A stretch of DNA of 36,122 nucleotides from a virus. Within the stretch, counting starts at the first letter, position 1, and the number at the start of each line of letters is the position of its first letter. The position numbers and the translations under genes are program-made. Shown one piece after another: positions 1-36,122 of the stretch. Under the pieces are notes generated by a model. It worked only from the letters and a program-made list of their open reading frames with translations, made no database searches and was not told where the DNA came from. The stretch is taken from IMG/VR virus record IMGVR_UViG_3300042507_001126, positions 1-36,122 of that record. The stretch is one strand, 5' to 3'.

Positions 1-77
1 CTCTTTAGCGTTTGCCTAAATTTTTAGTTTCTAAATTATTATTTTTGCTATTTTTTTTGCGTCTTACGCTAACTAAT

Positions 78-500
78 TTACAGCGTCAACATGGTGTACG
101 CATAGTCTTGCGTTGTGTAGTCTTTGATTGGCTCAACGTAATGTCTGTACACACCCTTCTTTTCAAGCCCTGATTTGACCCCATGATGCGTATCGCACAG
201 GCTTTGGAACAGGTTGCGTTTGAATGCGTGTTCACCTATTGCTGTCCAAGGGAACACATGGTCCACATGGTTAGCTGACATAACCTGACCATCTAACAGA
301 CAGGCTTGGCACAGTGGCTGTGTTGATAGCTGCCTGTTGCGTATAGATAGCCATGCCTTGTTGTTGTAGTGCGCGTTAAAGGTTTTGCGGTCTTCAGTTG
401 TCTTGGCTGCTGGTGCGTGATCTACACAGTAGACAGACCCCTTGATGCTTGGGCCTTTGCATTGGTATTCAGCGCATTGTGTCTTTGGTATTGATGGCAT
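78..500 (-). CDS. HNH endonuclease next to the packaging end
   Basis: A 140-residue HNH nuclease. Two Cys pairs are visible (residues about 9-26 and the pair in QPLCQACL), followed by the HNH core with NHVDHVFPW and then NLFQSLCDTHHGVKSG, the usual His-Asn-His and zinc-binding arrangement. On a circularised molecule it lies just upstream of and codirectional with the terminase small subunit. In HK97-type cos phages an HNH protein at this place (HK97 gp74) works with terminase at cos cleavage. The family is clear from the motifs; the packaging role is inferred from position. No strong ribosome binding site precedes the ATG. Confidence 0.82.
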   Translation of the reverse strand: MPSIPKTQCAEYQCKGPSIKGSVYCVDHAPAAKTTEDRKTFNAHYNNKAWLSIRNRQLSTQPLCQACLLDGQVMSANHVDHVFPWTAIGEHAFKRNLFQSLCDTHHGVKSGLEKKGVYRHYVEPIKDYTTQDYAYTMLTL

Positions 501-617
501 CTTGTGAATGTACTGTATGTAAAACCATTAGGGTTTTTAGTGTGTTATGTTAGGGTTTTCACTATGGAATTTATTGTGGACAAGTAGATAATAGAGTCAT
601 CAACAACAGGAGCAATT
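501..617. promoter_or_regulatory. Divergent intergenic control region with repeated TTAGGGTTTT motif
   Basis: This 117-base spacer separates the minus-strand HNH gene from the plus-strand gene at 618. It contains TTAGGGTTTT at 528-537 and again at 550-559, 22 bases apart, about two helical turns. The same 9-mer in the other orientation (AAACCCTAA) occurs in the other divergent region near 6796-6804. No textbook -35/-10 pair stands out. Promoters or operators here are inferred from divergent gene orientation and motif repetition. Confidence 0.5.
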
Positions 618-878
618 ATGAAACGATACGCTACTACATACAGCAATGGTCACACGGTAGAAGAAAGCAATTGGGTTTGGGCTAGTCAATGGCAAAACCA
701 TGATGACCAACAAAAATTCTTTTTGTCAGGCAAGCCAGTAACAGCAGAAGTTTTTTTTGCAACCATTCAACAAGCAAAAGATGCGGCTTTTGATAAAAAG
801 AATAGCACACACAAACAAGTTCGTGTTTTGTACGGCTCAAGTGTTGCTTGCTATGTAACCAAATGGGTACGCCGTTAA
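618..878 (+). CDS. Hypothetical small early protein
   Basis: An 86-residue protein I do not recognise. It starts with a good ribosome binding site (AGGAG, 6 bases before ATG). It is rich in aromatic and polar residues (for example NWVWASQWQN) and ends in a basic KWVRR tail, with no membrane segment or signal peptide. It is the first gene of a two-gene plus-strand unit facing the large minus-strand early operon, followed by a small UUCG hairpin and a membrane peptide gene. Such isolated short early units in phages often carry host-takeover proteins; that is only a guess here. Confidence 0.7.
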   Translation: MKRYATTYSNGHTVEESNWVWASQWQNHDDQQKFFLSGKPVTAEVFFATIQQAKDAAFDKKNSTHKQVRVLYGSSVACYVTKWVRR

Positions 879-888
879 TTAACCAACC

Positions 889-902
889 GGGGCTTCGGCC
901 CC
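889..902 (+). other. GGGGC-UUCG-GCCCC hairpin
   Basis: A perfect 5-bp GC stem closed by a UUCG tetraloop, 11 bases after the stop of the gene at 618-878 and just before the ribosome binding site at about 908-911. There is no following T tract, so it is not a classic terminator. It could protect the upstream message end or modulate the ratio of the two genes. Confidence 0.45.
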
Positions 903-917
903 ATCAAAGGACACAAC

Positions 918-1022
918 ATGACAAATTTCATTATCAAATACCAAGACCCATTGGCTGCAATCGTTATTGGTTTAGCTTTAGCTGCTTTGGCTTTGCACTA
1001 CTTTGATGTGCTTTTTTACTAA
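918..1022 (+). CDS. 34-residue single-span membrane peptide
   Basis: A short open frame of 34 residues. It is preceded by AAAGGA six bases before the ATG and has one clear hydrophobic helix in the middle and C-terminal part (AAIVIGLALAALAL), flanked by a polar N-terminus and a short aromatic tail ending FDVLFY. Its stop overlaps the start of the minus-strand terminator. Ribosome binding site quality and composition support it as a gene. A role at the inner membrane (for example superinfection exclusion) is possible but not shown. Confidence 0.6.
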   Translation: MTNFIIKYQDPLAAIVIGLALAALALHYFDVLFY

Positions 1023-1048
1023 AAAAAATGCCCTGACTGACAGGGCAT
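1021..1048 (-). terminator. Rho-independent terminator of the leftward early operon
   Basis: Read on the minus strand, an 8-bp stem (ATGCCCTG/CAGGGCAT, plus positions 1028-1035 and 1041-1048, loop of 5) is followed directly by a run of eight T. It sits 35 bases beyond the last gene of the leftward operon (1083-1286), which is where its transcription should stop. Confidence 0.78.
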
Positions 1049-1082
1049 AAAGGCTTACAACCTCTCACCAAGGAAAACTTTT

Positions 1083-1286
1083 CTAAACTTGCTCAAATTT
1101 TTTGGTCAAATTTGACGGTGTAACCCATGTGTTCTCAGCAACTCTGAAGAATATTACGTCAGTTTTTTGCTGTTTGTAGCCGTTCGCGTATGCGGCTTGG
1201 GCTACTTGCTGCGCTTTGTCTTTAGTTGCGTATGGTCCTTTTAATCCCCAATACCAACCAGCTTGATTCTTTGTGAGTGGCGTCAT
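1083..1286 (-). CDS. Hypothetical protein, last gene of leftward early operon
   Basis: A 67-residue protein of unknown function whose ATG overlaps the stop of the upstream gene (ATGA, 1286-1283), indicating translational coupling. It is basic and aromatic, with KGPYATKDKAQQVAQAAYANGY suggestive of a short helix after a strand. That is the pattern of small phage proteins built like a single SPOR- or DUF-type alpha/beta unit, but I cannot name a family. Confidence 0.65.
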   Translation of the reverse strand: MTPLTKNQAGWYWGLKGPYATKDKAQQVAQAAYANGYKQQKTDVIFFRVAENTWVTPSNLTKKFEQV

Positions 1287-1672
1287 TTTAGGAATCTGAG
1301 TTTGTAAAGGGTAGATGCGACTTGATCTGACAGTTCATCAACGATGTTTTGCAGGTCGCTATCCTGTGGGAATCCGGGCATCTCGCGGTATCTGGCGATT
1401 TCTTTGCCAACGTACAGAACTAGCTCCAAACCATTTTCCCCCAGAAAAAGTGCCTTTTCCGCGAAAAATATTTTCGACTTTTTCCCTTGGTAGGCTTCGA
1501 TAAATTTATCAGCCAAGTCTTTAATGCCTTCGTAAAACTCACCCAAAGCAACGTGTTGAGCATAGCTGTCTGTACCAAAATGGTGGATGTGGGCTGCTGT
1601 GACCGAGTTTAGAAGGCACATAGCGAATTCGCCAATGATGTTCTCTTGTGCTTCTTTGATGCTGAATTTCAT
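1283..1672 (-). CDS. DUF5856-like helical protein
   Basis: I place the start at the second methionine (1672), which has AGGAG eight bases upstream and begins MKFSIKEAQ. An in-frame ATG at 1693, coupled by ATGA to the upstream gene, would add seven residues. The 129-residue product is alpha-helical and keeps the pattern AAHIHHFGTDSYAQHVALGEFYEGI followed by FIEAYQG. This matches my memory of the DUF5856 family (ferritin-like fold, common in phages, function unknown). The His/Asp/Glu spacing would suit metal binding, but that is inference. Confidence 0.62.
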   Translation of the reverse strand: MKFSIKEAQENIIGEFAMCLLNSVTAAHIHHFGTDSYAQHVALGEFYEGIKDLADKFIEAYQGKKSKIFFAEKALFLGENGLELVLYVGKEIARYREMPGFPQDSDLQNIVDELSDQVASTLYKLRFLK

Positions 1673-1689
1673 GGTGGATTCTCCTGCTG

Positions 1690-2148
1690 TCATTGTATAA
1701 CCGTCACGTCTTTTGAGCGAGAACGCAATTTGTTACGGGTTTTGTCAATCATGCGCTCGTAATCTGACCGGCTAATTGATGTGCGCTGTAGGTGATGCCA
1801 CTCTAAAACTTCGTTGATGGCCCTAAGACCTGTCCCGGTCAGCAGCATCTTACCTGTAGCTTCAAACCGCTTGGCGGCGTGTGTAAGCTTAATCTCAGCC
1901 ATCATGCAATCAGGTAGTGCTTCTGGTCCTATGCCGTTTCTTGCCATGACCTGACAGATGTTGTTCATGTCTACCAGTTCTTGCCATGTGTAGACGGTTG
2001 CGTTACCTGTACGCATGGCTTCAATAGCGGCAAGCTCTTTGTCTTTGAGTTGCTTTAAGCAATCGTCTGTTGTGATACCTGCGCCAGCTATGGCGTGAGA
2101 TATAGGATTGACCAATTGGTAAACCTTCCTTCGACACTGCTTTCTCAT
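1690..2148 (-). CDS. Hypothetical early protein
   Basis: A 152-residue mostly helical protein, ATGA-coupled to the gene upstream. The order is a basic N-terminus, an NPISHAIAGAG segment, then helices through WQELVDMNNICQVMARNGIG, and a C-terminal helix with EWHHLQRTSISRSDYERMI. From memory it resembles a conserved unnamed family in Burkholderiales phages whose N-terminus is a short basic peptide followed by a His-Ala linker. No catalytic motif is visible. Confidence 0.7.
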   Translation of the reverse strand: MRKQCRRKVYQLVNPISHAIAGAGITTDDCLKQLKDKELAAIEAMRTGNATVYTWQELVDMNNICQVMARNGIGPEALPDCMMAEIKLTHAAKRFEATGKMLLTGTGLRAINEVLEWHHLQRTSISRSDYERMIDKTRNKLRSRSKDVTVIQ

Positions 2149-2342
2149 TTAACTCTACCCTTGTAAGTGTTGTACCGCCAAGCTGTTGCTTCTTTGTCTA
2201 TGCGTTGCCAGATTTCTTCTTTTTCTATTTGAGACATAGAGTTCCACACAGCGACTTCCATGTAGGTTCTGCCACAACCTTTACAAACCGTGTCATACAA
2301 AGTCGTGCAAACCGCTATGCAGGGGCTATCTGGCCTCGTCAT
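2145..2342 (-). CDS. DUF1289-family cysteine-rich protein
   Basis: The start at 2342 is chosen because GAGGA lies seven bases upstream and the ATGA overlaps the stop of the 30-residue gene before it; an upstream ATG at 2378 lacks this support. The 65-residue product carries SPCIAVCTT and VCKGCGRTYMEVAVWNSMS. That is the C-x3-C...C-x2-C pattern plus the conserved W typical of DUF1289 proteins, thought to bind a metal or Fe-S centre. Its function in phages is unknown. Confidence 0.72.
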   Translation of the reverse strand: MTRPDSPCIAVCTTLYDTVCKGCGRTYMEVAVWNSMSQIEKEEIWQRIDKEATAWRYNTYKGRVK

Positions 2343-2431
2343 TTGATGATCCTCATAAAAGCACCGCAACGGGCGCATTTGTAAATCAGTTTGTCAGGCA
2401 CTTCTTCCCAACGGTGTTGGCATTCAGTCAT
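2339..2431 (-). CDS. 30-residue zinc-knuckle-like peptide
   Basis: A very short gene. GGAG lies seven bases upstream of the ATG at 2431, and the gene is coupled by ATGA at both ends (to 2428-2583 upstream and 2145-2342 downstream), exactly filling the gap between them. The product reads C-Q-H...C-A-R-C (Cys4, His6, Cys19, Cys22), enough for one zinc site, and ends in MRIIK. Tight coupling on both sides is the main evidence that it is translated. Confidence 0.55.
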   Translation of the reverse strand: MTECQHRWEEVPDKLIYKCARCGAFMRIIK

Positions 2432-2583
2432 TTCAACTCTCCTTGCGATTCAATGGTTTCCACAACTACTTGCGCGTCATCGCCACAGGCTTTAAAAAGT
2501 GCGTTCATCAAAACCTCCTCGTTGTGTTCTAACCGCTTTATCTCAGCCTCCAAAAATTCTTTTTCGCTTAAATAGATGTTCAT
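2428..2583 (-). CDS. Small acidic coiled-coil protein
   Basis: The start at 2583 (MNIYLSEKEFLEAE) is preferred over one 39 bases upstream because AAGGGGG precedes it and its ATGA overlaps the stop of the upstream gene. The 51-residue product is acidic and helical with a likely short coiled coil (EFLEAEIKRLEHNEEVLMNAL). Function unknown. Confidence 0.65.
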   Translation of the reverse strand: MNIYLSEKEFLEAEIKRLEHNEEVLMNALFKACGDDAQVVVETIESQGELK

Positions 2584-2906
2584 GTGTTCCCCCTTGCTCT
2601 GATGGCGGCTTGTAAGGCGCAAAAATCTTGATGGGCTTTGAGTGTTGATGAGTAATGAAGGTTGCTGTCACAGTGAATCTTCCACCATTTACGTGCAAAT
2701 TCTTCACACACCTTTGCACACGCCTCTCTTTCGGCCAAAACCTCTTGCTTGTGCTGCGCTGTCACAGCTTCAAACCATTTCTGGCCTTGCTCACGCTCAT
2801 CAGCACGGATAAGGTCGGCAAAGCGTTTGAGAAATTCTTTGTCAGTTGAAAGGGTTGAATCCCAATCGTCACCAGCTTCACGAGCAAGCTCTATCGTGTC
2901 TCTCAT
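2580..2906 (-). CDS. Hypothetical EREACAKVCE-motif protein
   Basis: I start it at 2906 (MRDTIELAREAG), where GGAG is ten bases upstream and the ATGA overlaps the preceding gene. The 108-residue product has the FADLIRADEREQG helix and AEREACAKVCEEFARKW. That signature is common in small early proteins of many phages, often repeated in the C-terminal part of Eae/Ea22-like or helicase-associated proteins. No activity is known for it; a paired-Cys helix is the only notable element. Confidence 0.7.
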   Translation of the reverse strand: MRDTIELAREAGDDWDSTLSTDKEFLKRFADLIRADEREQGQKWFEAVTAQHKQEVLAEREACAKVCEEFARKWWKIHCDSNLHYSSTLKAHQDFCALQAAIRARGNT

Positions 2907-3196
2907 TTCATCATCTCCATCATTGCTTGGCGGCAGTCGTTCCATCCTGCGGCATATGCAGGTAGTTCGTCTTCATTTGGGCCAATGGCATCAGGCACGG
3001 ATGGCTGTGCTGCTTTCAGTCGCTTGATCTCAGCCATATGCTCACGCAGCGATTCCTGCGTGGCTTCAAGCAAAGACCAGTCTCGGCCCTCTGGCGCAGG
3101 TGCTGGCTGTGCTGCGGGTTTTGGCTTACCTATCCTTTCAGGGATGCAACCGTATTTGGTGCAGTGCGCTACGGTTTCGCATTGATCGCAAATCAT
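2903..3196 (-). CDS. Hypothetical protein with Cys-rich N-terminus and proline linker
   Basis: A 97-residue protein. The N-terminus MICDQCETVAHCTKYGC supplies four Cys for a probable metal site, followed by a Pro/Ala linker (about residues 25-36), a helix, and a C-terminal YAAGWNDCRQAMMEM segment. That last motif is shared by many phage early proteins. The start overlaps the upstream stop by ATGA. Function unknown. Confidence 0.72.
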   Translation of the reverse strand: MICDQCETVAHCTKYGCIPERIGKPKPAAQPAPAPEGRDWSLLEATQESLREHMAEIKRLKAAQPSVPDAIGPNEDELPAYAAGWNDCRQAMMEMMK

Positions 3197-3411
3197 GTTG
3201 TCTCCTTGTCTTGTTCTTTCATGGACGCTTTAAGGAACTTGCTCAAGCGAACGATCTTGCCTTGGTGATACTCAACCATCTTGGCTGTGTACTCTTGATG
3301 CGCTTGGGATTTCAGCAGTTCACGCTTTGATTCTTCAAGCTCACGCAACGCAAGTGTCTCAGCGCTTGGTGGTGCGAACAGAGATTTGATGTATTCAACG
3401 TAGTTCATCAT
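3193..3411 (-). CDS. Hypothetical coiled-coil protein
   Basis: A 72-residue protein beginning with a short hydrophobic stretch (YVEYIKSLFAPP) then a long charged helix from about residue 18 to 65 with coiled-coil heptads. The pattern (membrane-like start, APPS linker, ALRELEESKRELL helix, KIVRLSKFL) is one I associate with a conserved unnamed phage family. Coupled to its neighbours by ATGA. Confidence 0.7.
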   Translation of the reverse strand: MMNYVEYIKSLFAPPSAETLALRELEESKRELLKSQAHQEYTAKMVEYHQGKIVRLSKFLKASMKEQDKETT

Positions 3412-3662
3412 GTCCCCTTAGTGCCCCAATCAGGCATTTTTTCGTTAGCGGCAAGTTCTTCAAGTTGGACGTAAAGGTTGTCTAAGCCGGGGTCTTTAAA
3501 GCTACGAGCGCAATAACAACCCCAAAACCAAGCGGCTTCTTCCCACAAGCATTCCTTAAAAAGCCTGTCCCTAACAAATGCGCCGGGGCTGTTAGGCATG
3601 TACAGCTTTTTGCTGTCATCAATTTCGGCTCTCATAGCCGCTGCAATGGCTGCGTAGTTCAT
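3408..3662 (-). CDS. Hypothetical early protein
   Basis: An 84-residue protein without a recognised family. The middle is aromatic and Cys-rich (ECLWEEAAWFWGCYCARSF), the rest helical and acidic. It sits in an uninterrupted series of ATGA-coupled small genes, which makes it likely to be translated. No membrane span or nuclease motif is visible. Confidence 0.68.
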   Translation of the reverse strand: MNYAAIAAAMRAEIDDSKKLYMPNSPGAFVRDRLFKECLWEEAAWFWGCYCARSFKDPGLDNLYVQLEELAANEKMPDWGTKGT

Positions 3663-3862
3663 TGCTCATCCTCATCAACTGGATATTCGTCAGTGTTTGC
3701 CCTATCTTCATCTGTTTCAATAGGCGTAATTGAGGCTTCATATTGACGCTGAAGTTTGCGGCGATGTTCCTCAATTTCCAATTGCTTTGGAGTCATGGCC
3801 TTGTATTGCTTGATAAGGTCGGCCTCTACCTCATCAAAAATGTTGCTCATTGTGTTTGTCAT
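3659..3862 (-). CDS. Hypothetical acidic protein
   Basis: The start is placed at 3862, where ATGA overlaps the stop of the Ref-like gene and AGGA precedes it; an ATG at 3889 lies inside that gene. The 67-residue product is helical with a strongly acidic C-terminus (EDRANTDEYPVDEDEQ), which might mimic DNA or bind a basic partner. Function unknown. Confidence 0.66.
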   Translation of the reverse strand: MTNTMSNIFDEVEADLIKQYKAMTPKQLEIEEHRRKLQRQYEASITPIETDEDRANTDEYPVDEDEQ

Positions 3863-4155
3863 GTTTGTCCTATCTTGTTTAATGTCCACTCAAGCAGTTG
3901 TTGCTGAGTGATGTCATAGTAATCAACAAAGCCTTTGCTTCCTAGCCCGTGGAAACCCTTATTGCCACGGTGATGTTCATGGCATAAAGGAATCAAAGTT
4001 TTGTAATCGCCTTTGCCCCAACCCCCTGCTCTTAAGTGGTGGAGTTCCACAAGAGCCGGGTCATGGTCGCCGTAAAGGTGATGACACAGCGCACAGCCAA
4101 GGCTTGCTACGGCTTGCTTATGTTTCTTCTCTTGGTTGGTCAATCGTGACTCCAT
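3859..4155 (-). CDS. Ref-like HNH nuclease
   Basis: A 98-residue HNH protein that fits the recombination-enhancement (Ref) nuclease family of phage P1. Visible pieces are VASLGCALC near residue 17, VELHHLR, LIPLCHEHHRGNKGFHGLG and a C-terminal YDITQQQLLEWT helix, in the usual family order. Ref is a RecA-dependent nuclease that cuts in recombination intermediates; that activity is inferred from the family. It overlaps the NinB-like gene by 38 bases. No clear ribosome binding site precedes the ATG, and a TTG start four codons in with GGAG upstream is an alternative. Confidence 0.78.
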   Translation of the reverse strand: MESRLTNQEKKHKQAVASLGCALCHHLYGDHDPALVELHHLRAGGWGKGDYKTLIPLCHEHHRGNKGFHGLGSKGFVDYYDITQQQLLEWTLNKIGQT

Positions 4156-4441
4156 TAGTGTTGGCCCAATACAACAACCACTCAGTAAAGCTGATAGCTT
4201 GCTCTTTTGTAAACCGTCTGCTTTGCAGCCCTAGCTGGACTACCCGCAAACCGTCAATGCTTGGCATCACTTTGCTGACAGATGCTGACTCTCCGTTTTC
4301 ATGTGCCCACTGGTCTATCAGGTATCGTTTCCATGACTCTGTTGACCAGCGGCTACCGTGAAGTTGAGACTGTTTGGCAATTTGGTTGATGATGGCGTGA
4401 TATAGCTTTTCTTGCTCACGGCTTTTCATGTCAGGTGTCAT
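4118..4441 (-). CDS. ninB: NinB-family recombination protein
   Basis: A 107-residue protein matching NinB (lambda Orf). It has REQEKLYHAIINQIAKQ, then SWKRYLIDQWAHENG, VMPSIDGLRVVQLG, and a C-terminal FTEWLLYWANTNGV helix. Lambda Orf loads recombinase on SSB-coated DNA in place of host RecFOR. The first beta-strand of the family is short here, but overall length is near normal. It is coupled to a PD-(D/E)XK nuclease gene upstream and a Ref-like nuclease downstream, a coherent recombination block. Confidence 0.78.
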   Translation of the reverse strand: MTPDMKSREQEKLYHAIINQIAKQSQLHGSRWSTESWKRYLIDQWAHENGESASVSKVMPSIDGLRVVQLGLQSRRFTKEQAISFTEWLLYWANTNGVTIDQPREET

Positions 4442-4701
4442 AAAACACCAATCATGCGTAAAGCTGCTTCAGGGCCGTCAATGCGGCATAGCGTACCTCC
4501 AGTCCACTTTGCAAAAAAGTCTTGCTGTAGGCTCGTTAAACGCTTTGCAGGGCCATCTTTGATTTCAACCAAGAATGTGTGATTGTTGTAGCCAACTAAA
4601 AGGTCAACAGGTAGGCCAATGACCCACACATAAGCGCCAGCGGCTCTAAGTGCTGACACAACTTGAGCCTGATTTGCGTCAACTCGGGCGGCATATCTCA
4701 T
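4438..4701 (-). CDS. VRR-NUC-like PD-(D/E)XK nuclease
   Basis: An 87-residue minimal nuclease domain. The catalytic core reads D33 in GLPVDLLVG, then E46-I-K48 in FLVEIKDG, the D...E-x-K signature of VRR-NUC and Holliday-junction-resolvase-like folds. SLQQDFFAKW follows as the usual helix. The start is ATGA-coupled to the gene upstream. Small VRR-NUC proteins in phages often cut branched DNA before packaging or during recombination; the neighbouring NinB- and Ref-like genes fit that. Confidence 0.8.
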   Translation of the reverse strand: MRYAARVDANQAQVVSALRAAGAYVWVIGLPVDLLVGYNNHTFLVEIKDGPAKRLTSLQQDFFAKWTGGTLCRIDGPEAALRMIGVL

Positions 4702-4922
4702 TTACTCTCCTGTTGGCTTTTCAAATCAAGGCAATCTTTGCAAACAAACTTGTAAAAACCAGCCAAAATTTTTTGATGACCACCATAAGTTGTTTTATCT
4801 TTTTGACAAGTCCAACAAGTTTTTTTCTTGCCAGTCCAAGAGCGTTTTACAAACAATTCTTCAGATTGTGAATTTACTGCCAATTTTTTTGGGTTAAATG
4901 CGCCTCCAAGGTTATCGCTCAT
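4698..4922 (-). CDS. Small zinc-finger protein
   Basis: A 74-residue basic protein with two CxxC pairs (CWTC near residue 36 and CKDC near residue 61), about 22 residues apart, forming a likely treble-clef or zinc-ribbon site. Lysine-rich composition suggests nucleic acid binding. ATGA-coupled on both sides. No named family recognised. Confidence 0.68.
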   Translation of the reverse strand: MSDNLGGAFNPKKLAVNSQSEELFVKRSWTGKKKTCWTCQKDKTTYGGHQKILAGFYKFVCKDCLDLKSQQESK

Positions 4923-5125
4923 TCCAATTCTCCGTCTTGTAGTTTCTTCATGTAATTACGAATTCTTGCTACAGAACCCGTGCCGTACTTTTTTTCCAAC
5001 CATTCCATTCTTGCTTGCGTAAGAACTTTTTGCTTGGTCACTTGGTAGGTGCAAAGCAATACTCTTGCTTCGCCCAACTCAATTATGTATCTGTCACCAG
5101 CGTCTTGTATCTGTCTGCGTGTCAT
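4919..5125 (-). CDS. Hypothetical small early protein
   Basis: The start at 5125 (MTRRQIQDAGDRYII) gives an ATGA overlap with the winged-helix gene upstream; an ATG at 5137 would add four residues and neither has a strong ribosome binding site. The 68-residue product is helical and basic, ending ARIRNYMKKLQDGELE, which could be a DNA-binding helix pair. Function unknown. Confidence 0.6.
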   Translation of the reverse strand: MTRRQIQDAGDRYIIELGEARVLLCTYQVTKQKVLTQARMEWLEKKYGTGSVARIRNYMKKLQDGELE

Positions 5126-5310
5126 GGGTAAGGCCATAGTTGAATCAAGCCCCACTTCATCTTTGGGTACTTGCGAACAGTATTTGTTTTTTGCAGACGC
5201 TGGATGCTGGCCCACACTTGCTTTGTTGTCCAGCAGGTGATTTCTTTAATCTCTTTGCTGGACAGTTCGCCGTGTTCAAGCAGTTTTTTAAGGGCGTAGG
5301 TTCTGGTCAT
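5122..5310 (-). CDS. Small winged-helix DNA-binding protein
   Basis: A 62-residue protein reading as a minimal helix-turn-helix: LLEHGELSSKEIKEITCWTTKQVWASIQRLQKTNTVRKYP, with recognition helix around residues 28-40 and a wing after it. It directly follows the replication initiator (ATGA overlap), so it may regulate replication genes or assist the initiator. The DNA-binding call is from the pattern; the target is unknown. Confidence 0.7.
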   Translation of the reverse strand: MTRTYALKKLLEHGELSSKEIKEITCWTTKQVWASIQRLQKTNTVRKYPKMKWGLIQLWPYP

Positions 5311-6062
5311 ACTTTCCTCAAAACTTGGTTGATTTGTTGACGGATGTGCGCTGGCATAGGAGCAGCCTTTTGTCTGTCAGCAGCAATCTGAAGCAGCACA
5401 GGGTCAGGGCCAGAGTGTTGAGCAGGGACTGTTGTTCGGGCAATGTCAGCAGCCTGTTGGGCAAAAGTCTGTCGTTCGTTCGTCTTCAGCCATTCAGCCT
5501 GTAGCCCCTGTGAACCACGGGCGCACCAAATGGTCAGAAAAGCGTTAAACGTGATACCTGCCTTTTCAGCCTCTTTCCTTGCCGACTTTATAACGGTTTC
5601 AGTCACAGGCGCTTTCTTGGCTTTCCTGAGTGACAACCAATCTTCCCATTCTTGTATTCCAACATCAGGGGGGCAAGCAACTTTAGTTGCGTTCTTCTTT
5701 GCCTCTGTCTTTGTCTCTGTCTCTGTCTCTCCCTCTCTCTCTGGGATAGCATCTTGATAGCACTCTGCTAGCACTCCACTAGCAACAACAAAAAAACCTT
5801 TATCAATCAACGGCTTAACGCCATCTTGATAGTCTTTAGGTGTGATGTGCAATCGAAACACTAGCTCATCCAGTGAGCCATCAAAAGTACCGTCTTTGGA
5901 CTCTGATGCTAGCAACCAAAGCAAAGGTGCAAGCGCCTTGCTAGCAAGTGGCAAGCACATAAACACACGGTCATTTAAGAGGTCACGATGGAGTTTGATC
6001 CACGGTGGGCAACGGTCTTTGTAATGTTGAAAGACGGCCCAATTCTTTGGCTGTAAAAGCAT
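5307..6062 (-). CDS. Replication initiator / helicase-loader-like protein with internal origin
   Basis: A 251-residue protein typical of phage replisome organisers. The N-terminal winged-helix-like part (KNWAVFQHYKDRCPPWIKLHRDLL and KALAPLLWLLAS) is followed by a low-complexity linker (REGETETETKTEAKK, about residues 106-120). The C-terminal domain has IQEWEDWLSLRKAKK and FLTIWCARGSQGLQAEW. No polymerase, primase or helicase is visible in the window, so it probably recruits host DnaB/DnaC functions. The coding sequence contains four 11-bp repeats next to an A-rich stretch, like lambda O, whose gene contains ori. Confidence 0.75.
   Translation of the reverse strand: MLLQPKNWAVFQHYKDRCPPWIKLHRDLLNDRVFMCLPLASKALAPLLWLLASESKDGTFDGSLDELVFRLHITPKDYQDGVKPLIDKGFFVVASGVLAECYQDAIPEREGETETETKTEAKKNATKVACPPDVGIQEWEDWLSLRKAKKAPVTETVIKSARKEAEKAGITFNAFLTIWCARGSQGLQAEWLKTNERQTFAQQAADIARTTVPAQHSGPDPVLLQIAADRQKAAPMPAHIRQQINQVLRKV
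5700..5742. repeat. Pyrimidine-rich TCTGTC microsatellite
   Basis: A run of CTCTGT/CTCT repeats (polypurine on the minus strand) inside the replication initiator gene, encoding the acidic Glu-Thr-Glu-Thr-Lys linker. It lies directly beside the iteron cluster at 5747-5784. Length variation would be tolerated because the 6-base unit keeps frame. Confidence 0.75.
5747..5784. repeat. Four 11-bp iterons, putative replication origin
   Basis: TAGCA occurs at 5747, 5758, 5769 and 5780, spaced exactly 11 bases apart. The last three units read TAGCACTCTGC, TAGCACTCCAC and TAGCAACAACA. Further copies of the core occur at 5910 and in the 12-base palindrome CTTGCTAGCAAG (5937-5948). An A-tract (about 5785-5797) follows the cluster. 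Helical-turn spacing, position inside an initiator gene and an adjacent A-rich stretch match the lambda ori design. Origin function is inferred. Confidence 0.6.
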
Positions 6063-6176
6063 GATGTTTCCATTCTCTGTCCTTCACAAAAGAAACGCAC
6101 GGCAGGTGGGAAGGCTCACTTTTCGACACGCTCATGACTTCGTATCTATCCGGGTTTCATTAAACTATACCACCAC

Positions 6177-6596
6177 TCAAGCCCTACTGTAAACAGTGAT
6201 TTGAGAATGGTTCGTGTAGTTCTGCTGCATGATTGTCACCTCACGCTTTGTAAAGATGGCTTGATCTTTGTTGCGCCAGTTGAAGGCATTGCCTGTTGAC
6301 TTGGCTGTGCCATCTTCCCAAGCATCAGATTCAATTTCTTGATCTTGCACAACACAAACTTTTGGCTGTTGCTTTTGTGCAACAAATGATTTGCCTGTTA
6401 ACTGGTGATGGTAGGCGTACTTGCCGTTACCTTGCAAAACTTTCTTGACGCAGACGATGTAGCCTTCTTTGACCAATGCGTCTTTGATGGCTGCTGGTGA
6501 ATCATGGAATCGTGTTGACATGCGGTTCATGATAAGTCGATGGCTTACAGGGCCATCTTTTAGTTGTTCGAGGTAGTAGAGTTTTGCTGGTAACAC
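6177..6596 (-). CDS. Winged-helix-like regulatory protein
   Basis: A 139-residue protein starting with GTG, preceded by AAGGA at nine bases. Residues 1-60 (LYYLEQLKDGPVSHRLIMNRMSTRF..AAIKDALVKEGYIVCVKK) have the helix pattern and wing of a small DNA-binding domain. The C-terminal part is polar and probably disordered. It overlaps the gene upstream by 37 bases. As a second gene of the leftward operon it could be an early regulator; family not recognised. The 114-base gap down to 6062 holds no supported gene and may carry a further promoter for the initiator. Confidence 0.65.
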   Translation of the reverse strand: MLPAKLYYLEQLKDGPVSHRLIMNRMSTRFHDSPAAIKDALVKEGYIVCVKKVLQGNGKYAYHHQLTGKSFVAQKQQPKVCVVQDQEIESDAWEDGTAKSTGNAFNWRNKDQAIFTKREVTIMQQNYTNHSQITVYSRA

Positions 6597-6760
6597 AGGT
6601 GGATTTCCTTTTTTGTGGTGAGTTCAATGGCTCGAACTAAGAGTGCAACAGTAGCTGCCTCAAAGTCGCCGGGATCAAAAGTGTATTGCTTAACAGATTG
6701 GATTGCATGGACGCAAAGCTCCTGTGCTGCAACGGTTTCGTGATGGTCTGGTGTAGTCAT
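6560..6760 (-). CDS. Hypothetical first gene of the leftward early operon
   Basis: I start it at 6760 (MTTPDHHETVAAQ), giving 66 residues. A GTG at 6865 would read across the whole divergent control region and is unlikely. No strong ribosome binding site precedes 6760, but a six-codon open frame (6777-6757, with AGG upstream) ends in ATGA over this start, so coupling to a leader peptide is possible. The helical product includes LCVHAIQSVKQYTFDPGDFEAATVALLVRA. Function unknown. Confidence 0.55.
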   Translation of the reverse strand: MTTPDHHETVAAQELCVHAIQSVKQYTFDPGDFEAATVALLVRAIELTTKKEIHLCYQQNSTTSNN

Positions 6761-6865
6761 GCTGGCAAGGTTATCATTGTTGACCTGTTTGTCTATTAGG
6801 GTTTGTCCTAGTGTTTTTTTTGTTGATGCGTCATAAGATTGAGGCTCAACAAGACAGGAGTTCAC
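6761..6865. promoter_or_regulatory. Central divergent early control region
   Basis: It lies between the leftward operon (start 6760) and the rightward operon (start 6866). It holds TTAGGGTTTGTCCTAGTG at 6796-6813, with a TAGG...CCTA dyad and the same core as the two copies near 528 and 550, a run of eight T (6813-6820), and a strong AGGAG before 6866. No convincing sigma-70 box pair is seen. Early promoters firing both ways are inferred from gene orientation. Confidence 0.55.
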
Positions 6866-7021
6866 ATGAACATCACACTTTTACGCCAAGCACGGCAATT
6901 GTTTCAAACATACAATGCGCCGCCTGAAGTTATCCGCAGCTACCAACGCAAGTGGGCGCGATCTGTTCATCAACTTGGTTCTAACTGGCTGCTAGCTCAA
7001 CAAATTACGAGAGTGCAATGA
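6866..7021 (+). CDS. Hypothetical small basic protein
   Basis: The start at 6866 has AGGAG seven bases upstream; an in-frame ATG at 6839 does not. The 51-residue product is basic and helical (LLRQARQLFQTYNAPPEVIRSYQ then KWARSVHQLGSNWLLAQ). It recalls a conserved unnamed first gene of recombination operons in Burkholderiales phages. Its stop overlaps the Erf start by ATGA. Function unknown, but its place suggests a link to recombination. Confidence 0.68.
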   Translation: MNITLLRQARQLFQTYNAPPEVIRSYQRKWARSVHQLGSNWLLAQQITRVQ

Positions 7022-7590
7022 AAGTTTATCAAGCAATCAACAAAGTCCAAGCTGAACTTGCAAAACAAGGCATTGGCAAAGATCGTAAAAACCAAGCGCA
7101 AGGCTACAAATTCAGGTCTATTGATGACGTTTACAACGTGTTGTCATCAATTCTTGCTGAAAACAATCTTTGTGTTTTGCCACGCATTTTGTCACGCGAT
7201 CTTAGATTGGCAGAAACAAAAAGTGGTGGCTCAATGCACTATGTCACAGTGGAAGCTGAATTTGACTTTGTTTCAAGTGAAGACGGAACAAAACACACTG
7301 TAAAAAGTTATGGTGAAGCAATGGATTCAGGCGACAAAGCAACCAACAAAGCAATGTCGGCAGCTCACAAATATGCAATGTTAATGGCGTTTTCTATTCC
7401 CACAGAAGGCGACAATGACCCTGACCAAGCGCCACAAGAAGTTAAAAAACCAGCATTGACCAACAGCCGGTTTGATAACGCAGTGCAAAAAATCATTGCA
7501 AAGGCATACACAGTTGAACAATTGCGTGACACCTTTACTTTGACAGCAGAGCAAGAAGCTGCATTGGTACAGGCGTTAGCAAATGCTTAA
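7018..7590 (+). CDS. erf: Erf-family single-strand annealing protein
   Basis: A 190-residue ERF-type recombinase that anneals complementary single strands in phage recombination. The family signature is clear: KVQAELAKQGIGKDRKNQAQGYKFRSIDDVYNVLSSILAENNL near the N-terminus, then a VEAEFDF strand, and YGEAMDSGDKATNKAMSAAHKYAMLMAF around residues 98-126. The C-terminal tail is variable, as usual. It is ATGA-coupled to the gene before and overlaps the exonuclease gene after by eight bases, forming an annealing protein and exonuclease pair with SSB next. Confidence 0.88.
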   Translation: MKVYQAINKVQAELAKQGIGKDRKNQAQGYKFRSIDDVYNVLSSILAENNLCVLPRILSRDLRLAETKSGGSMHYVTVEAEFDFVSSEDGTKHTVKSYGEAMDSGDKATNKAMSAAHKYAMLMAFSIPTEGDNDPDQAPQEVKKPALTNSRFDNAVQKIIAKAYTVEQLRDTFTLTAEQEAALVQALANA

Positions 7591-8218
7591 ATTTAGAGCA
7601 TCATCACTAGCTGAAATCATGACCGACCCCAAGGGCAAAGATGAAACTTTGTCTGTAGGGGCTAAGACAGCCATCATTAAACAGGCCAAAGAGTTCATCT
7701 ACGGCTATGACGAAATCATCACTTCAAAATACATGACTAAGGGTCTTGAGGTTGAAGATCAATCTATTGAACTGCTTAACTCTGTGCTGTTTAAAAACTT
7801 TGTTAAAAACACTGAACGCAAAACTAATGATTGGATTACTGGTGAGTGCGACATTGTTGGCGACAACAAAATTCACGACATTAAATCATCGTGGTCGCTG
7901 TCTACTTTCCCTGTTTTGTCTTATCAAGGTGAAGATAAAACCTATGAATGGCAGGGCAGGGCATACATGATGTTGTGGGACATGGATGAATTTGAGATCG
8001 ACTATTGCTTGGTGTCTACACCAGAGCATTTGATTGGTTACGAGAATCCAGCCATCCACAATGTTGACCACATTGCACCCGAACTCAGGGTTACAAGAGT
8101 TTTTTACAAGCGTGACAAGGCGCTTGAAGACAAAATAAAAAAGAAGGTAGAGGAGGCAAACGTGTTTTATCAACAAATCATCAAGCAAATCTCGCAAGAG
8201 CATGAAGGAAATCTATGA
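7583..8218 (+). CDS. YqaJ/lambda-exonuclease-like PD-(D/E)XK exonuclease
   Basis: A 211-residue nuclease of the YqaJ/lambda exo type. The core reads ITGECD90IVGDNKIHD99IK101, giving D...D-x-K, with an upstream helix KGLEVEDQSIELL supplying the conserved Glu (E58) and YEWQGRAYMML as the later Gln-containing helix. It should resect double-strand ends to make 3-prime tails for the Erf protein. It overlaps erf by eight bases and ssb by ATGA, so the three are probably made together. Confidence 0.84.
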   Translation: MLKFRASSLAEIMTDPKGKDETLSVGAKTAIIKQAKEFIYGYDEIITSKYMTKGLEVEDQSIELLNSVLFKNFVKNTERKTNDWITGECDIVGDNKIHDIKSSWSLSTFPVLSYQGEDKTYEWQGRAYMMLWDMDEFEIDYCLVSTPEHLIGYENPAIHNVDHIAPELRVTRVFYKRDKALEDKIKKKVEEANVFYQQIIKQISQEHEGNL

Positions 8219-8598
8219 ATAATTTGACAGTCGCTGGTCAGCTTGGTCGTGACGCTGAAGTAAGGTTTTTGCCTAATGGCGATCCTGTAGCAAACTTTTC
8301 TGTTGCCGATAGCCAAGGCAAAGACAAAGACGCTATCTGGTGGAATTGCCAGTTGTTTGGCAAACGTGCAGAGTCATTAGGGCAGTACCTTACTAAAGGC
8401 CAATCTGTGACGATTACAGGTAGCGTAAGCCAGCGTAAATACACTGATAAGAATGGCGTTGAAAAAATCAGCACGGACGTTCGTGTCAACGATGTTGCTT
8501 TACAAGGTGGACGCAGAGAAAGCGCAGCTCCACAAGCACAAACACCAAAACCTCAGAGCAAAGGTTTTGAAAACATGGATGATGATGTGCCATTTTAG
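8215..8598 (+). CDS. ssb: Single-stranded DNA-binding protein
   Basis: A 127-residue SSB. The OB fold starts MNNLTVAGQLGRDAEVRF, continues with ANFSVA and WWNCQLFGKRAESLGQYLTKG, then VTITGSVSQRKY; a Gln/Pro-rich linker follows. It ends in the acidic tip DDDVPF that binds host and phage partners. It is shorter than E. coli SSB, mainly in the linker. It follows the exonuclease by an ATGA overlap and protects the single strands used by the Erf system. Confidence 0.92.
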   Translation: MNNLTVAGQLGRDAEVRFLPNGDPVANFSVADSQGKDKDAIWWNCQLFGKRAESLGQYLTKGQSVTITGSVSQRKYTDKNGVEKISTDVRVNDVALQGGRRESAAPQAQTPKPQSKGFENMDDDVPF

Positions 8599-8608
8599 GA
8601 TTGATGTG

Positions 8609-8628
8609 CTATCATGTTTAAATGATAG
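8609..8628 (+). promoter_or_regulatory. Hairpin enclosing the start codon of the homing-type gene
   Basis: CTATCAT (8609-8615) and ATGATAG (8622-8628) form a perfect 7-bp stem with a 6-base loop. The right arm contains the ATG at 8622, and no good ribosome binding site is present. Such a fold would hold down translation, comparable in principle to the hairpin that controls I-TevI in phage T4. Regulation is inferred. Confidence 0.5.
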
Positions 8629-9050
8629 AACATTGGAAGCCAGTACCGAGCAAGCCGGGCATAACTGCTAGCTCACTTGGACGCATTAAATTGCCAAATA
8701 GTGTTGTAAAAATGCCATTTGGTGGAGTGCGTGAATATAAGCCAAAGGCAACATATGGAACAAAAACAAAAGCCTCAAAAACAGCAAGGCATGAGTACAT
8801 GGGAATAGTCAACAGAAAGTTTGGCAACATGAAAATTCATCGTCTTGTTTGTGAGGCTTTTTATGGATTAGCACCATTTGAACGCGCGGTAGTTATTCAC
8901 ATTGATGAAGATGCAACCAACAACAGAATAGAAAATTTGCGTTGGGGAACTCAAAAAGAAAATTTGAATATGCCAAAATTTATTGAATATTGCAAATCAC
9001 GAACGGGTGAAAACAGTTCAGTAAAAAAAGGCAAAAAAGCAAAACTTTGA
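8622..9050 (+). CDS. Free-standing HNH homing-type endonuclease (NUMOD4-HNH)
   Basis: A 142-residue protein starting with a NUMOD4-like part (EHWKPVPSKPGITASSLGRIK). The HNH_3 core follows: KIHRLVCEAFYG, VVIHIDEDATNNRIENLRWGTQKENLNM, then a short basic tail with GENSSVKKGKK like a NUMOD3 remnant. These proteins cut DNA at the site lacking their gene and spread by recombination. It lies between ssb and a winged-helix gene, both of which look intact, so it is intergenic rather than splitting a gene. The usual Asn/Asp before the first His (N/DHID) is Ile here (IHID), which may affect activity. Confidence 0.85.
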   Translation: MIEHWKPVPSKPGITASSLGRIKLPNSVVKMPFGGVREYKPKATYGTKTKASKTARHEYMGIVNRKFGNMKIHRLVCEAFYGLAPFERAVVIHIDEDATNNRIENLRWGTQKENLNMPKFIEYCKSRTGENSSVKKGKKAKL

Positions 9051-9202
9051 TTAACGGGCCTGAAAGCGAATGCTGGTTATTGGGGAAAGCTGCCTGAGAC
9101 TACAGAGAGACACCAGTGCAGCGAGTAAGGCCCACTTTAATTAAGTTAGCAATGTTATTGGCATCTAATAAGGTTGCTAACCTTCATAACTTAGGACAAG
9201 AC
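9051..9202 (+). other. Gene-less structured stretch after the homing gene
   Basis: No supported gene. Three pairings are visible: GGGCC (9056-9060) with GGCCC (9129-9133); GCTGCCTG (9089-9096) with CAG-T-GCAGC (9114-9122), one bulge; and GTTAGCAA...TTATT (9145-9159) with AATAA...TTGCTAAC (9167-9181), a 13-bp hairpin with a small internal loop. The homing-gene frame also stays open for 25 codons after its TGA. It may be a remnant of a mobile RNA element or a translational control region for the gene at 9203. Confidence 0.5.
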
Positions 9203-9514
9203 ATGAAATTCAAAGATTTTTTTGGCGGCCATCCTTTAGACCTTTTCCCAAGGGTTCGGGCGACTGATCCAATTGAGTCGTTTGAGGCGGCAGACAGCAT
9301 CAAGGAAGTTTCAGCCAAGCATCACAAGATCATCCTTGACTGCTTGGAACAACACGGGCCTCTTGGCAAAGATGGTATTGCAAGGTTAACTGGCCTTGAA
9401 AGCAATCAGGTTGCAAGACGCTTAAACGAATTGCAAATCATGTGCCTTATCGTGCTAACAGGCAAGACAGTTAAATCAAACAGTAATCGTAACGAAAGAG
9501 AGTGGACAGTATGA
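9203..9514 (+). CDS. Winged-helix DNA-binding protein
   Basis: I start it at 9203 (MKFKDFFGGHPLDLF), where AGGA lies upstream; a GTG at 9116 would run through the structured region. The 103-residue product carries a clear winged helix from about residue 36: KHHKIILDCLEQHGPLGKDGIARLTGLESNQVARRLNELQIMCLIVLTGKTVKS. From memory, similar proteins with an AREW-like end occur in Burkholderiales phages. It probably regulates phage genes. Its stop overlaps the next start by ATGA. Confidence 0.72.
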   Translation: MKFKDFFGGHPLDLFPRVRATDPIESFEAADSIKEVSAKHHKIILDCLEQHGPLGKDGIARLTGLESNQVARRLNELQIMCLIVLTGKTVKSNSNRNEREWTV

Positions 9515-9729
9515 AAACAATTGAAGCATATCAAACAGATGATGGACGCATTTTTGGTTCAATAACCGAAGCTAGAGTGCATGAAGAATGTGAAGAAATC
9601 ATGCCCCAAATTGAAGCATTTATGCAATCAGATGCTTGCAATTACAAAAGCAAACATCAACAAGCCATTATCAGAACGTCAATACTTTCTTGGGTTTTTT
9701 GGAAAGTTGATGGAGGGATCAATCAATGA
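9511..9729 (+). CDS. Hypothetical small protein
   Basis: A 72-residue protein beginning MKTIEAYQTDDGRIFGSITEARVHEE. This N-terminal pattern (short strand, then D-G-x-x-F...EA helix) is seen in many small unnamed phage proteins. The rest is helical, ending WVFWKVDGGINQ. ATGA-coupled at both ends, with GAGAGTGGA before the start. Function unknown. Confidence 0.7.
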   Translation: MKTIEAYQTDDGRIFGSITEARVHEECEEIMPQIEAFMQSDACNYKSKHQQAIIRTSILSWVFWKVDGGINQ

Positions 9730-10040
9730 AAGAAACACAATCGTTTGGCATGACAGAGTTTCAAGTCATGGAGTGGGCAAAAGCCAGAGGTATTTACGAA
9801 AACGGCACAGCATTAGGTCAAGCCAAGAAAACGCTGGAAGAAGCTGGCGAGTTGCTTGCTGCTGTTGCTAGCAATGACCGTGCTGAAATTGAAGATGCGC
9901 TTGGCGATGTGATGGTTACGCTGGTTAACGTAGCCGTTTTGTGCGACATGGATTTACGGCAGTGCTTTTACAAGGCGTTCAAAGTTATTGAGCCAAGGCA
10001 AGGCTACATGAATAAAAACGGTCAATTTGTTAAGCAGTAA
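9726..10040 (+). CDS. MazG-like nucleotide pyrophosphohydrolase
   Basis: A 104-residue MazG-type all-alpha enzyme. The metal-binding helices read KKTLEEAGELLAAV (E38, E39, E42) and EIEDALGDVMVTLVNVA (E56, D57, D61), followed by the conserved end FKVIEPRQGYMNKNGQFVK seen in phage MazG-like proteins. Such enzymes hydrolyse NTPs or dNTPs, and in phages may lower ppGpp or clear altered nucleotides. A strong GGAGG precedes the start. Its 3-prime end overlaps the convergent endolysin gene by 11 bases, with no terminator between. Confidence 0.85.
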   Translation: MKETQSFGMTEFQVMEWAKARGIYENGTALGQAKKTLEEAGELLAAVASNDRAEIEDALGDVMVTLVNVAVLCDMDLRQCFYKAFKVIEPRQGYMNKNGQFVKQ

Positions 10041-10539
10041 GAAACAAAGCAATCTCAGCCTCACGCCGTTTAACGAGTCCGGGCAGGACTTTCCCGCCTC
10101 CCTTAGTCCAAGCCCTGAAAGCGTCAGCAGCACCCTCCCAATCGCCTCTATTAGCCTTCATACGGATGGTAGAGCGTTGGAGGTTGCCTAGTCCAAAATT
10201 GAAGGATATAGAGACAAGAGCGTCAAAGCTGCCTTGACGCCCAACACAGCCGGGAACAAGTCGTAGAACACCACGTTCAAAACTTGCAACGTCATCAGCG
10301 AATAGTTTTTCGATTTCTTCTTTTGACCAGACACGGGCATCCTCCTGTCTCAGTGGCATCTCTTTGCGGATCATGGGTGTCTCTTTGCCCTCAACCCGTG
10401 CCATAGGTAGCCTGATCTGCTCTTGGTAAAGCACATGACCGTAGCCAATAGTCCAGATGTGGGCGGGGCAAAGGTAGGGCTTGTTTCTGCACCCCTCAAA
10501 GCGGTGCATTAGGTCTGCGCCAGCTTTAGATAATTTCAC
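10030..10539 (-). CDS. GH24 lysozyme-type endolysin
   Basis: I place the start at a GTG (10539) that overlaps the holin stop as GTGA and has GGAG six bases upstream; an ATG at 10569 lies inside the holin gene. The 169-residue product keeps the lysozyme triad as Glu15-x8-Cys24-x5-Thr30 (FEGCRNKPYLCPAHIWTIGYGH). Cys replaces Asp, as in P1 Lyz. SFDALVSISFNFGLGNLQRSTI and the GGGKVLPGLVKRREAE end are typical. A 35-residue insertion follows GYGH. There is no signal or SAR helix, so release should need the holin. Confidence 0.88.
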   Translation of the reverse strand: MKLSKAGADLMHRFEGCRNKPYLCPAHIWTIGYGHVLYQEQIRLPMARVEGKETPMIRKEMPLRQEDARVWSKEEIEKLFADDVASFERGVLRLVPGCVGRQGSFDALVSISFNFGLGNLQRSTIRMKANRGDWEGAADAFRAWTKGGGKVLPGLVKRREAEIALFLTA

Positions 10540-11039
10540 TTCTTGCTCCAGCCGCGAGATCCAAACCAAAAACCGATAATGCCGCCAAGCATTGCCATTT
10601 CGTCAGAGCTAAAAATGACATCGGAATACTTGATGACATCATCAATGCTGGTAATTAAGCCGGGATGATTCCACAAGTACCAAGCCATAAAAGCGTTGAT
10701 TAAAACAAGTTCAATTACGAAAATGTAAGTTACTGTTGGTCGGACTGTGCCAACGTAGCTAGAAACCCATTTAGACGCCTTTTCAAGCACTTTGGCATCG
10801 TGTTCCAAAGCAGCTTCAGTCATCTGAGCATCAGTTTGCATTTGAACTTGCTCAGTGCGAATTTCTTCTACACGGGCTTGTGCAGCAAAACCAGCAGCAG
10901 CAAGTGCCAATTCTCGTTCTGTTTGCACAGCAGCTAGTGCAAGTTCATGCTTTTGGTCGGCCTTGTTCTGAAAGTATTCCAGCAGTTTAGGCAAGCCAGA
11001 GATCAGCAGACCCCCAAGAGTTGAAAATAGTGAAAGCAT
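10536..11039 (-). CDS. 3TM-type holin
   Basis: The ATG at 11039 overlaps the upstream stop (TGATG) and has AGGGG seven bases upstream. The 167-residue protein has an N-terminal hydrophobic segment (LSLFSTLGGLLISGLPKLLEYF), an Ala/Glu-rich cytoplasmic-type coiled helix (about 30-90), a strong membrane span (TYIFVIELVLINAFMAWYLW), and a last span ending GGIIGFWFGSRGW. The (F/Y)(W/Y)FGSR end is characteristic of the 3TM holins found in GTAs and related phages. It lies directly before the endolysin. Confidence 0.76.
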   Translation of the reverse strand: MLSLFSTLGGLLISGLPKLLEYFQNKADQKHELALAAVQTERELALAAAGFAAQARVEEIRTEQVQMQTDAQMTEAALEHDAKVLEKASKWVSSYVGTVRPTVTYIFVIELVLINAFMAWYLWNHPGLITSIDDVIKYSDVIFSSDEMAMLGGIIGFWFGSRGWSKK

Positions 11040-11647
11040 CAATTACCCCTTTTGGTTAACATAGCACTGGCAATTTCCAGCATGAAACGAACTTGTTCTA
11101 GGTTCTCTGGTTGTTCAGCCCATCCAACCGTGATCTGGCCTACAAACCTATGTGAGTCAGGTGGAACACTTACTCGACAGGTAAACCCAACACCTTTTTC
11201 CAAGTACCAAAGCCCAACCTCAGACTGAGCAAAGCGGTACTCTCCACAAGGAATCTCATTGGTCATCAGCTTGATTACATCAGCATTGTTGGCAGTGTTC
11301 TGACTGAACAGCCCAACATCAATATCTTCAATGGTCTTGTCTCTACCATCCTTGGTATATGCTTTATACAGCACACGACTGTTGAACAAAGGATTGACCT
11401 TGAACACTGCAACGACCGAAGCGCCAGTTTTTTTAAGCAGCATTGAACTTGCGTCATCAGCCCTTGATGTATTTATCTCGGGTAATTTCTTAGATTCCTT
11501 GTAGGCATCAAACATGAACTCTTGGTTTTGCCACAGGAAGTAACCAGAGAAAGCCAGCACACCCATCAAAACGATAGCAAACAGCTTGAATGGTGAGTCC
11601 ACATAAGTCAGCACCTTATCAATTACGGTTACTGGTTTGTCACTCAT
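11039..11647 (-). CDS. Membrane-anchored lysis-cassette protein, unknown
   Basis: A 202-residue protein with one N-terminal membrane span (FKLFAIVLMGVLAFSGYFLW, residues 21-40) and a large C-terminal domain containing two Cys (EIPCGEYRF and GFTCRVSV), probably periplasmic. It is ATGA-coupled to the gene before. Spanin-like geometry (inner-membrane anchor plus periplasmic domain) is seen, but it lacks a coiled coil and no lipoprotein partner is visible. It could be a regulator or a lysis inhibitor; unknown. Confidence 0.66.
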   Translation of the reverse strand: MSDKPVTVIDKVLTYVDSPFKLFAIVLMGVLAFSGYFLWQNQEFMFDAYKESKKLPEINTSRADDASSMLLKKTGASVVAVFKVNPLFNSRVLYKAYTKDGRDKTIEDIDVGLFSQNTANNADVIKLMTNEIPCGEYRFAQSEVGLWYLEKGVGFTCRVSVPPDSHRFVGQITVGWAEQPENLEQVRFMLEIASAMLTKRGN

Positions 11648-12090
11648 CTTAGGTGCTTCATGTACATGATGAGGCCACCTATCATCAGCGCAGCCAAGAC
11701 CAAGGATGCCATACCAATAGCAATGTACTCAGCAATCTGTTCAAGCCTTTCCCTGCGCCTAATGGCCTCGCGTACAGCAGCTTCTTTGGCCTCCCTGCGC
11801 CTTCTGGCGGCGGTGGCTTGAAACTTAAGCCAATCCCCCCACATTCCCGGTCTGCCAGCGTAAACCATGCGTTCACGAAGTTCCTCTTCTTGCTGCCGAA
11901 GTTGCTCCAGCGCCATGAATTCTTCAAGGTCAGAGCCGCCACCCTTTTTGGTAGCTCTTTCTTGAATCGCTGCTTTGTTGTCAAAATAGTCAAACACCCG
12001 AGAGCCGAGCGCAGACAAATCTTTGCCATTTGCTAAGGCTTGCTTGATGACATTAAATGCGGCATTTGCCGCCATCAATTCAGCCAACAT
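11644..12090 (-). CDS. Coiled-coil protein with C-terminal membrane span
   Basis: A 148-residue protein. The N-terminus is MLAELMAANAAFNVIKQAL, the middle a highly charged helix (GGSDLEEFMALEQLRQQEEELRERM, then ARRRREAKEAAVREAIRRRERL). A strong membrane span sits near the C-terminus (YIAIGMASLVLAALMIGGLIMYM). This layout is shared, in my memory, with an unnamed protein found beside lysis or tail genes in several aquatic phages. A tail-anchored membrane protein; function unknown. Confidence 0.68.
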   Translation of the reverse strand: MLAELMAANAAFNVIKQALANGKDLSALGSRVFDYFDNKAAIQERATKKGGGSDLEEFMALEQLRQQEEELRERMVYAGRPGMWGDWLKFQATAARRRREAKEAAVREAIRRRERLEQIAEYIAIGMASLVLAALMIGGLIMYMKHLR

Positions 12091-12178
12091 AAAAAGCCCA
12101 AATTAAAACTTTGACGCAGTAGACAATGACCCCAACAATAAGGGCCGCTGCAATGAAGCTAACGGCCCAATCTTTCAT
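12080..12178 (-). CDS. 32-residue single-span membrane peptide
   Basis: A short gene coupled to the gene upstream by ATGA and overlapping the start of the next gene by 11 bases. The product has a charged start (MKDW) and is otherwise hydrophobic (SFIAAALIVGVIVYCVKVLIWAF), with the composition of a tiny holin or antiholin. The ribosome binding site is weak (TGTGGA). Coupling on both sides supports it. Confidence 0.55.
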   Translation of the reverse strand: MKDWAVSFIAAALIVGVIVYCVKVLIWAFYVG

Positions 12179-12354
12179 TTAAGAATCCACACAGCGGAAA
12201 ATATTGTCCCGCCCATTGACAACAGCATTACGCCAGCAGCCTTAATTAAAATGCTTTCTATGCGTTTTAATCTTGCATTAATCTGCTCGTATCGAATAGC
12301 ACAGACTTCTTCGTGTGTTGATAGTCTTGCGTCAGTTTTGTCTATCGTGGTCAT
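12175..12354 (-). CDS. XhlA-like coiled-coil and membrane protein
   Basis: A 59-residue protein starting inside the 3-prime end of the glycosyltransferase gene. Residues 1-37 form a charged helix (DARLSTHEEVCAIRYEQINARLKRIES), followed by a membrane span from about 38 to 57 ending SAVWILK. Helix-then-span in under 90 residues is the layout of XhlA-type hemolysin/holin accessory proteins. The family call is by architecture only. The next small membrane gene is coupled by ATGA. Confidence 0.58.
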   Translation of the reverse strand: MTTIDKTDARLSTHEEVCAIRYEQINARLKRIESILIKAAGVMLLSMGGTIFSAVWILK

Positions 12355-13450
12355 GGGTTACTGCATGGTCAAAGGTTTTGGGGAATTCTCCTGTTGTCAT
12401 GTAGTGTAGATTTCGCCCTATGCGGCTGTCTTGCGGTGCTAATTCTAAAGCCTTCTGACAAAGCTGAATAGCCTCATCCCTTAAACCAAGGTTCCACGCT
12501 GCAATGCTGGCAAAATCCCAAGGCTTTTCAGTCCAAACAGACGGGTCCATTGTGTACACAGCCTGTTTGTCAGTAATTTGTAAGGCAGATTTAGCCGCAG
12601 CATACGATTCAGCCCACATTGACAACCGATAGCATTGCACCGACAACTCAACCCAAGGCTCACGGGTTCCCGGTGCTTCTGCAACAGCCAGCCTAAACCA
12701 CTTTAAAGCCTCTGTAGCGTTGCCTTTTTCGGAATACGCCTTACCCAACAACCTCATGGCGTAAGCACGTTCATTGGGCCAATTAGCTTCTGGCATCTCA
12801 AGGTACTTTTTGAGATACACAATAGCGTCATCCCACCGAGCATAGAACGTCAGTTCACGGGCATGATAGAAAGCGTTACGAGGGCATCGCGGGTCTTCTT
12901 TGATTGCCAGTTCAAGCAACGGCATGTATTGACCACGGGACTTTGTTGGGTCAGGGTGATGACTCACAAGAAGCATATCGGTGTGTGCGTATACCTCGTT
13001 GATGCGGTCATCAGGCTTGGGCCATTCATGGACTGCGTGTTTCCACCAGTATCCATGACGATGGTGTATTTTTTCGTAGAAGAAACTGATGCCGCTACCC
13101 CAATCAAACTTGTAGCGTAGCCGTGTGGTCTGCTCTGTCCACACACGCTCAATTTCCTCACGCCATCCCGGTTCTAGCACCTCATCAAGATCAAGCGAGA
13201 TGCAAACGTCATAGTTGCCGGGGATAAGCGCCAAAGCAGTGTCTCTAGCTTTGTCAAAGCGCCAAGGCTTTACGCAGATGTCATAGACCTTTGCGCCGCA
13301 TTCAATAGCCAACTTAACCGTGTCATCAGTAGAGCCTGTATCAGCAATAAGAATCAGGTCAGCATCTTTGGCAGAGTCGCAAAAGCGTTGAACAAACTGT
13401 TCCTCATTTTTGCTAATTGCATAAACTGCTATCTTGAGTTGTTTTTTCAT
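12332..13450 (-). CDS. GT2 glycosyltransferase fused to TPR repeats
   Basis: A 372-residue protein. Residues 5-100 form a GT-A fold: KIAVYAISKNEEQFV, DTGSTDDT (37-44) and SLDLDEVLEPGW (85-96) carrying the DxD metal-binding motif. HAVHEWPKP and SHHPDPTKSRG follow. From about residue 185 onward, TPR-like helix pairs are visible (AYAMRLLGKAYSEKGNATEAL; AAWNLGLRDEAIQLCQKALELAP). It probably transfers a sugar to a protein or surface glycan. Its place between adhesin and lysis genes suggests virion fibre modification or host-surface alteration; the substrate is unknown. Confidence 0.82.
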   Translation of the reverse strand: MKKQLKIAVYAISKNEEQFVQRFCDSAKDADLILIADTGSTDDTVKLAIECGAKVYDICVKPWRFDKARDTALALIPGNYDVCISLDLDEVLEPGWREEIERVWTEQTTRLRYKFDWGSGISFFYEKIHHRHGYWWKHAVHEWPKPDDRINEVYAHTDMLLVSHHPDPTKSRGQYMPLLELAIKEDPRCPRNAFYHARELTFYARWDDAIVYLKKYLEMPEANWPNERAYAMRLLGKAYSEKGNATEALKWFRLAVAEAPGTREPWVELSVQCYRLSMWAESYAAAKSALQITDKQAVYTMDPSVWTEKPWDFASIAAWNLGLRDEAIQLCQKALELAPQDSRIGRNLHYMTTGEFPKTFDHAVTHDHDRQN

Positions 13451-13462
13451 GTCGTGTATTGA

Positions 13463-15544
13463 TTAAAAAAATGCAAAAAAATTACCTAGATAACTTGAGG
13501 GTGGCGCAACCACTTGCCCGTTAATGTAACTGACGGACAGATACTCCATCGTCCCGTCATTGGACAGAAAGTTCAGCCCTGTGTTGTTTCCCGCATCAGT
13601 AGACAACACACCCATGTTCCACGCTGTTGGCTTTTGCAAGATGGCTTGAGTTGTGTTTGTGCTGCCAAGCTGCAACAGGTTTCCTAAAGCACCGCTGATC
13701 GTGAAGCTGGTGAACTCGTTAGTTTGACCTCCTTGAAACTGGATACGACCAATGGCTGTGTTGGTCAGACCTGCAAACTTGTTGGAGCCGTTGACCGTGA
13801 GCGTACCTGTGCCACCTTGGTTCAGCGTGGGGTAGGTTTGAACATTCCCACCCTCAAACGATTTAGCAGATGCACTTGTAAAACTTATTGTGCCTGTACC
13901 TGTGACAGTGAGGTATACCGCAGAGCCTATGTTCCACGAGGTAGAGCTTCCGGCAATCGTCCAAGACCCGCTTCCAACTGCCATTGTTTTTGCGTTTGTA
14001 CCGAGCGATGAAAACCGTGAAATTGCGCCGGTTAAAGAAAAGTTATACCCGTTTGCGTCAAATGTTCCGCTTGTAAGAGTAAAAGCTGATGATGCGCTTC
14101 TATTACTTACAAAAGCATCCTGCAAAGTCACAGAGCCACCGGGAGTATCAATCGTAAATGATTGCGTAAACGTCTTACCCGCACTTGTAATCGTCTGACT
14201 TCCACGCCCTGCAAAGGTCAGCAAACCTGTACCCGTCAGCGTAGTGCCAGTACCGTTAATCCAGTTGCCGTAGATTGCAAGCGTAGTTGTACCTGTTGCC
14301 AGCGTCATTGTGTTGCTGACAAGACCGCTCATGTTAATAGTGCCAAGGTTGAACCCAGCGTTGACAGTTGCGGTTGCTCCTGTTGTTACATTGGCGTCAT
14401 TAAAAATTGCCGTGTCTTGAGCAAGGGGGAAATAAATTGTGTTGGTAGAGCCTCCAGATATATCTGACCAGTTGGCTGCCCCGAATGTTCCAGTACCACC
14501 TCTCCAATACACCGTCTTAGCCGCATCAAACGTAATCCCGCTGTTGCCTTTGCAGTCACCCAAGCGAGTACCACTTACAGGAGCAGCAGCACCAGCAATG
14601 GTGATGTCTAGGAAGTCGATGTCGGTCAATGAAGCAACAGCAGCGCAGGTCAGTGTGCGTGTTGTGCCAATGGTGTCAGAGCGCACGAACGTCCGCATCG
14701 TTGCGTTGGTTCCAGCGGAGAGCGTCAGTGTGCCGTTGATGGTTTGATCTGCGTCAATACGCAAGTTCGCTACACCTGCGGATGTTCGGCCCGTCACTGA
14801 CAGATTGTTAAATGTACAAGCGCCTTGAACAGAAGCAAGACTAATAGCTGTGTTTGTCCATGAAACATTGTAGAAAGTTACCCCGGTAGCTCCGGGGGCG
14901 ATATTGCCAGATGCGTTTGTTACTATGATTGATGAAGTGCCAGCGTTAAACGTCAAATTTGTATTGGTTGTAAACGCAATAGGGCTGGTTGCACTCAACG
15001 TAACCGTAGAACTACCCAGATTGATTGTGCGGGTGTTGTTGTTGTTGGACGACAGAGATGTTGCAGTGACGTTGTAGTTGTTGGTGGTGAAGGTTCCTGA
15101 TGTAACTGTTATCGCGGCACTACAGGTAAGAGCACTTTGAAGCTGCCATGTTGGGGTGTTTACTGTCCCAAAAGCACCAACCCTTAGTTCACCTAAAAGC
15201 AACTTTCCAGCCGTGTCAATGTTAAACGGTCCACCAGAACTAGCAGATAATGCCAAAAGTCCCGACCATGTAAGCGTCATTGTGGGTACAAGTGTAAGGT
15301 TGCCGTAAAGTCGAATTGTTGACGAACCAGTAAGCGTACCCGTAAAGCCTGTAAAAGTTAAATTTTTACAGTCTCTAGTTCCCGAAACAGTAACCGTCAC
15401 CGCACCAGAAGCACCATCAAAGTAAACATCATCAGCATCTGTAGGTACAGTTTCCCCACCAGCACCACCAGAGGTCAAAGCCCACTTAGTGCCAGCCGTA
15501 GCATCCCAGTTGGCAGTACCCCCAACCCAGTATCTGTTCGCCAC
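13463..15544 (-). CDS. Large beta-rich adhesin or tail fibre protein with internal duplication
   Basis: A 693-residue protein with GTG start and AGGGGG upstream. Composition is Thr/Ser/Gly/Asn-rich with few charged residues, typical of beta-helix or beta-solenoid virion fibres. An N-terminal module (RYWVGGTANWD...DDVYFDG...LTLTWSGLLAL, about 4-100) recurs from residue 345 (VYWRGGTGTFGAANWSD...DTAIFND...GTGLLTFAG). It is likely surface exposed and may bind the host receptor or glycans. It stands just after the collagen-like gene and before a glycosyltransferase that might modify it. Confidence 0.7.
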   Translation of the reverse strand: MANRYWVGGTANWDATAGTKWALTSGGAGGETVPTDADDVYFDGASGAVTVTVSGTRDCKNLTFTGFTGTLTGSSTIRLYGNLTLVPTMTLTWSGLLALSASSGGPFNIDTAGKLLLGELRVGAFGTVNTPTWQLQSALTCSAAITVTSGTFTTNNYNVTATSLSSNNNNTRTINLGSSTVTLSATSPIAFTTNTNLTFNAGTSSIIVTNASGNIAPGATGVTFYNVSWTNTAISLASVQGACTFNNLSVTGRTSAGVANLRIDADQTINGTLTLSAGTNATMRTFVRSDTIGTTRTLTCAAVASLTDIDFLDITIAGAAAPVSGTRLGDCKGNSGITFDAAKTVYWRGGTGTFGAANWSDISGGSTNTIYFPLAQDTAIFNDANVTTGATATVNAGFNLGTINMSGLVSNTMTLATGTTTLAIYGNWINGTGTTLTGTGLLTFAGRGSQTITSAGKTFTQSFTIDTPGGSVTLQDAFVSNRSASSAFTLTSGTFDANGYNFSLTGAISRFSSLGTNAKTMAVGSGSWTIAGSSTSWNIGSAVYLTVTGTGTISFTSASAKSFEGGNVQTYPTLNQGGTGTLTVNGSNKFAGLTNTAIGRIQFQGGQTNEFTSFTISGALGNLLQLGSTNTTQAILQKPTAWNMGVLSTDAGNNTGLNFLSNDGTMEYLSVSYINGQVVAPPSSYLGNFFAFF

Positions 15545-15546
15545 AA

Positions 15547-15741
15547 TTACACCCCCTCAGTTGGAGGCACTTCTTCAATCACTTCTTCCACAGTAGGAGC
15601 AGTCAACACAGCAATCCAGTTGTCCACACGCTGCTGCTTCATTGCTTGGATGTCTTCATCAGTGAATGCGTGGTCATCTGGCAAGTGCAAAGCATCACGA
15701 AACAAGCCGTGGGGGGTGGTGAATTCAAAGTCGATTTTCAT
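15547..15741 (-). CDS. Small hypothetical protein between two fibre genes
   Basis: A 64-residue acidic protein starting MKIDFEFTTPHGLFRDALHLPDDHAF, then a helix (DIQAMKQQRVDNWIAVLT) and a Pro/Glu tail. From memory this form is repeated beside fibre genes in related phages, where it could act as a fibre assembly helper or a small structural piece. Stop-to-start spacing on both sides is two to three bases. Confidence 0.66.
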   Translation of the reverse strand: MKIDFEFTTPHGLFRDALHLPDDHAFTDEDIQAMKQQRVDNWIAVLTAPTVEEVIEEVPPTEGV

Positions 15742-15743
15742 GG

Positions 15744-17095
<1,352 letters not shown>

Positions 17096-17099
<4 letters not shown>

Positions 17100-17578
17100 A
17101 ACACGATCACACCATCAGAACGGACAAGGAACAACAAGAAGATAATCATGTCATCTGCTGGAGTTGCACCAGCAGCAGGAAATGACACCTTTACACGACC
17201 TGAATACCCTACGCAATTTTGAGCGTTGATGTCTAGCTGTGGATCAGTTGCCATCAACCCCCATGCGCCAGCATCAATCACTAGCGTACAAGTGCCAGCA
17301 GCAGCAACAGTGTTTGTAATTGTTAACGGGATTGCCGCAGGAGTAGGCGTGTAATCTGCAATGTCAAACGTCAAACCGTTTCGTGTGTCTTGAATGTTTG
17401 TGACATTGCGCCTGACAATCTGAGCATCAATGGTTGCGCCTGTAAGGTTGACAGGCAAGCCAAGAGATGTAAAAGACAAATTCCAATATGTTTGCTGATC
17501 CCAAACAAGTTCTCCAGCAAGAATTGGATTGTCAAAACCACTCACTTGTGCGAGTGAGTTACGAGCGAAGACAGCCAT
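17096..17578 (-). CDS. Virion-associated beta protein, unknown
   Basis: A 160-residue protein with beta-strand character ([50 protein letters not shown]) and little charge. The pattern of a short Ig-like or baseplate-upper-protein-like domain with a strand after 'LTGAT' is common in tail proteins. It precedes the collagen-like gene and is preceded by a structured leader. The start has AGGGA seven bases upstream. Confidence 0.66.
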
Positions 17579-17656
17579 AATAGTTCCCTGATCTCAGGTG
17601 GTGACGCTCCCCGCCTACTGGCAGGGCTACGGGTCTTGTTATGTTGTCTGTGAATT
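17579..17656 (-). promoter_or_regulatory. Structured leader before the virion protein at 17578
   Basis: A 78-base gap in an otherwise tight operon. On the minus strand CCTGA-GA-TCAGG (17598-17587) is a hairpin that covers the AGGGA ribosome binding site. Upstream, GCC...GGC and CCC...GGG pairs (about 17607-17634) form a second stem. CCCTG in that stem could pair instead with CAGGG at the ribosome binding site. This suggests translational control or an RNA processing signal, unproven. Confidence 0.45.
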
Positions 17657-17968
17657 TTAACGCCTAGATCTTACCAAATCAATGAAAGGCCACAAATCAT
17701 CTGTAGACCACGACCCGTTAGGGTATTGACTAGACAAGTCTGTGTAGTCTGACAAAGAAGATTGCAGCACTGCTCCAGTTTGAGGGTCAAGTGTCTCGTT
17801 TCGGTTCGCAATCATTACAACGTCAAATTGCTGTGGAATCGTATATTCAAACACCCCGTTGACCTCTAAACCAACTCCAATTGTAATTCTTACAACCGAG
17901 CCAATTACATGGTCAACTGATTGAATTTCTTCTGAAACGATTTGTTGTGGAATAGTAGTAACTCGCAT
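17657..17968 (-). CDS. Hypothetical tail-region protein
   Basis: A 103-residue protein with TAAGGA upstream of the ATG. Beta-rich start (MRVTTIPQQIVSEEIQSVDHVIGSVVRITIGVGLEVNGVFEYTIPQQF) and a C-terminal acidic stretch (YTDLSSQYPNGSWSTDDLWPFIDLVRSRR). It lies between the tail hub and fibre genes and is probably structural. No family recognised. Confidence 0.65.
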   Translation of the reverse strand: MRVTTIPQQIVSEEIQSVDHVIGSVVRITIGVGLEVNGVFEYTIPQQFDVVMIANRNETLDPQTGAVLQSSLSDYTDLSSQYPNGSWSTDDLWPFIDLVRSRR

Positions 17969-17977
17969 TTTTAATCC

Positions 17978-20900
17978 TTATGTCCATGCAGGAATGTAAT
18001 AGGTTGTACCGTTGATAACAATACCAACCCATGTATTTGTGCTTGCCGATCCGGGTTTAGTTGTCGTTGAAAATGTTGCAGTGCTTGAGCCAGAACTTAC
18101 TGAATTTAAACTTACAGTGCTACCACCAGATTGCCAAAAACCAGAACCTTGTATTCCATCAAGCAAATCAGCATTCAAGTTTGTAACCAACGTATTGTTG
18201 GTGATTTGCATTTTCCCAGAAACATACAAAGCTGTACCACCAGCATTGTTTGCTGCAAGCACTCCATAGCTTGCATTTGTTGTTGATGTACCTTGCACCC
18301 CAACACCTGTTGACGCATTGCTTGTGTAGCCAACAACTCCAATACCACTTGAGTTATCAGAAAAACCAACAACACCAAAATCAGCATCTCCGCTTGCATT
18401 TACATCAGCAGCAGCAGTAGATCCTAAAGAACTAGCTGAAGATCCGTTAATCTTTACAACACCACGAGAATAAAAACCGTTAGCAAATATATTGCCAGTG
18501 TTGCGTTCAATGTAATAGCCATTTGTACCCCAAGTGCCAACAGTTGCAGCAACAGGTGGATTTGAGCCGTTCCAGTTGTCCGAACGTATGTCTTGAAAAA
18601 TGCTTGCAGCAATTGGGCCTGTCCAAGCCGTGGTGTTTGGACTTACACCGTTAATGGTCACAGAAGCATTGCTATTGAAGCGACCTTGGATATACCACAT
18701 CACTTGACCAACAGCAACAGATGGTGCAGTCGATACCCATCCTGATGGAATTGCTGATCCAGTTGTAGTTGCTGTAAATGTCGGAATTGGGTCTGCTTGA
18801 TTCTGAACCCTATAAGCGTTAATAAATGTCAATCCACTTGCACCATTTATTGCTTGCTCAATAATTGCCATTGTTATTTGACGAGTTATTGATGATGTCA
18901 AATTTGAACCGTTAACAACTAACGTGACATTGACACTGGTAGCAACTGAAGTTGGTGTTATCGTAATTGTTGATGACGAGCCGCTTGCTGGCGTTGCTCC
19001 TGTGACTGTCCAAGAATATGTTGGACTTGTTACATTGTTTGTAATTGCTGTTAGTGTTGCCGTTGCTGGCGTAAATACACCTGATGCTTTAGAAAAAGAT
19101 GTAAAACCGGAAATGTCTACAAACGGACCAACTGGAGCAATAGGAGTCCATGAGAACGATGCGCTTATTGGACTCTTTGAAGATGTAGCAATTTCATTGG
19201 AAACGGTATAAGAAAAGTAATAAACTTTTGTTGAATCTGATCCTGTTGGCAACACTAAATTTTGGAAAACGTAGTTTGTGTTTGATGCAATTGGTTCTGT
19301 GCTGATTGAATTTGCTGATGTAAGCAAAGTCCAATCTGTATCCAATGGAATCGCAACAGTTGTGTAATACAACTCAATTGACGTAACTCGTCCTGTTGCC
19401 GGGACATATGTTTGCACACTAAAGTTAGGAATAGCACTGCTAGGACTTGTTGATGTAACTATTGGTGCAGACAATGGACTGAAATACATTACAGAGGGCA
19501 AGCCACTGTTAGGCACTGGTGTAAATTGTCTAATTGTTTGATCGTCATACACTTGAGCGTTGTACTCACTTAATTCAAGACGAGCGCCAAGCGATCCATC
19601 AGCCAAAGATGCTTCATTAACCTTCATCACACGAAACAACTTAGCATTCCAGCCGTAGTTAGAGTTGGTTACACTAACAACATTACCAGCATCAACTTGA
19701 ATGCCAAAATATGTTGTGTTAAAGCTGACAATCAAATCTTCACGGGCTTGCTCAAGCAACCTGTTTGCAAGGTAGTGCGCTTGCACAGAATCGTTTACCA
19801 AGTCGTATGTGATGCTGTATTTGTTAACAGGCTCGTTTGGATACAACAAAATAGTTGATGTTTTAATGTTTATAAAGTTTGCTTGGTCACGATTCTCTTT
19901 AAATGGAAATCTTGCCTCTACCTGATTAATAGAGCTAGTAATATCTGTAGCACTTACGCGAATGTCACCAACAATGTTGTTATCTGTAAACGCATAAGAA
20001 GCAGTTTCTGCTTTGTTAACCACAACAGACCATTGACCCAATGCAGCGTTGTAAGTCATCCATGAATCGCAAGCAGACATGATGCGGTCAATGTTTGACA
20101 ACACAGAATCACCCGCATCTAAAACACCATTGATGCGGTAACGGGCTTGTGTAGAAGGAACTCCGCTGCTGTTTTCAAAAGTAATCAACTCATCACTGTA
20201 AGCGTTCAGTGCTGTTCGGCTTGTGCTGTCCACAAATGCAGGGGCAATAGCACCACCATAAACAGAGTTTGTGATGTAGTCATACCAAACATCACCCGGC
20301 TTTGCTACGCCTGTTCCATTCAAAGTATGTGATACCTTAAACGTGATTGGCGACAGTTGGGTAGTACCCGCATCACGGTTGTAAATCAGCTTCACAATTG
20401 CAAAACCAAGGCCGTTCATTTGCCGTGTGCCTGTCCATCGTTGACCAGCAGCGATGTCGCTACCGCCCATTACCGTTGATGGAGCCGCAGCACCGTTTAA
20501 TGGCGTGATAGTTCCAGCATCATTTGACCTGTACAAGTTAATAAACAGGTTGCCATTGATTTTTGTGTCTACGTTACCGGCCTCATCGGTTAAGCTAACA
20601 ACTTGTGTTGGGTTTGGGCCATCAAATATTATTTTGCGATCACCATAATACATATCGGTGGTATCAAACGTAAATTGTCCGTTAGGGCTAATGCTTGAAA
20701 TGGCTAAGACGTAATACATTGTCTTTTGATCTGTGCTTAAAACAGCGTCAACAAACGTACCGCCCATGTAGGCATTGCCATAAACAATTGGTACAGCGTT
20801 AACTGCGCTTGGCGGCACTTGCTGTCGAACACCCATATCTTGCTGTTGCTCGGGATTGTCTGCAAAGATTCGAGTGACAATCATTGAAACAGCAAAGTTA

Positions 20901-20989
20901 ACGGCAAACGCTGCTGCTGTCATACCGATAGAAAAAGCAGCAGCACTTGTTAAACCATAAAAACTAGCAACAATCATTGACCCGACCAT
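17978..20989 (-). CDS. J-like central tail hub / host specificity protein with fibre-like C-terminus
   Basis: A 1003-residue tail tip protein. It starts with a hydrophobic Ala-rich stretch (residues 1-40), then the hub core (VPIVYGNAYMGGTFVDAV; ITFKVSHTLNGTG; SNIDRIMSACDSWMTY; VEARFPFKENRDQANFI; LANRLLEQAREDLIVSFNTTYFGIQVDAGNVVSVTN). Fn3- or Ig-like parts follow from about 500 to 720. The last 200 residues hold GVVGYTSNASTGVGVQG-type repeats and NADLLDG, a motif usual in separate tail fibres. So hub and fibre functions seem fused. GAAGGA precedes the start. Confidence 0.83.
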   Translation of the reverse strand: MVGSMIVASFYGLTSAAAFSIGMTAAAFAVNFAVSMIVTRIFADNPEQQQDMGVRQQVPPSAVNAVPIVYGNAYMGGTFVDAVLSTDQKTMYYVLAISSISPNGQFTFDTTDMYYGDRKIIFDGPNPTQVVSLTDEAGNVDTKINGNLFINLYRSNDAGTITPLNGAAAPSTVMGGSDIAAGQRWTGTRQMNGLGFAIVKLIYNRDAGTTQLSPITFKVSHTLNGTGVAKPGDVWYDYITNSVYGGAIAPAFVDSTSRTALNAYSDELITFENSSGVPSTQARYRINGVLDAGDSVLSNIDRIMSACDSWMTYNAALGQWSVVVNKAETASYAFTDNNIVGDIRVSATDITSSINQVEARFPFKENRDQANFINIKTSTILLYPNEPVNKYSITYDLVNDSVQAHYLANRLLEQAREDLIVSFNTTYFGIQVDAGNVVSVTNSNYGWNAKLFRVMKVNEASLADGSLGARLELSEYNAQVYDDQTIRQFTPVPNSGLPSVMYFSPLSAPIVTSTSPSSAIPNFSVQTYVPATGRVTSIELYYTTVAIPLDTDWTLLTSANSISTEPIASNTNYVFQNLVLPTGSDSTKVYYFSYTVSNEIATSSKSPISASFSWTPIAPVGPFVDISGFTSFSKASGVFTPATATLTAITNNVTSPTYSWTVTGATPASGSSSTITITPTSVATSVNVTLVVNGSNLTSSITRQITMAIIEQAINGASGLTFINAYRVQNQADPIPTFTATTTGSAIPSGWVSTAPSVAVGQVMWYIQGRFNSNASVTINGVSPNTTAWTGPIAASIFQDIRSDNWNGSNPPVAATVGTWGTNGYYIERNTGNIFANGFYSRGVVKINGSSASSLGSTAAADVNASGDADFGVVGFSDNSSGIGVVGYTSNASTGVGVQGTSTTNASYGVLAANNAGGTALYVSGKMQITNNTLVTNLNADLLDGIQGSGFWQSGGSTVSLNSVSSGSSTATFSTTTKPGSASTNTWVGIVINGTTYYIPAWT

Positions 20990-20991
20990 TT

Positions 20992-21438
20992 TTATTCCTT
21001 CACAAAACTTGCACCAACAGCTTTGTAGCCACGCTTGGTGTAATCAATCAACGGACCTGACGCTGAAATTGATGTGTAAACACAATCAACTTCCCCTTGT
21101 TTTAGCATCACGCTTGCAACCTCATCGTAAGCCTTCCAAAGCCTACCGCCAACAGAACCATTACGATGCTCTGGCTCAACCCACCACAACAGTTCATGCA
21201 ACTCTTTGACTTGTGGACACCAAATGTTGTTTTGTTTAATGCCAATTATGGCTCCCGTCATGTTGTTATCAATAAAGATAAACCCACGACCTTTGATAAT
21301 CCCAAACAACAGTTCTTCAACGTATTTGGGATAGTGGTTTGCCGTTTGCCCAAGAACTTTGATTGGATTTTCGTAAGCATATGCTTCTACAATCTCAAGC
21401 AGTCTTGGTATGTCGTATCTTGTTGCGAGTCTTATCAT
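20992..21438 (-). CDS. GNAT-family N-acetyltransferase inside the tail module
   Basis: A 148-residue acetyltransferase-like protein. MIRLATRYDIPRLLEIVEAYA gives the first strand and helix, ELLFGIIKGRGFIFIDNN and GAIIGIKQ the central strands, ELHELLWWVEPEHRNGSVGGRLWKAY the acetyl-CoA loop region (HRNGSVGGRL), and YTKRGYKAVG the typical end. It lies between tail tip genes, two bases from the hub gene, where lambda has K and I. It could acetylate a tail protein or a host target; unknown. Confidence 0.78.
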   Translation of the reverse strand: MIRLATRYDIPRLLEIVEAYAYENPIKVLGQTANHYPKYVEELLFGIIKGRGFIFIDNNMTGAIIGIKQNNIWCPQVKELHELLWWVEPEHRNGSVGGRLWKAYDEVASVMLKQGEVDCVYTSISASGPLIDYTKRGYKAVGASFVKE

Positions 21439-21440
21439 GT

Positions 21441-22091
21441 TTAATTACTGTTGCCATAAACACTAACGTCTACATCAACAGTAGTCTCGCTGGCTTGAGT
21501 TTGCGTCTTTGGAGGTTGCCCAAAGTCAAAGTATGTGTTTGAAATTTCAGACACACGATTCATTGAGGTATCGCCAGAATAGATAAACTGCCAATTGCTT
21601 TTGTTTGTTCTAACGCCCGACAGTCTGTTTTCCAGAACCCGGCGCATAGAAGAACAAGCAATGGAGCAAGTAGCAATCCTTTGCCTCAATTCAGAGTTAA
21701 AGTCTTCAGTAATTGACACGCTACTGATGATCCCCTGATAACGCTTAAAGAATTGCGTTGTAGGCGTTGTGATGATTTGATTGTTTGCGTCAAAGAATCC
21801 ACGCCACACTTCAACCAATGAGCCTTTGATGTCGTTGCCAAGGATGATGCCAATGTTTGCCGGGTCAATACCCGTCAATTGAATTGTCATGTCATCAGAT
21901 GTGGCCTTGATGTCACGCTGAACATCGCCAACACTAAGCAAAGCACCAAGGTTTGCAAAGGTAATACCACTTACCGTGATGGGCGCAGCAGCGTTACAGA
22001 ACGTGTAGACAGTAGCAGCATTACCGACTGTCAGCCTCACAAACTCTGCATGGTTAATTTGTGAGCCAGTTACAGCATTGATTGTTGTCAT
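21441..22091 (-). CDS. Tail tip assembly protein
   Basis: I start it at 22091 (MTTINAVTGSQINHAEFVRL), which is ATGA-coupled to the gene before and has GGGAA upstream; an ATG at 22175 would overlap that gene by 88 bases. The 216-residue product has ITVSGITFANLGALLSVGDVQRDIKATSDDMTIQLTGID then GSLVEVWRGFFD and QFFKRYQGIISSVSITED. This order recalls tail tip proteins of lambda L-like position (DUF2163- or DUF1833-like). Structural role inferred by synteny. Confidence 0.7.
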   Translation of the reverse strand: MTTINAVTGSQINHAEFVRLTVGNAATVYTFCNAAAPITVSGITFANLGALLSVGDVQRDIKATSDDMTIQLTGIDPANIGIILGNDIKGSLVEVWRGFFDANNQIITTPTTQFFKRYQGIISSVSITEDFNSELRQRIATCSIACSSMRRVLENRLSGVRTNKSNWQFIYSGDTSMNRVSEISNTYFDFGQPPKTQTQASETTVDVDVSVYGNSN

Positions 22092-22684
22092 GTGATGTAT
22101 TCCCGAAATACAAACGGTTGATCCCAATTGACAAAAGCGCCATTTGTCATTGGAGTAAGAGTATACGTTGGGCAAACTTCAGCCACAACAGTAAATGTGC
22201 AAGCGTTGCCAATTGACACAGTAGCACCAGAGCTAGGTGTACCAATCAGCGGTCTGTGAATACCCACAGACGAGCCAGCAGAGTCTTCTGTGACCTTGTA
22301 GGTGTATCCACCCACCATGATAAAATCACCCGCTTTAAAAGTCCCGTTAGAGTTCAAGGCAAGCGTTTGTGTGTTGGGTGTAGGCGCACCATTCAACGTA
22401 GCCGTAGTAGCCGTGCCAAGTTTTTGAGTAAACCACGACAACTGACTACTGTTGAACGTAATCGTTTCTGGCAACTGGCGGTCTTTGTTGTCAATCGCCT
22501 GAATGATTGCCCGTGCTGTTGGGTAGTACAGATAGTTGTTAGGCGTGACCGTAAACACCCAAGGCACAGCCGTTAGGTACTGAGCCACAGTAATGAAACC
22601 CGACCTAGCAACTTGCTGACCAACCATGCGGCGGTTGTTCACCGTCATGGACTCTTGATTCTCAAACACAGTTTGAAAGCTCAT
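22088..22684 (-). CDS. Minor tail protein
   Basis: A 198-residue protein directly after the tape measure gene, ATGA-coupled. Central part carries LALNSNGTFKAGDFIMVGGYTYKVTEDSAG, a beta domain as in distal tail or tail tip proteins; the end is FVNWDQPFVFREYIT. The place matches lambda M or HK97 gp17-like minor tail proteins. Function inferred from position. Confidence 0.7.
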   Translation of the reverse strand: MSFQTVFENQESMTVNNRRMVGQQVARSGFITVAQYLTAVPWVFTVTPNNYLYYPTARAIIQAIDNKDRQLPETITFNSSQLSWFTQKLGTATTATLNGAPTPNTQTLALNSNGTFKAGDFIMVGGYTYKVTEDSAGSSVGIHRPLIGTPSSGATVSIGNACTFTVVAEVCPTYTLTPMTNGAFVNWDQPFVFREYIT

Positions 22685-24741
22685 GCACGACCCCTGTTAA
22701 CTGCCAATGACTTGTTGGCATACTGATTAGCCGCCCAAATCGCGTTAGAACTGCCTAGAAGACGGTCTTCAAACGATTTGGTGTCAATGGCATTGATGTA
22801 GTTGTTTGTTACGTTAGTGGTGCTTCCCATGTTGCCAAGCGCGTGGTTAGGAATGATTGTTCCAGCAGTGCGAGGTACAAAGATTTCCGGTCCACGTTCG
22901 CCAACAATACTTGGGCGACCAACTTCAGGCGAACCGCCATCAGCATATCCCGGCATACCCATAACAGCAGCAGGTTGATATGCCGACCCACTCATGCCAA
23001 ACATACGACTAAACAAACTTGTCATTTGTGCGCGCAGTTGTATGCGTATCAAGTCCTGAATGATGCTACGCGTCAGGTCTTTAAACGACAGCTTGCCAGT
23101 GCTGACAAAGTTATCTAGCGCACTGGTCATGTTGCCCATCAATGAATCAAACATTTGAGCGCCGTTTTCCATTGCTGTTGGAGCAAAAGCAAAAAATTCT
23201 TCAGCACGTTTTCCAAAGCCTTTAGCTTCGTCACCCTCTTGCATCTCGCGCATTACACGGTTACGTTCCTTTGCTAATTCAATTGCTTTTTCAGCCAATT
23301 GGTTTTGGGCTTTTATGCGTTCTTCACGATCAGCTTCCAACAAGTTTGTTTCTTGCTGGATAGCCCTGATCTTGTCTTCTTGCTGTGTGCGAATGTTAAA
23401 AATATCCAATGCCAACTGTTTGTCTTTTTCACGCAGAAGTCGTGTTTGTTGTTCGTAATTAAAGATTGTCCTCTGACGATCAAGAGACAAATCTTCAAGC
23501 GTTTGACGTTCTGCTATTTGCTGGTTGGTTTTAAAGTTAAGGCCAACTGTTTGATTGCGTATTTCGCCAAGTTTTATTTCTTCGTCACGCAGTTTTTGTT
23601 CTGCTTTTAATCTATCGTCAATTTGACGATTCATAATTTCGCCAATTTTTATATCGTTTTCACGAATACGTTTGGCTTCGCGGTCAGCTTCAGCAGCCAA
23701 TCGTTTTGCTTCAGGGTCTACAGCAACTTTTGTTGCGCGCAGTGGGCCACTTGGTCTGCTAGCTTGCGGAATACGGGGATCGTCTAACCCCTTGCGTCCA
23801 TCTGGCGAACCCATGACTCTAAATTCAAACGCTTGCAATGCAGCCAGATTAGCTAGTGCTTCTTTTCGGCCTTCTTCGCCAAGACTTTTAAACTTGGCAA
23901 AGTCAAATGTTGCAAGCGCAATTGTCTGTTTAACCAACAGTTCAATTTCAGTAACGATCCCCTTAATGACAAACGCCACGTTAGCAGCGACAACAGCAAC
24001 TGTTTGAAAAACAACTTTAAAAGTGTTTCCAAACAAATTAGATTGACCGCCTAACTGTGAAAAATAATTGATAGTTGCAAGCAATGGTGGCCCTAACTCG
24101 GTCACCAAAACAACAGCCAAATCACGAGATTGCTTTTCAAAAATTCCAATTACATCAGCAGCATCTTGAAAGGCTTTAGCTTGTTCTTCAGCAAGCGTAC
24201 TTGTTTTAGCCAAGCTATCAGCCATGCCAACAAAGTCAACGCCCTTTGCGGCCTTGCCAAAAACTTCCATCGCCATTGCGTTACGAGTTATCGGGTCTTC
24301 AACATTAGCCAAAGACCTAACTAACTTATTCTGCAATTCTTCAATGCTTAGATTGCCAACATCTTTAAGCGTAACGCCTAACCTTGACATTGTTTGCTGT
24401 GCAGCTAATCCACCGTCAGCCGCCTTGTCAACAAAGCTAACAAAGGATGACAGCATCTTTGCAGCGTTGTCAGCTTCTCCACCGTTGTCTTGCAGTGCGT
24501 TACGCAGCTTGATGACTGAGCCAACAGCAATGTCGTTGGCCTTGGCTACGTCAACAATTTGATCTGCGTAATTAAGCGCCGCAATGCCAGCAGCCGTTAA
24601 AGCCGTTGCAGCAATCTTGCCGTACTTCTCCGCAGCGTCGCCAAACTGTTCTAGCTTTTTGCTTGCACCATCAATGCCACGGACAAACTCAGCACTGTCA
24701 ATGCCAAGCAACACACCCAATCGGGCAATCATATTAGCCAT
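22681..24741 (-). CDS. Tail tape measure protein
   Basis: A 686-residue tape measure. The N-terminal part has VLLGIDSAEFVRGIDGASKKLEQF and an Ala-rich helix; hydrophobic stretches occur near 43-56 and 243-265. A long charged coiled coil runs from about 340 to 510. The lambda H-like C-terminal end includes FKDLTRSIIQDLIRIQLRAQMTSLFSRMFG. At 686 residues it predicts a fairly short tail (about 100 nm by the usual 1.5 Angstrom per residue rule). It follows the GT chaperone, as expected, with an 8-base overlap. Confidence 0.9.
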   Translation of the reverse strand: MANMIARLGVLLGIDSAEFVRGIDGASKKLEQFGDAAEKYGKIAATALTAAGIAALNYADQIVDVAKANDIAVGSVIKLRNALQDNGGEADNAAKMLSSFVSFVDKAADGGLAAQQTMSRLGVTLKDVGNLSIEELQNKLVRSLANVEDPITRNAMAMEVFGKAAKGVDFVGMADSLAKTSTLAEEQAKAFQDAADVIGIFEKQSRDLAVVLVTELGPPLLATINYFSQLGGQSNLFGNTFKVVFQTVAVVAANVAFVIKGIVTEIELLVKQTIALATFDFAKFKSLGEEGRKEALANLAALQAFEFRVMGSPDGRKGLDDPRIPQASRPSGPLRATKVAVDPEAKRLAAEADREAKRIRENDIKIGEIMNRQIDDRLKAEQKLRDEEIKLGEIRNQTVGLNFKTNQQIAERQTLEDLSLDRQRTIFNYEQQTRLLREKDKQLALDIFNIRTQQEDKIRAIQQETNLLEADREERIKAQNQLAEKAIELAKERNRVMREMQEGDEAKGFGKRAEEFFAFAPTAMENGAQMFDSLMGNMTSALDNFVSTGKLSFKDLTRSIIQDLIRIQLRAQMTSLFSRMFGMSGSAYQPAAVMGMPGYADGGSPEVGRPSIVGERGPEIFVPRTAGTIIPNHALGNMGSTTNVTNNYINAIDTKSFEDRLLGSSNAIWAANQYANKSLAVNRGRA

Positions 24742-25590
24742 CGTTTTTCACCTTAAACCTGTCTTTTGCAAATCCCGGTGCTTGGCTTAAGAAGGCAAGC
24801 AAGCTGTTGTTTGCCGCCTCTTTTTGCGCTTCTAGAGGCAGCGGAGGGTACAAGTAATCATAAGCCGAACCCGCAACATTGGCTAGTGTATAAGGCCGTG
24901 ATTTTGAATCACGAACATAATTGAACAAACCAGTTATTAGCGTTCCAAGCATTTCAATCGTCTTGTGATTTCCAATGATTCCATCTCCGTACATTGTCTG
25001 AAGACGAGCCATTGTTATTCCATCCAGTGCCGCAATTGATTCGGGTGTATGCCCGTTAAAGATTAAAGCTGTTTCAACTTGAGTCTTTAACGAGCCAATC
25101 AGTTTCCCCGAGTTTCCTTGTAGTTAGGACTGATGACTTCACCAATCTTTTCGCACAAAGCCAATTGGACATTCAAAGGCCATTCAGCCTCAATGTCTTC
25201 ATATGTAACGTCACTAAGATTTGATTCGGGGTCTTCTGGAACAAGCAACTTGATGTATTCAACAATCCTAGCCTCTGTCAGTGCTTTGTTTCTGGCTGCT
25301 TCGCGCAAAGACTTTCCTTGCACCAACACATCGTTTTCCAAAAACTCAAAGCCTGATTCAGTGGCCTCAGATGAATCACGAAACTTTTGCAAAGGCTCAA
25401 CAAGTAATTGATAAATGCTTTCAATCTTTGCTTCATCAGGATTGGTGATGCGAGTGTAAATCGCATCAGACTCTGCAACCAAAGGAACACGGACTTTAAA
25501 CGTAAAGCCGCCAAGTTCAAATTTGCGAGTCAAGATTTCGCGGCGCATCTTGTCATACGTTGCGCCAAATGCAGAACTAAGTTTTGTCAT
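24734..25590 (-). CDS. Tail assembly chaperone GT fusion made by -1 frameshift
   Basis: Ribosomes slipping -1 at G GGA AAC (25108-25102) leave the G frame one codon before its stop and continue through 122 more codons to 24734, with no stop on the way. This gives a 285-residue GT protein. The T-part includes KTQVETALIFNGHTPESIAALDG and MARLQTMYGDGIIGNHKTIEML. In lambda, the low-level GT product binds the tape measure while G coats it. An internal ATG at 25012 exists but has no clear ribosome binding site, so fusion is the better reading. Confidence 0.85.
25099..25590 (-). CDS. Tail assembly chaperone G
   Basis: The 163-residue unshifted product, ending RGN before TGA at 25101-25099. Residues 24-60 read RKFELGGFTFKVRVPLVAESDAIYTRI, a beta start, then mostly helix with ALTEARIVEYIKLLVPEDPE. 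Position just before the tape measure, size and the slippery end match lambda G. ATGA-coupled to the tail protein gene upstream (25587-26141). Confidence 0.85.
   Translation of the reverse strand: MTKLSSAFGATYDKMRREILTRKFELGGFTFKVRVPLVAESDAIYTRITNPDEAKIESIYQLLVEPLQKFRDSSEATESGFEFLENDVLVQGKSLREAARNKALTEARIVEYIKLLVPEDPESNLSDVTYEDIEAEWPLNVQLALCEKIGEVISPNYKETRGN
25102..25108 (-). other. Programmed -1 frameshift heptamer GGGAAAC
   Basis: The heptamer in frame is G GGA AAC, of the X XXY YYZ kind and differing from lambda G-T (G GGA AAG) only at the last base. It is the last place to slip before the G stop codon. Both tRNAs re-pair well at their first two positions. Confidence 0.88.
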
Positions 25591-26141
25591 GTTTTTGCCC
25601 TAAATTTTGAAATGTATTTGCGTAAACTTTCAGCCAACCTGTTCACAGTTTCTTGTGATTGACTTTCTAACGCTGGTCTTAGGTATGGCTGTGCTGGCAT
25701 TTTACCCGTGCCAAACTCTTGTGCAATTGCCCTTGCATCACTTTTAAAGCCTTCAAAAGTCGCTGCTTCTTCTTTGGTAGAGCCTAGCTTTATCATGCGC
25801 CTTCTGGTTCGTTCTAGCCCCTTGCCTTCGCTCATGGCTCGCATCTTCTTTCCAGAGGCTGTAGTGACAGCAGCAATAACCGCATCGTTGCCCGTGATGT
25901 ATTTAGATCGTCTGTCTTTGCTTGTGGGTCTTCTGGCTTCAACTTGCAACAACAATTGCAAAGCGCCTGTGTCCACTGGTGCGTTTTGTTGGGCTAGAGC
26001 TAAAACGGGTTTGATTGCATCCCTTGCCGCAGGGATCAAGATTTTGCTACGAGCCTTTTTGTCGCCTATCTCTTGGGCAAGCTCATCAAAAACTTTGATA
26101 ACGTCACCAAGACCTTCTAGCTTAATGGTAACGCCACCCAT
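25587..26141 (-). CDS. HK97 gp10-like tail completion protein
   Basis: A 184-residue protein of the HK97 gp10 family: a start GGVTIKLEGLGDVIKVFDELA, then RDAIKPVLALAQQNAPVDTGALQ, and the typical end AIAQEFGTGKMPAQPYLRPALES. Such proteins act at head-tail or tail completion. In HK97 and most relatives this gene lies before the tail tube gene; here it lies after it, next to the chaperones. Confidence 0.82.
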   Translation of the reverse strand: MGGVTIKLEGLGDVIKVFDELAQEIGDKKARSKILIPAARDAIKPVLALAQQNAPVDTGALQLLLQVEARRPTSKDRRSKYITGNDAVIAAVTTASGKKMRAMSEGKGLERTRRRMIKLGSTKEEAATFEGFKSDARAIAQEFGTGKMPAQPYLRPALESQSQETVNRLAESLRKYISKFRAKT

Positions 26142-26142
26142 G

Positions 26143-26364
26143 TCATGTTCTCGGTTTAATGATTTTTTGATATAGCTCGTTGTTCAACTCGCTAACAAAA
26201 TTCACGATTTCATTTGCTGTCATCTTGTCAGCGTGTCTAGCCGCTATTTCATGAGCAAGACTGATAGCAGTCAGTTTTTGCTGCTGAAACCCAAACCAAT
26301 TCTTTGAAGAATCGGATTGGGCTACAAGGAAGTTCAGAAGATCGTTGCTGTCTTTTACTATCAT
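26143..26364 (-). CDS. Hypothetical tail-region protein
   Basis: A 73-residue helical protein of unknown family (LLNFLVAQSDSSKNWFGFQQQKLTAISLAHEIAARHADKM then VNFVSELNNELYQKIIK). It lies between tail tube and tail completion genes and starts six bases after the stop of its neighbour. Could be a small tail assembly helper. Confidence 0.65.
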   Translation of the reverse strand: MIVKDSNDLLNFLVAQSDSSKNWFGFQQQKLTAISLAHEIAARHADKMTANEIVNFVSELNNELYQKIIKPRT

Positions 26365-26370
26365 GTCTTG

Positions 26371-26595
26371 TTACTCTGTTGTTTCAGGCGGTACTTCTAG
26401 TGCGACTTCTTCAATGACCACCACAGGAGCAGTCACGTTGTACTTCTTCAGCAAAGCCAAGGCAATGGCTTCGGCTGTGTCGGGTTGAGCAGTGGCCTGT
26501 GCAAGCTCACTAGCGTCCACCACCATGCCACGGGCAACAAGATCAATGTCACCGTAGCTGGTCACAATTGCTTCAATTGCGTCAGATAGTTTCAT
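26371..26595 (-). CDS. Hypothetical small tail-region protein
   Basis: The start at 26595 (MKLSDAIEAIVTSYGDIDLVARG) overlaps the stop of the second tail tube gene by one base (TGATG); an upstream ATG at 26649 would lie inside that gene. The 74-residue product ends in an acidic Val/Glu/Pro tail, like the small protein at 15547-15741. Function unknown. Confidence 0.65.
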   Translation of the reverse strand: MKLSDAIEAIVTSYGDIDLVARGMVVDASELAQATAQPDTAEAIALALLKKYNVTAPVVVIEEVALEVPPETTE

Positions 26596-27113
26596 CAGTT
26601 GTTCGACCAGCCGTACTGGTTGCCCCGAGGATGAATTGTGAACATACATTTGGCTTCTGCGCCGGGAGCAGCGTCAATCTGGAATTGACCAACGCGACCG
26701 TTAAACGCATAAGCGATAGTGTTTGTGCCTTCCACTGCTGCAACCACAAAAGTGCGGTCAACAACACCAGAGTACGCATCTGAACGAATTTGCAACAAGG
26801 CTGCGTCAGCAGGGTTCCAAGCAGCCGTAATGGTCATGCTTGTAGGAGCCGCTTGCACAGGAATTTTGTCGCTTTGACGAGAGCCAGCAACACCGAAACT
26901 TGCTACAGCATCGTCCATACCAAAGGCAGGGATAGCCTCAACAGGAACAGCAACACCAGCAGCGCCTGTACCGCCAGCAGAAGTACCAACAATCGTAGCA
27001 ACTTGTGCAGACCAAACAGACAGGTTTGCTGTAGTCAAAGGTGTTGGCGTAGCCGCTGATTGCATAAACAGCGATGCGCTAAAACCGGGAAGAACTTTTG
27101 CAGGGATAGCCAT
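26595..27113 (-). CDS. Major tail tube protein paralog 2
   Basis: A 172-residue protein closely matching the gene upstream (27123-27617). Both start MA(L/I)PxKVLPGFSA, share PVEAIPAFG, DDAVASF, GSRQSDKIPVQAAPTSM, AWNPAD, RSDAYSGV and end FTIHPRGNQYGWSNN. Differences lie mainly in residues 30-55, where this copy has a longer Gly/Ala-rich loop (VGTSAGGTGAAG). It has its own strong ribosome binding site (AAGGAG). Probably part of the tail tube or its decoration. Confidence 0.8.
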   Translation of the reverse strand: MAIPAKVLPGFSASLFMQSAATPTPLTTANLSVWSAQVATIVGTSAGGTGAAGVAVPVEAIPAFGMDDAVASFGVAGSRQSDKIPVQAAPTSMTITAAWNPADAALLQIRSDAYSGVVDRTFVVAAVEGTNTIAYAFNGRVGQFQIDAAPGAEAKCMFTIHPRGNQYGWSNN

Positions 27114-27122
27114 GATGACTCC

Positions 27123-27617
27123 TTATGCGTTGTTGGACCAACCGTACTGGTTGCCACGTGGATGGATGGTAAATGTTGCCTTGGCTTCTGCGCCGGGAGC
27201 AGAATCAATTTGAAACTGGCCTACGCGCCCGTTAAAGGCGTAATAAACGATGTTTGTTCCCTCTGTAGCCGAGATGATGAACGTGCGGTCAATCACGCCA
27301 GAATAGGCATCAGAACGCATCAACAGCAAGTTGGTATCAGCAGGATTCCATGCGGCAGTAATGGTCATGGAAGTTGGAGCAGCCTGAACGGGGATCTTGT
27401 CAGATTGACGCGAACCCGCCACGCTGAAACTAGCCACAGCATCATCTTGACCGAAAGCAGGGATTGCTTCGACAGGAATCAGGTTTCCGCTAACAGCAAG
27501 AGGGGACACACTAGCGACCAAGGACAACTGAGCAATTGTCAAAGGAGTAGGTGTGGCTCCGGGCTGTGCGTACAACGCTGCGCTAAAACCGGGGAGAACT
27601 TTGTTTGGTAAAGCCAT
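27123..27617 (-). CDS. Major tail tube protein paralog 1
   Basis: A 164-residue beta-rich protein in the place of the major tail tube gene, after the tail terminator. The close tandem copy is downstream with only nine bases between. Nucleotide differences between copies are often silent, so both are under protein-level selection. GAAGGA precedes the ATG. Tube role inferred from position, size and copy relation. Confidence 0.8.
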   Translation of the reverse strand: MALPNKVLPGFSAALYAQPGATPTPLTIAQLSLVASVSPLAVSGNLIPVEAIPAFGQDDAVASFSVAGSRQSDKIPVQAAPTSMTITAAWNPADTNLLLMRSDAYSGVIDRTFIISATEGTNIVYYAFNGRVGQFQIDSAPGAEAKATFTIHPRGNQYGWSNNA

Positions 27618-27654
27618 TTTGAGTATCCTTCAAAAGTTGAACAATTGTCTTGTA

Positions 27655-28074
27655 TTACGCCGGGATGTCAATGGTGCAATCTAAGAAGATTTGCGCCATT
27701 TTTTCCTCATCGTTGTAACTGTTGTATAGCCACATAACATCAGCTTTAGAAATGTAAAAGCTATCTGCCGGACTTCCCAAAATCCCACTATACCCGTGCA
27801 AGGCTTGCAGAATCTGATTTGAGATTGTAAAACCATCTTCAATCTGTTGAGTGAAAATAGAAATCTGAAATACAGGACGGTCAATACCTTTGTTGCTTTG
27901 CTGTGTGCCGGTATAGACTGGTTGATGCACGTTACGCAGCATCCAAGTAATGAACTTAGGCTGTGTGGCAAAGTTACGGTTAAAAGCCGCATACACAGGC
28001 ACAGGCGTGACAATGTTAGCCAGTTGGTACTGGATGGCCTTACCGTAAACAACAGGGTTAAGTTGTGCTGCCAT
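27655..28074 (-). CDS. Tail terminator-like protein
   Basis: A 139-residue protein: VYGKAIQYQLANIVTPVPVYAAFNRN, then KGIDRPVFQISIFTQQIEDGFTISNQILQALHGYSG and an end DEEKMAQIFLDCTIDIP. The pattern (helix, PVY strand, PVFQISIF strand, final strand) and the place just before the tail tube gene fit the DUF3168 or gpU-type tail terminators. Starts one base past the preceding stop. Confidence 0.74.
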   Translation of the reverse strand: MAAQLNPVVYGKAIQYQLANIVTPVPVYAAFNRNFATQPKFITWMLRNVHQPVYTGTQQSNKGIDRPVFQISIFTQQIEDGFTISNQILQALHGYSGILGSPADSFYISKADVMWLYNSYNDEEKMAQIFLDCTIDIPA

Positions 28075-28418
28075 TAGACCGCCGTAATTGGATCAGAACG
28101 ATAGCAAAGAAACATAACGGTCATACGATCATCAGATTCCCTTGCACTGTCAATACGCCAATCTTTCCCACGATATGTGATTGAATACAAGTTTTGATTT
28201 TCTACAATCAACTTGGTGTTTGGTGTGTAGTTCAGCGTCAAATTAACCATGTCTTGGTAAAGGCGATACTTCTCAGCAATTTTTAGACTGTTTGCCACAG
28301 AAGATACACGCGCCCGTGTTGCAAACCATAACGCCTGAACAGTCGCAGACTCACCAAAGTCTGACTTGGTAAAAGTCAAATTGTTGATGTTGATGTTTTC
28401 AAAACGAGCAATAGTCAT
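28074..28418 (-). CDS. Head closure / head-tail joining protein
   Basis: A 114-residue protein with LTFTKSDFGESATVQALWFATRARV and a central strand pair ENQNLYSITYRGKDWRIDSARESDDRMTVMFLCYRS. The Y-x-I-x-(Y/G)-R-G-x-x-W-x-I-x-S pattern is typical of head closure proteins (SPP1 gp16 / HK97 gp7-like stopper). Order between connector and tail terminator agrees. Confidence 0.76.
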   Translation of the reverse strand: MTIARFENININNLTFTKSDFGESATVQALWFATRARVSSVANSLKIAEKYRLYQDMVNLTLNYTPNTKLIVENQNLYSITYRGKDWRIDSARESDDRMTVMFLCYRSDPITAV

Positions 28419-28425
28419 TTAGTGC

Positions 28426-29097
28426 TCACATGACAAGTGGTTTGTAATTTCTTAAAAGCGTTGTCACGCCAAAAGGAATATCTTTTAATTGACCGGATGT
28501 TGAATTTGAACGGTTGTTGTACAAATGCGTGAGCAACAACAACCCTGCTTGCTTGATAACAGGGTAAGCAGACAACGGGTTAGACACAGTTGTGTACAGC
28601 ACATTGATTGGCGCAGTCATCACCGAATTAACATCAGTTGGCAAGTTGTTAACAATGACTTTGTTGCCAGATGGATCGTAGTAATAGCTTGTGCTTGCAA
28701 GTGTTGTAAACACAGGCGGAAAAGCATCATTCCAGTAACCAACCGAATTGATTGTTACACCGGGCTGATTGTTGTAAAGGTTCTGGCTAACTTCTGGCAA
28801 ATCAAGACTGATAGGCGATGCCACAAGGCTTTCTGAGCCGTAGAAAACCCGATAGCTTACCGGGAAGATGGACATCCCTAAGTAGTCTTCAATTGCTTGT
28901 CGTGTTGCCAGTTCAAGAGAAGACAGATAGGTATCTTGGCTTTCGTCTTGAAACAGGTTTAGCTGTTGCGTGATTTCATCAAGCGTCAACCAAGGTGTGA
29001 CACTATCACGATCAATCTGTTCAACCTTTGCGTAGTTAAACGGATTGCGTGTTTGCGCCCCAAAAGGCGCAGCGTATTGATAGTTGTCAACGCTCAT
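28426..29097 (-). CDS. Head-tail connector (gp6-like adaptor)
   Basis: A 223-residue protein. The helical start WLTLDEITQQLNLF..DTYLSSLELATRQAIEDYLGM is the adaptor signature of HK97 gp6 / SPP1 gp15-type connectors, followed by a beta insertion and a C-terminal helix PVIKQAGLLLLTHLYNNRS. It binds below the portal. It starts two bases after the second capsid gene. Confidence 0.82.
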   Translation of the reverse strand: MSVDNYQYAAPFGAQTRNPFNYAKVEQIDRDSVTPWLTLDEITQQLNLFQDESQDTYLSSLELATRQAIEDYLGMSIFPVSYRVFYGSESLVASPISLDLPEVSQNLYNNQPGVTINSVGYWNDAFPPVFTTLASTSYYYDPSGNKVIVNNLPTDVNSVMTAPINVLYTTVSNPLSAYPVIKQAGLLLLTHLYNNRSNSTSGQLKDIPFGVTTLLRNYKPLVM

Positions 29098-29099
29098 GT

Positions 29100-30140
29100 T
29101 TAAGTCTCAATAGAACGAACACCAGCAAAAACGTCACGAACAGTGCTGACCATACGCTTTTCAGCGTACAGCGTCACAAAACCGGGGGTTGTTTGTTCCA
29201 TTGCCTGAACAGTCATTTCTTCCACATCGGCAATCGTCATGAAACGAGGCCAGTTGGCAAGGTAGATTGGTTTTGCGCCAACAGTACCAATAGGATCAAG
29301 GTAAGGGTTTGGAATCACAGGGAAACCAAACACATGCAGCAAAGAACCAGCTTCTTCTGAGCCTGTTTCAACAAAGCTGTATGCGCCGTTTTGGTGAGCG
29401 TATTTACGCAGGGTCTGAATGGCAGATGGGTGCATCATCCAAGCAGTACCGGGCATAGACCAGTATTGACCCGGCAACGCATTAGCCATGTCAACCAAGG
29501 TTTCCATCTCTAGCTGCAAGTTGTTAAAGCCAACAGAAGCAATCGTATGGCGACCATTGGTGATAGCTGTACCGCTAGTGCCAAAAGCAGCAGAAGCGCC
29601 AGCAGCGCCGGGGTAGCTGTTCAAGCCACGCAAGCCATCAGTGCCACCAGTCGATGTAGTGGTAGAACCTGCTTGGTCATTGTTAAGTCCAGCAGATGCG
29701 CCTTCCAACTGAGCAAATTCCATCATCAGGTCTTCAACCAATGTGGCATCCAAACCGTTTACATCTGTCAACACAGCCGAGCGAACGGGCAGTTGTGCAG
29801 AAATAACGCGAGTAGGCAATTGCCAGATGCTTGTGTCAATGTTGGGAGAGCCACTATTGGGGTTGACTGTGTAGCCCCAAGGGTTTGTGCTGTTAGCAGC
29901 GTTACCAGTCTTGGCAACAAACTGAACAGCAGAATTTCCGGGTACTTTGATGTTTCGTGCGACTAGGCGAAACGGGTTCGCATAACGCAGAGTAGCAAAA
30001 GCATCATCAAAGTGAGTGCGACCACCGACATTCAGTCCTGAACCAGTGATAGCAGATGCCTCGCGCAAGTCGATTTTGACTTGATCGCCAGTTTCCAATG
30101 TTTGCTTAATTCCAGACAGGATGCGTTCGGTAATGGTCAT
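29100..30140 (-). CDS. Second HK97-fold capsid paralog, lacking the delta domain
   Basis: A 346-residue capsid-like protein aligning to the upstream capsid gene from REASAITG (residue 26; residue 105 in the other). Shared pieces include FA(T/A)LR(Y/L)ANP, KTGNA, DTSIWQL, GLxAxxV(E/D)DxxxEFAQ, NNDQA, GGT(D/N)GLRGL, AAFGTSGT and the end PGF(V/I)T..EKR. The N-terminal scaffold part is missing. It may occupy vertices, decorate or co-assemble. It has its own AGGA and sits just beyond a strong terminator. Confidence 0.85.
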   Translation of the reverse strand: MTITERILSGIKQTLETGDQVKIDLREASAITGSGLNVGGRTHFDDAFATLRYANPFRLVARNIKVPGNSAVQFVAKTGNAANSTNPWGYTVNPNSGSPNIDTSIWQLPTRVISAQLPVRSAVLTDVNGLDATLVEDLMMEFAQLEGASAGLNNDQAGSTTTSTGGTDGLRGLNSYPGAAGASAAFGTSGTAITNGRHTIASVGFNNLQLEMETLVDMANALPGQYWSMPGTAWMMHPSAIQTLRKYAHQNGAYSFVETGSEEAGSLLHVFGFPVIPNPYLDPIGTVGAKPIYLANWPRFMTIADVEEMTVQAMEQTTPGFVTLYAEKRMVSTVRDVFAGVRSIET

Positions 30141-30163
30141 AACAGTTCCTAAATTATTGGCAC

Positions 30164-30190
30164 AAAAAGGAGGGGCATTTACGCCCCTCC
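30164..30190 (-). terminator. Strong terminator between the two capsid genes
   Basis: On the minus strand an 8-bp GC-rich stem (GGAGGGGC/GCCCCTCC, plus 30183-30190 and 30169-30176, loop of 6) is followed by five T. It begins seven bases after the stop of the first capsid gene. It should lower transcription of everything downstream compared with the first capsid gene. Confidence 0.85.
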
Positions 30191-30196
30191 AATTTA

Positions 30197-31546
30197 TCAG
30201 GTAGCTGTACCTGTCGAGCGATAACGCACCAGAGCGTTAGGATCGCGCACAGAAGTTGCCAAACGCTTCTCACCAAAGAAGGTGATGAAACCGGGCAATG
30301 TCTGGTCATAACGGCGCATGACCATGTTCAACCTGTCTATGATTGAATGTGCCCGTGTCCAGTCACCAAAGTACATTGGGTACAGGCTAGTTGTGCCAGC
30401 AGTACCAGTTGTAGCTTGGCTAGGATTGTCCAAGTAACGGTTCATCACCACATCAAAGCCGAGCATTTGACCAATGATGCCATCAGGGTTCAACGACTCA
30501 GTAGAGTTGAAGATTGGACGGCCATTAGTGTCTTGCAGACCACGGATTGCTTGAGCCAAGATTGGGCTGACCATAAACTTGGTGTTAGGAGTCCAATACT
30601 GTTGTGGCAAAGCGTAGATCGTGTTGATAACGTCTTTGTACTGGATGTTGTTAGCACCCACAGTGTTGGCGTTGGTGGTGATCTGGTCGTAAGTAGCCAG
30701 CGAATGCAGACCGCTTGTAGAGCCAGTACCAGAAGTGCCAAAGGCAGCAGCAGTAGAAGTACCACCAGCGTAGGTAGCAGCAGCACCAGCGTATTGATCC
30801 AAACCACGCAGACCGTTAGTACCACCGTAGGGGTTGGTGCTAGATTGAGCAGCTTGGTCATTGTTCTGGATCATTGACAGGGCTTCAGCTTGAGCGAACT
30901 CAGCCAGCATATCGTCAACCACGTTGGCTTCCAGACCGTCAATATCATCCAAAGCCGCAGTACGGATTGGGAACTGAACGTTCAGATCTTGCAAAACCAA
31001 TTGCCAGATGCTTGTGTCTTCAGTAGTGGTTGCACCGTTGTTCTGAATTGCATAGCCCCAAGCCACACCAGCGTTGCCAGTCTTGACACGGAATTGATAG
31101 CTAGAACCATCAGTAGCCACAGTACGCGACAGACCACGCATAGGGTTAGCCAAACGCAGAGCAGCAAACACAGGATCGTAGCCAGTACGACCACCCTTGC
31201 CATCACCGCCAGCGGTCAGAGCAGAGGCTTCTTTCAGGTACGCATCCATTTGGGCTTCGTCTGCAAAGATTTGCAGTTCTTTTTCCAGACGGTTGTTGCC
31301 TTTGTAGAAGGTAGCCAGTTGCTCTTTGACAGAACGGTTCACATCTTGGCGAACAGTTTTGGCAGGAGTGCGAATGAACTCAGGCATATTGATAGAAGCA
31401 ACTTTGGCTTCCAGAGCAGAAACAATTTCGCTGAATTCAGCTTTGACAGCCTCAACAGCAGCAGGGATTTTGGCTTCAACAGCAGAGATACCTTCGGCTT
31501 GTTTAGCTTCGATGGCATCCAATTTTTCGAGGATAACTTGAGACAT
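30197..31546 (-). CDS. Major capsid protein, HK97 fold with delta domain
   Basis: A 449-residue protein, closest to the classic HK97-type layout. Residues 1-50 are coiled coil (KLDAIEAKQAEGISAVEAKI), and the scaffold-like delta domain runs to about 104, where the S78 protease probably cuts. The HK97 fold follows (YDPVFAALRLANPMRGLSR; FPIRTAALDDIDGLEANVVDDMLAEFAQ; PGFITFFGEKRLATSVRDPNALV). It follows the protease gene by three bases and has AAGG before the ATG. The terminator after it suits very high expression. Confidence 0.93.
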   Translation of the reverse strand: MSQVILEKLDAIEAKQAEGISAVEAKIPAAVEAVKAEFSEIVSALEAKVASINMPEFIRTPAKTVRQDVNRSVKEQLATFYKGNNRLEKELQIFADEAQMDAYLKEASALTAGGDGKGGRTGYDPVFAALRLANPMRGLSRTVATDGSSYQFRVKTGNAGVAWGYAIQNNGATTTEDTSIWQLVLQDLNVQFPIRTAALDDIDGLEANVVDDMLAEFAQAEALSMIQNNDQAAQSSTNPYGGTNGLRGLDQYAGAAATYAGGTSTAAAFGTSGTGSTSGLHSLATYDQITTNANTVGANNIQYKDVINTIYALPQQYWTPNTKFMVSPILAQAIRGLQDTNGRPIFNSTESLNPDGIIGQMLGFDVVMNRYLDNPSQATTGTAGTTSLYPMYFGDWTRAHSIIDRLNMVMRRYDQTLPGFITFFGEKRLATSVRDPNALVRYRSTGTAT

Positions 31547-31549
31547 GAT

Positions 31550-32347
31550 TTAACCTTTAAGACGTTTATCAAGGAGTTTCAGAAGTTCACGTTGCTCTAA
31601 AGCAGCGAGAATTTCAGCGGTTGCCTCCGCATCAGAATCACTCTGAATTGGCGCATTTTCAATAGGCTTTTCAACAGCATCACGCTGCTCAATCACCGTC
31701 TTGAACACAGATGCGGCGGCAACCGACATCTGCTTGGACAGACCTGCATCCCGCAAGGCTTCTTCCAATACTTTCAAATCAGCAGAGCCATCAGGTCGGA
31801 AATACTCCAACTTTTTGATTTCTGCCTTCATGTTATTGGGGTGCATGACAACGCTAGTTTCACGCAAACCACCTTTTGTGATTTGGAAATAACCATCTTC
31901 ATATGGATCAGCCGAACCAATGACCATTGCTTCACCATCAGCATCAACCATTTGATATTCTTCAGCATAAGCGCCAACAGAAACACCGCCAAACATATTG
32001 GGGCTTTCCTTCATCACTTGGTACAAATCCGAACCAGTTGTGGTGTTTAGATAGAGGCGACCAGAAGCATTCATGCCCTCGTCATCCATTTCAATGCTTG
32101 TCCACTCGCCAACAGGAATGGCATCAGCATTGTGGTTGACGTACATGGGCAATGGTCGGCCTGATGCAGCAAACTCTTTGGCCCATTGCATAAAGCCTTC
32201 TGGCTTATAAAAAAACTTGCGACCATCAGCGCCTTCACGTGCGCCCCAAGTCGTAATGCGAGCCTCAATCTGTCCAGACGCTTCGCCGTTGCTGGCTTTT
32301 TCGTTGAGATTCAGCTTGGCTTCGCAGATAAGATTCAATGTCTTCAT
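31550..32347 (-). CDS. HK97-type prohead protease (S78)
   Basis: A 265-residue protease. Residues 25-100 have QIEARITTWG and MYVNHNADAIPVGEWTSI, with the catalytic His72; FGGVSVGAYAEE carries Ser123; GGLRETSVVMHPNN (about 159-172) closes the core. The C-terminal third is helical and acidic. It cleaves the delta domain of the capsid during maturation. The start has AGGGG upstream. Order portal, protease, capsid is canonical. Confidence 0.9.
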   Translation of the reverse strand: MKTLNLICEAKLNLNEKASNGEASGQIEARITTWGAREGADGRKFFYKPEGFMQWAKEFAASGRPLPMYVNHNADAIPVGEWTSIEMDDEGMNASGRLYLNTTTGSDLYQVMKESPNMFGGVSVGAYAEEYQMVDADGEAMVIGSADPYEDGYFQITKGGLRETSVVMHPNNMKAEIKKLEYFRPDGSADLKVLEEALRDAGLSKQMSVAAASVFKTVIEQRDAVEKPIENAPIQSDSDAEATAEILAALEQRELLKLLDKRLKG

Positions 32348-32477
32348 TGATTGCCCCTAAAGCAATTGATTGGTTATTGTCCTGTATTTTAGGGGGTTGC
32401 CCTAGAAGTACAGGCAACTTTTTAGGTCGTTTGACCTGTTTGGCTAATGCTACCAGATATTGTGTATCAGTACGCAT
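32265..32477 (-). CDS. Possible small basic protein overlapping the protease start
   Basis: A 70-residue frame that begins seven bases after the portal stop and overlaps the first 83 bases of the protease gene. The product is basic and polar (MRTDTQYLVALAKQVKRPKKLPVLLGQPP). It fills a gap that would otherwise be 136 bases without a gene, but no ribosome binding site is clear and a hairpin lies inside it. It may be real or a chance frame. Confidence 0.38.
   Translation of the reverse strand: MRTDTQYLVALAKQVKRPKKLPVLLGQPPKIQDNNQSIALGAINEDIESYLRSQAESQRKSQQRRSVWTD
32381..32414 (-). other. Hairpin between portal and protease genes
   Basis: CCTGTA (32381-32386) pairs with TACAGG (32409-32414), and AGGG (32391-32394) with CCCT (32400-32403), around a GGTTG loop; the bases between are partly paired. 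With no T run it is not a terminator. It may be an RNA processing or control element. Confidence 0.5.
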
Positions 32478-32483
32478 AATATA

Positions 32484-33878
32484 TCAAGTAGTGCCAATGT
32501 TCATTTTTTTGGTCTGATTACCACCGCCGCCACCAGTATCTTGAGGGCTTGAGCCGGGTATGGGTTCAGCGCCTTTTGCGTCCTTAACCAGTTCATCACC
32601 ACCGTCCATAGATGGCAAATTCATGTAGTTACGGGCTTCGTTGGGGGTCATAATGCCACCTTTTACGCCAGCCGTAGCAAAGTTCATCTGATCCAAAGGC
32701 GCACCCTTCAGAAAATCCTTGGTATCAAACTCCACAGACAAACATGGATAACCATCAAACAAATGCTGCGTCAACTTCTGCTGAATATTGACAATTGTTG
32801 GGTACATCGTTGATTTATAAAACTCGTCCAACTGTGTTTGAGTGTTATTGAACTTGCTGTCAGCAACACCAATCATAGAAGGAGGCACACCAAACAAACC
32901 GCAAATCCGGCGCATCGTTTGAGCCTTCAAAGCAGCAGCGTCAGTATCCTGCAAGGTCAGCATTTCCAGCTTCTGATACTTCATGCCCTGATCCAGCAAC
33001 ATACCTTGACCCGGCTTGCTTGGGTCACTGGTCTTGCTGCCTGTCATGTTGTTCCAAGCCTCTTTCAGACGGGCTGCAATCTCTTTGTACTTGCCATCAG
33101 GAATGACCTGATCCGTCACAAACATACCAGAAGGCTTTGCGCCGTTTTGCATGACAAAGTTGGCGTACAGGTCAATGTCTTGGTCAAGACCAACCAACTC
33201 AGTCGCCAAAATCGCTTTGTTAAAACCAGCCGAACCTTGCCACGCCATTTCCTTTGTGTGCATCACTTGGAAATACTTAAAGTCATGGTCTTTGTTAAAA
33301 CCATAGCTAGGCGTAGACAATCGGAATGTCGGGTAACGTGTTGGCGTAATGGTCACGGCAATCAGCGTTGAATCCAGCACATACATTTCCAATGGAGTCT
33401 CAGTAGAACTGTTCTGGTCCTTCCTCCACCACAAGGTAAAGGCTTCACCAGACAATTCGTACCACATCAGCCACTGATACCAAAACTCGTACTTGCTCTG
33501 AAAGTTGTTTGGCGTGTTCAGCAGACGAGCAACCTGCTTGGCTTTTGCCCGGTCTCGCGCCCCAACACCTTCGCCTTTGACAGCATCAACAGTTTTACCG
33601 TCTGCCATTTCGCAGCAAATCTTGATCGGCAACTGAGCCAAAGCACGGGCTTTTACCCCTACACAGGACATGATTGTGCTGTTTCTGGTCAGCACAGACA
33701 TATCCACCGGGCGACCAGCAGTTGTGGTGCTGGCAGTGGTCACATACAGGATTTGAGTATTAACACCGGCTCTTTTATCACTACCTTGGTAAACAATGTT
33801 GTTTCCAAGGGCCGACTGGCCAAAAAGTGTATTACTTTCGGATTGCGTTTTACGCTTGAAAATGTCAAAGATTGCCAT
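32484..33878 (-). CDS. Portal protein, HK97 family
   Basis: A 464-residue portal. Starts MAIFDIFKRK; typical pieces are NSTIMSCVGVKARALAQLPIKI, LLNTPNNFQSKYEFWYQWLMWYELSGEAF, the central crown region AGFNKAILATELVGLDQDIDLYANFVMQNG and RRICGLFGVPPSMIG then NNTQTQLDEFYKSTMYPTI near the clip/wing. It ends in a Gly-rich tail (DTGGGGGNQTKK). It forms the dodecameric channel for DNA. GAGGGG precedes the ATG. Confidence 0.93.
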   Translation of the reverse strand: MAIFDIFKRKTQSESNTLFGQSALGNNIVYQGSDKRAGVNTQILYVTTASTTTAGRPVDMSVLTRNSTIMSCVGVKARALAQLPIKICCEMADGKTVDAVKGEGVGARDRAKAKQVARLLNTPNNFQSKYEFWYQWLMWYELSGEAFTLWWRKDQNSSTETPLEMYVLDSTLIAVTITPTRYPTFRLSTPSYGFNKDHDFKYFQVMHTKEMAWQGSAGFNKAILATELVGLDQDIDLYANFVMQNGAKPSGMFVTDQVIPDGKYKEIAARLKEAWNNMTGSKTSDPSKPGQGMLLDQGMKYQKLEMLTLQDTDAAALKAQTMRRICGLFGVPPSMIGVADSKFNNTQTQLDEFYKSTMYPTIVNIQQKLTQHLFDGYPCLSVEFDTKDFLKGAPLDQMNFATAGVKGGIMTPNEARNYMNLPSMDGGDELVKDAKGAEPIPGSSPQDTGGGGGNQTKKMNIGTT

Positions 33879-33902
33879 GATTTCCCCTCAATTTCCTACA
33901 CT

Positions 33903-35582
33903 TTACCACTCTAGCGATCTAAAGCCAAATGAATCGCTGACAAATACGTTATCCAAATGCCCGTGAAGGGCCATAATCATAGCAATAATGCCATCAACCT
34001 TAGCTGAAGGATCTGCTTCTTCCTTGCGTATCTTTACATTGCCGTTTATATCTACATAAACAGAGCAATTGCCTAGTTGCCATCCAAGAAACGGGTTTCC
34101 ATCATGCTTAATGGCTTTCTTTAAGATAAGTTGTTCAGCAGTCTTAGACGGGTTAGACAATACAGCCATGCCTTGACCAACCTTAACAACTGGCAGTCCT
34201 TGAGCATACAAGTTAGCAACCAAAGCAGCAGCGTTGTAGGGGTCATAGTTCACAGCCTTGACACTGTGCTTTTCGCATTCCTGCTTAATGTATGACTCAA
34301 CTTCATTCAGGTCAGTCACGTTACCCGGCGTAAGCCTCAAGATTCCACTTGCATGAGCCTGTAAAAAAATGCTTTTGTAATGGTTGGGAATTAGGTCAAT
34401 AGATTCTTCCGGTAGAAAGAATTTAAACGTAGCATAAAAGTTTTCTTCACTGTACCTGTGCAAAGTACAAACAGCGTTCAAATCTCGTGTTTGTGCCAAG
34501 TCAAACGCAACAAATGTTGCTTCTGGCTTTTCAGTAGGCATAGGCGCAATAGACTCATCCCAATAGCGCCTGTCAATCCAAGCAGAGTTAGCCGAAACAT
34601 AGATGTTTAACTGCTTACACAGAAACTCGTTCAGGCTCGCTGGCTTTGCAGACGCTTCTTCAGCCATCTGCTGAATGTGCTGAGTCGTGACCGATACCCC
34701 AAGCATCGGGTTCGCTTTTCCCCATACCGCAAGGTCAGCCCAATTATCTCCGGGATCAATGCTATACAGTAGACCAAACCAGCGAAAGCTATCAGGAGCA
34801 GCGCCACGCAAGACAGTACGAAAGTGTGAAAGGTCTTCAAAGAACTTGGTTTCCTTAGTGAAGCTGGCAGTTGTCAGGTACATACGCAGCGGGTTCTTTC
34901 GAGCGCCCATACCAGAGTGCAACACCTCAATTGACTGTCTTTCAGTAATCTGAGCAGCCTCATCAATCATGGCGCAGGACGGGTTTTTACCGTCACCAGT
35001 CTTACGGTTTTCCCGTGACAGCGCACGGTAAGTAGAGGTCGAGTCGCCGGCCTTCTTCAATTCACTACGGTAAGCAATAAACTTAGCCCCTAACTCGGGC
35101 CTCATGTTTTCTACGATAGCCTTGGACGAATCAAAGCAAATAGACGCTTGATCCCGGTTGGTAGCCAGAGTAAACACTTCAGCACCAGCATCACCAAACT
35201 GCAACTCATACAGCGCAATGATGGACGCAATGGTTGTCTTGCCAGATTTGCGAGGCACGAACAAAATGACATCAGTGACATATCGGTATGTGTGGTCACG
35301 CCTGTCCCTGAACCCGTAGATACCCGCCAAGTACATAACCTGAAAAGGCTGTAGCTCAATAGGCTTTCCGGCATCCGGGCCTTTAACATGGCGACAGAAT
35401 TTGACGAATTTAAGGATGTGTTCAGCTTTGGCAGGGACAAACTCGTAAGGCGCATCCTTACGTTCGACCATATCCAAGAACCGTTGGCAAGCTAGTTTGA
35501 CATCCTCACACGCCTGAATGTCACCCCTAGTTACCGCTACCGCATACTCAAACGCAGGGTTAAGCAGTGGCGAATAGCTCAT
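33903..35582 (-). CDS. terL: Terminase large subunit
   Basis: A 559-residue packaging motor with ATPase and nuclease. Walker A VPRKSGKT (109-116), Walker B CAMIDEA (203-209), and coupling motif LTTAS at about 236. The nuclease part shows D361 in VAFDLAQTRD, D447 in NYDPYNA and D530 in KVDGIIAMIMA. Close to HK97/P27-type partners in length and order. It overlaps terS by 23 bases. Confidence 0.95.
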   Translation of the reverse strand: MSYSPLLNPAFEYAVAVTRGDIQACEDVKLACQRFLDMVERKDAPYEFVPAKAEHILKFVKFCRHVKGPDAGKPIELQPFQVMYLAGIYGFRDRRDHTYRYVTDVILFVPRKSGKTTIASIIALYELQFGDAGAEVFTLATNRDQASICFDSSKAIVENMRPELGAKFIAYRSELKKAGDSTSTYRALSRENRKTGDGKNPSCAMIDEAAQITERQSIEVLHSGMGARKNPLRMYLTTASFTKETKFFEDLSHFRTVLRGAAPDSFRWFGLLYSIDPGDNWADLAVWGKANPMLGVSVTTQHIQQMAEEASAKPASLNEFLCKQLNIYVSANSAWIDRRYWDESIAPMPTEKPEATFVAFDLAQTRDLNAVCTLHRYSEENFYATFKFFLPEESIDLIPNHYKSIFLQAHASGILRLTPGNVTDLNEVESYIKQECEKHSVKAVNYDPYNAAALVANLYAQGLPVVKVGQGMAVLSNPSKTAEQLILKKAIKHDGNPFLGWQLGNCSVYVDINGNVKIRKEEADPSAKVDGIIAMIMALHGHLDNVFVSDSFGFRSLEW

Positions 35583-35931
35583 CTACATCACTCACTTTTG
35601 CCTTCAACTTTGGACGACCACGGGCCACAAGACCTAGTTCAGCCAGCATCTTGATAGCCTTGTCAGCCATCTCAGTGCGAATCTTGAACCAAGCTGTCAC
35701 GCCTTCGTTGTTGCCGTACACAGTGACATGGCCTCTCTCGCGGATGTTGATTTCAGCAGTCAGCAAGCTGTCAACCGTGATGACCAATGCGCCAACCAAC
35801 AGTTCGTCAGAAGCCGTGAGTGTTCCTGTCGATGCTTCGACTTCTGCGCGAATAGCTGTCTCAAACGCTGCCTTGTCCCAAGTGGACGGGTCGTTTAAGT
35901 AGCCAAGAATGTGACGGGGTTTTTTTGCCAT
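35560..35931 (-). CDS. terS: Terminase small subunit, P27 family
   Basis: A 123-residue protein. TWDKAAFETAIRAEVE..LTASDELLVGALVITVDSLLTAE is a helical core, and GHVTVYGNNEGVTAWFKIRTEMADKAIKMLAELGL is typical of the P27 small subunits. It recognises the packaging site, probably in the neighbouring gene-less end region. AGGA lies before the ATG. Confidence 0.88.
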   Translation of the reverse strand: MAKKPRHILGYLNDPSTWDKAAFETAIRAEVEASTGTLTASDELLVGALVITVDSLLTAEINIRERGHVTVYGNNEGVTAWFKIRTEMADKAIKMLAELGLVARGRPKLKAKVSDVDELFATA

Positions 35932-36122
35932 AAAGTTCCTTTTGTCTTATTAACTTAGTCTTTCCCAATGTCATCTGCTTCCGCACATTAAACGTACAGA
36001 TCCGCCGAGAGCTTCGCAATTTCAATTGCGCCCATGTGCGATAGGTTTAATTAAGCGTACCACATTTAGGGAATTCCCACGCAAACTCCCCCCCTCTGAC
36101 TTTGTACCCCCCCGTAATTGAG
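35932..36122. other. Putative cos / packaging region
   Basis: 191 bases without a gene, between terS and, across the ends, the HNH gene (with 1-77 of the window, also gene-less). It holds direct repeats TTAAACGTAC (35988-35997) and TTAAGCGTAC (36051-36060), an inverted repeat CGCAATT/AATTGCG (36015-36030), the palindrome GGGAATTCCC (36069-36078) and two seven-C tracts (36088-36094, 36107-36113). Position and repeats suit terminase binding and cutting; the exact cut is not visible. Confidence 0.55.

Follow-up and report, generated by a model that had tools for sequence, protein, structure and literature searches.

The freshwater phage of IMG/VR record IMGVR_UViG_3300042507_001126 encodes two HK97-fold capsid proteins, C1 and C2, from tandem genes with an intrinsic terminator between them. 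On balance we consider it probable, if not by a wide measure, that C1 is the major capsid protein and that C2, derived from a duplicated copy, is a dedicated minor shell protein, most likely forming the pentameric vertices. The idea of a two-component shell was already part of the original prediction, which had been made from the sequence letters, and it was strengthened by the present analysis. The structural module lies on the minus strand of the window, that is, the whole 36,122-nt stretch analyzed, in the order terminase large subunit, portal, S78 protease, C1, terminator, C2, head-tail adaptor and tail genes. Searches of the window for tRNA genes and Rfam families returned none. The features of the module, all on the minus strand, are as follows.

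33903-35582, minus: terminase large subunit (TerL)
32484..33878, minus: portal protein (PF04860), the capsid-independent anchor for the locus search
31550..32347, minus: prohead protease (Peptidase_S78; PF04586 and PHROG head maturation protease), presumed to process both C1 and C2
30197..31546, minus: C1, 449 aa, major capsid protein with a delta-like leader (PF05065, 102.8 bits; PHROG 10 major head protein)
31232..31546, minus: N-terminal delta/scaffold-like leader of C1, approximately residues 1-105, from the alignment of 47 pairs; C2 is without one
31187..31231, minus: C1 residues 106-120, EASALTAGGDGKGGR, putative maturation cleavage segment, its motif present in 183/183 C1 and co-varying with the C2 segment
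30164..30190, minus: intrinsic terminator between C1 and C2 (9-bp stem with 7 G-C pairs, then a T-run)
30146..30150, minus: AGGAA ribosome-binding site of C2, just 3′ of the terminator, read from the sequence
29100..30140, minus: C2, 346 aa, second HK97-fold capsid paralogue and proposed minor/vertex shell protein (PF05065, 71.4 bits)
30063..30140, minus: short leader of C2, residues 1-26, with a predicted helix at 3-17 (alignment and model)
30018..30062, minus: C2 residues 27-41, EASAITGSGLNVGGR, putative cleavage segment common to C1 (sequence comparison)
29241..29666, minus: axial (A) domain of C2, approximately residues 159-300, limits set by homology
28426..29097, minus: head-tail adaptor Ad1 (PF05135, PHROG 40), 2 nt past the C2 stop codon

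The scores of both proteins against the PF05065 Phage_capsid profile are far over the cut-off of 24.2, and pairwise alignment of C1 residues 96-441 with C2 residues 19-342, spanning the whole mature region, gave 40% identity (E = 1e-67). An AlphaFold2 model of C2 that included its relatives (pTM 0.74) matched the RcGTA major capsid protein (6tb9) with a Foldseek E of 9e-17 and a VIA-align Z of 21.8; further VIA-align matches were the cf-PICI EcCI2 head protein (Z 21.5), the HK97 prohead (Z 17.7) and 1ohg (Z 16.6). The sequence profiles of C1 and C2, used independently, also led to proteins of the RcGTA and EcCI2 kinds, with RcGTA as the best match of known structure for each. The model of C1, from which a predicted helix at leader residues 3-50 was taken, was too poor to use (pTM 0.35), so the HK97 fold of C1 rests on its homology to C2. 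These results indicate that C1 and C2 are both HK97-fold capsid proteins, confirming by alignment and structure prediction, two checks the original prediction had proposed, its claim of two such genes in tandem at these minus-strand positions. As it had also held, the upstream copy alone has a delta/scaffold-like leader; at ~105-108 residues it is comparable to the ~100-residue domain that marks the HK97 subtype. Its placing of the C2 start at the mature domain was nearly right: C2 begins slightly upstream and has a leader of ~26-30 residues.

C1 was followed by C2 on the same strand in all 205 loci that span both genes, mostly at a spacing of 49-77 nt. The ~300 loci were collected using C2, C1, a divergent C2 and the portal as queries, and some contigs were fetched repeatedly, so that locus counts are not counts of distinct phages. 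Because capsid queries underlie the 205-locus set, the test was repeated from the portal gene; the arrangement portal-protease-C1-C2 was found in all 38 portal-anchored loci that extend far enough downstream, and in 4 shorter ones. We found no close relative with a single capsid gene among these loci, every non-pair locus stopping near a contig end. The pair thus occurs in related phage genomes, a further check that had been proposed at the outset. Bacterial genome assemblies yielded seven contigs, of which five carry the pair, C1 being truncated in one of them; the other two are truncated or not long enough to judge. One contig of this phage group (L150, JAHEYD010000010.1) was binned into an archaeal Candidatus Nitrosotalea assembly, a placement that is probably a binning error. 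A 76-kb record with two copies of the pair ~40 kb apart was rejected as a larger genome, being probably two genomes joined. When nearer isolates were sought in the phage collection, the cultured Methylophilaceae phage P19250A was the only match; it carries the pair, and its C2 is labeled "hypothetical protein" in GenBank. Our search of the openly readable literature for duplicated capsid genes in siphophages returned no description of the C1/C2 pair.

With three single-capsid outgroups included, the tree placed C1 in one group (support 87/59) and C2 in another (87/98), C1 being the nearest relative of C2; the outgroup branches are long and the root is accordingly not firm. This topology fits a single ancient duplication, before the group diversified, as the probable source of both genes. 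Median dN/dS was ~0.12 for C1 and for C2, indicating equal purifying selection, and together with the universality of the pair this value rules out C2 as a product of chance or a pseudogene. Mean identity over 47 pairs was 80% in C1 versus 69% in C2, a difference in keeping with major and minor roles. The faster divergence of C2 and its annotation only as hypothetical could also suit a protein outside the virion shell, such as an assembly factor, a decoy for capsid-sensing host defenses or a regulator. We rate this the least probable of the accounts considered, since the dN/dS of C2 is as low as that of C1 and the cleavage-like segment, which the two have in common and which co-varies between them, points to the prohead. 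The trees of C1 and C2 disagree in places (for example at L151, L058 and L165) and the pairwise identities of the two proteins correlate only at 0.51, which suggests that lineages may have exchanged sequence within the capsid region. A second structural duplication lies nearby: two major tail protein genes, 73% identical, stand in tandem on the minus strand (27123-27617 and 26595-27113). Where at least 3.5 kb was available downstream of the pair (135 loci), 97 loci had two copies and 38, P19250A included, had one; this duplication is probably younger than that of C1 and C2.

Every C1 and every C2 of 183 pairs contained the segment E-(A/Q)-x-x-(L/I)-x-(A/G)-(S/G)-G, nearly always trailed by GGR; C2 has it in the form EASAxTGSG...GGR. 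Judged by its position relative to the HK97 and RcGTA capsid proteins, this segment would be the point of leader removal. Within-genome agreement was scored over 190 aligned columns variable in both families, a measure from which relatedness is not fully removed, and five of the ten strongest columns were concentrated in one 10-residue stretch (C1 108-117, C2 29-38). A tree-aware covariation test gave 5-6 independent contrasts and 0 in the opposite direction, too few for significance. The fraction of identical codons was barely higher within genomes than between them (0.48 vs 0.44), making shared selection a likelier source of the covariation than recent gene conversion, which is unlikely as the main cause in general; in P19250A, where C1 and C2 share a run of identical codons, conversion is possible. 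The simplest reading of a common, co-varying segment is that one protease recognizes both proteins, and C2 is probably cleaved at the same segment as C1. The original prediction had C2 skipping protease maturation, a claim that found no support in a putative segment kept in 183/183 pairs and co-varying with that of C1. The comparison with T4 also argues against it, because T4 gp24 is itself cleaved: prohead cleavage takes 10 residues off gp24 and 65 off gp23 (PMC9958956), compared with leaders of ~30 residues, with the putative site, in C2 and ~108 in C1.

The two proteins have not diverged evenly. With domain limits placed by homology, C1/C2 identity was highest in the site and N-arm (61%), lower in the spine helix (50%) and the P-domain strands (44%), and lowest in the axial domain (37%, with 30% over its second half), the part that faces the middle of the capsomer. 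Leader aside, C2 lacks ~26 residues relative to C1, nearly all of them axial, and has ~3 extra in the E-loop; its N-arm and peripheral domain show no indels. This pattern is suggestive of a subunit that keeps the capsomer-capsomer contacts and is altered around the capsomer axis, and it argues weakly for a vertex role, axial domains being generally variable. Alternatively, C2 might co-assemble with C1 without a fixed vertex role, in mixed capsomers, by irregular incorporation of the kind seen in two-component encapsulins, or in special hexamers. The conserved fold and the N-arm common to both proteins would agree with this, and an irregularly tiled two-component encapsulin is known (PMC12407261); we nevertheless think it unlikely, because the strong conservation of C2 in all pair loci and the consistent shortening of its axial domain point to a single defined position. 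Family 2B two-component encapsulins resemble the pair in that two HK97-fold shell proteins are encoded together (PMC12407261), but they are bacterial compartments with irregular mixing and have no phage packaging or tail module; the relation is at the level of the fold only. Rather than an Enc1/Enc2 bacterial operon with a cargo enzyme, C1 and C2 lie between portal and protease genes on one side and connector and tail genes on the other.

The strong terminator noted between the two genes lies at 30190-30164 (GGAGGGGC-GTAAAT-GCCCCTCC-TTTTT), in a stretch that folds with z = -3.2, and it is conserved across relatives. It was kept in 81 of 82 distinct intergenic sequences, and strict criteria recovered it in 30 of 33 divergent lineages, at a median hairpin energy of -17.2 kcal/mol and with many stem sequences that differ yet stay paired. 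Over 574 kb from 47 related loci, 41 of 42 strong coding-strand terminators lay within 60 nt of the C1 stop codon, a placement that is not due to chance. A large excess of C1, as originally proposed, fits this placement, but the feature is not special to the pair: in AS1, ST64B and K256, phages with one capsid gene, a hairpin lies 4-13 nt past that gene, indicating a general device for producing major capsid protein in excess. The terminator was therefore rejected as proof of a two-component shell. In T7, the T-phi terminator likewise lies behind gene 10, which encodes the major capsid protein, and in all four phages an excess over the downstream genes is expected. Unlike in these phages, the first gene on the low side here encodes a second capsid protein, so that the terminator could set the C1:C2 ratio. 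C2 starts ~20 nt past the T-run behind its own AGGAA, which leaves little room for a promoter, and its expression probably depends on read-through. The two genes are ~645 nt apart in five loci, which come from three contigs; in one of these loci (L056, 9356-10000) the insert lies between the terminator and C2 and encodes a GIY-YIG-like endonuclease, the terminator behind C1 being retained, and L025, L033 and L106 have a gap of the same size.

This position of the C2 gene bears on two further accounts. Directly preceding the head-tail adaptor gene and probably made at the level of connector and tail proteins, C2 might serve where the head joins the tail or at the portal vertex, perhaps encircling the portal as an HK97-fold ring or adaptor. 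This is quite improbable: normal connector genes (Ad1 and the next ones) are already present downstream, and we know of no HK97-fold protein that serves as a ring or adaptor at a portal vertex. C2 might instead form an alternative or differently sized shell, or replace C1 in some particles, as its full HK97 fold and putative cleavage segment would permit. That C2 has no long delta/scaffold leader, and that its gene sits on the low-expression side of the terminator, tightly joined to the connector operon, makes this account very improbable.

If C2 is a vertex protein, transcription would run through portal, protease and C1 and mostly halt at the terminator behind C1, and read-through would yield a smaller amount of C2 along with the connector and tail proteins. 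The long leader of C1 would act as a built-in scaffold; C2 would join the prohead with its short leader and would probably be cut by the S78 protease that acts on C1, at the EASAxTG site common to both. We assumed a T=7 shell from the genome size of ~36 kb. The siphophage JBD30, with a 36.9-kb genome, has a T=7 head of 415 capsid proteins (PMC11445458), and splitting 415 subunits into hexamers and eleven pentamers gives 360 and 55, the ratio expected if C2 is the vertex protein. The read-through ratio could roughly meet this need for ~360 hexamer and 55 pentamer subunits.

Among known systems, T4 gp23/gp24 is the closest in concept: both pairs consist of two HK97-fold paralogues, thought in T4 also to have arisen by duplication, of which the minor one is without a long propeptide, and C2, like gp24, is paralogous to the major capsid protein of its own phage. 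A two-component shell of the T4 kind is the best fit with two such paralogues, once the protease-skipping part of the original prediction is dropped. T4 differs in that the C1/C2 phages have ~36-39 kb HK97-type genomes, a scaffold-like leader fused to C1, an S78-type protease and a terminator between the genes; C1 and C2 are 40% identical, compared with ~20% for gp23/gp24. In T4, gp24 forms the pentamers at eleven vertices, the position proposed here for C2. T4 chains were absent among the top 50 listed fold matches of the C2 model, which excludes nothing. HK97 and RcGTA (PF05065) share with the C1 locus the fold, the order TerL-portal-protease-capsid and the delta-like leader, but in their heads hexamers and pentamers are built from one and the same capsid protein, whereas the present genome has a second paralogue as a fixed component. 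The duplication is apparently independent of that in T4. It is conceivable, at a little short of an even chance, that this widespread freshwater siphophage group evolved a dedicated vertex protein from an HK97-type capsid protein independently of T4, with the same protease acting on both proteins and the terminator setting the hexamer:pentamer ratio.

A 2025 paper names T4 as the one virus known to divide hexamer and pentamer roles between two HK97-fold proteins (PMC12407261). The small HK97-type phages with C1 and C2 form a large natural family; their second capsid protein is ancient and present throughout. The cultured P19250A makes the split of one capsid protein into hexamer and vertex specialists directly testable, and likewise the ability of a terminator to govern shell stoichiometry. 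An unrecognized structural protein, C2, may therefore be present in many freshwater phage genomes.
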